Positions 1-64,000 of a stretch of 64,000 nucleotides of DNA are shown piece by piece (the stretch's first letter is position 1; every line of letters begins with the position of its first letter). A program made the translations under genes and the position numbers. Source of the DNA: Exiguobacterium sp. (lineage in GTDB: Bacteria; Bacillota; Bacilli; Exiguobacteriales; Exiguobacteriaceae); assembly GCF_020832205.1 (NCBI RefSeq), contig NZ_JAFIFD010000003.1:1-64000 (forward strand), given 5' to 3'. The notes under the pieces were generated by a model. It saw nothing but the letters and a program-made list of their open reading frames with translations. It ran no database searches and was not told where the DNA came from.

Positions 1-2673
1 TTCCTCGGGCAGATGGACAAACCGGACGTCGATACAATCGAGGGACTCAGTCCGGCCATCTCGATCGATCAAAAGACGACAAGCCGGAACCCGCGCTCGA
101 CCGTTGGGACGGTCACCGAGATTTACGATTACTTACGCCTCTTGTTCGCCCGCATCGGCAAACCGGTCTGTCCGAACCACGGCATCGAGATCTCGAGCCA
201 GACGATCTCGCAAATGGTCGACCAAGTGATGGAACTGCCCGAGAAGACAAGGCTGCAAATCTTGGCGCCAATCGTCTCCGGACGAAAAGGGACGCACGTC
301 AAAGTGTTCGACTCGCTCAAAAAAGAAGGGTTCGTCCGCGTCCGCGTCAACGGGGAAACGGTCGAGTTGACCGATGACATCGAGCTCGACAAAAACAAGA
401 AACATTCGATCGAGGTCGTCGTCGACCGGCTCGTTGTCCGACCAGACGTCGAAGGACGTCTCGCCGACTCACTCGAGACGGCGCTCCGCCTCGCCGACGG
501 CCGGGCCATCATCGACAAGATGGACGGGTCGGAACTGCTCTTCAGCGAACACCACGCCTGCCCGATTTGCGGCTTTTCGATCGGTGAGCTCGAACCGCGC
601 ATGTTCTCGTTCAACTCGCCGTTCGGCGCATGTCCGACATGCGACGGACTCGGAACGAAACTTGACGTCGACCCGGAGCTCGTCATTCCGGACCCGACGA
701 AGACGTTGAAAGAAGGCGCGGTCGCCGCATGGCAACCGACGAGTTCCCAATACTACCCGCAACTGCTCGCCGCGATGTGCAACCACTTTGACATCGACAT
801 GGACGTGCCGTTCGAACGGTTGTCGGAACGGGACCAAAATCTCGTCTTGAAAGGAACGGACGAAGAGTCGTTCTTGTTCCGATATGAGAACGACTTCGGC
901 CAAGTCCGGACGAACACGATCTTCTTTGAAGGAGTGCTGCGCAACATCGAGCGCCGCTATAAAGAGACGACGTCCGACTATATTCGCGAACAGATGGAGA
1001 TGTACATGGCGACGCACGCCTGTCCGACGTGTAACGGCTATCGTTTGAAAGAAGAGACGCTCGCCGTCAAGATCACAGGGCAACATATCGGGCACGTGAC
1101 CGAGTTGTCTGTCGTCAACGCGATCAAACTGTTCGATTCGATCATGAACGAATTGAGCGAGAAAGACATCGCTATCGCGCGCTTGATCTTACAAGAGATT
1201 TGCGAGCGGCTCAGCTTCTTGAACAACGTCGGGCTCGACTACTTGACGTTGTCGCGGGCGGCCGGGACGCTCTCGGGCGGAGAAGCGCAACGGATTCGTC
1301 TCGCGACGCAAATCGGTTCACGGCTCACGGGCGTCTTGTACGTCTTGGACGAGCCGTCAATTGGGCTCCATCAGCGCGACAACGACCGCTTGATTGCGAC
1401 GCTCAAACAGATGCGCGACATCGGCAACACCCTCATCGTCGTCGAGCACGACGAGGACACGATGATGGAAGCTGACTACTTGATCGACATCGGGCCGGGA
1501 GCGGGCGAGCACGGGGGCGAAGTCATCGCCGCCGGCACGCCGAAGCAGCTCATGAAAAACCGGAAATCGCTCACCGGTCAATATTTGGCCGGCAAGAAAT
1601 TCATCCCGCTCCCGGCCGAGCGCAAAGTGCCGGACGACCGTTTCTTGAAAATTTTGAAGGCGGAAGAGAATAACTTGAAAGGGGTCGATGTCTCAATCCC
1701 GCTCGGTATGTTCATCGCCGTGACAGGCGTCTCCGGTTCCGGGAAGTCGACGCTCATCAACGAGATTTTGTACAAGTCGCTCGCCCACCATATTAACCGG
1801 GCGAAAGCGAAGCCCGGGAAGCATAAGAAAATCGAAGGACTCGACCAGATCGACAAAGTCATCGACATCGACCAGTCCCCGATCGGGCGGACGCCGCGGT
1901 CGAACCCGGCGACGTACACGGGCGTGTTCGACGATATCCGCGACGTGTTCGCCACGACGAACGAGGCGAAGATGCGCGGTTATAAGAAAGGCCGCTTCAG
2001 TTTTAACGTCAAAGGCGGACGCTGCGAGGCGTGCCGCGGGGACGGCATCATCAAGATCGAGATGCACTTCCTGCCGGACGTCTACGTCCCGTGTGAGGTC
2101 TGTCACGGGAAACGTTACAACCGGGAGACGCTCGAAGTGAAGTATAAAGGCAAGACGATCGCCGATGTGCTCGACATGACAATCGAGGAAGGGCTCGAAT
2201 TCTTTGACAAAATTCCGAAAATTAAGCGGAAGATCCAGACGATCCATGACGTCGGTCTCGGCTATATGAAACTCGGCCAACCGGCGACCGAACTGTCGGG
2301 CGGGGAAGCGCAACGCGTCAAGCTCGCCTCTGAGCTCCATAAGCGGTCGACCGGGAAGACGATTTACATTTTGGACGAACCGACGACCGGTCTTCACGTC
2401 GACGATATCGCGCGCTTGTTGAAAGTGCTCCAGCGCCTCGTCGAGAACGGGGACACGGTGCTCGTCATCGAGCATAACTTGGACGTCATCAAGTCAGCCG
2501 ACTACTTGATCGATCTCGGTCCTGAAGGCGGGGACGGCGGCGGGATGATCGTCGCCACGGGCACGCCGGAAGAAGTCGCCGAAGTCACAGCTTCCTACAC
2601 CGGCAAGTATTTGAAGCCGGTGCTAGAGCGCGATGCGGCCCGGGCCAAACCGAAAGCAGGAAAACGGAAGTAA
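1..2673 (+). CDS. uvrA: Excinuclease ABC subunit A, 5'-truncated by the window edge
   Basis: DNA-damage recognition ATPase of UvrABC nucleotide excision repair. The reading frame is open from base 1 (F-L-G-Q before the first Met at 13), so the gene starts upstream; roughly the first 60-70 residues, including the Walker A of the first ATPase domain, are missing. Visible are a first zinc module (CPIC...CPTC, bases 559-650), the first ABC signature LSGGEAQR (near 1270), Walker B ([10 protein letters not shown]), the second Walker [10 protein letters not shown] (near 1715), a second zinc module (CEAC...CEVC, bases 2023-2105), the second LSGGEAQR (near 2295) and its Walker B ([10 protein letters not shown]). 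The match to the Bacillus protein is close throughout, and the C-terminus ends in a short basic tail. In Bacillus it lies downstream of uvrB, which should be just outside the window. Confidence 0.97.
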
Positions 2674-2738
2674 GGTATAGAAATGATGAGAAACGGGAAC
2701 ATGATTGACGTGTAACCAAATCAAAGGGGGAAACGAAC

Positions 2739-3908
2739 GTGAAACAAGAAATGCGTGAACTGATTCTCCAGCAAGTAAAAGACGGCAAGTTGACGATCGA
2801 GGAGGGCATGACCCAACTCGAACGGCTCGAGAAGTTAGAGCCGGAGCGCGTCCAAGCGCTCGACGAGTATCAAGAGACGGAAAAGGTCGACGCTTACTCG
2901 GTCGAGTCGCTGACGACGAAACTGACGTCAGCGGTCGAAGGGCTCGTCACGAAGCTTCGTGACAGCGACTTCTCGTTCAGCTCGAACTTCGGACCGGAAG
3001 TGACGTATTCGAAATCGTTCCCGTTCACCGGGAAAGACATCTCGCTCGACTTGTTCAACGCCTCGGCGACGATTGTCTCGTCGGACAACGAAGAGTGTGA
3101 ACTGATCGTGACGGGCCGACCGCTCCGTCAACAAGATGCGGACAAGGCGCTCGAACAGCTCCAATCGGCGGTGAAGCACTCCGTCATCGGTGACCGTCTC
3201 GTCGTCTCGCTTCGCGACAAGCTCGTCCGGGCGCACGTCGAACTGTTCGTCCCGCATCATCATTTCGACCATCTTCATGTCCAGACACTTAACGGGGAAG
3301 TCCGTGCCGACGGGCTCGACGTCGAGAGCGTCCGCGTCCAGACGGCGAACGGCCGGGTCGTGCTCCATGAAGTACACGCTTCGGAGCTACTGCTCAACAC
3401 GGGCAACGGCACGGTCGAGGTCGGCGGTGTCGAATCGGAACTCGTTCACGTCCGCACCGGCAACGGCGCGGTCATCGTGAGCGGGAAGTATGACAAAGCG
3501 TCGCTCAAAACCGGGAACGGCAACATCCGGGCCGAGCTCGCGACGGCTCGTGCGGCCAAGTTCGAACTCGCCTCGCTCGCCGGTAACGTCCGTCTCGTCT
3601 TGCCGCACGGCGTCGAGGTCGAAGGCGAGCTCGAGACGAACTTCGGTGGACTCCATTGCAACTTGGACGAACTCGAAATCGTCCGTGACCGCAAAGACGT
3701 CGCCCAGCGCCGTCTCGAGTTCATGTCAGGCCGCGGCCAGACGCCGCGCATCGAAGTCGAAGCCGGGACACGTACCGGAACGATCGACCTCGAACACGGT
3801 TCACAACACACGCCGTCGACGTTCCTCGAGGAAGACAAGCTCGAACCGGTTGATCCGGTCGACCCGGTCAATCCGGGCGATTTGAACAACCCGTTCCATC
3901 AGAAGTGA
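2739..3908 (+). CDS. YvlB/LiaX-type envelope protein, SHOCT-like N-terminus plus DUF4097 beta domain
   Basis: 389 residues with a GTG start supported by AAAGGGGG eight bases upstream. Residues 1-35 (EMRELILQQVKDGKLTIEEG) form the helical SHOCT-like domain typical of YvlB and LiaX. The remainder is a repetitive beta-rich DUF4097 domain with repeated TGNG/TANG turns (LNGEVRADGL, TANGRVVLHE, TGNGTVEVGG, TGNGAVIVSG, TGNGNIRAEL). The C-terminal tail is Pro/Asp rich. In Enterococcus, LiaX senses antimicrobial peptides and controls the LiaFSR envelope response; that role is family knowledge and not shown here. The position right after uvrA matches yvlB in Bacillus. No signal peptide or membrane segment is visible. 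Confidence 0.8.
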   Translation: MKQEMRELILQQVKDGKLTIEEGMTQLERLEKLEPERVQALDEYQETEKVDAYSVESLTTKLTSAVEGLVTKLRDSDFSFSSNFGPEVTYSKSFPFTGKDISLDLFNASATIVSSDNEECELIVTGRPLRQQDADKALEQLQSAVKHSVIGDRLVVSLRDKLVRAHVELFVPHHHFDHLHVQTLNGEVRADGLDVESVRVQTANGRVVLHEVHASELLLNTGNGTVEVGGVESELVHVRTGNGAVIVSGKYDKASLKTGNGNIRAELATARAAKFELASLAGNVRLVLPHGVEVEGELETNFGGLHCNLDELEIVRDRKDVAQRRLEFMSGRGQTPRIEVEAGTRTGTIDLEHGSQHTPSTFLEEDKLEPVDPVDPVNPGDLNNPFHQK

Positions 3909-3914
3909 TCTATG

Positions 3915-3944
3915 ACCCGGAGGCGTTGCCTTCGGGTTTCTTTT
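3915..3944 (+). terminator. Intrinsic terminator after the YvlB-like gene
   Basis: Ten-base stem ACCCGGAGGC / GCCTTCGGGT (one G-T pair) with a GTT loop, followed by TTCTTTT. Confidence 0.8.
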
Positions 3945-3969
3945 ATCCATGAAAGGGAGGAGGAACGAG

Positions 3970-4332
3970 ATGAGGATAGCCGGTCCGTCAATCGGGTGGA
4001 TGATGATCGCGGCGCTGTTGCTCGGCGGGTGTGATGAACAGCAACGGGTCGTCAACGTGAACGAGACGGAGGGCGGTGACGAAGCGATTGCTGTCGCATG
4101 GGCGTACGTCACCGCACGGAATTGGGAAGAAGCGGCGGTCGACGGTGGACGAAACGCCGACGTAAGTCGCGTCGTGATCGATGATGACTATGAGCTCCTG
4201 GACGACACGTATAAGGACGAAGAAGCACTCGCCGTCTCGTTTGAGGCGAAACCGGACAGTGTCGTCGGCGTCCCGACCGTCTTGATCGCTCCGGAATCGA
4301 ATGAAGTGGTCGGCTATATGCCGAGCGAATGA
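3970..4332 (+). CDS. Small predicted lipoprotein, unknown function
   Basis: 120 residues. I chose ATG 3970 rather than the in-frame ATG 3949 because GGGAGGAGG lies between them at ideal spacing for 3970. The N-terminus MRIAGPSIGWMMIAALLLGGC is a short lipoprotein signal with lipobox LGGC, so the mature protein should be lipid-anchored on the outer face of the membrane. The rest (about 100 residues, acidic, with VAWAYVTARNWEEAAV and a C-terminal VLIAPESNEVVGYMPSE) is not a family I recognise. It lies alone between two terminators. Confidence 0.7.
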   Translation: MRIAGPSIGWMMIAALLLGGCDEQQRVVNVNETEGGDEAIAVAWAYVTARNWEEAAVDGGRNADVSRVVIDDDYELLDDTYKDEEALAVSFEAKPDSVVGVPTVLIAPESNEVVGYMPSE

Positions 4333-4337
4333 CAATA

Positions 4338-4372
4338 ACAACGCCCGAAGGCATCGTGCCTCCGGGCGTTGT
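4338..4372. terminator. Bidirectional terminator between convergent genes
   Basis: Sixteen-base stem ACAACGCCCGAAGGCA / TGCCTCCGGGCGTTGT around TCG, with T-rich flanks usable in both directions. Confidence 0.85.
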
Positions 4373-4376
4373 TTCG

Positions 4377-4733
4377 TCATAGATTCATTTCGTATTCCAT
4401 CTGTTCCCAGTCCATCATCGGGGCGTCGTACAACGTGAACGAGCCGATGATCAACAGGATGATCAAAATCGGGCCGGCGATGAGCAAGAAAATCCCGAGG
4501 TTCCGCATCATCTTCGACCGGTTCCAGTAGAAGATGATGGCGACGATCATCGACAGGAGCGAGCCCGACAAGAAGACGCCGACGATGTTCAAGATGAACA
4601 ACAAGAGCACGGTCTCGTTTTTCGTGGCGGCGTACTCGCGCCACATGTCGATGAGCGACTTGATTAAATAGACGAGCGCCGCGATTCCGACGATAACAAT
4701 AAAGACGATGGCAATCCAAAATAGTGAGTTCAT
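4377..4733 (-). CDS. Small polytopic membrane protein, unknown function
   Basis: 118 residues, start supported by GAGGAGGTGA upstream on the minus strand. Hydrophobic segments lie at about residues 5-25, 42-68 and 78-100, with a charged loop (DMWREYAATKNE) between the first two and an acidic amphipathic tail. No family is recognised. It is convergent with the lipoprotein gene and divergent from hprK, whose promoter region it shares. Confidence 0.65.
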   Translation of the reverse strand: MNSLFWIAIVFIVIVGIAALVYLIKSLIDMWREYAATKNETVLLLFILNIVGVFLSGSLLSMIVAIIFYWNRSKMMRNLGIFLLIAGPILIILLIIGSFTLYDAPMMDWEQMEYEMNL

Positions 4734-4886
4734 GAGTATTCACCTCCTCTATCGGTCTATACCCGTTCTACGAAATCCCGACCGATTAGTTTCACTTCTT
4801 TTTTCCGACACGTCCCGCCTCACTTTCACTAACGCGAATGCGTGAGAGCTATGATACAATAATGAGCGTGAAAGGGGCAGATACTC

Positions 4887-5825
4887 ATGCAAAATATCGT
4901 ACGTACGGCTCAACTCGTTGAGCGCTTCAAACTTCAAGTCATTTCAGGTGAAGAAGGACTCCATCGTCCGGTCGCCACACCAGACCTCAGTCGCCCGGGG
5001 CTCGTCCTCGCCGGCTACTATACCCACTATGCGAAAAATCGCCTGCAAGTGCTCGGCAAGACGGAGCTCACGTTCTACGCGAGCCTGTCCGAAGAGAGCC
5101 GGCGCGAGCGGGCGAAGATTTTGTGCACGGAATCGACACCGGGCATCCTCATCACTCGCGGCTTCGATATCCCGAAAGAAATCGAAGAAGAGGCTGAGGC
5201 GGCGAACGTGCCGCTCATGCGCACGAACGCGGTGACGACGTCGATCGAGTCACAGATCACGAACTTCCTCGAGATGGAACTCGCACCGATGACGGCGATG
5301 CACGGTGTGCTCGTCGACATTTACGGCGTCGGAGTCCTCATCAAAGGTCAAAGCGGCGTCGGGAAATCCGAGACCGCGCTCGAACTCGTCAAGCGGGGGC
5401 ATCGCCTCGTCGCCGACGATTCGGTCGAGATTCGTCAGACGGGCGACCAACTGCTCGTCGGATCGGCACCGAAACTGATTCGTCACTTGCTCGAGATTCG
5501 CGGGATCGGCATCATCGACGTCATGACGCTCTTCGGGGCCGGCGCCGTCCGTTCGCATAAGAAGATCAGCTTGATCATCAATCTTGAGAACTGGGATGCG
5601 GGCAAAGTGTATGACCGTGTCGGGCTCGACCACAATACGATGAAGATCATCGACAGCGAAGTGCCGCTCCTCACGATCCCGGTCCGTCCGGGACGCAACT
5701 TGGCCGTCATCGTCGAAGTCGCTGCGATGAACTATCGCCTGCAAAACATGGGCATCAATACCGCGGAAGAGTTCGCCGAGCGCCTCGCGAACGCGATCCA
5801 CGATAACGAAGGAGACATGGAATAA
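4887..5825 (+). CDS. hprK: HPr(Ser) kinase/phosphorylase
   Basis: Bifunctional enzyme that phosphorylates and dephosphorylates Ser46 of HPr and so drives CcpA-mediated carbon catabolite repression. 312 residues, the usual length. The N-terminal domain occupies about residues 1-130, His139 precedes the kinase core, the P-loop GQSGVGKS is at 154-161, and the family signature [10 protein letters not shown] follows at about 205. The start is supported by GAAAGGGG nine bases upstream. First gene of an operon with lgt, ppaX and a yvoF-like acetyltransferase, joined by 1-8 base overlaps, exactly as in Bacillus. Cre sites upstream of the two glucosidase genes in this window are likely end points of the pathway it controls. 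Confidence 0.97.
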
Positions 5826-6643
5826 TGGTGGAACCGACGTTTGACCGTGTAGCGTTTGAAATCGGGTCGCTCCCGATCTACTGGTATGGGATGATCATCG
5901 CTTTCGGGGCGATGCTCGGACTCGTCCTCGCCTTGTTCGAGGCGAAACGCATCAACTATGACTCGGAGCGGCTCGTCGACGTCGTCATCTGGTCGATCCC
6001 GATCAGCATCGTCTTCGCCCGCCTCTACTATGTCGTCTTCCAATGGGATTACTACAGCCAAAACCTCGGGCAAATCATCGATATCCGCCAAGGTGGGATC
6101 GCGATTCACGGCGCCATCTTCGGGGCCTTGCTCGTCGTCATCATCTACAGCATGCGCAAGTCGATGTCGTTTTGGAAAGTGACGGACATCTTGGCGCCGT
6201 CGCTTCTGCTCGGACAAGCCGTCGGGCGCTGGGGCAACTTCATGAACCAAGAAGCACACGGCGCCGAGACGACGAGTCGTTTCTTGAAAGAGACGTTGTT
6301 GTTTCCGGATTGGATCGTCAACCAGATGTATATCGACGGGGCGTATTACTTGCCGACGTTCTTGTTCGAGAGCGTCTGGAACATCATCGGCGTCATCTTG
6401 CTCGTCGTCTGGCGCATGGTCGGCAACCCGCCGCGCGGCTACATCTTCTTGTCATACCTCGTCTGGTACTCGATCGGCCGCTTCTACATCGAAGGACTCC
6501 GCACCGACAGCCTCATGGCCGGTGACTTGCGGACGGCCCAACTCGTCTCGATCGCGATGATCATCTTCGGGATCGTCATGATGGTCGTGCGCCGGAAAGC
6601 GAAACGTTACAATGACCCTTCAGAGAAAGGACTGTTCGATTGA
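5825..6643 (+). CDS. lgt: Phosphatidylglycerol-prolipoprotein diacylglyceryl transferase
   Basis: Integral membrane enzyme that transfers diacylglycerol from phosphatidylglycerol to the lipobox cysteine of prolipoproteins, the first step of lipoprotein maturation. 272 residues with about seven membrane segments and the Lgt signature GRWGNFMNQEAHG (about residues 137-149). The start codon overlaps the hprK stop by one base (TAATG), implying translational coupling. Its likely substrates in this window include the small lipoproteins at 3970 and 49442. Confidence 0.97.
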   Translation: MVEPTFDRVAFEIGSLPIYWYGMIIAFGAMLGLVLALFEAKRINYDSERLVDVVIWSIPISIVFARLYYVVFQWDYYSQNLGQIIDIRQGGIAIHGAIFGALLVVIIYSMRKSMSFWKVTDILAPSLLLGQAVGRWGNFMNQEAHGAETTSRFLKETLLFPDWIVNQMYIDGAYYLPTFLFESVWNIIGVILLVVWRMVGNPPRGYIFLSYLVWYSIGRFYIEGLRTDSLMAGDLRTAQLVSIAMIIFGIVMMVVRRKAKRYNDPSEKGLFD

Positions 6644-7293
6644 TGGATACGTTGTTATTTGATTTGGACGGAACGTTGCTCGACACGAACCCGCTCATCC
6701 TCGCGAGCTTCCGCCATACGCTCAGTTACTACTTTCCGGAAGAGACGTACCGGGATGAGGACTTGTACCCGTTCATCGGGCCGACGCTCGAGAAGTCGTT
6801 CCGCGAATTGAATGAGCCGGAGTGGAAAGAGATGCAGGCATTTTACCGCAGCTTCAACATCGCGATGCACGACGCGCTCGTCGCTGAGTATCCGGGTGTG
6901 ATCGACGGACTGCATCGCCTACACGCGAAAGGGTACAAGCTCGGCGTCGTCACGTCGAAAGGGCGCCCGGTCGTTGAACACGGCCTACGCTTGTTCAACA
7001 TCGACCACTTCTTCGGCGTCGTCGTCACAGCCGATGACGTCGAGAACGAGAAGCCGCACGCCGAACCGGTCGAGCAGGCGCTCCGCGCGCTCGGTTCGAC
7101 TGCGGACCGGGCCGTCATGGTCGGGGACAATGACACGGACATCTTCAGCGGCAAGAACGCCGGGACGAAGACGGTCGCCGTCGGATGGGCCTTGAAAGGC
7201 CGAGCGTTCCTCGAGGCGCTCGAGCCGGACGTCATCATCGACTCGATGGAACATTTCGAGGCGTGGCTCGACGAGGTCACGGTCCATGCGTAA
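6643..7293 (+). CDS. ppaX: HAD-superfamily pyrophosphatase, PpaX type
   Basis: PpaX hydrolyses the pyrophosphate released by HprK during HPr(Ser-P) dephosphorylation. 216 residues; the motifs FDLDGTLLDTN (I), VVTSK (II), K at EKPHAEP (III) and MVGDNDTDI (IV) are all intact, so it should be active. ATG 6643 overlaps the lgt stop (TGATG); a TTG three bases earlier is possible. The assignment to PpaX over other HAD phosphatases rests on gene order and length. Confidence 0.9.
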   Translation: MDTLLFDLDGTLLDTNPLILASFRHTLSYYFPEETYRDEDLYPFIGPTLEKSFRELNEPEWKEMQAFYRSFNIAMHDALVAEYPGVIDGLHRLHAKGYKLGVVTSKGRPVVEHGLRLFNIDHFFGVVVTADDVENEKPHAEPVEQALRALGSTADRAVMVGDNDTDIFSGKNAGTKTVAVGWALKGRAFLEALEPDVIIDSMEHFEAWLDEVTVHA

Positions 7294-7768
7294 GACGGAA
7301 CGGTTCCGTCTCGATGGGCCGAACCCGCTCTGGCAGATGTACCGGACGATCCGGTTCTTCCGCGTCTTTAAAAACACGACGGTCGTGCTGATCGGACGGT
7401 TCTTCCCGTCAGTGAAGGCGAAGCGTTGGCTTTACCGGACGTTCCTCGGCATGGACATCGGACCGTACAGCGCGCTCGCCCTCATGGTGACGCCGGACGT
7501 CATGTTCCCGGAACGCATCTCGATCGGCCGCAACACGGTCGTCGGCTTCAACACGACGATCCTTTGCCACGAATATCTCGTCGATGAGTATCGGATCGGG
7601 GACGTGCGCATTGGGGACGACGTGTTGATCGGGGCGAACGTGACGATCTTGCCGGGTGTCACGATCGGTGACCGGGCCGTCGTCGGTGCCGGTGCTGTCG
7701 TCCACCGCGACGTCTTGCCGGGCGAGCACGTCATCGGGGCCAAACTGCAGACGGTCGACACGAAATAG
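7286..7768 (+). CDS. Left-handed beta-helix acyltransferase, YvoF-like
   Basis: 160 residues. The C-terminal half carries hexapeptide repeats (RIGDVRIGDDVLIGANVTILPGVTIGDRAVVGAGAVV) typical of LbH acetyltransferases; the N-terminal half is a basic amphipathic region (WQMYRTIRFFRVFKNTTVVLIGRFFP) that may touch the membrane. The gene overlaps ppaX by 8 bases and is the last gene of the hprK operon, the position of yvoF in Bacillus. Acceptor substrate unknown. Confidence 0.85.
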   Translation: MRKTERFRLDGPNPLWQMYRTIRFFRVFKNTTVVLIGRFFPSVKAKRWLYRTFLGMDIGPYSALALMVTPDVMFPERISIGRNTVVGFNTTILCHEYLVDEYRIGDVRIGDDVLIGANVTILPGVTIGDRAVVGAGAVVHRDVLPGEHVIGAKLQTVDTK

Positions 7769-7829
7769 ACACAATTTAGCACGAAATCATTTTACCGGCG
7801 TGATGAATGTCACGTCTGGAAAATACTTG

Positions 7830-7867
7830 AGCGGTATCACATTTTAAACAAGTGATGCCGCTTTTTT
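7830..7867 (+). terminator. Terminator of the hprK operon
   Basis: Stem AGCGGTATCAC / GTGATGCCGCT followed by TTTTTTGTG. Confidence 0.85.
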
Positions 7868-8063
7868 GTGTCTTCATGGGCTTGAAGCGTGGATGCATGT
7901 TTTTGCTGAAAAGCTTTTTGAGTACCCTATAAAATATATTCATTATAGAAGGAATATAGTCCCGATTTTTTTTAAGTTTTTCAGTTGCCCTCGCGGATTG
8001 AGTGCGGTATTCTTAACCCTGCAACTAAAAAATGATTAAGAACTGATGTGGGGGATTTAGAAT
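7868..8063 (+). other. AT-rich intergenic leader before the TPR gene
   Basis: About 200 bases without a gene. The AT-rich stretch around 7929-7960 probably holds the promoter (a weak pair TTGAGT 7918 / CATTAT 7941 at 17-base spacing is one choice). Downstream, AGTTGC (about 7983) and GCAACT (about 8020) can close a leader stem-loop. No riboswitch class is recognised. Confidence 0.3.
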
Positions 8064-9536
8064 ATGGAAGCGAACTATGAAGCACTAATGACGCTACCCG
8101 AACCAGAATCTCCGCTCGCTGCGGAGCTCCACTACTATAGAGGTCGTCGTGCGTTACGAGAAGGTCGCCTAGATGAAGCGACTTTTTTCATGGCTGAAGC
8201 TACGACAGCCGCCACGCATCGCGTCGACTATCATAAACAGTACGCTGAACTGTTATTTGAAGTAGGAGAGGTCTACCACGCCAACGACGTGTGGAAACGG
8301 GTGCTTGAACTCGATGATACGGCGACAGAGGCCCTTTATCACCTCGCGAGCAACTGTGCCTACATCTCACAATATGAAGAAGCGGCGACGTACGCGAGCC
8401 GTTACCTTGAAAAAGAAGCACACGGCCCGTACGCCGAGTCGGTCCAATCCTTGCTCGAACTGATCGAACTCGAACAAGAGCTCGAGGATGAGGAAGAAGA
8501 CGAATTGATCACGTGGCACACCGAGGCGCAGCGTCAAATCGACAAAGGCCGGCTCTTCGCCGCCAAGTCGACGCTCGAACGGTTGATCGACCGGTATCCG
8601 GCGTTTTGGCCGGCGTATAACAACTTGGCCATCGTCCACTTTTATCTCGGAAACGATGAGACGGCGTTCGAGACACTCGAATACGTGCTCGATGAGAACC
8701 CTGGCAACTTGCACGCGATCTTGAACACGATCATGTTGCTCCACGAGGCCGGCCAATCGGCTGCGGCGCTCCACTTGTCGGCACCACTCACTCGCGTCCG
8801 TCCGCTCCAATTCGAGATGCGCTATAAACTCGCGACGACGCTCGCGCTCGTCGGACATTACGATCACGCCTATGAAGAACTCCGTCTCTTGCAAGAGCGG
8901 GGCTTCCGTGGGGATTCACTGTTTGGGCATTGGCTCAGCGTCTCCGCCTACAAGACCGGACGTCTTGAAGAAGCGGCGACCTATTTGAACGGTGAGGCGT
9001 TGAAACAATTCGAAGCCAAGCCGTCGTTCGATATTCGGGAAAACCTCGAGTTCCGTTCGGCGCTCGTCCAAGGCTTGCGTCAAGAAGACGATTTGGCGCG
9101 CGTCGAGATCATACGCATCATCTCGAAGCTTGAAGACGATGAGGCGTTCGAGGCACTCGCGCTGACGAACACGGTCACGGACAACGAGACGGTCATCGCC
9201 TTCGCCGAGAAGTGCCGGGCCAACATCTGTGCGGCACCTTACCGAGGCGACAAACGGATCGAGCGGGCGTATGAAGCGCTCCTCGTCGCTGAACGACACG
9301 TCCCGGAAGCAGAACAGATGAGCCTAGAAGGTGACTTCTATGAACGGTTCTCTCGTTTGTTGCTCACCGGGCACACGTTCGATGACGTCAAGGCATCGGC
9401 CGCGGCGCTCGTCTGGATGTTTTATGCGAAACGGGACGCGCTCGTCCTTTCAGACTGTGCCGACGCGTTCGGTATCACGGTCGACACGTTGACGGAGACG
9501 ATCCGTTCGTTCAAGCAAGAACTCGAACGAGCATAA
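8064..9536 (+). CDS. Tetratricopeptide-repeat protein, YvcD-like
   Basis: 490 residues made largely of TPR helices (for example WPAYNNLAIVHFYLGNDETAFETLEYVLDENPGNLHAILNTIMLLHEAG, bases 8605-8750 region) with an acidic stretch ELEDEEEDEL near residue 140. The C-terminal 100 residues (FDDVKASAAALVWMFYAKRDALVLSDCADAFGITVDTLTETIRSFKQEL) look like a separate helical, possibly HTH-like, domain. Start supported by TGGGGGA. It occupies the yvcD position upstream of trxB. Probably a cytosolic scaffold; no partner is evident. Confidence 0.8.
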   Translation: MEANYEALMTLPEPESPLAAELHYYRGRRALREGRLDEATFFMAEATTAATHRVDYHKQYAELLFEVGEVYHANDVWKRVLELDDTATEALYHLASNCAYISQYEEAATYASRYLEKEAHGPYAESVQSLLELIELEQELEDEEEDELITWHTEAQRQIDKGRLFAAKSTLERLIDRYPAFWPAYNNLAIVHFYLGNDETAFETLEYVLDENPGNLHAILNTIMLLHEAGQSAAALHLSAPLTRVRPLQFEMRYKLATTLALVGHYDHAYEELRLLQERGFRGDSLFGHWLSVSAYKTGRLEEAATYLNGEALKQFEAKPSFDIRENLEFRSALVQGLRQEDDLARVEIIRIISKLEDDEAFEALALTNTVTDNETVIAFAEKCRANICAAPYRGDKRIERAYEALLVAERHVPEAEQMSLEGDFYERFSRLLLTGHTFDDVKASAAALVWMFYAKRDALVLSDCADAFGITVDTLTETIRSFKQELERA

Positions 9537-9571
9537 AGATAGACGATACCTCCCTAGGTTTCATATACTGA

Positions 9572-10558
<987 letters not shown>

Positions 10559-10564
10559 TTTACG

Positions 10565-10605
10565 GAGAAGGCATTGCGGGCGACCGCAATCCCTTCTCTT
10601 TTTTT
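10565..10605 (+). terminator. Terminator after trxB
   Basis: Imperfect stem GAGAAGG-CATTGCGG / CCGCAATC-CCTTCTC, followed by a T tract. TATACT at 10617-10622 just after it is a plausible -10 for the rapZ-glmR-whiA operon, although the -35 is weak. Confidence 0.8.
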
Positions 10606-10681
10606 CGAGCGTTCGCTATACTAAAGGTTGAAGAGAGCTACACACACGGCTCGGTTGTCAAAATAAGGGGGCGTCAGCGAT

Positions 10682-11554
10682 ATGGAAGACTTTAAAGGAT
10701 TAGAAGAATTGATCATCATCAGCGGGATGAGCGGGGCCGGGAAATCGGTCGCGATGAATAGCTTCGAGGACCTTGGCTATTTTTGCGTCGATAACTTGCC
10801 GCCGGTCTTGTTGCCGCAATTGATCGATGTCATCAGCTCGGTCCGTCCGAAGATCGCGGTCGCCATCGACACGCGAACGCGGGACTTCATCGACAGTCTG
10901 TTCATCGTCATCGATGACTTAGAACAAAAGAGCGTGCACCCGCACCTGCTTTATCTCGACACGCGCGACGAAGTGCTCGTAAGGCGTTATAAAGAGACGC
11001 GCCGGTCGCATCCGCTCGCACCGGAAGACGCGCCGCTCGTCGGCATCCAGATGGAGCGTGAACTGCTCGAAGGGTTCCGCGACCGGGCGCACACGCTGTA
11101 CGACACGAGTGATTTGAAACCGCAAATGCTCAAAGACCGGATCTTGCTCCAGTTCAATGAAGAGCGCATCCCGTTCACGGTCAACTTCATGTCGTTCGGA
11201 TTCAAGCACGGCGTGCCGCTCGACATCGATTTGTTGTTCGACGTCCGTTTCATCACGAACCCGTTCTACATCCCGGAGCTCCGTCCGCTCACGGGTCAGA
11301 CGAGCGAAGTGCAGGAATACGTCATGTCGCATCCCGAGGCGCGGGCGTTCTATAAAAAGTTGATCGACATGCTCGAATTCTTGTTGCCGCAGTACAAGCG
11401 GGAAGGCAAGACGCAAGTCGTCGTCGCCTTCGGTTGTACGGGCGGGAAGCATCGATCGATCACGTTCGCCGAAAAAGTATCGGAACATTTCGCGGAGCGC
11501 TACAACGTCAAGACCGTCCATCGCGACTTAGCGCACGCGACGAAGGAGAAATAA
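10682..11554 (+). CDS. rapZ: RapZ/YvcJ nucleotide-binding protein
   Basis: 290 residues. P-loop GMSGAGKS near residue 15, the typical [17 protein letters not shown] segment, and the C-terminal domain ending [20 protein letters not shown]. In Enterobacteria RapZ controls GlmS via small RNAs; in Bacillus YvcJ binds and hydrolyses GTP/ATP and affects competence. It lies two bases upstream of glmR and is the first gene of the rapZ-glmR-whiA operon. The Nudix gene yvcI found before it in Bacillus is not here. Confidence 0.95.
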
Positions 11555-11555
11555 G

Positions 11556-12551
11556 ATGAGACGCGATCGAAAAGTCGTCGCCATCGGCGGCGGGACGGGA
11601 TTATCGACACTCGTACGTGGGTTGAAGCATTATCCGCTCGACATCACGGCCATCGTCACGGTCGGAGATGACGGCGGGAGCTCAGGACGGCTTCGCGACG
11701 AGTTCCACATGTTGCCGCCAGGAGACATCCGCAACGTCATCCTCGCCTTGTCTGAAGTCGAGCCGCTCATGGACAAGATCTTACAGTATCGGTTCGACAG
11801 CGGTTACGGGCTCGAAGGGCATTCGCTCGGCAACCTCATGTTGACGGCGGCGACGCATATTTGTGAAGGGTCGTTCGTCAAGGCGGTCGACGTCTTGTCG
11901 CAACTGTTGAACGCCCAAGGCCGGGTGCTCCCGGTCACGGAGACGCTCATGACGCTCGCGGCCGAGTTTGAGGACGGCACGATCGTCAAAGGCGAGTCGA
12001 AGATCCCGCTCGTCGAGAAGCCGATCAAACGGTTGTTCTTGCTCGAGGACGGCATCAAGCCGGCACCAGGCGTCGTCGAGGCGATCAAAGGAGCCGACGT
12101 CATCGTGCTCGGTCCCGGCAGCCTTTACACGAGTATCATTCCAAACTTGTTGATCCCGGAAGTGCGGGAAGCGATCGTCGACGCCGGAGTTCCTGTCGTC
12201 TATATATGTAACGTCATGACCCAGCCGGGCGAGACGAAAGGGTACGATGCGATGAAGCACTTGAAAGCGGTCGAGGCGTACCTCGGCAAGGCGTCGATCG
12301 ATACGATCGTCGTCAACAACGAGCCGATCGAGGACGGGTATTTAGAACGGTACCTCGAGGACGGTTCGGAAGAAGTCCGGTTTGACCGGAAGAAGCTCCG
12401 CAATCACGGAACGAACGTCTTGGCCGGAGATATCGTCGACTATAACCGCGACTACATCCGTCACGACTCGGATGCGATTGCCGGGCTCGTCATGCAACGT
12501 GTGTTGCGAATCAAGAAACCACGCTCGTTCCAGGAGCTTGAATTGAAATAG
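11556..12551 (+). CDS. glmR: GlmR/YvcK gluconeogenesis and envelope factor
   Basis: 331 residues of the 2-phospho-L-lactate-transferase-like CofD fold. The N-terminus VVAIGGGTGLSTLVRGLKHY binds UDP-GlcNAc in Bacillus YvcK/GlmR, where the protein stimulates GlmS and supports peptidoglycan synthesis on gluconeogenic carbon. GDDGGSSGRLRDEF and LGPGSLYTSIIPNL are conserved. Cotranscribed with rapZ and whiA. Confidence 0.95.
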   Translation: MRRDRKVVAIGGGTGLSTLVRGLKHYPLDITAIVTVGDDGGSSGRLRDEFHMLPPGDIRNVILALSEVEPLMDKILQYRFDSGYGLEGHSLGNLMLTAATHICEGSFVKAVDVLSQLLNAQGRVLPVTETLMTLAAEFEDGTIVKGESKIPLVEKPIKRLFLLEDGIKPAPGVVEAIKGADVIVLGPGSLYTSIIPNLLIPEVREAIVDAGVPVVYICNVMTQPGETKGYDAMKHLKAVEAYLGKASIDTIVVNNEPIEDGYLERYLEDGSEEVRFDRKKLRNHGTNVLAGDIVDYNRDYIRHDSDAIAGLVMQRVLRIKKPRSFQELELK

Positions 12552-12581
12552 AATGAAAGACAGAGAAAGGAGGGGAACGCG

Positions 12582-13535
12582 ATGAGCTTTGCCTCAGACG
12601 TCAAGAAAGAATTGACACAACTCGAGGTGACCGACCCCGAGGCGAAGGCGGAACTGTCCGCTCTCGTCCGGATGAACGGTGTCATCTCGCTCGCTCTCGG
12701 GCGCGGCATGACGCTCGACGTCTCGACGGAGAACGCGGCCATCGCCCGTCGGATTTATTCCCTCATGAAACGGCTGTACGACCACCATCTCGACTTGTTC
12801 GTCCGGAAGAAAATGCGGCTGAAGAAAAACAACGTCTACATCGTCCGCGTGTCTCAGCACGCCGAGACGATGTTGCGTGACCTCGAGATCCTCGGAGAGA
12901 ACTACGAGATGATTCGGACGCTCAACTCAGACATGACGCGCGACGAGAATTTGGCTCGTGCCTACTTGCGCGGTGCTTTCCTTGCCGGCGGGTCGATCAA
13001 TCACCCGAAGACGTCGTCGTACCATCTTGAAGTGTACAGCCTGTATGAGAACCATAACCAGGCGCTCCGTGACCTCGCCAATCGCTTCGGCTTGAATGCG
13101 AAGACGCTCGAACGGAAAAAAGGGCACATCCTCTACATTAAAGAGAGTGAGAAAATCTCGGACTTTTTGAAGTTGATCGGGGCGACGCGCGGCATGCTCG
13201 ACTTCGAGGACGCACGAATCATTAAAGACATGCGCAACTCGGTGAATCGGCTCGTCAACTGTGAGACGGCCAACTTGAACAAGACGGTCGGGGCGGCACT
13301 CCGCCAAGTCGAGAACATCAAGTATCTCGAACGGACGGTCGGCCTTGAAGTGTTGCCGGTGAAACTGCGTGAAATCGCCGAGCTGCGCGTCACACATCAG
13401 GACGTGTCGCTGCAGGAACTCGGAGAAATGCTCGAGACGGGACCGATCTCGAAGTCGGGGATCAACCACCGGCTCCGGAAGATCGACCAGATCGCCGAGA
13501 AAGTACGGAACGGTGAGGAAATCAGCTCTTCGTGA
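12582..13535 (+). CDS. whiA: WhiA DNA-binding protein
   Basis: 317 residues. The N-terminal LAGLIDADG-like fold ([16 protein letters not shown], about residue 125) is followed by a C-terminal HTH ([34 protein letters not shown]). In Streptomyces it is a sporulation regulator; in Bacillus it affects division and chromosome segregation. SD AAAGGAGGGG. The next gene in Bacillus is crh; here it is a ribbon-helix-helix protein. Confidence 0.95.
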
Positions 13536-13542
13536 CGCCGGT

Positions 13543-13570
13543 TGCGTCAAAACCATTCTTCCTATATAAT
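13543..13570 (+). promoter_or_regulatory. Sigma-A promoter of the ribbon-helix-helix gene
   Basis: TTGCGT (13543-13548), 16-base spacer, perfect TATAAT (13565-13570). Confidence 0.65.
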
Positions 13571-13615
13571 TAGCAATTGTGTATAGGATTTTGAAAAGCG
13601 AACTAAAGGAGCTTT

Positions 13616-13858
13616 ATGATTATGGCGAATGATAAGAAACGACTTTCGCTCACGATCGACGCTGAGCTAGACCGCGTCATCACTGAGCGTGCAAAAGAAA
13701 TCGGGATTCCAAAAAGCGCACTCGTGACGTTTGCGACGAGCCTCTTCCTCAACCAATTGCGGGCAGAAGAGATGCTTTCAGGCAACACGAACGCAATCTA
13801 TCAAGTCATCCGTAAGGATTATGAGTTGCTCACAAGTGTCCGCAACTTAGATAACTGA
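13616..13858 (+). CDS. Small ribbon-helix-helix (CopG/Arc-like) DNA-binding protein
   Basis: 80 residues. KKRLSLTIDAELDRVITERAKEIGIPKSALVTFATSLFLNQL is a typical ribbon-helix-helix: one beta strand, helix, GIPKS turn, helix. A C-terminal tail of about 35 residues follows. Two starts are possible, ATG 13616 (4 bases from AAAGGAG) and ATG 13622 (10 bases). Single-gene unit with its own promoter and terminator; no toxin partner lies beside it, so a transcription regulator is more likely than an antitoxin. Confidence 0.75.
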   Translation: MIMANDKKRLSLTIDAELDRVITERAKEIGIPKSALVTFATSLFLNQLRAEEMLSGNTNAIYQVIRKDYELLTSVRNLDN

Positions 13859-13861
13859 GTA

Positions 13862-13888
13862 AAAGGCTGACTGCGGTCAGCCTTTTTT
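13862..13888 (+). terminator. Terminator of the ribbon-helix-helix gene
   Basis: Stem AAGGCTGAC / GTCAGCCTT around TGCG, then TTTT. Confidence 0.9.
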
Positions 13889-13950
13889 GGTTGCATCCAC
13901 CCCGGAAATTTGGAATAGTGGAGATATTGAATTGATTGGAGGGCAATCCT

Positions 13951-14475
13951 ATGGGACAAGCGAGCCAACTGCTGCTCATTTTAATGCTACAACTACTCTT
14001 CGTTCCGGTGCTCACGCTCCGCACGATTATGCTCGTCAAAGGGAAAACGGTCATCGCGGCGATGTTCGGGACGCTCGAGACGCTCATCTACATCTTCGCG
14101 CTCGGGATCGTGTTCCAAGATTTGACGACGCTCGGAATGCTCGTCTACGCGCTCGGGTTTGGACTCGGGATTCTCGTCGGCGGATTCGTCGAGCGGAAAC
14201 TTGCCATCGGGTACAACATGATTCAAGTGCACACGCAAGAGTTCCCGGCCGAGCTCATCCAAAAGATGCGCGACAGCGGTTATGGGGTGACCCACTATCA
14301 AGGCCAAGGCCGTGACGGGGTCCGCTATCGCCTCGACGTCTTAGCGGCACGGACGCGGATGAAAGAGTTGCGCGAACTCGTCGAGCATTACGAACCGAAA
14401 GCGTTTCTCGTCGCGTTCGACCCGGTCGACTTTAAAGGCGGCTATATGTTGAAAGGGCTACGGCGCCCGAAATGA
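13951..14475 (+). CDS. UPF0316 / DUF2179 membrane protein, YebE-like
   Basis: 174 residues. ATG 13951 has GGAGGG seven bases upstream; the in-frame TTG at 13936 is unlikely. Three hydrophobic segments (residues about 5-22, 32-55, 60-80) precede a cytosolic C-terminal DUF2179 domain (YNMIQVHTQEFPAELIQKMRDSGYGVTHYQGQGRDGVRYRLDVL). DUF2179 resembles regulatory domains found with YitT-type proteins; the function of this family is unknown. Confidence 0.8.
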   Translation: MGQASQLLLILMLQLLFVPVLTLRTIMLVKGKTVIAAMFGTLETLIYIFALGIVFQDLTTLGMLVYALGFGLGILVGGFVERKLAIGYNMIQVHTQEFPAELIQKMRDSGYGVTHYQGQGRDGVRYRLDVLAARTRMKELRELVEHYEPKAFLVAFDPVDFKGGYMLKGLRRPK

Positions 14476-14482
14476 CGAGGTA

Positions 14483-14507
14483 GACTCACGAAAGTGGGTC
14501 TTTTTTT
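14483..14507 (+). terminator. Terminator after the UPF0316 gene
   Basis: Stem GACTCAC / GTGGGTC with a GAAA tetraloop, then seven T. Confidence 0.85.
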
Positions 14508-14545
14508 GTTGGAACGGGAATAGACAGGCAAAAGGAGTGAATCGG

Positions 14546-14977
14546 ATGAGACGAACAGGGATGTGGTTGTTAGTGATTGGGCTATTGATTGCCGGAGGGC
14601 TGGTGTACACGTTGTCGTCATGGCAGGGCGCTTCCGGGACGAAACCGCCGCTCCCGACGGTCCGCGTCGGGTCGGTGACGGCCGAAGTGAAACAATCGAC
14701 GTATTGCTGGTCGAACGGGAGCGAGGCCGTCTGTGAAGACCACGCCTTGCCGGAGGCGGACGATTTGCAACTCGTGACGGTCGAACCGGGTGCAGCAATC
14801 AACGTCGAGTTCCATGAAACACCGAAACGGGAGACGTTCCATCGGATCATCGACGGCGAGCTCGTCGCTTCGGAAAAAGTCGTCCCGACGGAGCCGGGCA
14901 CGTACGTGTTCGAGACCGGCGGGGAGTGGCAGCATGGCGACAGCCGATACGTATTTGGCGTCATCGTCCCAGAATAA
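14546..14977 (+). CDS. Membrane-anchored extracytoplasmic protein, unknown
   Basis: 143 residues. ATG 14546 is nine bases from AAGGAG; GTG 14537 is less likely. One N-terminal membrane anchor (MWLLVIGLLIAGGLVYTL) is followed by an extracellular domain with two cysteines (YCWSNGSEAVCEDHA) that may form a disulfide. No family recognised. Convergent with clpP. Confidence 0.65.
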   Translation: MRRTGMWLLVIGLLIAGGLVYTLSSWQGASGTKPPLPTVRVGSVTAEVKQSTYCWSNGSEAVCEDHALPEADDLQLVTVEPGAAINVEFHETPKRETFHRIIDGELVASEKVVPTEPGTYVFETGGEWQHGDSRYVFGVIVPE

Positions 14978-14980
14978 AAA

Positions 14981-15006
14981 AACCCCTTCTCGAGTGAGAA
15001 GGGGTT
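14981..15006. terminator. Bidirectional terminator between the anchored protein and clpP
   Basis: Perfect stem AACCCCTTCTC / GAGAAGGGGTT around GAGT, with A and T runs on either side. Confidence 0.9.
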
Positions 15007-15013
15007 CAGACGA

Positions 15014-15589
15014 TTAGCGTGTCATGACTTTGTCGATAAGACCGTAGTCTTTCGCTTGTTCAGCTGACATGAAGTAGTCGCGCTCAGTGTCGCGCTCGAT
15101 GACTTCAAGCGGCTGACCCGTGTTGTCGGCCATGATTTGGTTCAATTTCTCACGCATCTTGATGATCCGTTCCGCATGGATCTTAATGTCCGATGCTTGA
15201 CCTTGCGTGCCGCCGAGCGGTTGGTGAATCATGATCTCCGCGTTCGGCAATGCGAAGCGTTTCCCTTTTTCACCGGCTTGGAGCAAGAAGGCGCCCATCG
15301 ATGCGGCCATTCCGATACAAATCGTCGACACGTTTGGCTTGATGAAGTTCATCGTGTCATAAATCGCCATTCCGGAAGTGATCGAACCACCTGGGCTGTT
15401 GATGTAAAGCGAGATATCCTTGTCTGGATCCTCAGCTGCAAGGAAGAGGAGCTGAGCGACGATCGAGTTGGCGACGTTGTCGTCAATCGCACTCCCGAGA
15501 AGGATGATGCGGTCTTTGAGCAAGCGTGAGTAAATATCGTACGCGCGTTCCCCGCGACCTGTTTGTTCGATAACTGTTGGAATTAACAT
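15014..15589 (-). CDS. clpP: ATP-dependent Clp protease proteolytic subunit
   Basis: Serine protease that forms the 14-mer degradation chamber used with ClpX, ClpC and ClpE. 191 residues. The catalytic triad is Ser97 (GMAASMG), His122 (MIHQPLGG) and Asp171 (ERDYFM). SD AAAGGAGG on the minus strand. A consensus promoter overlapped by a CtsR box lies upstream, so heat and protein-damage induction through CtsR is expected. Confidence 0.98.
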
Positions 15590-15623
15590 TGAATCTGCCT
15601 CCTTTTATGTAGGTTGTAAACAT

Positions 15624-15652
15624 ATCATACCGCTATAGTCAATGTTGGTCAA
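15624..15652 (-). promoter_or_regulatory. clpP sigma-A promoter
   Basis: On the minus strand TTGACC (15652-15647), a 17-base spacer and TATGAT (15629-15624). Confidence 0.8.
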
Positions 15653-15653
15653 A
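15637..15653. promoter_or_regulatory. CtsR operator overlapping the clpP promoter
   Basis: Plus strand AGTCAATGTTGGTCAAA: two tandem heptads (AGTCAAT and GGTCAAA) three bases apart, the classical CtsR box with one mismatch. It covers the -35 and much of the spacer of the clpP promoter, so CtsR binding would block RNA polymerase. Confidence 0.8.
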
Positions 15654-15702
15654 CGATAGTCATCGTTTTTCACCTATTCCACCATTCCCGCTTTCTAAAA
15701 CG

Positions 15703-15734
15703 AAAAAAGAGGCCAGGCGATTGCCTGACCTCTT
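15703..15734 (-). terminator. Terminator of tRNA-Arg
   Basis: Minus-strand stem AAGAGGTCAGGC / GCCTGGCCTCTT around AATC, then a T run. Confidence 0.85.
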
Positions 15735-15742
15735 ACATATGA

Positions 15743-15815
15743 TACACCCGGAGAGATTCGAACTCCCGACACCTGGCACCGGAAACCAGTGCTCTATCCC
15801 CTGAGCTACGGGTGC
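15743..15815 (-). tRNA. tRNA-Arg (anticodon CCG)
   Basis: Cloverleaf folded by hand on the minus strand: acceptor GCACCCG / CGGGUGU (G1-U72 wobble), D arm GCUC-AGGGGAUA-GAGC, anticodon stem CUGGU / GCCAG with loop UUCCGGU (anticodon CCG, reads CGG), T arm GGGAG-UUCGAAU-CUCUC, discriminator A. CCA is not encoded. Own promoter and terminator. Confidence 0.93.
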
Positions 15816-15833
15816 ATGTCTCTGACACGATTT

Positions 15834-15862
15834 ATTATACATTTGTTTTTTTAAAAAAGCAA
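15834..15862 (-). promoter_or_regulatory. tRNA-Arg promoter
   Basis: Minus strand TTGCTT, a 17-base AT-rich spacer and perfect TATAAT (15839-15834), about 19 bases upstream of the tRNA 5' end. Confidence 0.8.
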
Positions 15863-15936
15863 TCCTGTTGTCGTCACTTTTTTTTCAGCGTGGTTCGGAC
15901 GGTTCGGCTACAATGAAAGCGAGAGGGGGAAGACCG

Positions 15937-17079
15937 ATGCAACGGCAAGAACAGCAACAAGTACAACGGCAGCAACTGACACAAGACATGCTGCGGCGGT
16001 TGCCGGTTTTAGAGGCGGACCGGGCCGCGCTCGTCTTTCAGCTCGCCCGCATGTCGGCGCGCAACAAAAACGTCGCGGCAGGGAGCGGCGCGATCGATTG
16101 GATCGCCGAGGCTGGGGCAGGGTTCGAAGCAAGGCTGTTCGCCCAAATCGAGGACGGGAGCGGGACGGAAGTAGAGAAGCGGCTGCAACGGCAACTCGTC
16201 ACCGCCCTCGATCACCGAGGCTTGCTCCCGGACACGGACGCTGCGCTCGCGACTCGTTTCGGCGTCGAACCGATCGACGTCGAGGCGGCGCGCCGGGCGC
16301 TCTTGTTTCTCGAACCGACGGGGGTAGGAGCGAAAGACGAGCATGACTGTCAATACCGCCATGCGATCGAGCAGGACGACCCGCTCGTCTTGGACGTATT
16401 TGAAGCGATCGAGGCAGGCGTCACCGACATCGCGAGCCGACTCGGCATCACGCCGGCAGAGGTGGACCGGGTCACCCGGATCATCGCCACGCTTCCGAAA
16501 GCGCCGCTATTATATGAAGAAACCGAGCACATTTATCCGGAGCTCGAGGTCAGTTATAGCGACGGGATGCTGACGACGACTTGGTTCAGCCCGACGCTTG
16601 ACGCCAAAGCGGTGCCGGACCGTGACGTGAAATGGTGGCAAGAGACGCTCAATATGCGCGCAGAGACGCTTCAAGCGATTTGGGACGTCATCGCCGAGCG
16701 CCAAGCCGGCTGGTTGAAAGGGGAGCTCGTCTTGCATCCGCTCACCCGAAAAGAAGTCGCCGAACAAATCGGGAAGCACGAGTCGACGGTCGGCCGGGCG
16801 ATCCAACGGAAGTACGTGTTGACTGAGGGCGGGATGATGGCATGGCGCGACTTCTTCGTCCGAGCGACAGAACAAGGGCAGTCGCCGTTCATGATCAAGC
16901 GGGCGATCGCCGAACTGATCCGCAAAGAGACGTCGCCGCTTAGCGACAAAGCGCTCACCGAAGAACTCGCCCGGATGGATTATCATGTGACGCGACGGAC
17001 GGTGGCCAACTATCGGGAAGCGCTCGGTTTTGGAAACTCGAGGGAGCGGGAACGGCAACTATGGAAAGGAGGGCAATAA
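15937..17079 (+). CDS. rpoN: RNA polymerase sigma-54 factor
   Basis: Sigma factor for -24/-12 promoters that needs an enhancer-binding AAA+ activator. ATG 15937 follows AGAGGGGG; an in-frame TTG far upstream at 15868 lies next to the tRNA promoter and is rejected. 380 residues, shorter than the usual 430-480. Region I is short and Gln-rich (MQRQEQQQVQRQQLTQDMLRRL); the core-binding region and the HTH (LTRKEVAEQIGKHESTVGRAIQ) are clear; the RpoN box near the C-terminus reads TRRTVANYRE against the usual ARRTVAKYRE. In Listeria sigL also sits directly upstream of cggR. No activator gene is in the window. Confidence 0.9.
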   Translation: MQRQEQQQVQRQQLTQDMLRRLPVLEADRAALVFQLARMSARNKNVAAGSGAIDWIAEAGAGFEARLFAQIEDGSGTEVEKRLQRQLVTALDHRGLLPDTDAALATRFGVEPIDVEAARRALLFLEPTGVGAKDEHDCQYRHAIEQDDPLVLDVFEAIEAGVTDIASRLGITPAEVDRVTRIIATLPKAPLLYEETEHIYPELEVSYSDGMLTTTWFSPTLDAKAVPDRDVKWWQETLNMRAETLQAIWDVIAERQAGWLKGELVLHPLTRKEVAEQIGKHESTVGRAIQRKYVLTEGGMMAWRDFFVRATEQGQSPFMIKRAIAELIRKETSPLSDKALTEELARMDYHVTRRTVANYREALGFGNSRERERQLWKGGQ

Positions 17080-17083
17080 ATAA

Positions 17084-17341
17084 ATGAAGCTGACACTTTA
17101 CCGCCGGGACAACTGCTCCCTTTGCGAAGAGGCGTTCGTCATGCTCGAATGGCTGAAAGAAGACTATCCGTTCGAGCTCGAACTAAGCGATATCACGACG
17201 GACGATGCGCTTGAGGCCAAGTACATGTTCGAAATCCCCGTCGTCGTACACGAAGACACGGTCATTAGTCAAGGGCGATATGATGGCAGCAAAGTTGAAG
17301 ATTTTGTTAAGTATACGCTTACATCGAAAAAAAACGTTTAG
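17084..17341 (+). CDS. Glutaredoxin-like protein (DUF836 type)
   Basis: 85 residues with the thioredoxin-fold motif CSLC at residues 11-14 (LYRRDNCSLCEEAF) and the cis-Pro segment EIPVVVHED. Four bases after rpoN, so probably cotranscribed. Likely a small thiol-disulfide protein; its substrate is unknown. Confidence 0.8.
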   Translation: MKLTLYRRDNCSLCEEAFVMLEWLKEDYPFELELSDITTDDALEAKYMFEIPVVVHEDTVISQGRYDGSKVEDFVKYTLTSKKNV

Positions 17342-17346
17342 AGGGG

Positions 17347-17375
17347 TTGCAAGACGGAAAGGTGATTGATAAGAT
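17347..17375 (+). promoter_or_regulatory. Promoter of the cggR glycolytic operon
   Basis: TTGCAA (17347-17352), 17-base spacer, TAAGAT (17370-17375). The predicted start point at about 17382 lies just before the CggR operator. Confidence 0.7.
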
Positions 17376-17387
17376 GAACTCGTAGCG

Positions 17388-17424
17388 GTGGGACGTAAAA
17401 ATAAAAGTGGGACAAAAAATGTCC
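17388..17424 (+). promoter_or_regulatory. CggR operator
   Basis: Two GTGGGAC direct repeats (17388-17394 and 17407-17413) 19 bases apart, the second followed by AAAAAATGTCC. Layout and sequence match the Bacillus CggR operator (CGGGAC repeats about 20 bases apart with TGTCC). It sits downstream of the promoter, so CggR would act as a roadblock relieved by fructose-1,6-bisphosphate. Confidence 0.8.
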
Positions 17425-17451
17425 ACACTTGAGGTCGAGGGGGAATGAGGT

Positions 17452-18480
17452 ATGATCCAGCAACTGATTCATGTTCAGAAGCAAATCGTCCCAGACCTGC
17501 TCGATACGCTCCGACATCGTTACGACATCTTACATTATGTCCGTTTGATGCAGCCGATCGGCCGCAGGACATTGGCCACAAGCCTCGGGCTGACGGAACG
17601 AATCTTAAGGCGAGAGGTCGACTTTTTAAAAGACCAAGGTCTGCTGACAGTCGCCACTCAAGGTATTTCCCTTACGGAATCGGGCCGAAACGTTCTTCGG
17701 GACTTGCATGAGGTCATGGGAGAAATCCTTGGGATCTCAGAAGTCGCGCGAGAACTCGAGCAAAAGCTAGGCGTTCGCCAAGTCGTCATCGTACCGGGAG
17801 ATTCGGACGAGACGTTCTGGGTCCAGCGCGATATTGGCCGGGCCGCCGTCACGCAGTTAAAAGCGCGACTGGCACCGGATGACAATATTATCGCGGTCAC
17901 AGGCGGGACGACGATGGCATCCGTCGCGGCGATGATGTCGCCCGACAAGAAAGAACGACCGATGCATTTCGTGCCAGCGCGCGGAGGCCTCGGCGAGACG
18001 CTTGAACTTCAAGCGAACACCGTCTGCTCTCGCATGGCGGACCGGGCCCATGCCGACTATCATCTCCTTCATATTCCCGACGAAGTTTCTCAAGAGACGT
18101 TCGAGCGGATGGTGGAGGAACCTAGCATAAAAAATGTGCTGGAAATGATTAGAGCGGCGCGAATAGTGGTACATGGAATTGGTGAGGCGGAAACGATGGC
18201 AAAACGTCGTCACGCCACACCGGAGCATTTGCGGATGATCGAACGGCATGAAGCCGTCGCCGAAGCGTTCGGATATTATTTCAACGCAGAAGGAGAAATC
18301 GTTCATCGGGTCAAGACGGTCGGCATTCAATTAGAAGAGCTCGACAACATGGACACCGTCATCGCAGTCGCTGGAGGAAAGTCGAAGGCGCAGGCGATTG
18401 CCGCTTATGCGAAACATACGCCGAACATCATCCTCGTCACAGACGAAGGTGCGGCAACAGAATTATTAACGTGTTATTAA
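17452..18480 (+). CDS. cggR: Central glycolytic genes regulator
   Basis: SorC-family repressor, 342 residues. The N-terminal winged HTH (LHYVRLMQPIGRRTLATSLGLTERILRREVDFLKDQGLL) precedes the sugar-phosphate effector domain with VTGGTTMASVAAMM and AVAGGKSKAQAIAAY. The FBP-responsive role is family knowledge. First gene of cggR-gapA-pgk-tpiA-gpmI-eno. The cggR-gapA spacer holds a weak hairpin (18482-18501); in Bacillus the mRNA is cut in this gap to uncouple CggR from GapA levels, and the hairpin is a candidate for the same here. Confidence 0.95.
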   Translation: MIQQLIHVQKQIVPDLLDTLRHRYDILHYVRLMQPIGRRTLATSLGLTERILRREVDFLKDQGLLTVATQGISLTESGRNVLRDLHEVMGEILGISEVARELEQKLGVRQVVIVPGDSDETFWVQRDIGRAAVTQLKARLAPDDNIIAVTGGTTMASVAAMMSPDKKERPMHFVPARGGLGETLELQANTVCSRMADRAHADYHLLHIPDEVSQETFERMVEEPSIKNVLEMIRAARIVVHGIGEAETMAKRRHATPEHLRMIERHEAVAEAFGYYFNAEGEIVHRVKTVGIQLEELDNMDTVIAVAGGKSKAQAIAAYAKHTPNIILVTDEGAATELLTCY

Positions 18481-18539
18481 AGAGTTGACCCCCGTTGGCT
18501 CTTCAATAAATAGCTTCTACCCTAAGGAGGAAATTAACT

Positions 18540-19547
18540 ATGGCAGTAAAAGTTGGTATTAACGGATTTGGACGTATCGGACGCTTGGCATTCCGCGAGA
18601 TCATCAAGAACGAAGGAGTCGAAGTTGTTGCAATCAACGACTTGACTGACACGAAGATGCTTGCTCACCTTCTCAAGTATGACACGACACAAGGTCGTTT
18701 CGACGGAGAAGTAGAAGTACACGACGGTCACTTCCTCGTAAACGGCGAGAAAGTCGTTACACTTGCTAACCGCAACCCAGAAGAACTTCCATGGGGCGAG
18801 CTCGGTGTCGACATCGTTCTCGAATGTACTGGATTCTTCACAGACAAAGAAAAAGCGGAGCTTCACTTGAAAGCTGGCGCGAAAAAAGTTGTCATCTCGG
18901 CTCCAGCTACAGGTGACATGAAGACTGTCGTCTTCAACACGAACCACGAGATCCTTGACGGTTCTGAAACAGTCATCTCAGGTGCTTCATGTACGACAAA
19001 CTGCTTGGCGCCAATGGCGAAAGTTCTCCAAGACCAGTTCGGAATCGTTGAAGGTCTCATGACAACGATCCACGCTTACACAGGCGACCAAAACACGCTT
19101 GACGCTCCACACCCTAAAGGCGACTTCCGTCGTGCACGTGCGGCAGCAGCAAACATCGTACCGAACACAACTGGTGCGGCTAAAGCGATCGGTCTCGTTA
19201 TCCCAGAACTTCAAGGTAAACTTGACGGTGCGGCACAACGTGTACCAGTTGCAACAGGTTCACTCACTGAACTCGTAACAGTTCTTGAGAAAACAGTTTC
19301 TGTTGACGAAATCAACGCAGCGATGAAAGCAGCAGCGAACGAATCTTACGGCTACACTGAAGACGAAATCGTTTCTTCTGACATCGTCGGCATCACGTAC
19401 GGTTCACTCTTCGACGCGACGCAAACGAAAGTCATGACAGTCGGCGACAAGCAACTCGTTAAGACAGTAGCTTGGTACGACAACGAAATGTCTTACACTG
19501 CACAATTGGTTCGCACACTCAAGCACTTCGCTGAAATCGCGAAGTAA
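18540..19547 (+). CDS. gapA: Glyceraldehyde-3-phosphate dehydrogenase (glycolytic)
   Basis: 335 residues. Rossmann motif [10 protein letters not shown] at the N-terminus, NAD-type INDLTD at 32-37, catalytic Cys151 in [11 protein letters not shown] and the active-site His in [17 protein letters not shown]. Codon choice is strongly biased to a small set, unlike the neighbours outside the operon, as expected for a very highly expressed gene. Confidence 0.98.
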
Positions 19548-19568
19548 GTTCGTGAACTAAATAGAATC

Positions 19569-19608
19569 AAATAGGAGCGGAAACAAGTGATTGTTCTCCG
19601 CTCTATTT
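19569..19608 (+). terminator. Strong stem-loop between gapA and pgk
   Basis: Long arms AAATAGGAGCGGAAACAA / TTGTTCTCCGCTCTATTT (small shifted bulge) around GTGA, with only TATTTAT after it. It may partly terminate, or protect the 3' end of a cggR-gapA transcript, giving gapA a different abundance from pgk-eno. Confidence 0.6.
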
Positions 19609-19645
19609 ATGAAATTGAAATGCACGACACATGGAGGCGAAGGTT

Positions 19646-20830
19646 ATGAACAAAAAGTCTATTCGTGACATCGATGTAAAAGGGAAACGCGTCTTCTGCC
19701 GCGTTGACTTCAACGTTCCACTCAAAGATGGCGTCATTCAAGACGAGACTCGTATTCAAGCGGCCCTCCCGACGATCAAGCATTTGATCGACGGCGGCGC
19801 GAAAGTCATCTTGGCGAGCCACCTCGGCCGTCCAGGCGGCGAGAAGAACGAGAAATACTCGCTTGCACCGGTCGCAGAACGTTTGAGTGAGCTTCTTGGA
19901 AAAGAAGTACCGCTCGCGAAAGAAGCGTACGGCCCGGATGCTGAAGAAGCAGTTGCAAAACTTGCTGAAGGCGACGTCCTCGTTCTTGAAAACGTTCGTT
20001 TCTACCCAGGTGAAACGAAAAACGACCCGGAACTTGCCAAAGGTTTCGCGGCGCTTGCTGACGTCTTCGTCAACGACGCGTTCGGTGCGGCTCACCGTGC
20101 CCACGCTTCGACAGAAGGCATCGCGCAAAACGTCGAGACGGCAGTTGCTGGTCTGTTGATGGAGAAAGAACTTGAAGTGCTCGGCAAGGCGCTCTCGAAC
20201 CCGGACCGTCCGTTCACGGCGATCATCGGCGGTTCGAAAGTTGCTGACAAGATTGGGGTCATCGACCACTTGCTTGACATCGTTGACACACTCATCATCG
20301 GTGGCGGTCTCTCGTACACGTTCTCGAAAGCACTCGGGCACGAAGTCGGGACGTCACTCCTTGAGGAAGACAAGCTCGACCTCGCACGTCAATTCATGAA
20401 AAAAGCAGAAGACAAAGGCGTGAAGTTCTTGATGCCAGTCGACTGCGTCATTGCGAAAGAATTCGGCGAAGAGACTTACGTCGGACCAGTCGACATCGAC
20501 TCGATCCCTGCGGATCATATGGGTCTTGATATCGGACCGAAAACAGTCGAAATTTACGCGGAAGCAATTCGCGAATCGAAACTTGTCGTTTGGAACGGAC
20601 CGATGGGCGTATTCGAACTTGATAAATACGCAAACGGAACGAAAGGTGTCGCTCAAGCACTCGCAGACAGCGACGCATACTCAATCATCGGTGGTGGGGA
20701 CTCAGCCGCTGCAGCTGCCAAGTTTGGCCTTGCAGATCAAATGAGCCACATTTCAACTGGTGGTGGCGCTTCACTCGAATTCATGGAAGGCAAAAAACTT
20801 CCAGGCGTCGAGGCGCTCAACGACAAGTAA
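19646..20830 (+). CDS. pgk: Phosphoglycerate kinase
   Basis: 394 residues. ATG 19646 lies eight bases after GGAGG; the in-frame ATG 19631 precedes that SD and is rejected. N-terminal substrate motif [18 protein letters not shown], and the C-terminal nucleotide motif [13 protein letters not shown]. Converts 1,3-bisphosphoglycerate to 3-phosphoglycerate with ATP formation. Confidence 0.98.
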
Positions 20831-20848
20831 AACAGAGGAGGATTATCG

Positions 20849-21601
20849 ATGCGTAAACCGATTATTGCAGGTAACTGGAAAATGAACAAAACACTCTCGG
20901 AAGCCGTCGCTTTCGTAGAGGAAGTCAAAAACAACATCCCGTCAACGGACAAAGTTGACGCGGCGATCGGCGCACCAGCAGTATTCTTGGCCCCAATGGT
21001 AGAAGCGGCCAAAGGATCGAACTTGAAGTTGAGTGCCCAAAACATGTACGACAAAGACAGCGGGGCATACACAGGCGAAACAAGCCCGGCCATGATCGCT
21101 GACCTCGGCGTGACGTACGTCATCCTTGGACACTCAGAGCGCCGCGAATACTTCGGCGAGTCGGATGCGTTCATCAACAGCAAAACGAAAAAAGCGTTCG
21201 AACACGGTCTTACGCCAATCGTTTGCGTCGGTGAAACACTCGAGGAGCGCGAAGGCGGTAAGTTCGAAGAAGTCATCAAGACGCAAGTCGAAGGTGGCCT
21301 CGCGGACCTTTCAGCTGACCAAGTGAAACAACTCGTCATCGCTTACGAGCCAGTTTGGGCGATCGGTACGGGTAAATCAGCGGACGAAGCAGACGCACAA
21401 AGCTCATGCAAATATGTTCGTGACGTGGTAAAAGGTCTTTACGGTGAAGACGTGGCGGCTGCAGTTCGCATCCAATACGGCGGTTCTGTAAAACCTGAGA
21501 ACATCAAGGAGTATATGGCGCAAGAAGACATCGACGGCGCACTCGTCGGCGGTGCTTCACTTGAAGCTGCTTCGTTCCTCAAGTTGTTGGAGGCGATTTA
21601 A
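20849..21601 (+). CDS. tpiA: Triose-phosphate isomerase
   Basis: 250 residues of the TIM barrel. Lys12 (NWKMNK), catalytic His95 (GHSERR), catalytic Glu167 ([12 protein letters not shown]) and phosphate-binding YGGSVKPEN are all present. It abuts gpmI with no gap. Confidence 0.98.
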
Positions 21602-23143
21602 ATGGCAAGACCAGTCGCCCTCATCATCTTAGATGGTTTTGGAATGCGGGACGAGACGTTCGGTAACGCGGTCGCTGCGGCGAACAAACCGAACTTCGAC
21701 CGTTTCTGGGAAACGTATCCGCATACGCTTCTCAACGCGCAAGGCGAGTACGTCGGCCTTCCTGAAGGTCAGATGGGTAACTCGGAAGTCGGTCACTTGA
21801 ACATCGGTGCCGGCCGGGTCGTCTATCAGTCACTCTCACGCGTCAACAACGCCATCAAAGACCGTTCTTTCTTCGATCGTCAAGCGATGAACCACTTGGC
21901 GGGACATGTGAAGAAGTACGATTCGAGCCTCCACATCATGGGTCTCGTTTCGGACGGTGGGATTCACTCCCACATTCAACATATGTTCGCTGTCGTTGAG
22001 TTCGCAAAACTTCATGGCATTGAAAAAGTATACATTCACGCTTTCACGGACGGCCGTGACTGTGATCCGAAATCAGGTGCAAGCTTCCTCGAACAGACGG
22101 AAGCGAAGCTCGCTGAACTCGGTGTCGGTCAAGTCGCTAGCGTGTCTGGACGTTACTATGCCATGGACCGCGACAACCGTTGGGAGCGCGTCGTGAAAGT
22201 ATACGACGTTCTCGTCAAAGGTGAAGGCGAAGTCGGCACGAACGCCGTCGACGTCTTGAACCAGTCGTATGAAGCGGGGCTCACGGATGAGTTCGTCAAC
22301 CCGACGGTCATCGAGAAAGACGGACAACCGATCGCGACGATCAAAGACAACGACGCGATTATGTTCTTCAACTTCCGTCCGGACCGGGCGATCGAATTGG
22401 CGAAAGTGTTCAAAGAGAAGACCGGCTTCAAAGGCTTCGAACTTGCGAGCACACATCCAGAGAACATCTTGCTCGTCTCAATGACGAAGTTCTCGGATGA
22501 AATCGACACGGACATCGTCTTCCCACCGGAAGATTTGAAAAACACGCTCGGTGAAACACTCGCCGCGCAAGGGTACAAACAGCTCCGCGCCGCGGAAACT
22601 GAGAAATACCCGCACGTCACGTTCTTCTTGAACGGACAACAAGAAACACCGTTTGAAGGCGAAGATCGCTTCCTCGTACCGTCGCCGAAAGTCGCGACGT
22701 ACGATTTGAAACCGGAAATGAGCGCATACGAGCTCACAGAAGGACTTCTTGAGCGTATCGAGTCGGATACGTACGACGCGTACATCATCAACTACGCGAA
22801 CCCGGACATGGTCGGTCACTCGGGTATGCTCGAACCGACGAAAAAAGCGGTCGAAGTCGTCGACGAATGCCTCGGTAAAGTAGTGGACGCACTCATTGCC
22901 AAAGGCGGCGCGGCGATCATCACGGCAGACCACGGGAACGCTGACCTCGTCACGAACCCGGACGGTTCACCGATGACGGCGCATACGACAGAACCTGTCC
23001 CATGTATCATCACGAAGTCAGGCGTGGAACTGAAACCTGTTCTAAAAGGTTCGCTTTGCGACCTCGCGCCGACGTTGATCGACCTTCTCGGTGCTGATCA
23101 ACCGGCTGAAATGACTGGTACGTCAATCGTTACAAAAAAATAA
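21602..23143 (+). CDS. gpmI: Cofactor-independent phosphoglycerate mutase
   Basis: 513 residues, Mn-dependent alkaline-phosphatase-superfamily enzyme. Metal ligand Asp11 (ILDGFG), phosphorylated Ser61 (QMGNSEVGH), the metal site ITADHGNADL and the late histidine in DMVGHSG are intact. Confidence 0.97.
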   Translation: MARPVALIILDGFGMRDETFGNAVAAANKPNFDRFWETYPHTLLNAQGEYVGLPEGQMGNSEVGHLNIGAGRVVYQSLSRVNNAIKDRSFFDRQAMNHLAGHVKKYDSSLHIMGLVSDGGIHSHIQHMFAVVEFAKLHGIEKVYIHAFTDGRDCDPKSGASFLEQTEAKLAELGVGQVASVSGRYYAMDRDNRWERVVKVYDVLVKGEGEVGTNAVDVLNQSYEAGLTDEFVNPTVIEKDGQPIATIKDNDAIMFFNFRPDRAIELAKVFKEKTGFKGFELASTHPENILLVSMTKFSDEIDTDIVFPPEDLKNTLGETLAAQGYKQLRAAETEKYPHVTFFLNGQQETPFEGEDRFLVPSPKVATYDLKPEMSAYELTEGLLERIESDTYDAYIINYANPDMVGHSGMLEPTKKAVEVVDECLGKVVDALIAKGGAAIITADHGNADLVTNPDGSPMTAHTTEPVPCIITKSGVELKPVLKGSLCDLAPTLIDLLGADQPAEMTGTSIVTKK

Positions 23144-24463
<1,320 letters not shown>

Positions 24464-24473
24464 TTGATTGTTT

Positions 24474-24504
24474 CAGGCTCGCCAACTGGCGGGCCTGTTT
24501 TTTT
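24474..24504 (+). terminator. Terminator of the glycolytic operon
   Basis: Stem CAGGCTCGCCA / TGGCGGGCCTG followed by TTTTTTTG. Confidence 0.9.
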
Positions 24505-24516
24505 GTATGTTTTTCA

Positions 24517-24637
24517 ACCCGTCCTGGCGGCACCGATGCTTTCTGCAGGCAATCCACGGAGCCTCCTCGCGCTACGCGCTTGTGGGGTCTCCGCGAGATT
24601 GCTTTCCTGCAAGAGTCACGGTGCCGCTTGGACGGGT
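24517..24637. repeat. Long palindromic repeat, copy 1
   Basis: Imperfect 121-base inverted repeat. Outer arms ACCCGTCC..GCGGCACCG / CGGTGCCGC..GGACGGGT; inner GGCAATC / GATTGC and a core that on the minus strand reads GGAGACCCCACAAGCG...GGAGGCTCC. The minus-strand motif GCAGGAAAGC is shared with copies 2 and 3. Apparent ORFs here are by-products of the palindrome. Confidence 0.75.
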
Positions 24638-24723
24638 GTGGACGTTCGCTCACGCTCATACTTTTTAGGGTACATCATTCATTCGATGACGTACGTCTCG
24701 CGTGTAAAGCGGAACGCGAAACA

Positions 24724-24829
24724 AGACGGCAGGCTGACTCCTAGGGGAGAGTGATGCAAGGATGACCCCGCAAAGCGCATTGCGCTGCGGAGGCATCCGC
24801 ATCACCCCAGGAAAGCAGCCTGCCGTCTA
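24724..24829. repeat. Long palindromic repeat, copy 2
   Basis: Perfect 13-base outer arms AGACGGCAGGCTG / CAGCCTGCCGTCT enclosing CTCCTAGGGGAGAGTGATGC, the core GACCCCGCAAAGCG...GCGGAGGCATCC and GCATCACCCCAGGAAAGC. Inner arms GTGATGC / GCATCAC also pair. The layout resembles abundant intergenic palindromes I remember from other Bacillaceae. Confidence 0.8.
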
Positions 24830-24905
24830 GTGAAGCCAAAAACATGAGGTATGTTAACCCATCATTTCGGGAATAGGACAGTGTAGGTGAAAGGAGGCGT
24901 TCGTC

Positions 24906-24998
24906 ATGATGATCAGCGGGCTGTTCCTTCTTCTCATTGTCCTCGGGATTGGTGGCTACTTCTTGTATAAAGCCATGGAAGACCGGAAATGGTCGTGA
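24906..24998 (+). CDS. 30-residue single-span membrane peptide
   Basis: MMISGLFLLLIVLGIGGYF is a hydrophobic span followed by LYKAMEDRKWS. AAAGGAGGCG lies eight bases before ATG 24906, a near-perfect ribosome binding site. The stop codon falls inside a stem-loop (24991-25012). Function unknown; no clear promoter seen. Confidence 0.6.
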   Translation: MMISGLFLLLIVLGIGGYFLYKAMEDRKWS

Positions 24999-25012
24999 CG
25001 CATGTCACGACC
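24991..25012 (+). repeat. Stem-loop flanking the left end of the IS
   Basis: Perfect stem GGTCGTGAC / GTCACGACC around GCAT, directly abutting the IS end. It looks like a terminator hairpin without its T tract. Confidence 0.7.
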
Positions 25013-25100
25013 GCAGATTGTAGACAAAGTCACGTTTCAGGCGAACTGAAACGTGACTTTGTCGTTTTAGGGCCTTGAGGCGCTCTGCCCGAGCCCCTGT

Positions 25101-26468
25101 TCAGGCGGGCTGGGTGTTCTTCCATGCCCAGCCCGCCATCTTCTTGAGATTGAGGGCAGCAAAAGTAAGCATCGCCTGCATTGAAACTTTTTCAAGTCCC
25201 CGATAGCGGGTCCAACGCATGCCATGCTTCTCTTTTGCGTCCGCGAACACGCGCTCGACCGTCTGTTTCCGCCGGTCATAGATGTTGCGGTTCAATTCCG
25301 TGTGGCGGAGGTCTTCGACCTCGTCCATATAGGGTTGCCAGAGATGTCGCTCGATTATCCGTTGGTGCTTCTGGCTCTTCGTGCACTGTTCGAGCAACGG
25401 GCAGTTCACACAAACCGCTGGGTTTGAGACGTACTTGCGTTTCCCCTCGCGCATCGTCGTGCTGTACGTTAATAACTCGTTGTTCGGGCAGATGTAGACA
25501 TCATGGTGCTCGTCATAGATGAAATCTTTGGTCTTGAAGGCGCCCTTCTTGCCCTTCGGGCGCGTGTAAGGGAAGACCGGCAGGATCCCACGGTCGATCA
25601 GCAGCTTGGCAATGGCCGGATTTTTATAGGCGGAGTCGGCAGCGACGGCGAACGGTTGAATCAGGCGGTCGGAGACCTTGTCGAGCAGATCGGGAAACGC
25701 CACACTATCGTGCACGTTCCCCGGCGTGACGACGGCACCGAGCACGAACCCATGGGCGTCGCTCGCCGCATGGACCGAGTAAGCGAACTGCTTCTCACGC
25801 TCACCCTTCACGTAATATCCACTCTCAGGGTCCGTCGTACTGACCTTGATTTCCTTCGTCTCCTCCGCCTGATTCTTTTTTGGCCCTAAGAGCTTCTTTC
25901 CACTCTCTTCGCGGTCTCGCTCGACCTCGGCATCGAGTTGTACCTGATAGTGTTTCACCTCTTGCCGGACGGTCTTCTTGACGAGCTTCCGCTTGTTCGC
26001 GTTCGCTTTAACGTGCGTCGAGTCGACGAATAGGACGGCTCGATCGATGAATCCAGCGTCTGCAGCCTGTTCAAGGATGTGATAGAAGATGTCGTCGAAT
26101 AAGCTCGTGTACTGGAAGCGACGAACATAGTTCTTCCCGAACGTCGAGAAATGTGGCACCTTGTCCGTGAACCCGAACCCGAGAAACCAACGGTATGCGA
26201 CGTTCGTCTCAATCTCACGGATCGTCTGTCGCATGGACCGGATACCGAAAAGGTACTGAAGGAAGGCCATTTTGATCAGGACGACAGGGTCGACGCTCGG
26301 TCGACCACGGTCCTCAGAATATAAGTCCTCCACGAGCGGGTAGATGAACTCAAAGTCAATCACCGCCTCGATTTTCCGGACCAGATGGTCCGCTGGCACG
26401 AGCTCGTCGAGCGTGACCATCTCCAGTTGTGTCCGATTGGTTTCCGATTCTGTTGATTTCCTGATCAT
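25101..26468 (-). CDS. IS1182-family DDE transposase
   Basis: 455 residues from ATG 26468, chosen because GGAGG lies nine bases upstream; the frame stays open to 26588 but that would run into the palindrome. N-terminal DUF772 domain (DRGRPSVDPVVLIKMAFLQYLFGIRSMRQTIREIETN), then a DDE domain with FVDSTHVKA, VAADSAYK and ERVFADAKEKHGMRWTRYRG as candidate D, D and E. A treble-Cys segment CPNNE...CVNCPLLEQC is typical of the family. It looks intact. Confidence 0.9.
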   Translation of the reverse strand: MIRKSTESETNRTQLEMVTLDELVPADHLVRKIEAVIDFEFIYPLVEDLYSEDRGRPSVDPVVLIKMAFLQYLFGIRSMRQTIREIETNVAYRWFLGFGFTDKVPHFSTFGKNYVRRFQYTSLFDDIFYHILEQAADAGFIDRAVLFVDSTHVKANANKRKLVKKTVRQEVKHYQVQLDAEVERDREESGKKLLGPKKNQAEETKEIKVSTTDPESGYYVKGEREKQFAYSVHAASDAHGFVLGAVVTPGNVHDSVAFPDLLDKVSDRLIQPFAVAADSAYKNPAIAKLLIDRGILPVFPYTRPKGKKGAFKTKDFIYDEHHDVYICPNNELLTYSTTMREGKRKYVSNPAVCVNCPLLEQCTKSQKHQRIIERHLWQPYMDEVEDLRHTELNRNIYDRRKQTVERVFADAKEKHGMRWTRYRGLEKVSMQAMLTFAALNLKKMAGWAWKNTQPA

Positions 26469-26550
26469 CCGATCCGCCTCCATGACTGTTTCTATATCTC
26501 TCATTATAAAAAAGCGACGGCGGTACGAAAAGAGGGATTGATGCGTAGAC

Positions 26551-26666
26551 CGACCGCGGGCACGGCGAGACTTCCAGGGGATCAGCAAGCGAAGGGAGAC
26601 CCAGCAGCGACAAAGTCGCGATGCGGCTCCCTGCTTGCCCCCAGAAAAGCGAGCTGTGCCCGGTCG
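26551..26666. repeat. Long palindromic repeat, copy 3 (inside the IS)
   Basis: Outer arms CGACCG..GGGCAC / GTGCCCGGTCG; inner CTTCCAGGGG / CCCCCAGAAAAGC, CAGCAAGCG / CTGCTTG, and core GGGAGACCCAGCAGCGAC / GTCGCGATGCGGCTCCC. Shares the GAGACCC...GCGG(A)GGC(T)CC core with copies 1 and 2. Confidence 0.75.
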
Positions 26667-26710
26667 GGCAAATAAAAAAGACTGCAGACAATGTTTTGTC
26701 TACAGTCTGC

Positions 26711-26740
26711 GTCACGGACAAATTAGTCCGTGACTTTTTT
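26711..26740 (+). terminator. Terminator abutting the right IS end
   Basis: Stem GTCACGGAC / GTCCGTGAC around AAATTA, then TTTTTT. It probably ended the transcription unit that the IS now separates from the padR operon. Confidence 0.8.
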
Positions 26741-26810
26741 ATGTCATTCATTGACATATATCATTCAACGATATATAGTGGACGTATGAAGTATATCGTT
26801 GAATGATATA
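26741..26810 (+). promoter_or_regulatory. padR promoter with three operator-like palindromes
   Basis: Consensus promoter TTGACA (26751-26756), 17-base spacer, TATAGT (26774-26779). The 19-base site TATATCATTCAACGATATA (26757-26775) fills the spacer; its exact reverse complement TATATCGTTGAATGATATA (26792-26810) lies between the start point and the ribosome binding site. Upstream, ATGTCA-TTCAT-TGACAT (26741-26757) overlaps the -35 and carries the ATGT/ACAT ends known for PadR sites. Confidence 0.75.
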
Positions 26811-26822
26811 GGAGGTGGCCAC

Positions 26823-27155
26823 ATGCCACGTAATGACACGATTGAGCTCGGCGAGTTGACCGACAGTATGTTTTATATTTTGCTCGCCTTGACCGAGCCG
26901 AGACATGGCTACTTGATTATGCAGTTCGTCGAAGAATTGACGGCGGGCCGGATGCAAATCGGACCGGCTTCGATGTATACGATTATCAAGAAGCTCGTCG
27001 CTGCGGGACTCATCCACCCGCTCGATGGGGACGGGAAGAAAAAGAGTTACTTGATCACAGATGTGGGGCGCGATTTGCTCCGAGATGATATGAAGCGACG
27101 CCAAGCGATTGTCGAGGATGCACGGTTCATTTTAGAAGGGGAGGGACACGTATGA
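26823..27155 (+). CDS. PadR-family transcriptional repressor
   Basis: 110 residues. ATG 26823 follows AGGAGGTGG; the in-frame ATG 26799 lies inside an operator and is rejected. Winged HTH LTDSMFYILLALTEPRHGYLIMQFVEELTAGRMQIGPASMYTIIKKLVAAGLI and the wing DGKKKSYLITDVGRDLL. Overlaps the DUF2812 gene by four bases, a pairing common in Bacillota. Autoregulation is inferred from the promoter. Confidence 0.92.
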   Translation: MPRNDTIELGELTDSMFYILLALTEPRHGYLIMQFVEELTAGRMQIGPASMYTIIKKLVAAGLIHPLDGDGKKKSYLITDVGRDLLRDDMKRRQAIVEDARFILEGEGHV

Positions 27156-27679
27156 AACGGAAGTATATGTCGAGCTGGGGGCTCGCGTTTGCCGAAGAGC
27201 GAGAGATGCGAAAGCTTGAGCAAATGGCGGCTCGTGGCTGGCACTTAGAGAAGTTCGCACCGCTCGGCTATTCTTTAGTCGAAGGCGAACCGATGGACGT
27301 CCAGTACAGCCTCGATTACCGGAAACGTCCGGACGAAGAGTATTTCGAGATGTTCGCGGCGAGCGGGTGGGAGCATGTCACGTCGACGGGAGACGAGATT
27401 CACATCTTTAAAGGTCGCCCGGACGCACGGCCGATTTATTCAGATTGTGACACGATGATCGCGAAGTATGCGACAGAAGAGCGGCAGATGGGGCGGGCGG
27501 CGCTCACGTTACTTGTCGTATGGCTCGGCTTTCTCCTCATGTTGCAACTCGATTGGTCGAGCATGATCAGGACAGTGATTATCCTAGTCCATCTGCTTAT
27601 CACAATCGGACTCATCTTCACAGGACTCCCGTACCTCGGTTTCCTCATGAAGCGAAAATGGATGGAACGCGACAGCTGA
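27152..27679 (+). CDS. DUF2812 membrane protein
   Basis: 175 residues. The N-terminal cytosolic domain (EMRKLEQMAARGWHLEKFAPLGYSLVEGEP...YFEMFAASGWEHV) is the DUF2812 signature with its two similar W-H/W-E units; two membrane spans lie at about residues 117-135 and 140-160. Translationally coupled to PadR (ATGA). Probably the effector controlled by PadR, perhaps in response to a membrane-active compound; exact function unknown. Confidence 0.85.
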   Translation: MKRKYMSSWGLAFAEEREMRKLEQMAARGWHLEKFAPLGYSLVEGEPMDVQYSLDYRKRPDEEYFEMFAASGWEHVTSTGDEIHIFKGRPDARPIYSDCDTMIAKYATEERQMGRAALTLLVVWLGFLLMLQLDWSSMIRTVIILVHLLITIGLIFTGLPYLGFLMKRKWMERDS

Positions 27680-27684
27680 CTAGG

Positions 27685-27709
27685 CGGATGGCACAAGCCA
27701 TCCGTTTTT
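27685..27709 (+). terminator. Terminator of the padR operon
   Basis: Stem CGGATGGC / GCCATCCG around ACAA, then TTTTT. Confidence 0.9.
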
Positions 27710-27811
27710 GTTTTGGCCGACTGAACTATTCAAATAAAAAATAGTTAGGCGGGAAGCACCGTTTTTCGAAAAGCCTCTATTCAAAGAAAATGGAATCAGG
27801 CATGATGATTA

Positions 27812-27827
27812 ATGAAAGCGCTTGCAT
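27812..27827 (+). promoter_or_regulatory. cre site (CcpA) before the alpha-amylase gene
   Basis: ATGAAAGCGCTTGCAT fits the catabolite responsive element consensus (WTGNNARCGNWWWCAW). It lies 24 bases before the start codon, where CcpA with HPr(Ser-P) would repress. Confidence 0.8.
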
Positions 27828-27838
27828 TAATTTGATGA

Positions 27839-29395
<1,557 letters not shown>

Positions 29396-29423
29396 GAAAA
29401 ACGAGTCGTGAGACTCGTTTTTT
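29396..29423. terminator. Bidirectional terminator between amylase and lipM
   Basis: Stem AAAAACGAGTC / GACTCGTTTTT around GTGA, touching the lipM stop codon. Confidence 0.85.
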
Positions 29424-30252
29424 AGCGTTTCCAACTCCAGTCGTCGCTCTCGTACTTCAAGACGAGCTGACGAATCGTTTCTTGTTGCGTGTCCGTGAAC
29501 ACGAGCGGTTCGAACGTCAAGTCGAACGCGTCGCGGAAACCGTCCGTGAAGGCGGCGGCGACTTCATCGAATGCGATCGTTCGGCCGAGCGTCTCGTTCA
29601 AGGCGACGGCTTTGCCGCTGAACCGTTCTTTCGCGCGTGCCTTCTCGTCTGCTTCCATACTGAAACAGTCGAACAAGACGTCGTCGTCAATCGACAACGG
29701 GATCGACCCGTGTTGAAGAACGGCGCCTTGATGGCGCACTTGGGCACTACCGGCGATTTTTCTGCCGTCGACGGCGAGCTCATAGTAGGAGGCGGCGTCG
29801 AAGCAGACGGCCGACTTCGGTTTTCGCAGCGCTTCGCGGTCGGCGTCGGTCAAAGGGACCGAGAATTCAGCGGGGACACCGAGTGACTGGTAGCCGCGCC
29901 GGACCCCTTCGGTCAGCAGACGATAGCTCTCGATGACGTTCGTCGGCAAAGAAGGCATCGTCTCCGGCAAGATGACACTATACGTCAGTTCATCCGCATG
30001 AAGGACGGCCCGCCCCCCGGTCAAGCGCCGGACGACCGGGATGTCATTTGTTTTTAGCCGTGCCCGGTCGAGGTCGCGCGTCGCTCGTTGAAAGCGGCCG
30101 ACGCTGATGGCGTGCGGCGCCCACGAGTAGAAACGGAGCGTCGGTTTTAGTTCGCCTCGGGCGACGAACGTGGCGACCGCTTCATCGATGGCCATGTTTT
30201 CGGCCGGGGTGTGGTCTTTTGTCGTCAGTAGGTGCCATGTCGTTCCATTCAT
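29422..30252 (-). CDS. lipM: Octanoyltransferase LipM
   Basis: Transfers octanoate from octanoyl-ACP to GcvH in lipoate synthesis of Firmicutes. 276 residues of the LplA/LipB fold: VVRRLTGGRAVLHADELTYSV, catalytic Cys150 in SAVCFDA, and GRKIAGSAQVRHQGAVLQHGS. It aligns with Bacillus LipM from end to end, which distinguishes it from LplJ. 18 bases downstream of lipA, same strand. Confidence 0.93.
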   Translation of the reverse strand: MNGTTWHLLTTKDHTPAENMAIDEAVATFVARGELKPTLRFYSWAPHAISVGRFQRATRDLDRARLKTNDIPVVRRLTGGRAVLHADELTYSVILPETMPSLPTNVIESYRLLTEGVRRGYQSLGVPAEFSVPLTDADREALRKPKSAVCFDAASYYELAVDGRKIAGSAQVRHQGAVLQHGSIPLSIDDDVLFDCFSMEADEKARAKERFSGKAVALNETLGRTIAFDEVAAAFTDGFRDAFDLTFEPLVFTDTQQETIRQLVLKYESDDWSWKR

Positions 30253-30270
30253 ATATGTCGCTTCTTTCTC

Positions 30271-31167
30271 TTAATCGATTGGCAGCATCGTATGGCGACG
30301 TGCCTTGTGGACTTGTTCGTCGGCGTGATACGACGAGCGGACGAGCGGGCCGGCCTCGCAGTGCGAGAACCCTTTCGCGAGGGCAATCTCTTTCAACTCG
30401 GCGAACTCATCCGGGTGATAGTAACGCTCGACGTCTAAGTGTTTCTTCGTCGGTTGCAAGTATTGACCGAGCGTCAAGATGTCGACGTGGTGGGCCCGAA
30501 GGTCATCCATCGCTTGAATCAACTCGTCTTTCGTCTCGCCGAGCCCGACCATGATTGACGACTTCGTCGGGATATCCGGGTTCAACTCTTTCGACCGTTT
30601 CAGAAATTCGAGTGTGCGGTCGTACGTCGCTTTCGCCCGCACTCTCGGCGTCAAGCGGCGCACCGTCTCCAAGTTATGGTTCATGATGTCTGGTCCGGCA
30701 TCAATCAGTGTTTGAAGTGCGGAGAAGTCGCCCATCATGTCAGACGGCAACACTTCGATCGACGTCTCCGGATTCATGGCGCGGACGGCACGGACCGTCT
30801 CGGCGAACACCGTCGCCCCATAATCGCTCAAGTCGTCGCGCGCGACGGCAGTGATGACGACGTGTTTCAAATTCATGAGACGGACCGACTCGGCGACGCG
30901 TTTCGGTTCTTCCCAGTCGAGCTCGTTCGGTTTACCGGTCGTGACCGCACAAAAGCGGCAGGCGCGGGTACAGATGCTGCCAAGAATCATGAACGTCGCC
31001 GTGCGGCGCACCGCCCAACACTCATGGATGTTCGGACATTTCGCTTCCTCACATACCGTATGTAGGTTTTTCTCCCGCATCATGTTCTTCAGACCGGTGT
31101 ACGTCTCGTTCGTGTTCAGTTTAATCTTTAACCATTCCGGCTTTCGTTTCAGTTCCCCTCGTGCCAA
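30271..31167 (-). CDS. lipA: Lipoyl synthase
   Basis: Radical-SAM enzyme inserting two sulfurs into octanoyl-GcvH. 298 residues from a TTG start at 31167, preceded by GGGGG at eight bases and matching the length of homologues; the longer frame to 31224 lacks a binding site. Auxiliary cluster [12 protein letters not shown] and radical-SAM motif CTRACRFC are intact, and the C-terminus [13 protein letters not shown] is typical. Upstream of lipM, so octanoyl transfer and sulfur insertion are made together. Confidence 0.96.
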
Positions 31168-31326
31168 GATGATTTCCCCCTTTTTTAAGTTAACCCCTAA
31201 CGAAATGAGTTTACCAAAAAACAAGATAGATTCGAACCACTCAAATTATTGGTTTTGCCAATACAGAGGAAGGTTGTTACAAAACAGGTTGTTTATTTCA
31301 AATTGGTTACGCTTTCATGAGAAGTG

Positions 31327-31355
31327 TTGTTTCCGGATTTTGGAGTTGCTATACT
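31327..31355 (+). promoter_or_regulatory. nagZ promoter
   Basis: TTGTTT (31327-31332), 17-base spacer, TATACT (31350-31355). Predicted start near 31362 gives a leader of about 135 bases. Confidence 0.65.
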
Positions 31356-31399
31356 GACGTTGACCACCTGAATAAGGACCATATGTAACTGATACGATC

Positions 31400-31459
31400 A
31401 GGCATGGGGTGAACGAGCGTTGGTGAGGCAACGCTTCTTCCTCCATGCCTTTTCGTTTG
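31400..31459 (+). promoter_or_regulatory. Terminator-like double stem-loop in the nagZ leader
   Basis: Outer stem AGGCATGG / CCATGCCT (31400-31407 with 31443-31450) encloses AGCGTTG / CAACGCT, followed by TTTTCGTTT. Lying between promoter and gene, it could be a transcription attenuator. No known riboswitch or T-box motif is recognisable. Confidence 0.55.
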
Positions 31460-31497
31460 GGGGTCGGGGAAAAACTTTCAAAAAGGAGTGGGGAACC

Positions 31498-33447
31498 ATG
31501 AACAAAGCACTGAACTGGACGGCGACACTCGGACTGACGACGGCACTACTCGTCTCATCGGTCCCGATGGCGAATGCAGTCGTAGCAGAGGAAACACCGC
31601 CGCTGTCGATTGAACAGCGGGTGAACAACAAGCTTGACGCCATGACGCTTGAACAGAAACTCGGCCAAATGATCATGCCAGACTTCCGATTATGGAACGG
31701 CGCGAACCACACGGCGCTCGCGCCGGATGTGGCGCGCGTCATCGACCGATTCGACCTCGGGGGGGTCATCTTGTTCGCGGAGAACGTGACCGAGACGGAA
31801 CAGACGACAAAACTCGTCCACGACTTGCAAGAAGTCGTCAAACAAGACGAAAGCAACGATATCCCGCTCTTCATCACGATCGACCAAGAAGGCGGGATCG
31901 TGACACGGCTCGGGACCGGCACGAACCTTCCGGGCAACATGGCGCTCGGGGCGACACGGAGCAGCCAGTACGCGTATGACGCGGGGAACATCATCGGCTC
32001 GGAGTTGAACGCGCTTGGCGTGAACGTCAACTTCGGACCGGTGTTAGACGTGAACAACAACCCGGCCAACCCGGTCATCGGTGTCCGTTCGTTCTCGAGC
32101 GACCCGGAGCTTGTCGGTGAACTCGGTTCGGCGATGACACAAGGGATCCAAGACCAAGGCGTCGCCGCAACGGCGAAACATTTCCCGGGTCATGGCGATA
32201 CGGCGGTCGACTCGCATTACGGCTTGCCGATCGTCGACAAGTCGCTTGAAGACTTGCGCGGACTCGAACTGCTTCCGTTCAAGCGTGCCATCACGGAAGG
32301 GATCGACATGATCATGACGGCGCACATCGGCATGCCGCAAATCGAGGACGAGGTCGTTGAATCTGCGCGCGGCACGTTCCCGCTTCCGGCGACACTCTCA
32401 GATGACGTCATCACCGGCGTCTTGCGTGAAGAGATGGGCTATGACGGCATCGTCATCACGGACGCTTTGAACATGCAGGCCATTTCAGACAACTTCACAG
32501 AAGCCGAAGCCGTCATCAAGACGTTTGAGGCGGGCGTCGATATCGCGCTCATGCCGACGATTTTACGGACGAATGCGGACGTCACGAAACTCGAGACGAT
32601 CTTTGAAGAAGTCATGGCTGCCGTGGAGAGCGGGCGCCTCGATGAAGCGAAAATCGATGCGGCGGTCGAACGGATCTTGAAGTTGAAGGCCGAACGCGGC
32701 ATTTGGGAAGAATCGGTCGATTCGACGACGCTCGAGGCGAAACTTGCCGAGGCGAACGCGGTCGTCGGCAGTGCCGAGCATAAGGCAAAAGAACGGGAGA
32801 TTGCCGAAGCGGCCGTCACGCTCGTGAAGAATGACGACAAGACGCTGCCGTTCAAACCGAAAAAAGGGGAGACGGTACTCGTCATCTCGCCAGCGAAAGA
32901 CCAGACAGACAGCATGGTGAAGACGATCAAGTCGCTTGAAAAAAATGCCGGCAACATGCAAGGTGTGACCGTCACGACGGCGAACTATACGGCGTCGACG
33001 CCGCATCTTGACCAAAACCCGGCACTGAAGCAAAAAGTCGAGGCGGCGGACTACATCATCGTCGGCTCGAACGTGAACAACAGTGCGAAACTCCGTCCGA
33101 CGTCGGCCGACAACTACGTGCCGGCGGAAGTGTTCCGCTATGCGAACGAGACCGGCAAGAAATCGGTGCTCTTAAGCCTGCGGAACCCGTATGACGTCGC
33201 TGTGCAGCCGGACGCACCGGCCCAGCTTCTTATTTACGGCTTCAAAGGCGATCCGAACGGACCGGATTCAGAGGCAGGCAACGCGAAATCGGCCGGACCG
33301 AACCTCCCGGCCGGCATCCGTGCCATCTTCGGTGAAGTGAAACCGGGCGGCAAGCTCCCGGTCGACGTGCCGCAGTTTGAGAACGGGACGTTCCAAAACG
33401 AGCTTCATCTCGAATTTGGTGACGGATTCCGTAACTGGAACAAGTGA
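31498..33447 (+). CDS. nagZ: Secreted beta-N-acetylglucosaminidase, GH3
   Basis: 649 residues. ATG 31498 follows AAAGGAGTGG. Sec signal MNKALNWTATLGLTTALLVS with likely cleavage after MANA; no lipobox. The GH3 NagZ motif KHFPGHGDTAVDSHYG (about residues 227-242) supplies the Asp-His acid/base dyad, and nucleophile Asp322 is in IVITDALNMQA. The extra C-terminal domain of about 230 residues matches Bacillus NagZ (YbbD), which releases GlcNAc from muropeptides outside the cell. It should feed the MurP/MurQ/MupG system at 40407-45223, although it is 7 kb away. Confidence 0.93.
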   Translation: MNKALNWTATLGLTTALLVSSVPMANAVVAEETPPLSIEQRVNNKLDAMTLEQKLGQMIMPDFRLWNGANHTALAPDVARVIDRFDLGGVILFAENVTETEQTTKLVHDLQEVVKQDESNDIPLFITIDQEGGIVTRLGTGTNLPGNMALGATRSSQYAYDAGNIIGSELNALGVNVNFGPVLDVNNNPANPVIGVRSFSSDPELVGELGSAMTQGIQDQGVAATAKHFPGHGDTAVDSHYGLPIVDKSLEDLRGLELLPFKRAITEGIDMIMTAHIGMPQIEDEVVESARGTFPLPATLSDDVITGVLREEMGYDGIVITDALNMQAISDNFTEAEAVIKTFEAGVDIALMPTILRTNADVTKLETIFEEVMAAVESGRLDEAKIDAAVERILKLKAERGIWEESVDSTTLEAKLAEANAVVGSAEHKAKEREIAEAAVTLVKNDDKTLPFKPKKGETVLVISPAKDQTDSMVKTIKSLEKNAGNMQGVTVTTANYTASTPHLDQNPALKQKVEAADYIIVGSNVNNSAKLRPTSADNYVPAEVFRYANETGKKSVLLSLRNPYDVAVQPDAPAQLLIYGFKGDPNGPDSEAGNAKSAGPNLPAGIRAIFGEVKPGGKLPVDVPQFENGTFQNELHLEFGDGFRNWNK

Positions 33448-33457
33448 TGCCACACAA

Positions 33458-33493
33458 AAAACAGCGAGTGCCCAAGCGGGCGCTCGCTGTTTT
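33458..33493. terminator. Bidirectional terminator between nagZ and degV
   Basis: Stem AAAACAGCGAGTGCCC / GGGCGCTCGCTGTTTT (one G-T pair). Confidence 0.9.
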
Positions 33494-33507
33494 CAGTCAT
33501 CCAACTA

Positions 33508-34353
33508 TTATGCCTCAAAATAAGCGACGACGAGGAGGCCTGGGCCGGTATGCGCCCCGATGGCCGAGCCGACGATCGTCTTCGTCACGTGACGCGGTGT
33601 GACGTGTGTCCGGAGCAACGATTCGAATTGATCCGCCTTTTCGGGATCGTCCCCGTGGCCGATGAAGATGTGTCCTTCTTCGATGAGCGGTTTTGACTCC
33701 GTCATCCATTCGGCGATCCGGCGGAGCACTTTTTTATGGCCGCGAACCTTCTCGATTGGCACGAGTTTCCCGTCTTCGACCGTAAGGAGCGGGAGGATCG
33801 TCAACAAGTCGCCGATGAACGCGCTCGCTTTCGAGACGCGGCCGCCGCGCATCAAATATTCGAGCGATTCGACGGTGAACAAGTGACGAATCTTGCCGAC
33901 GAGAGACGTCGCATAGGCGATGGTCTCTTCGTATGTATGGTCTTGTCCATACTCGGCGACTGTCTTGACGAACAGTCCTTGGCCGACCGAGGCGGCACGC
34001 GTGTCAAGAATATGGAACGTGCTGTCCGGATACTCTTCTCTCAGCGTGTTTCCGACCATGACGGCCGTCTGGTACGTACCCGACAGCTCGCCCGAGAAGG
34101 CGAGGTAGATGAACGGGATCTCGGACTCGAGGTGTTGCCGGAAGCAACGTTCGAGGCGGGACGCCTCGATTTGGAACGTCTTCGGCGTCTTGCCGTCACG
34201 CATCGCATTGTATACATCTTTCGGTTGAATCGTCTCACCGTCAAAGAATTCTTCGTTGTCGATGATGACGCCGAGCGGTAACATTTCGAGGCCGTATTCG
34301 ACGATTTGATCTTGCGTCAAATCAGCTCCGGTGTCAGTGATGATTTTAAACAT
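33508..34353 (-). CDS. DegV-family fatty-acid-binding protein
   Basis: 281 residues. N-terminal KIITDTGADLT, the SGELSGTYQTAVM loop that holds the carboxylate, TRAASVGQG, and FTVESLEYLMRGGRVSKASAFIG are hallmarks of DegV/FakB proteins, which present fatty acids to FakA kinase. SD AGAGGAG lies inside the end of lipL, four bases upstream, so lipL-degV form an operon on the minus strand. The link to octanoyl metabolism is suggestive only. Confidence 0.9.
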   Translation of the reverse strand: MFKIITDTGADLTQDQIVEYGLEMLPLGVIIDNEEFFDGETIQPKDVYNAMRDGKTPKTFQIEASRLERCFRQHLESEIPFIYLAFSGELSGTYQTAVMVGNTLREEYPDSTFHILDTRAASVGQGLFVKTVAEYGQDHTYEETIAYATSLVGKIRHLFTVESLEYLMRGGRVSKASAFIGDLLTILPLLTVEDGKLVPIEKVRGHKKVLRRIAEWMTESKPLIEEGHIFIGHGDDPEKADQFESLLRTHVTPRHVTKTIVGSAIGAHTGPGLLVVAYFEA

Positions 34354-34357
34354 AGGG

Positions 34358-35200
34358 TCACTCCTCTGCTAATTGGTGTTCGATGTCGCGAATCGGTTCG
34401 TTTCGTTTCCACATCCGGTCGAGCTGGGTGGCGAGCGTGTCTTGCTCGGCGTGGTCGAGCGTGCCCGGGTGAAGTTCGCTGAAGTGTCCGAGCACGTCAT
34501 AGGCGCGGCGCAACACGTCCTGGACGGTGAGCGGGATTTGAAGCAAGTCTTCGAGTGAGGCCATCGTCTCTGGAATGATGGCCGGATACGTGTGACGCGT
34601 CGCTTCACCTTGGATGGCTACGTTATAGAAGTCGCGGATGAGTGCGGCGCGCGTACTACCGCTTCTGCGGACGCTCAAATAGATTTGGACGGCGACGCCG
34701 CCACGGACGCGTCGTTGCGAGATGCCGGCGAACTTTTTGCCGTCGATCGATAAATCGAAGCTGCCGGGACAGTATGACCCGACGATTTCGCCGGCGACGA
34801 TTGCATCGGTCACGTCGGCGAACATGTGTTGGATGAGAGAAGTCATCGCTTCGTAGCCGCTGTCGATTTGAATGCCGTCATTCTCGGGTAGAATAAGAGA
34901 TAAGTTCAATACATCTTCGTCAAGGACGACGGCAAGTCCTCCCGAGTTGCGGACGACGGGACGATAGCCCCGTTCTTGAAGCAGACGGATGCCGTCCTTC
35001 AAGTGGGGAAGGCGAGCGTCTTGAATGCCGAGCACGACCGTGTTCAAATGGACCCAGGCGCGAAGGACGGCACCTTGTGCTTTCGTCGAGGCGCAAAGCG
35101 TGTCATCGGTCGCGAACGACTGCTCGGCTTGGAACATCGGGCCGAGGGCGGACTGGTCGATGACGCGGTATGTCGGTTGGCGTAAAAGTGGATGGATCAT
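34358..35200 (-). CDS. lipL: Octanoyl-[GcvH]:protein N-octanoyltransferase LipL
   Basis: Moves the octanoyl/lipoyl group from GcvH to E2 subunits in the Bacillus lipoate relay. ATG 35200 gives proper spacing to AAAAGGA; ATG 35206 is too close. 280 residues; YRVIDQSALGP, RNSGGLAVVLDEDVLNLSLI, catalytic Cys144 in GSYCPGSFDLS, and KKFAGISQRRVRGGVAVQIYL match LipL rather than LipM or LplJ. A TATACT -10 lies about 40 bases upstream on the minus strand. Confidence 0.93.
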   Translation of the reverse strand: MIHPLLRQPTYRVIDQSALGPMFQAEQSFATDDTLCASTKAQGAVLRAWVHLNTVVLGIQDARLPHLKDGIRLLQERGYRPVVRNSGGLAVVLDEDVLNLSLILPENDGIQIDSGYEAMTSLIQHMFADVTDAIVAGEIVGSYCPGSFDLSIDGKKFAGISQRRVRGGVAVQIYLSVRRSGSTRAALIRDFYNVAIQGEATRHTYPAIIPETMASLEDLLQIPLTVQDVLRRAYDVLGHFSELHPGTLDHAEQDTLATQLDRMWKRNEPIRDIEHQLAEE

Positions 35201-35306
35201 ATACATAATTCCTTTTCAAAAAATAGTTTCCTCTCTAGTATAACATGGAGGGAAGTACTCGCTAAAAGGCGAATTCACATAATAATGAAACGTAGGGGGA
35301 AACGTC

Positions 35307-36602
35307 ATGTACACGTCACGTGGTCAATTATCCGGGTCAAAAGTGTTCAAAGATCCGGTGCATCGCTATATTTACGTCTATGATCATCTCATTTGGGAAT
35401 TGATCAACACGAAAGAATTTCAACGGTTGCGCCGCATCAAACAGCTCGGCACATCGTTTTTGACGTTCCATGGGGCGGAACATACCCGCTTCCATCATTC
35501 GCTCGGCGTCTATGAGATCGCACGCCAACTCATCGATCAGTTCCACGAGTACCCAGAGTGGGACGACCGCAACCGCGAACTGTTGCTCGCGGCGGCGCTC
35601 CTCCATGACGTCGGACACGGACCGTTCTCGCACGCGTTCGAACACGTCTTCTCCGTCCGTCACGAAGTATGGACCGAGCGCATCATCTTAGGCGACACGG
35701 AAGTGAACAAAGTGTTATCGGAGATGGGAGTCGGCTTTCCGGAAGAAGTCGCGGCCATCATCAACAAGACGCATCCGAACCGTCTGCTCGTCAACATGCT
35801 CAGCTCACAGCTCGACGTCGATCGGATGGACTATTTGCTCCGCGACGCCCACTTCGCCGGCGTCAGTTACGGCAAGTTCGACTTGGAGCGCATGTTGCGC
35901 GTCCTTCGTCCTGATGAAGACCAAGTCGTCGTCAAACAGTCAGGGATGCACACGATTGAGGACTATATCATGCGGCGTTATCAAATGTACTGGCAAGTTT
36001 ATTTGCACCCGGCGACGCGGTCGAGCGACTTGTTGTTAAAAGCGGTCCTCGAGCGGGCGCAAGAACTGTATGAATCGGGTTACACCTTCAACATGGAACC
36101 GCGCCACTTCCTTCCAATCTTCAACCGGGAAGACATGACGCTCGCCCATTACTTGAAACTCGACGAGACGGTCGTCTACTTCTATTTCCAAGAGTGGATG
36201 GAAGAAGAGGACGCGATCTTATCCGATCTCGCGAGCCGTTTCGTCAATCGACGGTTGCTCAAATATAAAAACTTCCCGGAAGCGAACCGCGTCCGCTACA
36301 TGGACCGGTTGAAGGAGACGATGGAGAGGATCGGCTTGCCGACGCGCTATTACTTGCTCGAGGATCAGCTCAGCCAGCTGCCGTATGACTTGTATAAAGG
36401 ACACGGTAACTATGAAGGCATCCTCTTGCAAATGAACGATGGCGATCGGCGAGAAATCTCAGAAGTATCGATGCTCGTCCAATCGATTCTCAACTCGCGG
36501 CAGTCGGACGAGAAGATTTACTATCCGGAAGACGTGCTCCTCAATTTGAAGGACCATGCTTCAGAAAAATCGTGGATGCTGTCAACGTTACGAGGGGACT
36601 GA
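35307..36602 (+). CDS. HD-domain phosphohydrolase, YwfO-like
   Basis: 431 residues. Dispersed HD metal ligands: H in AEHTRFHHSLGVYEIA, HD in LLHDVGHGPFSHAFEH, D in SSQLDVDRMDYLLRD. This is the dNTP triphosphohydrolase-like HD family (YwfO in Bacillus). Substrate not provable from sequence. Adjacent to lipL (ywfL) as in Bacillus. Confidence 0.88.
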   Translation: MYTSRGQLSGSKVFKDPVHRYIYVYDHLIWELINTKEFQRLRRIKQLGTSFLTFHGAEHTRFHHSLGVYEIARQLIDQFHEYPEWDDRNRELLLAAALLHDVGHGPFSHAFEHVFSVRHEVWTERIILGDTEVNKVLSEMGVGFPEEVAAIINKTHPNRLLVNMLSSQLDVDRMDYLLRDAHFAGVSYGKFDLERMLRVLRPDEDQVVVKQSGMHTIEDYIMRRYQMYWQVYLHPATRSSDLLLKAVLERAQELYESGYTFNMEPRHFLPIFNREDMTLAHYLKLDETVVYFYFQEWMEEEDAILSDLASRFVNRRLLKYKNFPEANRVRYMDRLKETMERIGLPTRYYLLEDQLSQLPYDLYKGHGNYEGILLQMNDGDRREISEVSMLVQSILNSRQSDEKIYYPEDVLLNLKDHASEKSWMLSTLRGD

Positions 36603-36624
36603 CACCTGAAAAGGAAGTGAGACG

Positions 36625-38211
36625 ATGGGGGTCGCGACGCTAATCGGAGGAATCGGAATTTTCTTGCTCGGGATGATGCTGTTGACCGACACGTTAAAAA
36701 GTCTCGCCGGTGAGCGGTTGCGGCGCCGGCTCAACCAGTTCGCCGAAGGACCGGCCGCCGGCGCCCTGCTCGGGGCGACGATGACGACGTTGTTCCAATC
36801 ATCGACCGTGACGACGCTCATGACGATCGGTTTCGTCAGTGCGGGGCTGTTGACGTTCACCCAGGCGCTCACGCTCGTCATCGGGGCGAACGCGGGCAGT
36901 GCGACGACCGGATGGATCGTGGCGCTCCTCGGCTACAACCTCGACATTCGCCAGCTGTTCTTACCGCTCATCGGCGTCGGTATGGCGCTTCGTTTGATCG
37001 ACCGTCGCGTGAAGCGGATCGGCATGCTCTTCGTCGGCATCGGTCTCATTTTCGTCGGAATCGGTACGCTGCAAGAATCGATGCAAGACACCGTCACGTT
37101 CTCGCTCAACGAGTGGGACGCCGAGACGCCGCTCCATCAACTCGCGCTTCTCGGGACGGGGCTGCTCATGACGGCCGTCCTCCAGTCGTCGACGATCGGT
37201 CTCGTGTTGACGATGACGGCGCTCGCGACCGATACGGTGTCGCTCACGCAAGCGTCGCTCCTCGTGCTCGGTCAAAGCGCCGGGACGAGCCTCGTCGTTG
37301 CCATCGGCTCTTTAGGGGGATGGAAGTCGGCGCGGCGTCTCGTCTTGGCCCACGTTCTCGTCCATGGATCGATTCTGTTGATCGGTTGGCTGACGTTCCC
37401 GCTCTTGTTCGGGGTCGTCAACGGGATCGCGGACCGCTTGAACTGGAATGAGTTGCTGCGTCTCGCCCTCTTCCATACATCGTTTCATTTGCTCGGCGTG
37501 TTCACGTTCTTGCCATTCCATGAAGCGTTCAGCCGTCGGTTGTTGAAATGGATCCCAAGCCGGGCGGAGAAGCTGACCCGTTTCCTTGACCCGAACATGT
37601 CCCGCATCCCAGCGGTCGCCCTCGAGGCGGCGCGGCGCTCGTTGATTGAAATTGAACGGTATCTCGGCCGGGAGACGAGGTTGTTACTTGAAGAGGGGAG
37701 GAAGCGGGAGGACGAGCTGCAACTCGTCGAAAAGACGCTCGGTGACGTCCGTGTCTTTTTGAGCACGATTCAGCTCGAGGAAGCACGCGGCCGAAACGAC
37801 TACGGTCAACATTTATCGCTGCTCCATACGATCGATCACCTTGAGCGGTGGCTGTTCGTCATGCGCGAAGTCGAGCCGGTCGATGCGCTTCGGGACACCG
37901 ACTTTTTAGTCGCCCGAGAGCTCGTCTTACACGAGCTCGAACTCGTCGAAAGTTTGAATCATCACACCCCGCCGGAAGAGGCGAAACAGTGGAAGACAGC
38001 GTCGAAACAGCTCGCCGAATACCGAAAAGCGCATCGGGCCGAACTGCTTGAAGAAACGGCAGCCAACCAGCTCGAGATGGATTTGACGATTCGGAAAGTA
38101 CAGGCGCTCCTTTGGCTCGACCGGATCGGTTATCACGTCTGGCGGGCGACGCGTCATTTGATCAAACCGACCGTTCCGAGCGAGCGGTTCGAAGTGAATT
38201 TGGAAGACTAA
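36625..38211 (+). CDS. Na+/phosphate cotransporter, NptA family with PhoU-like tail
   Basis: 528 residues. About nine membrane segments in two inverted halves, each with the signature QSSTVTTLMTIG (about residue 53) and QSSTIGLVLTM (about residue 190). From about residue 315 the protein is a soluble, charged helical domain of PhoU type (SLIEIERYLGRETRLLLEEGRKREDELQLVEKTL). SD GGAAGTGAG. Likely Na+-coupled phosphate uptake, with the tail regulating. Confidence 0.9.
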   Translation: MGVATLIGGIGIFLLGMMLLTDTLKSLAGERLRRRLNQFAEGPAAGALLGATMTTLFQSSTVTTLMTIGFVSAGLLTFTQALTLVIGANAGSATTGWIVALLGYNLDIRQLFLPLIGVGMALRLIDRRVKRIGMLFVGIGLIFVGIGTLQESMQDTVTFSLNEWDAETPLHQLALLGTGLLMTAVLQSSTIGLVLTMTALATDTVSLTQASLLVLGQSAGTSLVVAIGSLGGWKSARRLVLAHVLVHGSILLIGWLTFPLLFGVVNGIADRLNWNELLRLALFHTSFHLLGVFTFLPFHEAFSRRLLKWIPSRAEKLTRFLDPNMSRIPAVALEAARRSLIEIERYLGRETRLLLEEGRKREDELQLVEKTLGDVRVFLSTIQLEEARGRNDYGQHLSLLHTIDHLERWLFVMREVEPVDALRDTDFLVARELVLHELELVESLNHHTPPEEAKQWKTASKQLAEYRKAHRAELLEETAANQLEMDLTIRKVQALLWLDRIGYHVWRATRHLIKPTVPSERFEVNLED

Positions 38212-38216
38212 AAAAA

Positions 38217-38246
38217 CACCCGCCTGTCGGACGTGACAGGCGGGTG
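38217..38246. terminator. Bidirectional terminator between the phosphate transporter and tautomerase genes
   Basis: Perfect 12-base stem CACCCGCCTGTC / GACAGGCGGGTG around GGACGT, preceded by A7. Confidence 0.85.
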
Positions 38247-38252
38247 AACGTG

Positions 38253-38441
38253 TTATTTCTTGTCAGCGTGCATGACGCCGGCTTGGCCGTAATGCGTCGC
38301 TTCCATCTCTTCGATGAAGACGGTGATGTTTTCTTTCGGGGCGTTCGTCGTCTCGGAGACGGCGTCCGTCACTTTTTCGATCAAGGCGCGTTTCTGTTCG
38401 ACTGTACGGCCCGGCAGCATTTTCACGGTTACGTATGGCAT
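38253..38441 (-). CDS. 4-oxalocrotonate tautomerase family protein, YwhB-like
   Basis: 62 residues, the length of single-domain tautomerases. The catalytic N-terminal proline follows the initiator Met (MPYVTVKMLPGRTVEQKRALIEKVTDAV). In Bacillus YwhB has tautomerase activity but no known pathway. SD GGAGG upstream on the minus strand. Confidence 0.92.
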   Translation of the reverse strand: MPYVTVKMLPGRTVEQKRALIEKVTDAVSETTNAPKENITVFIEEMEATHYGQAGVMHADKK

Positions 38442-38508
38442 AGTGATTCCTCCTTTTTCTCGTTCTCTTATAGTTTAGAGAATCCGAGAGCGTGAAGGAA
38501 GCAGAAAA

Positions 38509-39288
38509 TCAATGGAATGCCGCTTCGATGATTTTTGGCTCACTCGACTTGGACAAGTTTTTATGGATGACCCGTTCCGGCTTCGTCCGCAACTCGTCAC
38601 GGAACGAGTTGGCAAGTTCGGCTTCACCGATGACGACGAGCCCTTCCCAGTCATGCGCCCCTTTCATCTGTTCGACCGTTTGAGCGAGGTCACGATAGAA
38701 ACGGTTCAAGTTCTCGGCGAGACGGCGGTCGAATTTGTCGACTTGGGAACTGCTTGACGCCATCCGGTCACCCGACGCCGTCCCTTCGAAACGGACCCAC
38801 TCTTCGGTCTCCGGGTCAAAGGCGAACGAGAAAGCGGCGTCGATATGGCCAAGCGATGTGTCGAGGACGGTCACGTGGTCGAGGTTCGTCAAGATGACAC
38901 CGGTCGACGGGTATGTTGCTTGCAGCGCCTCGAGCGGCTCGAGTACCGGTTTTGTCTCCCAATGAAACGCCGTCTCGACGTCATGTTGCAAATAGTACGT
39001 CTCGAACAAGTCGTTCTCTTCAGAGGCGAAGATGACGAGACTCCGAGCGAGGTCGTTCCGATGTTTGCCTAGCTCGTCTTCGACTTTTTTCCGCATCTTT
39101 TTGAAGCTCTTTTGCTGTGCTTCGTTTCCGGACGCTTCCAAATATTCACCGATTCGCTTTAATCCATTTTTTAAATGAATGTTCCAGTCGCCTTGTTGGT
39201 TCGGTCCCGTATTCAAATAAACCGATAAGACGCATTTGTCTTTACACTCCACGTTTCGCAATCGTTTCAAATCACTCGCTAATCCCAT
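38509..39288 (-). CDS. Archaeo-eukaryotic release-factor-like protein (VLRF1/baeRF type)
   Basis: 259 residues from ATG 39288, seven bases after AAGGAGG; the ATG six bases earlier is too close. LKRLRNVECKDKCVLSVYLNTGP, then a coiled charged segment and a C-terminal domain (NRFYRDLAQTVEQMKGAHDWEGLVVIGEAELANSFRDEL) resemble the bacterial aeRF1-type family. Such proteins are proposed to act on ribosomes or peptidyl-tRNA; the assignment is by overall pattern and is moderate. Confidence 0.6.
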   Translation of the reverse strand: MGLASDLKRLRNVECKDKCVLSVYLNTGPNQQGDWNIHLKNGLKRIGEYLEASGNEAQQKSFKKMRKKVEDELGKHRNDLARSLVIFASEENDLFETYYLQHDVETAFHWETKPVLEPLEALQATYPSTGVILTNLDHVTVLDTSLGHIDAAFSFAFDPETEEWVRFEGTASGDRMASSSSQVDKFDRRLAENLNRFYRDLAQTVEQMKGAHDWEGLVVIGEAELANSFRDELRTKPERVIHKNLSKSSEPKIIEAAFH

Positions 39289-39443
39289 ATCCATTCCTCC
39301 TTAAGTCAACGTTCTCTTAACCTGTTACCTACTTGGACGGCGCTCAAACACAGAAGACGATGGGAAATCGTGAAAATTCAGGTGCGAAACGTCTATAAAC
39401 GGGGTAAGTAAAAAGACAGACCAGACGTAGGAGGAACGACATT

Positions 39444-40298
39444 ATGAAATGGAAAGGCAGACAGGCGAGTCGAAACGTGGAAGACCGGCGCGGCCAACGG
39501 GTCGGCGGCAAAGGGATCGCCGGCATCGGCGGCGGGTTCGGGCTCATTTTGGTCATCGTGTTCACGCTCTTAAACGGCGGCAATCCGGCCGACATCGTCA
39601 ACAACATCGGCTTGAACGAACCGCAATCCTCGGAAACGTACCAAGGATCGGCGCGGGAAGAAGAGATGGCTGATTTTGTGTCGGTCGTCTTACGGGACAC
39701 CGAGGAAGTATGGACGGACATTTTCGCCGAGAACGGCTTGACGTATCGTGAACCGACGCTCGTCTTATTTTCCGGACAAGTCGAATCGGCGTGCGGCATC
39801 GCCGGCTCTGCGGTCGGCCCGTTCTACTGCCCGGGCGACCAGAAACTGTACATCGATTTAAGTTTTTATGACGAACTGAGTCAACGCTTCAACGCCCCGG
39901 GTGACTTCGCGATGGCGTACGTCGTCGCTCATGAGGTCGGTCACCACGTTCAGACACTGCTCGGTACGACAAATGAAATCATGCCGCTTCGAAACGAAAT
40001 GAGTGAAGCCGAATTCAACAAGTACTTAGTCCGTTTTGAATTACAGGCGGATTACTTCGCGGGCGTCTGGGCCCACCACGCCCAAGGGATGGGCTATCTA
40101 GAGGCGGGTGACTTTGAAGAAGCGATGAACGCCGCTCACCAAATCGGAGACGACACGCTTCAAAAACAAGCACGCGGGTACGTCACGCCGGACTCGTTCA
40201 CACACGGGACGTCCGAACAGCGCAAGCGCTGGTTCGAGAAAGGATTCCAAAACGGGACGATCCAAGGCGGGGACACGTTCAATACAAACAAGTTATGA
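39444..40298 (+). CDS. Neutral zinc metallopeptidase, YpfJ family
   Basis: 284 residues. Basic N-terminus (KWKGRQASRNVEDRRGQRVGGKGI), one membrane span at about 26-44, and a zinc-binding HEVGHH motif (VVAHEVGHHVQ) near residue 170 with a probable third ligand Glu/Asp in RFELQADYFAGVW. The conserved CGIAGSAVGPFYCPGDQKLYIDLSFYDEL block is diagnostic. Membrane-anchored, catalytic part probably outside. Physiological substrate unknown. Confidence 0.92.
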   Translation: MKWKGRQASRNVEDRRGQRVGGKGIAGIGGGFGLILVIVFTLLNGGNPADIVNNIGLNEPQSSETYQGSAREEEMADFVSVVLRDTEEVWTDIFAENGLTYREPTLVLFSGQVESACGIAGSAVGPFYCPGDQKLYIDLSFYDELSQRFNAPGDFAMAYVVAHEVGHHVQTLLGTTNEIMPLRNEMSEAEFNKYLVRFELQADYFAGVWAHHAQGMGYLEAGDFEEAMNAAHQIGDDTLQKQARGYVTPDSFTHGTSEQRKRWFEKGFQNGTIQGGDTFNTNKL

Positions 40299-40303
40299 CG
40301 ACG

Positions 40304-40331
40304 AGGTCGAGCACAGGCTCGGCCTTTTTTT
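40304..40331 (+). terminator. Terminator after the metallopeptidase
   Basis: Stem AGGTCGAGC / GCTCGGCCT around ACAG, then TTTTTT. Confidence 0.85.
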
Positions 40332-40339
40332 GATTGCAG

Positions 40340-40369
40340 TTGGCTTGTGCCGAAAGAATCCGCTATCAT
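40340..40369 (+). promoter_or_regulatory. Possible murR promoter
   Basis: TTGGCT (40340-40345), 18-base spacer, TATCAT (40364-40369). Confidence 0.4.
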
Positions 40370-40406
40370 TAGAACAAGACACCAGTAGCAGGAAGGGGAT
40401 GACCGG

Positions 40407-41255
40407 ATGGAATCCTTACTAAAAAAAATCGAACTCGCCTTGAGCGAGATGACGTCCGTCGAGAAAAAAATTGCGGACTATATTTTGACACACTCGACAC
40501 TCGTCCCGAACATGACGACGAAAGAGCTCGCCCTGAAGACCGACGTGTCCGAGGCAAGTATCGTCCGTTTCGCTCGTGTCGTCGGGATCGACAGTTTCAA
40601 GGCGTTCAAACTTGCGCTCGTGAAAGATTTGGCCATCACGGAGACGACGTTGACCGACTTCAACGTGCTCCAACAGAAAGATACTCCGTACGACTCGTTC
40701 CAAAAAGTCATCCACGTCAACAAGATGGCCGTCGAAGCGTGTGCGGAGGCGATGGACAAGCGCGAGCTCGAACATGCGATCGACACGTTCGCCCGCGCCA
40801 ACCGCGTCGTCTTTTATGGAGTCGGCGGCTCGTCGACGGCGGCGTATGACGCGCAGTATAAGTTCACGAAACTCGGCTATGCCGCGCAGACGTCACAAGA
40901 TTTTCATTATATGTTGTCGCTCATCCCCCACCTCGGACCGACCGATGTGTTCGTCGCGATCAGCACGTCGGGTCGGACGAAAGATGTGCTTGAGCTCGTC
41001 CGGTTCGCGAAAAAGCAAGGTGTCCCGGTCGTCGCCATCACGGACCTCGACAAGTCACCGCTTTACCGCGAAGCCGATGTCCGGCTCTGTACGCCGAACG
41101 TAGAGCGCGACTTTAGAATTGCGAGCATCGCTTCACGGATGACGCAATTGACGATTGTCGACACGCTCTACATGGGGCTGCTCCACCGAAAAGGGGAAGG
41201 ACTCATCGACAAGTACGCCGAGGCGCGCGACGAGATGGTGAAGCTGCGGCGATGA
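40407..41255 (+). CDS. murR: RpiR-family regulator, probable MurR
   Basis: 282 residues. N-terminal HTH (LALSEMTSVEKKIADYILTHSTLVPNMTTKELALKTDVSEASIVRFARVVGIDSF) and a C-terminal SIS sugar-phosphate domain (VVFYGVGGSSTAAYDAQYKFTKLG; FVAISTSGRTKDVLELV). MurR proteins respond to MurNAc-6-phosphate; the assignment follows from the murQ-murP-mupG operon 600 bases downstream on the same strand. A candidate operator overlaps the murQ promoter. Confidence 0.88.
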   Translation: MESLLKKIELALSEMTSVEKKIADYILTHSTLVPNMTTKELALKTDVSEASIVRFARVVGIDSFKAFKLALVKDLAITETTLTDFNVLQQKDTPYDSFQKVIHVNKMAVEACAEAMDKRELEHAIDTFARANRVVFYGVGGSSTAAYDAQYKFTKLGYAAQTSQDFHYMLSLIPHLGPTDVFVAISTSGRTKDVLELVRFAKKQGVPVVAITDLDKSPLYREADVRLCTPNVERDFRIASIASRMTQLTIVDTLYMGLLHRKGEGLIDKYAEARDEMVKLRR

Positions 41256-41716
41256 AGATTCGACCGTACACAAACGCGGACCGAGGCCGGTTGGAGTCGT
41301 TTCTTCGCCGCCAAGTGACGTTTGCCGCCATGAATGAACAGACACCGGACGCGTTTTGTCTGGAGAACGTGGCGGACTTCGAGGCCGAAGGGACGGTCAG
41401 CCTGTTGGCGGAAGCAGATGAGGGAGTCGTCGCCATCGCCGACCTGTTGAGACGGCACCCGGTCGACGGTTCGCTCTGGCTCGGTTTGTTCGTCGTCGAT
41501 GAACGATTTCACGGCAACGGAGTCGCGCAAATCCTTTACGAACAGCTCGAGCGGGAACAGATGCTTCCTCATCATTCCGTATTTCGGCTTGGCGTCCTCC
41601 CGCATAACGAGCGGGCGTACCGCTTTTGGGAGCGGCAAGGCTACGTGTATGAGAAAGATTCAGTGACGGCACGGGGCGACGCCGTCCACGTCCTCAAAAA
41701 AGAAGGCAAGGCATGA
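41252..41716 (+). CDS. GNAT-family N-acetyltransferase
   Basis: 154 residues; overlaps murR by four bases (ATGA). Acetyl-CoA loop in LFVVDERFHGNGVAQILYEQLE and the C-terminal LGVLPHNERAYRFWERQGYVYEKDSV of GNAT enzymes. Being coupled to murR it may act on a cell-wall sugar or peptide, but no substrate can be read from the sequence. Confidence 0.85.
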   Translation: MKIRPYTNADRGRLESFLRRQVTFAAMNEQTPDAFCLENVADFEAEGTVSLLAEADEGVVAIADLLRRHPVDGSLWLGLFVVDERFHGNGVAQILYEQLEREQMLPHHSVFRLGVLPHNERAYRFWERQGYVYEKDSVTARGDAVHVLKKEGKA

Positions 41717-41738
41717 ACTCGACGGGTGACCGGTCGAG
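41711..41738 (+). terminator. Terminator after the murR-GNAT unit
   Basis: Stem AACTCGAC / GTCGAGTT, then TTTTC. Confidence 0.75.
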
Positions 41739-41791
41739 TTTTTCATTTGATTCACCGTCTATGAAATTTTAATTCTTTATATTTTTAAAAA

Positions 41792-41822
41792 AATTTGACT
41801 TTAAATTTCAAATTAGTACAAT
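41792..41822 (+). promoter_or_regulatory. murQ promoter and candidate MurR operator
   Basis: TTGACT (41795-41800), 16-base spacer, TACAAT (41817-41822). The palindrome AATTTGA-N9-TCAAATT (41792-41814) covers the -35 and most of the spacer, a placement fit for repression. Confidence 0.65.
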
Positions 41823-41851
41823 AAAAGCATAGAGAAGAAAGGATGGTGGCG

Positions 41852-42736
41852 ATGCTACATAAACTAGCTACGGAACGACGAAATGAACGGACGATGAACC
41901 TTGACGAGATGTCGGTCGAGGCGCTATTGACCGTGATGAATGAGGAAGACGCGCGTGTACCGCACGTCATCAAAGAAGAAGTGGCCGTCATCGCCCAAGT
42001 GGCAGAACGGGCCATCACTTCGTTTAAACAAGGCGGGCGCTTGATTTATATCGGGGCTGGGACGAGCGGACGGCTCGGGATTTTAGATGCGGCCGAATGT
42101 GTGCCGACGTTCGGGGTATCGCCGGACATGGTCGTCGGACTGATCGCCGGGGGCGAACGCGCGCTCATCAAAGCGGTCGAAGGGGCAGAAGACAGCAAGG
42201 AATTGGCAGTCAATGATTTGAAAGCGCTTCACTTGGATGAGCGCGATACGGTCGTCGGCATCGCCGCGAGCGGACGGACGCCATACGTCATCGGCGGGCT
42301 TGATTACGCGCGCGAGGTCGGCGCGACGACAGCCGCGTTGTCGTGTAATAAAGGATCGAAAATCAGCGAGCACGCCGAGTTTAAAATCGAGGTCGAGACG
42401 GGTCCGGAAGTATTGACCGGATCGACGCGCTTGAAAGCTGGGACGGCTCAAAAGCTCGTCCTCAACATGATCTCGACGGCGTCGATGATCGGCATCGGCA
42501 AAGTGTATCAAAACTTGATGGTCGACGTGCAGCCGACGAACGAGAAGCTTGAAGTGCGGGCCAAACGGATGATTGCGGAAGCGACAGGGGTCGACGAACA
42601 GACGGCCGCGCGTTATTTCGATTCATCGAACGGTCACGTCAAGACGGCGATCGTCATGATTTTAGCCGACGTTTCCTATGCGGAGGCAGTCGAGCGATTA
42701 CAGCGTGCGAACGGATTCGTCCGCGACGCGCTCTAA
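41852..42736 (+). CDS. murQ: N-acetylmuramic acid 6-phosphate etherase
   Basis: Cleaves the lactyl ether of MurNAc-6P to GlcNAc-6P and D-lactate. 294 residues from ATG 41852 (the ATG at 41843 abuts its SD). SIS fold with [24 protein letters not shown] and [15 protein letters not shown], and the conserved [21 protein letters not shown]. First gene of murQ-murP-mupG. Confidence 0.96.
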
Positions 42737-42749
42737 GGGGGATTACGAG

Positions 42750-44123
42750 ATGAAGAAAGAAGAGGTGTTGGCGCACGCCATACTCGAGCATGTCGGGGGA
42801 AAAGATAACATCCGTCAACTCGCGCATTGCATGACGCGCGTCCGTTTGGCGTTAAAAGACCCAACGAAAGTGAACATCGACGGATTGAAAAAAGTCGACG
42901 GTGTCATGGGCGTCATCGATGACGAGACGCTCCAAATCGTCGTCGGGCCGGGAACGGTCAACCGCGTCGCCGACCATTTGAGCCGGGAAACGGGGCTCGC
43001 AATCGGGGAAGAAGCGGTCGATGCGAACTTGACGCCCGACGAGCGGGCAGCGATTGAACGCCAAAAAGTGAAAGACAAACAGAAGTCGCCGTTCAAACGT
43101 TTCTTGCGCCGTTTAGGGAACATCTTTATCCCGCTCATCCCGGGGCTTGTCGCTTCAGGGATCATCAACGGGACGGCGAACTTTGCGAAAAACGCCGGCG
43201 TCGACCCGACGGAGACGTGGATGCAGATTCTCTTATTGCTCGGTAGCACGGTCTTCGCCTACCTTGCCATTCTCGTCGGATGGAACACGGCGAAAGAATT
43301 CGGAGGCACACCGGTACTCGGTGCCATCGCCGGGGGAATTTTGTTCAACCCGATGCTCGCCGACATCACGATTTACGGGGAACCGCTCGTCGTCGGACGG
43401 GGTGGATTGTTCGGGGTCATTTTTGCGGCTTGGCTCATGACGTACATCGAGAAGCATGTCCGTCGGTTCATGCCGACAGCGGTCGATATTATCTTCACAC
43501 CGCTTCTCACGGTGCTCGTCGTCGGTTTCACGGCACTCTATGCGGTCATGCCGGTCGCTGGTGTCTTGTCGGACGGGATCATGCGCGGGCTGAACGCCGT
43601 GCTTGAAGTCGGCGGACCGCTCGCCGGGGCCGTCCTCGCCGGGTTCTTCCTGCCGCTCGTTATGGTCGGGTTGCACCACGGGTTGACACCGATTCACTTG
43701 GAGCTCCTCAACACGGTCGGGAACACGGCGCTGTTGCCGATTCTCGCCATGGCTGGTGCCGGACAGGTCGGGGCCGCCATTGCGATTTTCGTGAAGACGC
43801 GCAACCAACGTCTCCGCAACATCATTAAAGGGGCCATCCCGGTCGGCTTCCTCGGAATCGGCGAGCCGCTCCTTTACGGGGTCACGCTCCCGCTCGGGCG
43901 TCCGTTCTTGACGGCGTGTATGGGCGCCGCGGTCGGCGGAGCGTTCCAAGCGACGATGAAGACGGCAGCGCTCGGGATCGGTGTCTCCGGTCTCTCGCTC
44001 ACACCGCTCATCGACAACGGGATGTACTTGACGTATATTGGGGGTCTCGTCATCTCGTATACGGCAGGCTTCATCTTCACGTATTTGTTCGGCTTCAAAG
44101 AAGAGATGGCAGACGGAATTTGA
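42750..44123 (+). CDS. murP: PTS MurNAc-specific EIIBC component
   Basis: 457 residues from ATG 42750 after AAGGGGGA. N-terminal EIIB domain with phosphorylatable Cys in RQLAHCMTRVRLAL (about residue 27), a linker, then EIIC with about ten membrane segments (GLVASGIINGTANF, MVGLHHGLTPIHLELL, GIGEPLLYGVTLPLGRPF). No EIIA domain, so it must borrow a glucose-type EIIA. MurNAc specificity is inferred from murQ and mupG beside it. Confidence 0.92.
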   Translation: MKKEEVLAHAILEHVGGKDNIRQLAHCMTRVRLALKDPTKVNIDGLKKVDGVMGVIDDETLQIVVGPGTVNRVADHLSRETGLAIGEEAVDANLTPDERAAIERQKVKDKQKSPFKRFLRRLGNIFIPLIPGLVASGIINGTANFAKNAGVDPTETWMQILLLLGSTVFAYLAILVGWNTAKEFGGTPVLGAIAGGILFNPMLADITIYGEPLVVGRGGLFGVIFAAWLMTYIEKHVRRFMPTAVDIIFTPLLTVLVVGFTALYAVMPVAGVLSDGIMRGLNAVLEVGGPLAGAVLAGFFLPLVMVGLHHGLTPIHLELLNTVGNTALLPILAMAGAGQVGAAIAIFVKTRNQRLRNIIKGAIPVGFLGIGEPLLYGVTLPLGRPFLTACMGAAVGGAFQATMKTAALGIGVSGLSLTPLIDNGMYLTYIGGLVISYTAGFIFTYLFGFKEEMADGI

Positions 44124-44129
44124 CAATCG

Positions 44130-44156
44130 AGGTGGCTCCGAGGAGTCACCTTTTTG
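44130..44156 (+). terminator. Internal stem-loop between murP and mupG
   Basis: Stem AGGTGGCTC / GAGTCACCT, then TTTTTG. May reduce mupG expression relative to murQP. Confidence 0.65.
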
Positions 44157-44173
44157 TTTAGGAGGAGTGGACT

Positions 44174-45223
44174 ATGAAAGGATTATCCGTTTACTTGAGC
44201 GAACCGCTCACCCAACAGTTCGAGGAATGGATCGGGCGCATGCGCGAAATAGGATTCACGTCACTATTCACCTCGCTGCACATTCCGGAAGATGACCCTT
44301 CCGTCTATACGGAGCGGCTCCGGCAGCTCGGCGCAGTTGCCAAACAGTATGAGATGGAACTGTTCGCCGACATCGCCCCGACGTCACTCGCCGCACTCGG
44401 CAAGACGTGGGACGACGCCCATACGCTTCTCGAATGGGGCGTGACCGGTCTCCGTGTCGATTATGGGGTGACCCCAAGACAAGTCGCCGATTTGTCGAAA
44501 CGGATGACGGTCGCGTTGAACGCGAGCACGATATCGGCCGAAGAGCTTGAAGAGATGAAACGGGAGGGACTCGACACGAACAACGTCGAGGCATGGCATA
44601 ACTTTTATCCGCGGCCGGAGACGGGACTCGACCGGACGTGGTTTGAGGAGAAGAATGCGTGGTTGAAACGGCAAGGATTGAGCGTGCAGGCGTTCATCCC
44701 GGGCGATGGGACACTCCGTGGACCGTTATATGAGCGATTGCCGACGCTTGAAGACCACCGTCACTTGTCCCCGTTCGCTTGTTTGATCGATCTCGCCTCG
44801 ACCGTCGACCGCATCTTAGTCGGGGACCCGGGACTTTCGGAGGCGGCCGTGGCCCAATTCGCTGCCTATGCGGAAGGCGTGGTCGTCCTCCACGCGGAAG
44901 CGGACGTAGCGGTTTTGGCATCGGCTGACGTTCACACGAATCGCATGGACCCGGCGCGTGACGTCGTGCGTTCCGTGGAATCCCGGTCGTATGGACGTCC
45001 GGGAGACGGTGCGCTCGTTCCGAGTCATAGCGCGGCCAGACCGCTTGGCACGATCACGATTGACAACGTCGACTACGGACGCTATGCTGGCGAAATGCAA
45101 GTGACGAAAGTGGATCTTCAAGCCGACGCACGCGTGAACGTCATCGGACGTGTCATCGAGCGGGACCGTCCGCTCGTCCAAGCGATCGGGCCAGGCACGA
45201 AGTTTCGAATCGAGTGGAGTTGA
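44174..45223 (+). CDS. mupG: 6-phospho-N-acetylmuramidase MupG (DUF871)
   Basis: 349 residues. An N-terminal TIM barrel (GFTSLFTSLHIPEDDP, ELFADIAPTSLAALG, GVTGLRVDYGV, NASTISAEEL, NFYPRPETGL, AFIPGDGTLRGPLYERLPTLEDHR) and a C-terminal domain ending AIGPGTKFRIE define DUF871. In Staphylococcus aureus MupG splits MurNAc-6P-GlcNAc and lies with murQ-murP-murR, the set found here. It implies import of the intact disaccharide by MurP. Confidence 0.92.
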   Translation: MKGLSVYLSEPLTQQFEEWIGRMREIGFTSLFTSLHIPEDDPSVYTERLRQLGAVAKQYEMELFADIAPTSLAALGKTWDDAHTLLEWGVTGLRVDYGVTPRQVADLSKRMTVALNASTISAEELEEMKREGLDTNNVEAWHNFYPRPETGLDRTWFEEKNAWLKRQGLSVQAFIPGDGTLRGPLYERLPTLEDHRHLSPFACLIDLASTVDRILVGDPGLSEAAVAQFAAYAEGVVVLHAEADVAVLASADVHTNRMDPARDVVRSVESRSYGRPGDGALVPSHSAARPLGTITIDNVDYGRYAGEMQVTKVDLQADARVNVIGRVIERDRPLVQAIGPGTKFRIEWS

Positions 45224-45282
45224 CGTTCGTGATTGCCACGCTCCCTTGTCATTGTGTACAGTAGAGGGGGAGGGACGCTATT

Positions 45283-45786
45283 ATGAAAGATATCAACTTT
45301 AACATCATCGCCGACGATGCGACGGACGGACACGGCGGGTTCGGGGTCGGATCGCTCAGCTTGAACAATATGTCTCCGGTCATTATCGACGCCGAGGCGG
45401 GCACGGCTGTCATCGACATGGGTGCGATGCACGCCAAGTCGGCGATCGAGAAGCGTATCAAGTTTTTGACCGACCCGGAAGCGGTGCCGAACGGCAAGCC
45501 GTATTGGATCGTCTGGGTGACCGTCGGACGCAAGCCGGAAGGGTTTTACTACGGAGGCGTCGCGGCGTGTGACTTGTCCGTCGACGTCGAGGCGCGTCGT
45601 GGCTATAAATTGTTGCCGTATCATGTCAACCAGATGGATAAATCGCTCAAAGGACGCATCTTGATCGACATGATGGATGCGCCGTCCCGGGACGTCTTGG
45701 CTCGCTTCTTGCAAGCGCACCGTCCCGAAATTTGGGAGCAGTCGACCGAGCTGCGCGAAGAGCTTGCGCGCTTGGCTGCCGAGTGA
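45283..45786 (+). CDS. YwhD family protein
   Basis: 167 residues, nearly all one domain (FNIIADDATDGHGGFGVGSLSLNNMSPVIID...WVTVGRKPEGFYYGGVAACDL...SLKGRILIDMMDAPSRDVLARFL). Recognised as YwhD of Bacillus, whose function is unknown. Own terminator follows. In Bacillus it lies close to speE-speB, as in this window. Confidence 0.85.
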   Translation: MKDINFNIIADDATDGHGGFGVGSLSLNNMSPVIIDAEAGTAVIDMGAMHAKSAIEKRIKFLTDPEAVPNGKPYWIVWVTVGRKPEGFYYGGVAACDLSVDVEARRGYKLLPYHVNQMDKSLKGRILIDMMDAPSRDVLARFLQAHRPEIWEQSTELREELARLAAE

Positions 45787-45822
45787 AAAAGATTGGACCG
45801 GTTTCGGTCTCCAATCTTTTTT
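45786..45822 (+). terminator. Terminator after ywhD
   Basis: Stem AAAAGATTGGACC / GGTCTCCAATCTTTT around GGTTTC, T-rich end. Confidence 0.85.
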
Positions 45823-45882
45823 GTTTGGTTTGGCTAGAAAGCGGGAATCTAGAGCTGTTATGAATTTGTGATTGTAGCGTAA

Positions 45883-45912
45883 TTGTATGAAAATTCAGTA
45901 TTATGCTATACT
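45883..45912 (+). promoter_or_regulatory. Probable promoter of the dicarboxylate/amino-acid symporter gene
   Basis: TTGTAT (45883-45888), 18-base spacer, TATACT (45907-45912). Confidence 0.5.
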
Positions 45913-45945
45913 ATACGCACTGTGTAAAAAAGAAAGGGTGACACG

Positions 45946-47208
45946 ATGAGTGAAACGAAGAAAATTCTAATTGGTCTTGTACTGGGGGTCATCGTCGGAC
46001 TAGGGCTAGCCGGTCTGTCTGGCAACGTGTATGATATCGTCAATACGTACATACTTTCCCCGGTCGGAACCGTGTTTTTGAACTTGATTAAAATGCTGGT
46101 CGTGCCGATCGTCTTCTTCTCGATCATTCTCGGCGTTATGGGTCTTGGGGACCCGAAAGAGCTCGGTCGTGTCGGATCGAAGGCACTTTTGTTCTTCTTG
46201 ACGACGACGGCACTCGCCATCATGCTCGCGATGGGTGTGGCATCGGTCATTCAGCCAGGTGAGCGCGGCGACTTCCCGACGGCGAACTTAGAGTTTGAGA
46301 CGGCGGCGTCGGAAGAATCGTCGAACATCGTTCAGACGTTCGTCAACATGATTCCGACGAACCCGATCCAAGCGCTAGCCGAAGGCAACATGTTGCAAAT
46401 CATCGTCTTCGCGGCGCTGATCGGTTTCGCGATGATCGCGCTCGGAGAACGCGCCAAAACGTGGCGCCGGTTCGTGAAACAAGGGGACCGCATCATGATG
46501 CACCTCATCCATTTGGTCATGAAACTCGCCCCGTACGGTGCCTTCGCCTTGATCGCTTCGGCGATTGGCGGCATCGGATTTGACGCGGTGGCAGCGATGG
46601 CGTGGTACATGTTCGCGGTCGTCTTGACGCTCTTCTTGCATGCGACCATCGTCTATGGCGGTGCGCTTCTCTTCCTCGGGAAGATGAGCCCGGTGTTCTT
46701 CTTCAAGAACTTCTACGAGGCCATCACGCTCGCTTTCTCGACGTCATCGTCGAACGCGACGCTCCCGGTATCGATGGAGCTCGCCCAAACGAAGCTCGGC
46801 GTGCCACGTTCCATCTCGTCATTCGTCCAGCCGCTCGGCGCGACGGTGAACATGGACGGAACGGCCATCATGCAAGGGGTCGCGACCATCTTCATCGCTC
46901 AAGTATTTGCGGCCGACTTGACGATTACAGAGCTTGTGACCGTCGTCATCACGGCAGTCCTCGCCTCAATCGGAACAGCTGGCGTACCAGGTGTCGGGCT
47001 CATCATGCTCGCACTCGTCTTGCAGTCGGTCAACTTGCCGGTCGAAGGGATCGCCCTCATCATCGGGGTCGACCGAATCCTCGACATGCTCCGTACGTCT
47101 GTCAACATCACGGGTGATGCGACATGTGCGGTCGTCGTATCGAAACTTGAAGAGAAACATCTTCCACCTGTCGATGAAGACGCGTGGGACGAAGTCGAAG
47201 CGAAATAA
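45946..47208 (+). CDS. Dicarboxylate/amino acid:cation symporter (DAACS family)
   Basis: 420 residues with eight membrane spans and two re-entrant loops. Family motifs: STSSSNATLPVS (HP1), PLGATVNMDGTAIMQG (TM7 Na site), GTAGVPGVGLIMLALVL (HP2) and GVDRILDMLRTSVNITGD (TM8). The TM8 Arg of RTSVN is the residue that contacts acidic side chains in glutamate/aspartate transporters, suggesting such substrates or C4-dicarboxylates; the choice cannot be settled. Confidence 0.9.
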   Translation: MSETKKILIGLVLGVIVGLGLAGLSGNVYDIVNTYILSPVGTVFLNLIKMLVVPIVFFSIILGVMGLGDPKELGRVGSKALLFFLTTTALAIMLAMGVASVIQPGERGDFPTANLEFETAASEESSNIVQTFVNMIPTNPIQALAEGNMLQIIVFAALIGFAMIALGERAKTWRRFVKQGDRIMMHLIHLVMKLAPYGAFALIASAIGGIGFDAVAAMAWYMFAVVLTLFLHATIVYGGALLFLGKMSPVFFFKNFYEAITLAFSTSSSNATLPVSMELAQTKLGVPRSISSFVQPLGATVNMDGTAIMQGVATIFIAQVFAADLTITELVTVVITAVLASIGTAGVPGVGLIMLALVLQSVNLPVEGIALIIGVDRILDMLRTSVNITGDATCAVVVSKLEEKHLPPVDEDAWDEVEAK

Positions 47209-47212
47209 CGAG

Positions 47213-47247
47213 AAGGCTGCCCCGCAACGTGCGGGACAGCCTTTTTT
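47213..47247 (+). terminator. Terminator of the symporter gene
   Basis: Stem AAGGCTG-CCCCGC / GCGGGAC-AGCCTT around AACGT, then TTTT. Confidence 0.85.
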
Positions 47248-47267
47248 GAGGAAAGGGGATGGACGTG

Positions 47268-47801
47268 ATGGAATGGGAACTCATCCCGATCCCGCTGTTC
47301 ATTGTAATCAGTATCGTGCTCAACAGTCTTATTGCGGTCGCCGGCGTGTTGCCGAGCGCGTTTTTGACGGCGCTGAACGTGCAAGTGCTCGGCTTCGGAC
47401 CCGGTGTCATCGTCTCGATGACCGGGGAGGCGCTCGGAGCGATCGTCAGCTTCATCCTCTACCGAAAAGCGTTACATACGTATGCGCCGCCGTCCGGAAG
47501 ACGACTCAAGCGGCTTCGGGAAGCGGGAGGGGCAGAGGCGTGGTTTCTCGTCCTCGGCATGCGGCTGTTGCCGTTCGTGCCGTCGGGACTCGTGACGCTG
47601 TCGGCCGCATACAGCCGGATGACACTCTCATCATTCTCGGTGGCGAGTACGATCGGAAAAGGGCCCGCGCTCTTGATCGAGGCACTCGCGGTGACCGCGA
47701 TCATGGATGTCGCGACGGGCTGGCAACTTGCGTTGGTCGTCGTCCTCGCCTTGACGTATTTCATCTGGCGCAGCCGTCAGAGCAGCGGCGAGAAGATGTG
47801 A
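47268..47801 (+). CDS. VTT-domain (DedA/TVP38-like) membrane protein
   Basis: 177 residues. The SD AAAGGGG favours ATG 47268 (nine bases) over ATG 47259. VTT-type features: re-entrant LPSAFLTALNVQVLGFGPGVIVSMTGEALGAIVSFILYR and the GMRLLPFVPSGLVTLSAAYSRM element typical of TVP38/DedA proteins, involved in lipid scrambling or transport. Its last 25 bases overlap the 3' end of the cardiolipin synthase gene on the other strand. Confidence 0.8.
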   Translation: MEWELIPIPLFIVISIVLNSLIAVAGVLPSAFLTALNVQVLGFGPGVIVSMTGEALGAIVSFILYRKALHTYAPPSGRRLKRLREAGGAEAWFLVLGMRLLPFVPSGLVTLSAAYSRMTLSSFSVASTIGKGPALLIEALAVTAIMDVATGWQLALVVVLALTYFIWRSRQSSGEKM

Positions 47802-49306
47802 CAAAACGCTTCGACAAAGCGTTTGCCGTTCGTTTTTTTCCGAAGGATCGACCAGTCGATGAGGATCGATTCCTCGAAGTCTTGCAAGAAGGCGTCGCGT
47901 AGCTCGCCGACAGAAGACGTCTCGTACTGGGCGATCGTCATCTCATGGTTCAAATACATGCTCCGAAAATCGAAGTTAGCCGTCCCGACGAGTGCGATTT
48001 TGCCATCGATGAGGACGGTTTTTGCATGAATAAAATGCCGATTGTATTTATAAATGCGGACGTTCCGTTTGAGCAATTGCTCGAAATAATATTCGGTCGC
48101 GTGGAAACTGAACCATTCATCGCCTTTTCCCGGGACGACGATGCGGACATCGATCCCGCTTTTGCCGGCGACTTCAAGCAGCGCCAGCAGTTCCGGCGGA
48201 GGGATGAGGTACGGCGTCGTAATCCAAATCGACTCTTTCGCTTCCATCATGAGACGCATCAGACCGTCTCGAATCGTCACGTCTTTTCCCGGTGAAGTGA
48301 CGAGCAGTTGTGTCGCCCCGTTCGAGGCGTTTGGCTCATCGATGAAATACTCAGGTAAATGCTCGCTGTCGGCGAACAAGTCCCACGTCTCTTTGTCGTC
48401 CTCGTGTCCCGCATAGAGCCAGTTCTCGATGAAGAGCCGTTGCAGTTCGCGCACGAGCGGTCCTTCGACGCGAAGGTGGGTATCGCGCCAAAAGCCGAGC
48501 TTCTCTTCTTTCCCGAGATACTCGTCACCGACGTTCAAGCCGCCGGTATAGGCGACGTTTCCGTCGAGGACGATCAACTTTTGATGGTTACGGAAGTTGG
48601 CGTTGAAGACGAGCAGAGGATGGACGACCGGGTCGAACGCTTGGACGTGGACGCGTGACTCCCGGAGCGGCTCGATGAACGCTTCGCCGATTTCTTGGCT
48701 TCCGAGTCCATCGTACAGGAAGCGCACGGTGACGTTCTCGTTTGATTTCTTGATGAGGGCGTCCCGGATTTTCATCGAGATCTCATCGGTTCGGAACAAA
48801 TAATATTGGACGTGGATGTGATGCGTCGCTTCCTCGATGTCTTTGAGCACCGCTTCGTATTTCGCGTCCCCGTTGACGAGCAACCGTGTCGACGTATGGC
48901 CGTCGGCACCGGTCGCCCCGAGTTTCTCGAGCGTACGGGTGAGCGGGAAACGGTCCGATATGTCGTTCGTCGTCTCGATGCGTTCGTCCTCAATCGCTTG
49001 GCGGAACATCCGAATCTCGGACGACGTCCGTTTGATGCGGCGATGCCGTCGCGGTGTCCGGCCGAACATCACCCAGGCGAGTGACCCGAGGAACGGGATG
49101 AACAAGACGGCGAGCAGCCAGGCGAGTTTCGCCTGCGGTTGGACTTTGTCGAAAATAATGTGCCAGCCGACGAGCAGCGGGGCAGCGATGGCGATCACGA
49201 TCAGGAAAGGAATAAGTCCGTCAATCGAGTACAAGAGGACAAGAAGGAGGATACCGAACAGGATCATCGTGAAAAATTGTAAAACGCGTCGTTTCAATAG
49301 GTACAC
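47777..49306 (-). CDS. cls: Cardiolipin synthase
   Basis: 509 residues. Two N-terminal membrane helices (about residues 9-52 and 62-84), then two phospholipase-D domains with HKD motifs: FRNHQKLIVLDGNVAYTGGLNVGDEYLG and FIHAKTVLIDGKIALVGTANFDFRSM. Condenses two phosphatidylglycerols to cardiolipin. The genome may hold further cls copies, so no number is given. Confidence 0.93.
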   Translation of the reverse strand: MYLLKRRVLQFFTMILFGILLLVLLYSIDGLIPFLIVIAIAAPLLVGWHIIFDKVQPQAKLAWLLAVLFIPFLGSLAWVMFGRTPRRHRRIKRTSSEIRMFRQAIEDERIETTNDISDRFPLTRTLEKLGATGADGHTSTRLLVNGDAKYEAVLKDIEEATHHIHVQYYLFRTDEISMKIRDALIKKSNENVTVRFLYDGLGSQEIGEAFIEPLRESRVHVQAFDPVVHPLLVFNANFRNHQKLIVLDGNVAYTGGLNVGDEYLGKEEKLGFWRDTHLRVEGPLVRELQRLFIENWLYAGHEDDKETWDLFADSEHLPEYFIDEPNASNGATQLLVTSPGKDVTIRDGLMRLMMEAKESIWITTPYLIPPPELLALLEVAGKSGIDVRIVVPGKGDEWFSFHATEYYFEQLLKRNVRIYKYNRHFIHAKTVLIDGKIALVGTANFDFRSMYLNHEMTIAQYETSSVGELRDAFLQDFEESILIDWSILRKKTNGKRFVEAFCHIFSPLL

Positions 49307-49441
49307 CTTCTTTCGGTTCGGTTGTCATCACTGAATTCATTCCACCGTTTGCATATTCTTAATCAAAAAACACGTTTCGTCGGAAGGACGAGGGGAATTA
49401 ACCGTACTGTACGACACGACTACTAAAAAGGGGTGTTTGGA

Positions 49442-49594
49442 ATGAAACGAAAAGGTACATTGGCCGCGTCGCTCTTGGCGACAGGCATCATTCTCGGAGC
49501 TTGCGGGGGAGCGAACGAGGAACCGATGAACAATGACGATACAGAAATGCAAAACGACGATATGGAAGATGACACGGAAGAGAACGACGATTAA
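49442..49594 (+). CDS. 50-residue acidic lipoprotein
   Basis: MKRKGTLAASLLATGIILGAC is a lipoprotein signal with lipobox LGAC. The mature peptide is only about 30 residues and almost entirely Asp, Glu, Asn and Met. AAAGGGGTG lies about nine bases upstream. Mature acidic tails of this kind are common near the cell surface, and a cation-binding role can be imagined, but no function is known. Confidence 0.7.
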   Translation: MKRKGTLAASLLATGIILGACGGANEEPMNNDDTEMQNDDMEDDTEENDD

Positions 49595-49600
49595 ACAAAC

Positions 49601-49624
49601 GGCCTCGAGCAAACGCTCGAGGCC
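49601..49624. terminator. Bidirectional hairpin between the lipoprotein and EAL genes
   Basis: Perfect stem GGCCTCGAGC / GCTCGAGGCC around AAAC. Confidence 0.75.
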
Positions 49625-49633
49625 ATTCGTGTA

Positions 49634-50554
49634 TTAAAGTGCGTAAGGAGACGGCTTGCCGAAATAGTAACCTTGGGCGAGGTCAAAACCGAGTTCACGG
49701 CAGACGTCGACTTCTTCGCTCCGCTCGATGCCTTCGGCGAGGAGAGTGATGCCCATTGAGCGTGTCAATTGACGGACGTTTTTAAGGAACGCGCGTTTTT
49801 CAGCGTCCTCGTCGCAATACGACACGTATGACCGGTCGATTTTGACGTAGTCCGGCTCGAGCCGCTTCAACATATCGAGCGTCGAGAATCCGGCCCCGAC
49901 GTCATCGAGGGCGACTTTCATCCCGCGCTTCTTATATGTAGAAAACACGTGTTGCAAGTGGGCCACGTCTTGGACTTTCTCCGTCTCGACGACTTCGAAG
50001 ATGAACCGGTCCGGGCTGAGGTTGTACCGGTCAATCACCTCGAACGTATGTTGCAGGCAAAAGTCCGGGTTATAGATCGTTGACGGCAAGAAGTTGATGA
50101 ACGTCTTCTCGTGCGGAAGGACGGCGTGGTGCGTCGCTTTGATCGCCTCGGCCCGCGCTCGTTGATCGAGTTTCGAGTGCAACCCGAACCGGTTGGCGGC
50201 ACGGAATAATTCACCCGGCGAGATGTCGTTTCGGCTGCGCAAGAGCGCCTCGTAGCCGAATCGTTCCCCGCTGTCGAGGTGGATGATCGGCTGCAAGTGG
50301 CTCTCGAACTCCCCGTGTTGAATCAGTTCGATCGTGTCGCGGTTGGCGATCTGTTCGAGCAGGTCAACAGCAGATAAAATCGGCGTTTGTTGCTTTGTAG
50401 CCGGGTTGACACAATAGACGTTGTCCTCGACTGAGGATAGCTTCGCTTTGAGTTCATCAAACGATTCGTATGGGTGGGGCTGATCGTTGACGACTAATAA
50501 GCCCCGTTCGATAAACGGGATTGTCGTGGAACATGCCACGCAAGGAGACCACAT
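49634..50554 (-). CDS. EAL-domain cyclic di-GMP phosphodiesterase
   Basis: 306 residues from ATG 50554, which follows AAAGGAGGG by six bases. The first 75 residues contain a CVAC pair and no recognised domain. The EAL domain follows: FGYEALLRS (EAL motif), FINFLPS, EVVETEKV, ALDDVGAGFSTL, YVKIDRSYV, LLAEGIERSEE and DLAQGYYFGKP. The metal and catalytic residues all look intact, so hydrolysis of c-di-GMP is expected. No GGDEF partner in the window. Confidence 0.9.
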   Translation of the reverse strand: MWSPCVACSTTIPFIERGLLVVNDQPHPYESFDELKAKLSSVEDNVYCVNPATKQQTPILSAVDLLEQIANRDTIELIQHGEFESHLQPIIHLDSGERFGYEALLRSRNDISPGELFRAANRFGLHSKLDQRARAEAIKATHHAVLPHEKTFINFLPSTIYNPDFCLQHTFEVIDRYNLSPDRFIFEVVETEKVQDVAHLQHVFSTYKKRGMKVALDDVGAGFSTLDMLKRLEPDYVKIDRSYVSYCDEDAEKRAFLKNVRQLTRSMGITLLAEGIERSEEVDVCRELGFDLAQGYYFGKPSPYAL

Positions 50555-50652
50555 AGGATCCCTCCTTTCCAATTGTAAATTACAGCTATATCCAGTTTAT
50601 CGGTTAAACCTCACGGAAAACTCACATACATGGACGAATAAATAAAAAAATC

Positions 50653-50681
50653 GTGCAAAATGCGTACAGTTTTTGTATACT
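50653..50681 (+). promoter_or_regulatory. speE promoter
   Basis: GTGCAA (50653-50658), 17-base spacer, TATACT (50676-50681). The start point would be near 50688. Confidence 0.5.
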
Positions 50682-50759
50682 TCCTATCGTATGAATAAGA
50701 AGCGCCTCAAAACGCCACTCGCATACGAACAACTTTTTGAACAGAAAGGGGTTCTATCG

Positions 50760-51599
50760 ATGGACCAAAAATTAAAATTATGGTTTACGGAGCACCAGAC
50801 AGAAGATTACGGGATCACGTTCCGTGTAAACCACGTTTATGAGAGCGAACAAACGGAGTTTCAACGACTAGAGATGGTCGAAACGGACGAGTTCGGAACA
50901 ATGTTGTTGCTTGACGGTATGGTCATGACGACGGATAAGGACGAATTCGTCTATCACGAGATGGTGGCACATGTGCCGCTCTTCACGCACCCGAATCCGA
51001 AGCACGTGCTCGTTGTCGGCGGCGGAGACGGCGGCGTCATCCGTGAGATCATGAAACACCCTTCAGTCGAAAAAGCGGTTCTCGTCGACATCGACGGGAA
51101 AGTCATTGAATATTCGAAGAAATACTTACCAAATATTGCGGGCGAGCTCGACAACCCGCGCGTCGAAGTCATTGTCGGTGACGGCTTCATGCACATCGCC
51201 GAGTCAGAGAACAAGTATGACGTCATCATGGTCGACTCGACAGAACCGGTCGGTCCAGCTGCCAACTTGTTCACGAAAGGTTTCTATGCAGGCATCTCGA
51301 AAGCGCTCAAAGAGGATGGCATCTTCGTCGCGCAGACGGATAACCCGTGGTTCACCCCAGAACTCATCCAAACGGTACAACGGGATGTGAAGGAAATCTT
51401 CCCAATCACGAAGCTGTACACGGCGAACGTGCCGACGTACCCGAGCGGTATGTGGACGTTCACGATCGGTTCGAAGCAGTATGACCCGGAAGAAGTATCA
51501 GCAGAGCGTTTCCACGACATCGAGACGAAGTACTACACGCCGAAGCTTCACAAGGCGGCATTCGTCCTTCCGAAATTTGTGGAGGATTTGACAAAATGA
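50760..51599 (+). CDS. speE: Spermidine synthase
   Basis: Aminopropyltransferase using decarboxylated SAM and putrescine. 279 residues from ATG 50760, nine bases after [39 protein letters not shown] binds the cofactor; [13 protein letters not shown] carries the catalytic Asp. An in-frame ATG at 50691 falls at the predicted transcription start and lacks a binding site. Overlaps speB by four bases. Confidence 0.96.
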
Positions 51600-52477
51600 T
51601 CAAACGTTTCGATGAAGCTTATTCAGGCAAAGTGTTCATCGCGAGCCTTCCGGAAGTGACGGACGCGAAGACAGTTCTTTACGGCATGCCGATGGACTGG
51701 ACGGTCAGTTTCCGTCCGGGTTCACGTTTCGGTCCGAACCGGATCCGCGAAGTGTCGATCGGTCTTGAAGAATATAGCCCGTACCTTGACGGTGACTTGT
51801 CGGAAGCAGCCGTCTATGACGCTGGGGACATCCCGCTTCCGTTCGGTAACGCACAAAAATCGCTCGACATGATCGAGTCGTTCGTCAAAGACGTCATCGA
51901 CGCAGGCAAGTTCCCGCTCGGCATGGGCGGGGAACACCTCGTCACATGGCCGGTCATCAAAGCGATGCATGACAAATACGGCGACGATTTCGTCATCTTG
52001 CACCTTGATGCGCACACCGACCTTCGTGACGATTACGAAGGCGAGCCGCTCTCGCACTCGACACCGCTCAAAAAAGCGGCCGAGTTGATCGGGCCTTCGA
52101 ACTGTTACTCGTTCGGAATCCGTTCAGGGATGAAAGAAGAGTTCGACTGGGTGAAAGAAGTCGGCTATAACATGTACAAATACGAAGTGCTCGAACCGCT
52201 CAAGCGTGTGTTGCCGACACTCGCCGGGAAAAAAGTGTACGTCACGATCGATATCGACGTGCTCGACCCATCGGCGGCACCGGGAACAGGCACGCAAGAG
52301 ATCGGCGGCATCACGACGAAAGAATTGCTTGAGTCCGTTCATGCGATCGCTGGCGCCGACCTCGACATCATCGGGGCCGACCTCGTGGAAGTGTCACCAG
52401 CATACGATCAGTCAGACATGACGGCAATCGCGGCTGCGAAGATTCTTCGCGAAATGATGATCGGGTTCGTGAAGTAA
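51596..52477 (+). CDS. speB: Agmatinase
   Basis: Hydrolyses agmatine to putrescine and urea. 293 residues; di-manganese ligands in [19 protein letters not shown] and [17 protein letters not shown]. Directly supplies putrescine to SpeE, with which it is translationally coupled. Confidence 0.96.
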
Positions 52478-52479
52478 CG

Positions 52480-52848
52480 ATGCCGAAAAAAGGTCAGCTC
52501 GAGATGGAACTGAGCGCTCGGATCACCCAATGGGAGAAAGAGTATCTCGGCCGGGGTTCGTTGACGTGCAAGGCAGACCTGCTCCGCGACTTGGCCATCG
52601 TGACGCTCCAAGGCGTCTTGACCCCGGCCGAGTATGATCTCGCCATGAAATCGGCGGGTCGTGAGCAATTGAAAAAGTATCGCAACAACCTCGTCGAGTC
52701 GGGCCGGACGCAACTCGAGGCGATCGTTCAAGACGTGCTCGGCAGACGCATCACGTCGCTCCACACGGACATCAGCACGAAGACGGGCGAACGCCTTATC
52801 GTGTTTCGGCTCGATGCCGCGTGGGATAGCGGGATTGACAAGCCGTGA
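52480..52848 (+). CDS. DUF2294 (MpsC-like) protein
   Basis: 122 residues, start two bases after the speB stop. GQLEMELSARITQWEKEYLGRG...VTLQGVLTPAEYDLA...LHTDISTKTGERLIVFRL is the DUF2294 pattern, named MpsC after a Staphylococcus Na+/membrane-potential locus. Soluble. Its 3' end holds the promoter for the sbtA-type gene, so it links the polyamine operon with a bicarbonate transporter. Mechanism unknown. Confidence 0.8.
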   Translation: MPKKGQLEMELSARITQWEKEYLGRGSLTCKADLLRDLAIVTLQGVLTPAEYDLAMKSAGREQLKKYRNNLVESGRTQLEAIVQDVLGRRITSLHTDISTKTGERLIVFRLDAAWDSGIDKP

Positions 52849-52863
52849 CGTCATTTATACACT
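52835..52863 (+). promoter_or_regulatory. Promoter of the sbtA-type gene, inside the end of DUF2294
   Basis: Perfect -35 TTGACA (52835-52840), 17-base spacer, TACACT (52858-52863). Start point near 52870. Confidence 0.7.
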
Positions 52864-52869
52864 AGAAAA

Positions 52870-53030
52870 CAGATACGTGTCAGGATTGGCGAAGCGAGCT
52901 TCGGAACGCTTCGTCGCCGTCTTGACCCGGAGCTGGACTCATATACCCCGACAGTTGTCGGCTAGACGGAGCGAACGTGTTCGAGCCGTCGGCATGCAGC
53001 GCACACCTTTCTTTAGGTGTGCGCTTTTTG
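52870..53030 (+). ncRNA. Structured 5' leader of the sbtA-type gene, candidate cis-regulatory RNA
   Basis: About 160 bases before the gene. Stem-loop A: GTCAGGA / TCTTGAC (52879-52926) enclosing GGCG-AGCG / CGCT-CGCC. Stem-loop B: CCGAC / GTCGG (52948-52961). Stem-loop C: GACGG..CGAA / TTCG..CCGTC (52965-52990). Intrinsic terminator: GCGCACACCT / AGGTGTGCGC then TTTTT (52999-53029). A second GTCGG at 52988-52992 can compete for CCGAC. No known riboswitch consensus fits. It may instead be a plain 3' UTR and terminator of speE-speB-DUF2294. Confidence 0.5.
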
Positions 53031-53048
53031 TCGCCTAGGAGGAGAAAG

Positions 53049-53999
53049 ATGGAACTATTAACGTTTTTATTGACGAGCGCCCCGGTGCTCATGTTTATGA
53101 CGGGTGTCGTGGCCGCCCTTGGGAAATCGAACTTGAAAATCCCGGAATCGCTCGGCATCACGCTCAACTTGTACTTACTGCTGGCGATCGGACTGAAAGG
53201 CGGGATGGGGCTCGCGTCGGTCTCGTTTGACGACTTGGCGCTCCCGCTCACGGTGACGCTCATCCTCGGCATGGTGTTGCCGCTCGTCGCGTTTTATCTC
53301 GGCGGACTGTTCCGCTTCGGTTTTCATGAACGGATCGCCATGGCGGCGACGTTCGGCTCGGTCTCGCTCGTGACTTACGTCGCGGCCGCGGCCCAGCTCG
53401 AACGGCTCGGCATCGGGTATGAACCGTTCATGACGACGCTCGTCGTCGTCCTTGAGATTCCGGGGCTTGTCGTCGCTTTGTTGCTTTACAATCAAACCCA
53501 CGTGTTCGGCATCACGGCCGCCCCGAGCCAGTCGTTCACCGTCATTCGGGACAGCTTGCTTTCGAAAAGCATCCTGCTCCTCATCGCCGGGCTCATCGTC
53601 GGGCTCGTCACACCGGACACATCGGCGCTGACGCCGTTCTTCGTCGACTTGTTCCCAGGGGTGTTGCTCTTGTTTTTACTGAGCCTCGGCGTGAAAGTCG
53701 GTCAGCAACTGAAGACGGTCCCGTCCTATGGGATGAAATTTTTAGCGATCGGCATGACGTTCCCGCTAATCGGGGCGGCAATCGGTTACGCCGCAGCCTC
53801 GGTCGCCGGGCTGTCCGATGGAGGGACAATCCTGCTCATGACACTTGCGGCGAGCGGGTCGTATATCGCCGCACCGGCCATGCTCCAAGCATCGGTGCCG
53901 GAAGCCGAGCCGTCGTTTTATTTGACGCTCGCCCTCGCAGTCACGTTCCCGTTCAACTTGCTCGTCGGAATCCCGCTCTTCATCACGATCGTCACATGA
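53049..53999 (+). CDS. SbtA-type Na+-dependent bicarbonate transporter (DUF897)
   Basis: 316 residues from ATG 53049 after TAGGAGGAG. About ten membrane segments; ATFGSVSLVTYVAAAAQLERLG (about residue 105) and the C-terminal ASGSYIAAPAMLQASVPEAEPSFYLTLALAVTFPFNLLVGIPLF are the characteristic repeated SbtA elements. Bicarbonate uptake is family knowledge from cyanobacteria. No SbtB partner is seen next to it; the DUF2294 gene lies upstream. Confidence 0.87.
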   Translation: MELLTFLLTSAPVLMFMTGVVAALGKSNLKIPESLGITLNLYLLLAIGLKGGMGLASVSFDDLALPLTVTLILGMVLPLVAFYLGGLFRFGFHERIAMAATFGSVSLVTYVAAAAQLERLGIGYEPFMTTLVVVLEIPGLVVALLLYNQTHVFGITAAPSQSFTVIRDSLLSKSILLLIAGLIVGLVTPDTSALTPFFVDLFPGVLLLFLLSLGVKVGQQLKTVPSYGMKFLAIGMTFPLIGAAIGYAAASVAGLSDGGTILLMTLAASGSYIAAPAMLQASVPEAEPSFYLTLALAVTFPFNLLVGIPLFITIVT

Positions 54000-54000
54000 C

Positions 54001-54036
54001 AAAACGCCGTCTCGGCTCCCGAGACGGCGTTTTTTT
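54001..54036. terminator. Bidirectional terminator between sbtA-type and FGSW-repeat genes
   Basis: Perfect 15-base stem AAAACGCCGTCTCGG / CCGAGACGGCGTTTT, then TTT. Confidence 0.9.
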
Positions 54037-54787
54037 AGTGTGTCACATGTTGTTCTTCAAGGCATTTCAACGCAGCCGTCCAACTGCCGAACAGCGCGTT
54101 GATTGTCGACGTGCTCGGCACGTTGCGGCCTTCTGCCCATTTTCGGTAATGAAGGATGCTGAAATGATTCAGCTCTTGTTTCGCGAGCCGGAGCGCCGTG
54201 ATGACGTCTTCTTCGTCCCATTTCCGCTTCGGCGGGGCGATGTCTAACACGAACAAGGCGTAACTCCATGACCCGTATTTCCGGGCGATCGTCGCCACGG
54301 TCGGATAGCCTTTCTCCTGGGCCCAGACGGCGTAATGTTGGGACGTGAGCCGCTCGAGCTCGGCCGACGCCTCGATGAGCGCTTGAATGATACGTTCCTC
54401 GTTGTTTTTGGTTGCAGTCGTTTGGAGCTTCGCTTCACGGAGCGCATTCGACCAAGAACCGAATCGGCTACTAATTAACGTAAGGGAGGGGGAACGGGTT
54501 ACTTTCGACCACTGGCGGTAGGTTTGGCTCGTAAAGAGCGGTAATTCTTCCGCGGCTTTGTTCAGCGCACGTAAGATATCTTCATCTGAATAATAATGGA
54601 ACGACATTTGAATTTGAGCCGCTACGAGCGCCTCACGCCAAGATCCGAACTGGTGAATGACAGTTGACAAGGAAGGTACGTTTTTATGTTGCGACCATAA
54701 GTTATACCGCTTTGAGTCTAGCTCGGTATATTCTTGGGCCGCGAGCTGCAGAGATTGCACGATTTGTGAACGTGTCCATTTTTTCAT
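54035..54787 (-). CDS. FGSW-repeat protein with four HNH-associated-type repeats
   Basis: 250 residues consisting of four tandem units of about 55 residues, starting near residues 5, 67, 131 and 191. Each has the pattern [E/Q]-[D/I]-[I/V]-x2-[A/S]-L-x2-A-x2-E-L...Y-x2-W...P-[S/T]-x2-T-[I/V]...[F/Y]-G-S-W-x2-A-L. This resembles the homing-endonuclease-associated repeat, a small helical DNA-binding unit, but no nuclease domain is present. SD AAAGGAGAG. Paralogue of the gene at 59142. Composition is GC-rich in the 3' half (54035-54400) and AT-rich in the 5' half. Confidence 0.75.
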   Translation of the reverse strand: MKKWTRSQIVQSLQLAAQEYTELDSKRYNLWSQHKNVPSLSTVIHQFGSWREALVAAQIQMSFHYYSDEDILRALNKAAEELPLFTSQTYRQWSKVTRSPSLTLISSRFGSWSNALREAKLQTTATKNNEERIIQALIEASAELERLTSQHYAVWAQEKGYPTVATIARKYGSWSYALFVLDIAPPKRKWDEEDVITALRLAKQELNHFSILHYRKWAEGRNVPSTSTINALFGSWTAALKCLEEQHVTH

Positions 54788-55190
54788 CTTGGTGTCTCTC
54801 CTTTATGAAGACGTCATGAGCGCCTCAGAAGAATTCGTGGTGTGAATGAACGGTTGTGTGAGTTTTCCAAATCAATTCAAGTTAGTAGCTTTCCACTGGA
54901 TGATTATCACCCTCTCATCCCATAAGTTAGTTATTTTCGATAAATGTAAGCAATAACCAATTAATGATTATGTACATAGTGATTCCCTTTTATCGAACAA
55001 ATATTCAGCAAATGAATGAAATAGCGAGAATTATTTCATAAAATCCTTTATCTCATCTATTTCGTTGATTAGAAAAAGCTCGTATCTTCTTTAAGTTTGT
55101 TGAATCGAGACGGGTAGTTTACTAACATTACGGAACATTTCTGAACTTCCTCGACACCATGAATACACAACTTAGACCTCGGAGGTGCGA
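54788..55190 (+). other. AT-rich intergenic region between the divergent FGSW and dehydratase genes
   Basis: About 400 bases, strikingly AT-rich, no ORF with a ribosome binding site. It must hold the promoters for both directions; no consensus sigma-A pair stands out. No tRNA, repeat or terminator seen. Confidence 0.5.
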
Positions 55191-57104
55191 ATGAAAATGG
55201 CGATTTTAGTGAACGTGTATCGAAATAATCAAAAAAATGTGCGTTTTTTGTTACTCGATTTACTCGTGATTTCAGCTGCGTTGTATTTAACAGCAACCTT
55301 TCTCTTCCCAACGTTGGCATGGGGAGGGGTGGACATAGGAACTTATATTGTCATCAAAACGATTAGTTTTAGCACCTTTGGTTTTCTTTTGAAAATTCAT
55401 AAAATCGATTGGCGTTATGCTTCAATCCGAGAAATTCAAAGAGTCATCGTCGCATTGCTCGGTAGTGACATCATTTTATTTGCGTATAGCCAGGCTCAGT
55501 ATGGATATGGGCTCGGCAGCTTACTCGTTTTCCAAGGAATGCTTGCCTTGAATGTGATTGTCGGGACGAGAGTGTTGGCTAGAAATCATGTATTTGACAT
55601 GCTGAAACCACATTCAAATCAGCCTGGTCGCAAAGCTCTCATTATTGGTGCCGGTGATTCTGGACAAATGATTATACGTGAGTTGAAGGAGTATCGAACA
55701 AACGTGCTAAATGTGACCGGTATTTTAGATGATGATCCTAAACTCCAATCACTCTACGTTCATGGAGTTCCTATTATCGGAACAACCGAGGCGTTAGAAC
55801 GGATTGTTCAAGATCACTGCATTGAAGTCGTGATTTTAGCAATTCCAAGCCTCCCTTATTCTCGTCGTCTCGCACTTCTTAAACGAATTGAACGAACGGG
55901 TGCCGAATCGCATGCATTACCAATCTTATCTGAACTGGCGACAGGAAAAGTGTCAATCAGTGAGATCCGTGAAGTGAAAATTGAAGACTTGCTCGGACGT
56001 GAACCTGTTCAATTGAACATCTCAGGAATTTCGGATCATGTAGAAGGAGCAAAAGTGCTCGTCACTGGAGCTGGAGGTTCGATAGGATCAGAGCTATGTC
56101 GCCAACTTATTAAATTCGCACCTGCCGAGATGATTCTTCTTGGGCACGGTGAAAATAGTATTTATTTAATCGAGCGTGAATTAAAAGCGCTCGAGACAGA
56201 TACATTACTTCACGCAGTGATTGGCGACGTCCAAGACGAGCATCGACTTGAAGAAATATTTTCCATGCATAAACCGGACATCATCTATCACGCGGCTGCA
56301 CACAAACATGTTCCCTTAATGGAAGATAATCCGTTAGAAGCCGTTAAAAACAATATTTACGGTACTAAAAATATGGTGAACGTTTCGGCTCGTCATCACG
56401 TCAATCGATTCGTGATGATTTCGACGGATAAAGCCGTCAATCCAACAAACGTAATGGGAGCGACAAAACGAATAGCAGAAATGATTGTTCAAGAAAAAGC
56501 AAGATCGAGTGACACGATTTTCTCTGTCGTTCGGTTTGGAAACGTACTAGGTAGCCGCGGGTCCGTCGTACCTTTATTCAAAGAACAAATTATGCGTGGG
56601 GGACCGGTGACGGTGACTGATCCAGAAATGACGCGATATTTTATGACAATTCCTGAAGCAAGTCGTTTAGTAATACAGGCCAGTGTATTGGCTCGAGGCG
56701 GGGAGGTGTTCGTGCTTGATATGGGAGAACCCGTGAAAATTGTCGATTTGGCCAAAAAAATGATTGAGTTAAGTGGTTTTACTATTGAACAAATCGGAAT
56801 TGAAGTAACGGGAATCCGTCCGGGTGAAAAAATGTATGAGGAGCTTTTAGCAACAAATGAGCTTCGAGCAGATGCGAACGTTTTTGAAAAAATATTCGTC
56901 GGTTGCACAAGACCTTTTACATCGGTCAAACCTATATTGTCACTCATCGAACAGCTCCACGATCAACGTGAAGCGCTGATTTACTTGCTATTATACGTCG
57001 CGAATAGCACAGATATTGATCGTGATGTTGAGCGCCTATTCCAAAGCGAAATTAAGCGGATGACGCCTTCAATGAATAATATGAGACTCGTGGATGGAAA
57101 TTAA
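55191..57104 (+). CDS. PglF/CapD-like membrane UDP-sugar 4,6-dehydratase
   Basis: 637 residues. ATG 55191 lies five bases after GGAGG. Four N-terminal membrane helices (about residues 15-125), a Rossmann-like domain (KALIIGAGDSGQMIIREL, about 145), and the SDR dehydratase domain: VTGAGGSIGSELCRQL (about 285), AAAHKHVPLMEDNP and STDKAVNPTNVMGATKR, which holds the dehydratase-type Met-x3-Lys active site. Product in PglF is UDP-4-keto-6-deoxy-GlcNAc. AT-rich, unlike neighbouring housekeeping genes. First gene of the cassette. Confidence 0.9.
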   Translation: MKMAILVNVYRNNQKNVRFLLLDLLVISAALYLTATFLFPTLAWGGVDIGTYIVIKTISFSTFGFLLKIHKIDWRYASIREIQRVIVALLGSDIILFAYSQAQYGYGLGSLLVFQGMLALNVIVGTRVLARNHVFDMLKPHSNQPGRKALIIGAGDSGQMIIRELKEYRTNVLNVTGILDDDPKLQSLYVHGVPIIGTTEALERIVQDHCIEVVILAIPSLPYSRRLALLKRIERTGAESHALPILSELATGKVSISEIREVKIEDLLGREPVQLNISGISDHVEGAKVLVTGAGGSIGSELCRQLIKFAPAEMILLGHGENSIYLIERELKALETDTLLHAVIGDVQDEHRLEEIFSMHKPDIIYHAAAHKHVPLMEDNPLEAVKNNIYGTKNMVNVSARHHVNRFVMISTDKAVNPTNVMGATKRIAEMIVQEKARSSDTIFSVVRFGNVLGSRGSVVPLFKEQIMRGGPVTVTDPEMTRYFMTIPEASRLVIQASVLARGGEVFVLDMGEPVKIVDLAKKMIELSGFTIEQIGIEVTGIRPGEKMYEELLATNELRADANVFEKIFVGCTRPFTSVKPILSLIEQLHDQREALIYLLLYVANSTDIDRDVERLFQSEIKRMTPSMNNMRLVDGN

Positions 57105-57144
57105 CGGCACACGATCTTAGATGGGACACCTAGGAGGCGTACTT

Positions 57145-57990
57145 ATGACAAATCGCACGATGCTTGTAATTGGAGTGGGTGGATTAGAAGGGTTTCACAT
57201 CGCTCGGCGTCTATTAAAAGAAGGATACTCCGTCGTCGGAATTGATGACGACGGAAAAGCGAAGACCCGTCTTGAGGAGCACCGTCTCTATGTCTTGACG
57301 CACCCCTCATTTCAGTTGGTCCAAATGAAGCGTTTAAATAAAAAGGGGCTATGGCGTGTTCTGAGCGAACATCCGGTGCACCAAGTGATTGTTTGTCCAA
57401 ATAAAGATGACTTGAAGAAAGACCCCTCCATTTTTAGATACGAACTTACACGAGACTGTCTATTTGTTGACCAAATCGAACCAAAAAGAGAGCAACTGAT
57501 TACATTAAACCTTCCAATCAAAAATAGAGGAGACAATTCATGCATTCATCTGTTCGCAGAAACAGTAGCGGGCCCATGGGAGAGTGGACAGTCGTTCTTC
57601 TCAACGATTGTGAAAATGATGGAAGAACATAAACAAGTCATTGAGACGAGGAATACAGACCTGATTCGACTTTCTTTTATCGATGATGTTGTTGAATCGA
57701 CTCTACGTGTTATACGCCTTGTAGAAAATGGTGAGACAGTGAGAGGCAGTTACCGAATCGAAGCTTCCGATATGATCAGTATGCAAGGAGTGTGGGAAGC
57801 AATTAATCATCCTTCCCACCACATGATCATCACACTTCCTGATGACGAAGATTTGAATAGATCTGAGCGACTACCCACATTATCCTCTTTGACCGGATAC
57901 AAGCCAGAAACGTCATTTCTTGAAGGCTTGTATGCATTTCTACAATGGTATAAGGCATATCAGACATTAATCAGGGAGGGAATCCGATGA
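57145..57990 (+). CDS. SDR epimerase-like protein lacking the catalytic Tyr-x3-Lys
   Basis: 281 residues from ATG 57145 after TAGGAGGCG. N-terminal dinucleotide motif GVGGLEGFHIARRLLKEGYSVVGIDDD and the C-terminal segment AGPWESGQSFFSTIVKMMEE...LIRLSFIDDVVESTLRVI resemble UDP-glucuronate 4-epimerases, where the latter reads VYGPWGRPD...DFTYIDDIV. The middle of about 100 residues that should carry Ser and YxxxK is much shortened; only YELTR comes near. It may bind a nucleotide sugar without epimerising, or be a decaying gene. No frameshift or stop, and overlaps the next gene by four bases. Confidence 0.65.
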   Translation: MTNRTMLVIGVGGLEGFHIARRLLKEGYSVVGIDDDGKAKTRLEEHRLYVLTHPSFQLVQMKRLNKKGLWRVLSEHPVHQVIVCPNKDDLKKDPSIFRYELTRDCLFVDQIEPKREQLITLNLPIKNRGDNSCIHLFAETVAGPWESGQSFFSTIVKMMEEHKQVIETRNTDLIRLSFIDDVVESTLRVIRLVENGETVRGSYRIEASDMISMQGVWEAINHPSHHMIITLPDDEDLNRSERLPTLSSLTGYKPETSFLEGLYAFLQWYKAYQTLIREGIR

Positions 57991-59129
57991 AAATCTTGCT
58001 ATCACGACCTCATATGTCAGGTTATGAGATGAAATACGTTGAAGAGGCTTTTTCTACGAATTGGGTGGCACCTCTTGGTCCGAATGTAGATGGTTTCGAA
58101 CAAGAGATGGCGACATACGTGGATCATTCATTCACTCTCGCGACAAGTTCTGGGACGGCTGCACTTCATCTGGCCCTTTTATTATTAGGTGTGGAACGAG
58201 GAGATTCAGTTTTCTGTCAATCGCTTACATTCGTTGCGTCAGTCAATCCGATTCGATATGTCGGTGCGAATCCCGTGTTTATCGATTCGGAAGATGCTAC
58301 GTGGAATATGTCACCGCAAGCACTTCGAAAAGCGCTAGTGCAAGCTGCGACCAAAGGGAAGCTTCCGAAAGCTGTGATTGTCGTTCATTTATATGGAGTG
58401 GTTGCTAAAGTCGGAGAAATTCGTCACATCTGTCAGGAGTTTGGCGTCCCTTTGATTGAAGATGCTGCGGAATCTCTAGGTGCGACGTGGAAAGGACAGA
58501 TGACTGGAACGATCGGGGACTTCGGATTTTATTCATTTAATGGCAATAAAATTATTACTACATCGGGAGGGGGGATGTTACTCGTGCGTTCGGAAAGTGA
58601 ACGGCAACACGGTTTGAAATTAGCGACGCAAGCGAGGGAGCGTGTTCACTATTATGAACACAACGAAGTCGGATACAACTACCGCTTAAGCAACGTGTCG
58701 GCTGGGATTGGAAGGGGACAGCTACAAGTGATTGAACAACGCGTCCAAGCAAGGCGCCGTGTGTTTATGAGATATGAACGATTATTTCGTCCTTTAGGTT
58801 TCACTTACCAAGAAGAAATTCCACACTCTAGAGCTAATCGGTGGTTAACCGCCCTACAACTCAATCAAACGGACATGTCTAGGGATGTGCTGATTGATCG
58901 TCTCGCGAATTCTGGAATTGAATCTAGAGCGGTTTGGAAGCCGATGCATCTGCAACCTGTGTTTAAAGACGCGGAGTACGTGACCGTAGACGGCGAGGAT
59001 GTAAGCCGCCGCTTATTTGAAAATGGAATTTGCTTGCCTTCCGGTTCGGACTTGAAAATCGGGGAGCAACACCAAGTAATTCGAACAGTGCTTGAGACTC
59101 AAAGTGTAATAGCTGAGAAAACTGTTTGA
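57987..59129 (+). CDS. DegT/DnrJ/EryC1-type sugar aminotransferase, PglE-like
   Basis: 380 residues. PLP-dependent: LATSSGTAALHLALLLLGV, EDAAESLGATWKG and the Schiff-base Lys in FYSFNGNKIITTSGGGML. Most like PglE-type enzymes that aminate the 4-keto sugar made by the PglF-like enzyme two genes upstream, giving a UDP-4-amino-4,6-dideoxy sugar. Confidence 0.9.
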   Translation: MKILLSRPHMSGYEMKYVEEAFSTNWVAPLGPNVDGFEQEMATYVDHSFTLATSSGTAALHLALLLLGVERGDSVFCQSLTFVASVNPIRYVGANPVFIDSEDATWNMSPQALRKALVQAATKGKLPKAVIVVHLYGVVAKVGEIRHICQEFGVPLIEDAAESLGATWKGQMTGTIGDFGFYSFNGNKIITTSGGGMLLVRSESERQHGLKLATQARERVHYYEHNEVGYNYRLSNVSAGIGRGQLQVIEQRVQARRRVFMRYERLFRPLGFTYQEEIPHSRANRWLTALQLNQTDMSRDVLIDRLANSGIESRAVWKPMHLQPVFKDAEYVTVDGEDVSRRLFENGICLPSGSDLKIGEQHQVIRTVLETQSVIAEKTV

Positions 59130-59141
59130 GGAGGAATCCTG

Positions 59142-59726
59142 ATGAATCAGGAAGCAGAGATCATACAAGCGCTACAAGCTGCTGCATCTCTGACTCCGAC
59201 CCTCACTGTTAAACAATATCAACTATGGAGCCGAGGACGAGCTGTTCCAACTGTGCTCGACATTCTAGACATTTACGATTCCTGGCCAGAGGCGCTAGAT
59301 GCTGCTGGCGTATCAGGAAGCCAAAAAATATATACACAACACGAGTTGGTGACGGCACTTCGACAAGCTCTACAAGAAGACGGGAAGCTGACGAGCACGA
59401 GTTATCGACAATGGGCAGACAGTCGAGGTGCTCCTTCTTTAGGCGATATTATTTCGTATTTTGGGTCATGGAGTCTCGCCGTGAAAAAGGCAGAGCGAGC
59501 GGTCGATCCACGTTATGTTATGCAACCAGAACGAGAGAAAGCAGAAATGATTCAAGCTTTATTGGAAGCCTCACAAATTCTTCATCCATTTAATGCAGAG
59601 ACGTATCAGAAGTGGGCGAAACAACAAAAACGCCCCAGTGTCGCAAAAGTTGCCAGACGATTTGGATCGTGGCATGACGCGCTAGATGATCTTGAATTGG
59701 ACGATGAAACTTGCCACGTCAAATGA
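59142..59726 (+). CDS. FGSW-repeat protein with three repeats
   Basis: 194 residues, three units of about 55 residues beginning near residues 3, 67 and 131. The first is the least regular (IYDSWPEAL in place of FGSW); the others read YFGSWSLAV and RFGSWHDAL. Paralogue of the 54035 protein. SD GAGGAGGAATCC; 12 bases after the aminotransferase, so cotranscribed with sugar genes. Confidence 0.72.
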   Translation: MNQEAEIIQALQAAASLTPTLTVKQYQLWSRGRAVPTVLDILDIYDSWPEALDAAGVSGSQKIYTQHELVTALRQALQEDGKLTSTSYRQWADSRGAPSLGDIISYFGSWSLAVKKAERAVDPRYVMQPEREKAEMIQALLEASQILHPFNAETYQKWAKQQKRPSVAKVARRFGSWHDALDDLELDDETCHVK

Positions 59727-59766
59727 ATTATGAGAGTCATGAATATGAGGAAAAGAAGGTGTAGCC

Positions 59767-60417
59767 ATGAAGCGTCCAATCGTACTATGTATTGGAGAAG
59801 ATTGGAGTTCAGCTTACGTCTATCATGCAATTCGGAATTTAGGAGTGACTCACGTTCTCATGGAGAGTGGACCGTCATCATCTAGTACCAATTCCTACAA
59901 AGAACTAGCATATGACATGTATCGTCGTTTGTCTTATCCGATTTTCCATCTATCCAGTAAATCACGAATCAAGGAACTGAAGCGACGTTATCCGTTAAAC
60001 GATCAGCCGATTCCAATGCATCATATTTTGAAAGTGACGTCATTGAACGATGCGCGGGCGAAGATGTGGCTCGACCGCCTCATGCCGGAACTCGTCATCG
60101 TTCATGAGACCGGTCCGATCGAGCCGGAAGTACTCAACCGGATCGACTGTCCCGTGTTGACGGTACGGCCATCGATGGCGGCAGGACAACTCGAGGCGTA
60201 CTGGGCGTTCCGAGCCAAACCGGACGTCTGTGAAGTGCGGATCGAACAGTGGACGGAGCGGGGATGGAGCGTCCTCGACCGGGCCGTCCTCTACATCGGC
60301 GGGACCGATAACTTCGCGACGTACCCGTACTTACAACTGTCGGTCGGACTCCCGCTCCTGCGGCGGCAAATCGAGGCAATGTTGGAAGAAGGCGTTTATG
60401 ACCGGAGAATCGATTAA
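59767..60417 (+). CDS. Formyltransferase-fold protein lacking the catalytic HPG motif
   Basis: 216 residues. MPELVIVHETGPIEPEVLNRIDCPVLTVRPSMAAGQLEAYWAF and TDNFATYPYLQLSVGLPLLRRQIEAML resemble the formyl-transferase family, in which the corresponding loop is N-x-HPG and the catalytic Asn and His are essential. Here it reads T-V-RPS, so both are replaced. It may be a non-catalytic relative. The first 280 bases are AT-rich and the rest GC-rich, with the change near 60045. Confidence 0.6.
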   Translation: MKRPIVLCIGEDWSSAYVYHAIRNLGVTHVLMESGPSSSSTNSYKELAYDMYRRLSYPIFHLSSKSRIKELKRRYPLNDQPIPMHHILKVTSLNDARAKMWLDRLMPELVIVHETGPIEPEVLNRIDCPVLTVRPSMAAGQLEAYWAFRAKPDVCEVRIEQWTERGWSVLDRAVLYIGGTDNFATYPYLQLSVGLPLLRRQIEAMLEEGVYDRRID

Positions 60418-60448
60418 CAGGCCAAAGCACACTGCTTTGGCCTGTTAA
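60414..60448. terminator. Bidirectional hairpin closing the cassette
   Basis: Perfect 16-base arms TTAACAGGCCAAAGCA / TGCTTTGGCCTGTTAA around CAC. No long T tract. Confidence 0.75.
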
Positions 60449-60451
60449 TCG

Positions 60452-61216
60452 TTAGCTGTTCGTGATGCAATAATGTTGGATCGCGTCATTGTAGTAGACG
60501 GCGAGACCGGGGGCGTACTTGTCGTAGAAAGCGGTGAACCGCTCATCCGAGACATACATCTGACCGAGTCCGCTGAACATGTCGAGCGAGCAGTCGTAGA
60601 AATGGTCATGAATGAATTGATGGTTCGACCAGACCGCTCGTTGGACGCGTTCATCCTCGATCGGGACGTCTTGACGATACAAGTCGACGAGTGGTTTGAT
60701 CAAGTCGACTTGTTGTTGATTGAGCGCTTCCCATTCTTCCTTCGAGCGTTTGGCGGCCCGGTCGCGTGACGTCTTGTAAGCCGCGCTCTCGCCCCAGCGT
60801 GTCTGAACTTCGTCCTCATGTTCGGCCTCATGTGCTTTTAGCTCATCGAACGATAAGCCTTTGAACAGCGATTTGTCTTCCATTGGAATTCCCCCTTTGA
60901 GTGAGGTGAGTGTCGCTTCGGCCGTGTCGGCGAGCGTCTCGAAATAGGCGGCCTTTTCCCGTAAGGCGGTCACTTGTCGTTCGAGGACGCGCGTCCGATC
61001 GTACGGTTTCGTTTCGAGCAACTCGTGAATCGTCTCGAGCGGAAAATCGAGCGAACGGTAAAACAAAATGAGTTGGAGCCGCTCCATGTCCTGTTTCGTA
61101 TACTGTCGATAACCGTTCACATCGCGTTTCGGCACGAGCAATCCGATCGCGTCATAGTGACGAAGCGTCCGCGACGTCGTGCCGGCCAGGGTGGTCAATT
61201 GTTGAATCGAATACAT
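60452..61216 (-). CDS. MerR-family regulator, TipA/Mta type
   Basis: 254 residues. N-terminal MerR HTH (YSIQQLTTLAGTTSRTLRHYDAIGLLVPKRDVNGYRQYTKQDMERLQLI), a coiled dimerisation helix, then a TipA-S-like drug-binding domain (GLSFDELKAHEAEHEDEVQTRWG; WSNHQFIHDHFYDCSLDMFSGLGQMYVSDERFTAFYDKYAPG). The family activates multidrug or thiopeptide responses; no efflux gene lies beside it, so autoregulation may be all that is local. SD AAGGAGGTG. Confidence 0.93.
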   Translation of the reverse strand: MYSIQQLTTLAGTTSRTLRHYDAIGLLVPKRDVNGYRQYTKQDMERLQLILFYRSLDFPLETIHELLETKPYDRTRVLERQVTALREKAAYFETLADTAEATLTSLKGGIPMEDKSLFKGLSFDELKAHEAEHEDEVQTRWGESAAYKTSRDRAAKRSKEEWEALNQQQVDLIKPLVDLYRQDVPIEDERVQRAVWSNHQFIHDHFYDCSLDMFSGLGQMYVSDERFTAFYDKYAPGLAVYYNDAIQHYCITNS

Positions 61217-61229
61217 GCGCTCACCTCCT

Positions 61230-61267
61230 TATATACAGCGTAAGCCTTGACGTCGCGTCAACGTCAA
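61230..61267 (-). promoter_or_regulatory. MerR-type autoregulatory promoter
   Basis: The palindrome TTGACG-TCG-CGTCAA (61247-61261) covers the -35. From TTGACG to the GTATAT/TATATA -10 the spacer is 19-20 bases, the long spacing typical of MerR-controlled promoters. It overlaps the end of the GNAT gene. Confidence 0.6.
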
Positions 61268-61728
61268 CACTCTTTCGCAAACAAAGAGAATCCGTCCCGT
61301 TCCCCGACGTACAAGAAACCGAATTGAGGATAATAGCCGTTCAAAAACTCGTTCGTCGCGACGCAGTCGAGGCGTACCGGACCGGTCGCCTCGATGAGGG
61401 CATGGCGCATCAACTGTTCGCCGACGCGTTTCCCTTTCATGTCCGAAGCGACCACAAGGCGATGCAAGTAGACGGCCGCCTCCGCGTCGTCCCATAAATT
61501 CTTATCCCAAGACGTCGGGGGAATCAAACTGACCGACCCGACGACCACCTCGTCTTGCTCGTATACGTACACGGTCCCGTTCGTGACGTCATGACGAACA
61601 AATTCGGTCCGGCTCGGTTCTAAATATTTCTGCCACTGTGTTTTTCCGACTGCTTGAAATTCTTGTGCTTTCCTTAAAATCAACTGATCGACCGCTTCAA
61701 GATCGGCCTGTGTGGCCAAACGAATCAT
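61264..61728 (-). CDS. GNAT-family N-acetyltransferase
   Basis: 154 residues. VYLHRLVVASDMKGKRVGEQLMRHAL is the acetyl-CoA-binding motif A; RLDCVATNEFLNGYYPQFGFLYVGERDG ends the fold. Substrate unknown. Divergent from the alpha-glucosidase and 48 bases upstream of the MerR gene. Confidence 0.88.
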   Translation of the reverse strand: MIRLATQADLEAVDQLILRKAQEFQAVGKTQWQKYLEPSRTEFVRHDVTNGTVYVYEQDEVVVGSVSLIPPTSWDKNLWDDAEAAVYLHRLVVASDMKGKRVGEQLMRHALIEATGPVRLDCVATNEFLNGYYPQFGFLYVGERDGFSLFAKEC

Positions 61729-61801
61729 ATAAGTCGCCTCGCTTTCATTTCATTTCAAATTCGTGTAGGGTACACGGTGAGTAAGCTGTTGAAAACATCT
61801 T

Positions 61802-61830
61802 TTGTGTCGATGCACGTTTTTTGTTAAGAT
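61802..61830 (+). promoter_or_regulatory. Alpha-glucosidase promoter
   Basis: TTGTGT (61802-61807), 17-base spacer, TAAGAT (61825-61830). Confidence 0.65.
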
Positions 61831-61846
61831 ACATGTAGTGCATCGT

Positions 61847-61858
61847 GCAAACGATTGC
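61847..61858 (+). promoter_or_regulatory. LacI-type operator (MalR or CcpA)
   Basis: GCAAACGATTGC, one base from the MalR consensus GCAAACGTTTGC and also close to a cre site. It starts about 10 bases after the predicted transcription start. Confidence 0.65.
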
Positions 61859-61942
61859 GCTATCGATACAGAAAGCCAACAGCACTGATATAAGTATATA
61901 GGACGCACAGTGAGTTTAGGGATAAGGGAGTATCATTGACAC

Positions 61943-63652
61943 ATGCAACTTTTACAACGTGACCAACACACACAAACGAAAACACTGAAACGAAACTGGT
62001 GGAAAGAAGCCGTCGCTTATCAAATCTATCCGCGCAGCTTTTACGATGCGAACGGAGATGGGATTGGCGATATCCAAGGCATCATCGACAAGCTCGACTA
62101 CTTGAAAGAACTCGGTGTCGACGTCATCTGGATTTGCCCGATGTACAAGTCGCCGAACGACGATAACGGCTATGACATCAGCGACTATCAAGACATCATG
62201 GACGAGTTCGGGACGATGGAAGACTTCGACCGCCTGTTGACAGAAGTCCATGCGCGCGGCATGAAGCTGCTCTTAGACCTCGTCGTCAACCATACGTCGG
62301 ACGAGCACCCGTGGTTCATCGAGTCGAAGAGCTCGAAAGACAACCCGAAACGCGACTGGTACATTTGGCGCGACGGGAAACCGGACGGCTCGAAACCGAA
62401 CAACTGGGAGTCGATCTTTGGCGGCTCAGCGTGGGAGTTCGATGAGACGACAGAGCAGTATTTCTTACACGTCTTCTCGAAGAAACAGCCGGACTTGAAC
62501 TGGGAAAACGCGGAGATGCGCCAGACGATTTACAACATGATCAACTGGTGGCTCGATAAAGGCATCGACGGCTTCCGCGTGGACGCCATCAGCCACATTC
62601 GGAAGCATCCGTCGTTCGGCGACTTGCCGAATCCGGAAGGCCTCGACTTCGTGCCATCGTTCGAGATGCACATGAACGTCGACGGGATTCACGGTTATTT
62701 GGAAGAACTCCGCGACGAGACGTTCAACAAGCACGACATCATGACGGTCGGCGAAGCGAACGGTGTCTCGCCTGACGACGCCCACCTTTGGGTCGGAGAG
62801 AAAGACGGCAAGATGAACATGGTGTTCCAATTCGAACACATGGGTCTTTGGCGCGAAGACGCCGAGTCGAAACTCGACGTCGTCCATTTGAAGAACGTCC
62901 TCACGAAATGGCAAAAAGGACTCGAGGAAGATGGATGGAACGCCCTCTACGTCGAGAACCATGACCAGACACGGACCGTGTCGTCATGGGGGGATGACGA
63001 GCGCTATTGGAAAGAGAGCGCGAAGTCGATTGCGATGATGTATTTCCTCATGCAAGGGACGCCGTTCATCTACCAAGGACAAGAGATCGGCATGACGAAC
63101 GTCAAGTTCGACTCGATCGACCAGTATGATGACATCGCGACGCGCAACCGCTATTATATCGGCCTCGAGAATGGCAAGAGCCATGAAGAGATGATGGAAA
63201 TCACGTGGAACTCGTCACGTGACAACACGCGGACGCCGATGCAGTGGAACGCGGGACCGAACGCTGGATTCACGTTCGCGGAGACGCCTTGGTTCGGCAT
63301 CAACCCGAACTACACGGACATCAACGTCGACGCGCAACTTGAAGATGAAGACTCGATCCTCAACTTCTACAAAGAAATGATCCGCCTCCGTAAACAAGAC
63401 GAGACGTTCGTTTACGGTAAGTACGACGTCATCTTGCCGGAACACCCGGAGATTTACGCGTACACGCGCACACTCGGCGACAGCCAATACCTCGTCATGA
63501 CGAACTTGACGGGCAAAGAAGCCATTTTTGCGACCGAGATCACACTTCGCTCAGAAGACGTCGTCTTGAAAAACATGCCGCTCGAGCCACATGATGAGAC
63601 GACCCTCCTTCACTTGAAGCCGTTCGAAGGACGCGTCTATAAGTTGAGCTGA
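61943..63652 (+). CDS. Alpha-glucosidase / oligo-1,6-glucosidase (GH13 subfamily 31)
   Basis: 569 residues, no signal peptide, so cytosolic. WWKEAVAYQIYPRSFYDANGDGIGDIQGI, LDLVVNHTSDEHPWF, nucleophile Asp in GFRVDAISHI, acid/base Glu in VGEANGV, Asp in VENHDQTR. Subfamily 31 enzymes cleave maltose- or isomaltose-type ends; the residue after the nucleophile is Ala, so the usual Val/Thr rule does not decide specificity. The AAGGGAG site is rather far (12 bases). Would handle imported products of the secreted amylase. Confidence 0.93.
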   Translation: MQLLQRDQHTQTKTLKRNWWKEAVAYQIYPRSFYDANGDGIGDIQGIIDKLDYLKELGVDVIWICPMYKSPNDDNGYDISDYQDIMDEFGTMEDFDRLLTEVHARGMKLLLDLVVNHTSDEHPWFIESKSSKDNPKRDWYIWRDGKPDGSKPNNWESIFGGSAWEFDETTEQYFLHVFSKKQPDLNWENAEMRQTIYNMINWWLDKGIDGFRVDAISHIRKHPSFGDLPNPEGLDFVPSFEMHMNVDGIHGYLEELRDETFNKHDIMTVGEANGVSPDDAHLWVGEKDGKMNMVFQFEHMGLWREDAESKLDVVHLKNVLTKWQKGLEEDGWNALYVENHDQTRTVSSWGDDERYWKESAKSIAMMYFLMQGTPFIYQGQEIGMTNVKFDSIDQYDDIATRNRYYIGLENGKSHEEMMEITWNSSRDNTRTPMQWNAGPNAGFTFAETPWFGINPNYTDINVDAQLEDEDSILNFYKEMIRLRKQDETFVYGKYDVILPEHPEIYAYTRTLGDSQYLVMTNLTGKEAIFATEITLRSEDVVLKNMPLEPHDETTLLHLKPFEGRVYKLS

Positions 63653-63655
63653 TTC

Positions 63656-63681
63656 AAGGCAGGGGAAACCCTGTCTTTTTT
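63656..63681 (+). terminator. Terminator of the alpha-glucosidase gene
   Basis: Stem AGGCAGGG / CCCTGTCT around GAAA, then TTTTT. Confidence 0.85.
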
Positions 63682-63778
63682 GTAGTGTGAAGCACGAACG
63701 AACCGGGAAAGAAAAAGTTAGCGATTCCGGACCGTTTAGAAGGTATGGTACGATTGGACAGCGGAAAGGGGAATCACT

Positions 63779-64000
63779 ATGGCAATTGAACCGAAACGAG
63801 TGCGCGTCAGTCAGACGACGAAAATGAGCGAGCTGGACACCCCAATCGAGCTCATCGCGGATGGTCTCTACTACGAACTGAAGACCGGGTTCATCTTGAC
63901 GTTCGACCAAGAACGCGAGGATGGCATCGTCCCGACGACGTTAAAATATACGACCGGACGGCTCGCTCTCATCTGTAAAGGGCCGATCGAGATGAACCAT
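63779..64000 (+). CDS. DUF1934 beta-barrel protein, YwiB-like, 3'-truncated by the window
   Basis: The first 74 residues are visible and open to the edge. VRVSQTTKM...IELIADGLYYELKTGFILTFDQEREDGIVPTTLKYTTGRLALICKGPIEM fits the start of DUF1934. In Bacillus ywiB lies between speB and argS; here the 11 kb from sbtA to the alpha-glucosidase are inserted between these landmarks. argS is predicted just beyond the window. SD GGAAAGGGG. Confidence 0.65.
   Translation, partial: MAIEPKRVRVSQTTKMSELDTPIELIADGLYYELKTGFILTFDQEREDGIVPTTLKYTTGRLALICKGPIEMNH

Follow-up and report, generated by a model that had tools for sequence, protein, structure and literature searches.

The window, the whole 64,000-nt stretch of Exiguobacterium DNA analysed here, carries a gene of the Na+-dependent bicarbonate transporter family, sbtA, behind speE, speB and mpsC. 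A leader with the hairpins P1, P2 and P3 and a terminator lies between mpsC and sbtA. The features are as follows, by window position.

50673-51599, speE, preceding mpsC in the gene order
51596-52477, arginase-family gene, the speB of speE-speB-mpsC
52480-52848, forward strand, mpsC (DUF2294; PF10057, E=1.1e-34), candidate gene of an RNA-binding regulator
52835-52840, forward strand, −35 hexamer TTGACA, invariant in 18/18 leaders
52858-52863, forward strand, −10 hexamer TACACT, TANANT in 18/18
52870-52935, forward strand, P1, long hairpin with a conserved base (CAG-A(G/T)A-CG / CG-GAG-CTG) and a variable distal part with compensatory changes
52948-52961, forward strand, P2, hairpin CCGACAGTTGTCGG, almost invariant
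52954-52958, forward strand, GTTGT, proposed 5′ strand of an antiterminator extension, pairing with GCAGC at 52996-53000 and excluding P2, on a weak thermodynamic basis
52965-52990, forward strand, P3, GACGG-AG-CGAAC..GTTCG-AG-CCGTC, proposed antiterminator core
52996-53000, forward strand, GCAGC, proposed 3′ strand of the antiterminator extension, overlapping the terminator foot
52998-53029, forward strand, intrinsic terminator, 11-bp stem and T tract, kept in 18/18
53037-53042, forward strand, Shine-Dalgarno sequence AGGAGG, invariant
53049-53999, forward strand, sbtA (PF05982, E=1.4e-86), with its ATG at 53049

The SbtA protein matches the Synechocystis SbtA structure 7cye in sequence (E=3.5e-28), and near-identical loci are found in E. 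alkaliphilum, E. aurantiacum, E. chiriqhucha and others. Directly after sbtA and its own terminator (54001-54033), an HNH_repeat protein of the homing-endonuclease-associated kind is encoded on the reverse strand (54035-54787).

It is confirmed that sbtA is directly preceded by a structured leader that has a promoter of its own and a terminator. The whole arrangement is present in all 18 sbtA-bearing Exiguobacterium genomes, in a single copy each and always directly 5′ of sbtA, and is absent from 20 genomes of the same taxonomic family without sbtA (one from the genus itself, 19 from its sister genus). The terminator element is 14–16 nt from the sbtA ATG in all 18, and ends about 8 nt 5′ of the Shine-Dalgarno sequence. 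The leader folds at −77.7 kcal/mol (z = −4.84), and none of 200 shuffles is equally stable. Conservation is what places the leader beyond chance; its fold is also above chance, but the promoter match alone is not. The preliminary description had drawn a leader with three stem-loops and a strong intrinsic terminator right before the ribosome binding site, and both stand in 18/18.

The promoter had been proposed as near-consensus and lying inside the preceding gene. Its sequence TTGACA-17-TACACT holds, and both hexamers and the 17-nt spacing are kept at all 18 orthologous Exiguobacterium loci, but only the −35 is inside mpsC, within its final codons, the −10 being just 3′ of the mpsC end (52848). 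The match alone is at chance level, with one found versus 1.2 expected in shuffles. In one Exiguobacterium clade the mpsC stop codon falls within TTGACA, so coding constraint does not account for its conservation; the hexamer itself is what is kept. The transcription start predicted at about 52869–52871 coincides with the base that opens the conserved structure (CAGA(G/U)ACG, 52870). No −10-like sequence was seen between the terminator and the sbtA ATG, so sbtA transcripts must read through the terminator.

The covariance search of homologous leaders, suggested earlier as a check, finds compensatory changes, chiefly in P1. In the alignment of the 18 leaders, 97.2% of cells are paired and 11 pairs have double changes, 10 of them in the variable P1, one in P3 and none in P2 and the terminator. 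P2, P3 and the terminator are nearly invariant, and the T tract of the terminator is short (TTTT) in one clade. The earlier statement that the leader belongs to no known class agrees with Rfam, none of whose 4227 families matches it at the gathering threshold; the Na+-I (DUF1646) model is unmatched up to E=10.

Several other candidates were rejected. A kink-turn at the P1 base would require a helix upstream of the predicted start, where it is unconserved in the alignment judged by eye. A leader peptide has no apparent shared open frame, and the P1 length varies by non-multiples of three. Features of TRAP, HutP and T-box leaders were not seen by eye. Weak matches of the leader model R1 outside the genus were partial alignments for the best five, and many others covered nothing but the terminator portion of R1. 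The P2 palindrome, scanned against viral contigs, gave 62 stretches, which are taken as chance since it is so short.

The preliminary description further proposed a competing CCGAC/GTCGG pairing, in an arrangement typical of transcription-attenuation riboswitches. The layout is consistent with transcription attenuation, but that specific switch is unsupported. Its strands are complementary as letters, yet they pair in no minimum-energy fold of the growing transcript and show no covariation. In L013 this pairing is broken, with the P3 extension retained.

In the growing-transcript folds, P2 appears first. Once CAGC of the terminator foot is made, 15 of the 18 sequences shift, at least for part of elongation, to a form with P3 extended by pairing between GTTGT of P2 and (G/A)CAGC. 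With the right arm of the terminator present, the terminator wins and P2 re-forms in most sequences; before it, the alternative forms are about 2 kcal/mol apart or less in nearly all. This P3 extension is formable in 18/18 with 99.6% of cells paired. As its strands hardly vary and random linkers yield similar pairing in 4–18% of trials, P3 extended over the terminator foot is taken as a hypothesis for the Exiguobacterium antiterminator.

The search for sbtA in Bacilli genomes found mpsC as its upstream neighbour in most other genera too. The same mpsC-leader-sbtA order recurs there, and the gap carries a different, well-defined leader. Its element reads GG-KAG-stem-AA-inner hairpin-AG-stem-AAA-CC. 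From the 5′ end, GG and a 3×3 loop lead into an 8-bp stem (AYCUUYAA / UUGAARGU), which a small AA/AG loop separates from an inner hairpin that varies; AAA and CC follow, and then a strong terminator. The purine-rich internal loops and flanks are conserved. The closing CC of the hairpin is also the start of the terminator stem, which makes hairpin and terminator rivals for shared bases, the principle of RAT-type antitermination.

Alignment A3 of 15 such leaders has 10 of 14 pairs changed on both sides, and none of 500 shuffles reaches its covariation score. The model R2, built from these 15 and run against 399 Bacilli genomes, gave 47 matches at E<1e-3, spread over 41 genomes; its E-values are roughly calibrated and the genomes are samples, not full scans. 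The genes concerned nearly always follow the element immediately: somewhat under half of the matches are before sbtA, and most others before dabB-dabA, the second bicarbonate/CO2 uptake system (by Pfam and tblastn), or DUF6671 genes. In alignment A6 of 43 distinct copies, 94.8% of cells are paired, 11 of 14 pairs have double changes and no shuffle attains the score. A terminator using the closing CC was found by script in 41 of the 43, about 38 of which were accepted as clean by eye. The exceptions are mostly first copies in tandem pairs, plus L115.

Outside the class Bacilli, two further genomes of the phylum sample match. Both have mpsC directly 5′ of the element, which in one is followed by dabB-dabA. 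Neither the Rfam scan of the wider-family loci nor the literature searched (sbtA riboswitches, DUF2294 with bicarbonate, and leader RNA or antiterminators for CO2 in Bacillus) returned anything relevant, and the hairpin-plus-terminator element of Bacilli is apparently undescribed. Its distribution suggests that inorganic-carbon uptake may be switched at the RNA level in these Bacilli.

Some loci depart from the common layout. Tandem hairpin copies stand before a single terminator and dabB at L206:7977-8108, L207:2934-3066 and L235. The sbtA leader of L115 has the hairpin without a clean terminator and may act on translation. In a distant genome (L234:3009-3063), the element is 3′ of mpsC and followed by an apparent MFS transporter gene instead of sbtA or dabB. 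DUF6671 genes occur in the same carbon-uptake neighbourhoods (L209:2999-3052, L121:3069-3118, L115, L216), two with their own element copy, the second judged by reading frame; DUF6671 is possibly a new part of inorganic-carbon metabolism. Proteins of about 175 aa (KKVLFIIGMEEPLEQWL...EEIFVIGA) are encoded near dab operons (L208, L216, L213, L220, L222) and look like β-carbonic anhydrases by eye, with no Pfam match.

The Exiguobacterium leader has the position of the family, directly before sbtA with mpsC adjacent. There are hints of descent: its P2 (CCGACAGTTGTCGG) looks like the family terminator reduced to its two feet (CCGACA..TGTCGG), and in several Exiguobacterium species AAA or AA stands before P2, a feature shared with the family. 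A hairpin base overlapping the left arm of the terminator is possible in 18/18 at energies near parity, and random linkers often match it. Against the Exiguobacterium leaders, R2 gave no match and the best from R3 was 8.7 bits (E 7.9, filters off); a third-best model alignment of no useful score joins the P1 start to the P2 point. As the family model fails to recognise the Exiguobacterium leader, common descent is only plausible. Place, neighbours and logic are held in common, so to speak of relation in function is reasonable, with descent uncertain.

The genes licT, glcT and hutP are typically small conserved genes placed ahead of the leaders under their control. The gene mpsC is nearly always beside the element, which either directly follows mpsC (the sbtA type and many dab loci) or heads an operon ending in mpsC. 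In the loci collected here, mpsC adjoins dabBA or sbtA in many genera. It is present in 41 of the 41 motif genomes versus 225 of the 399 overall (Fisher 1e-11, uncorrected for relatedness). Many of these 225 genomes, including those with likely Staphylococcus dab loci, have mpsC without a recognised motif nearby, so MpsC cannot act on this motif alone.

In S. aureus, the mpsA transcript falls at 5% CO2, and the mpsC deletion has no growth phenotype, mpsC being dispensable for transport (PMC6689103). These findings are compatible with MpsC having a regulatory role. From the place of the element beside mpsC, the association across motif genomes, the layout like that of licT, glcT and hutP, and the S. 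aureus data, we infer that MpsC is the leading candidate for an RNA-binding regulator, a protein sensor being at least as likely as a small molecule.

Comparison of MpsC with solved structures by sequence gave nothing. Its predicted structure (pLDDT 83) has no convincing RNA-binding match in the fold searches, where the top Foldseek rows were ribosomal-protein chains (E 0.06, TM 0.3) and the best VIA-align 2 score (Z 6.2) was to unrelated folds. In L132, an apparent mpsC remnant with an internal deletion lies upstream of the element before sbtA, and the genome has other mpsC copies. In L153, mpsC is directly followed by an apparent Trk/Ktr-type ion transporter gene.

Taken as read from the sequences, the leader and its conservation, the family hairpin, the terminator overlap and the gene associations are best explained, on balance, by transcription attenuation. 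The region between mpsC and sbtA is somewhat probably an attenuation leader of sbtA, and the form taken in Exiguobacterium by a wider antitermination system for inorganic-carbon uptake in Bacilli, with MpsC as the likeliest RNA-binding factor. Transcription would begin at about 52870 and the RNA would fold as P1-P2-P3. By default, the terminator at 52998-53029 would form and halt transcription before the ribosome site, making OFF the presumed ground state. The sbtA gene would be expressed only if the antiterminator form, probably P3 extended over the terminator foot by the putative pairing, is stabilised. In the wider system, the GG/CC-closed hairpin would compete with the terminator requiring the same CC. 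MpsC would most likely be the factor that binds the RNA, in response to bicarbonate or CO2 status.

The main rival is direct binding, by the RNA, of a ligand such as bicarbonate, Na+ or a nucleotide second messenger, which would set the balance of antiterminator and terminator. The conserved purine-rich loops and flanks, the occurrence of tandem copies (L206, L207, L235) and a gene set of two unrelated carbon-uptake systems, which points to one signal, all speak for such a direct riboswitch, whose architecture would be comparable to the expression platform of the Na+ riboswitch (PMC9337991). However, with its variable terminal loop and only a few unpaired bases that never change, the simple hairpin of the family is more reminiscent of a protein site; the ion and c-di-AMP classes of Rfam are unmatched; and the constant company of mpsC would be left unexplained. 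We regard direct ligand binding as rather unlikely.

Two further accounts carry less weight. The terminator might only end the speE-speB-mpsC transcripts, the leader structure having no part in sensing, and feed sbtA by constant leakage, which the short TTTT tract of one clade would permit; a terminator follows mpsC in other Bacilli also. That is improbable, as the conserved promoter is upstream of the terminator and no promoter fits in the interval from terminator to sbtA, P1 covaries in Exiguobacterium, and the strongly covarying family hairpin also heads dabBA operons with no preceding mpsC to terminate. Least credible is an independent trans-acting small RNA of about 160 nt that stands before sbtA by accident; its own promoter, terminator and strong fold would suit one, but in 18 species it is always 14–16 nt from the sbtA start, never elsewhere, and absent without sbtA.

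Among known systems, the RAT hairpin of the LicT, SacY and GlcT antiterminators overlaps the terminator foot, and the regulator gene is often directly upstream of the controlled gene. The family element is like RAT in its purine-rich internal loops, GG/CC closure and overlap with the terminator foot. It differs in loop sequence and spacing, with an 8-bp stem between the loops, and the neighbour here is MpsC, of a different family without known RNA-binding role; no BglG/LicT-type gene was seen among the identified neighbours, the window included. HutP-type leader attenuation shares the order of small regulator gene, leader and controlled gene, whereas its RNA and protein families differ.

The Na+-I riboswitch (DUF1646 motif) also is a terminator-based leader RNA before Na+-linked transporter genes, in which the terminator displaces the aptamer helix P2 as it forms (PMC9337991). 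That arrangement is not seen here, and at E<10 Rfam matched neither the Exiguobacterium leader nor the family loci searched. The Staphylococcus mpsAB/dabAB operons resemble the present case in that the mpsA transcript is lower at high CO2 and mpsC is nearby, but PMC6689103 describes no RNA mechanism and R2 has no match in the likely Staphylococcus genomes sampled. No mechanism for the CO2 response of mpsA is reported in the literature searched.

The fullest reading, which we hold tentatively at somewhat short of even chances, is that MpsC may be an RNA-binding antiterminator that senses bicarbonate or CO2 status and acts on sbtA, dabBA and DUF6671 genes across Bacilli by way of the hairpin-terminator element, or else the element may be the first bicarbonate-responsive riboswitch, and that the Exiguobacterium leader would be a remodelled descendant. 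The wider family supplies a biological frame for the Exiguobacterium leader beyond the window alone, and the element offers a possible function for the orphan protein MpsC. An RNA element common to two unrelated uptake systems gives a direct and testable handle on how heterotrophic bacteria perceive inorganic carbon and adjust its uptake.
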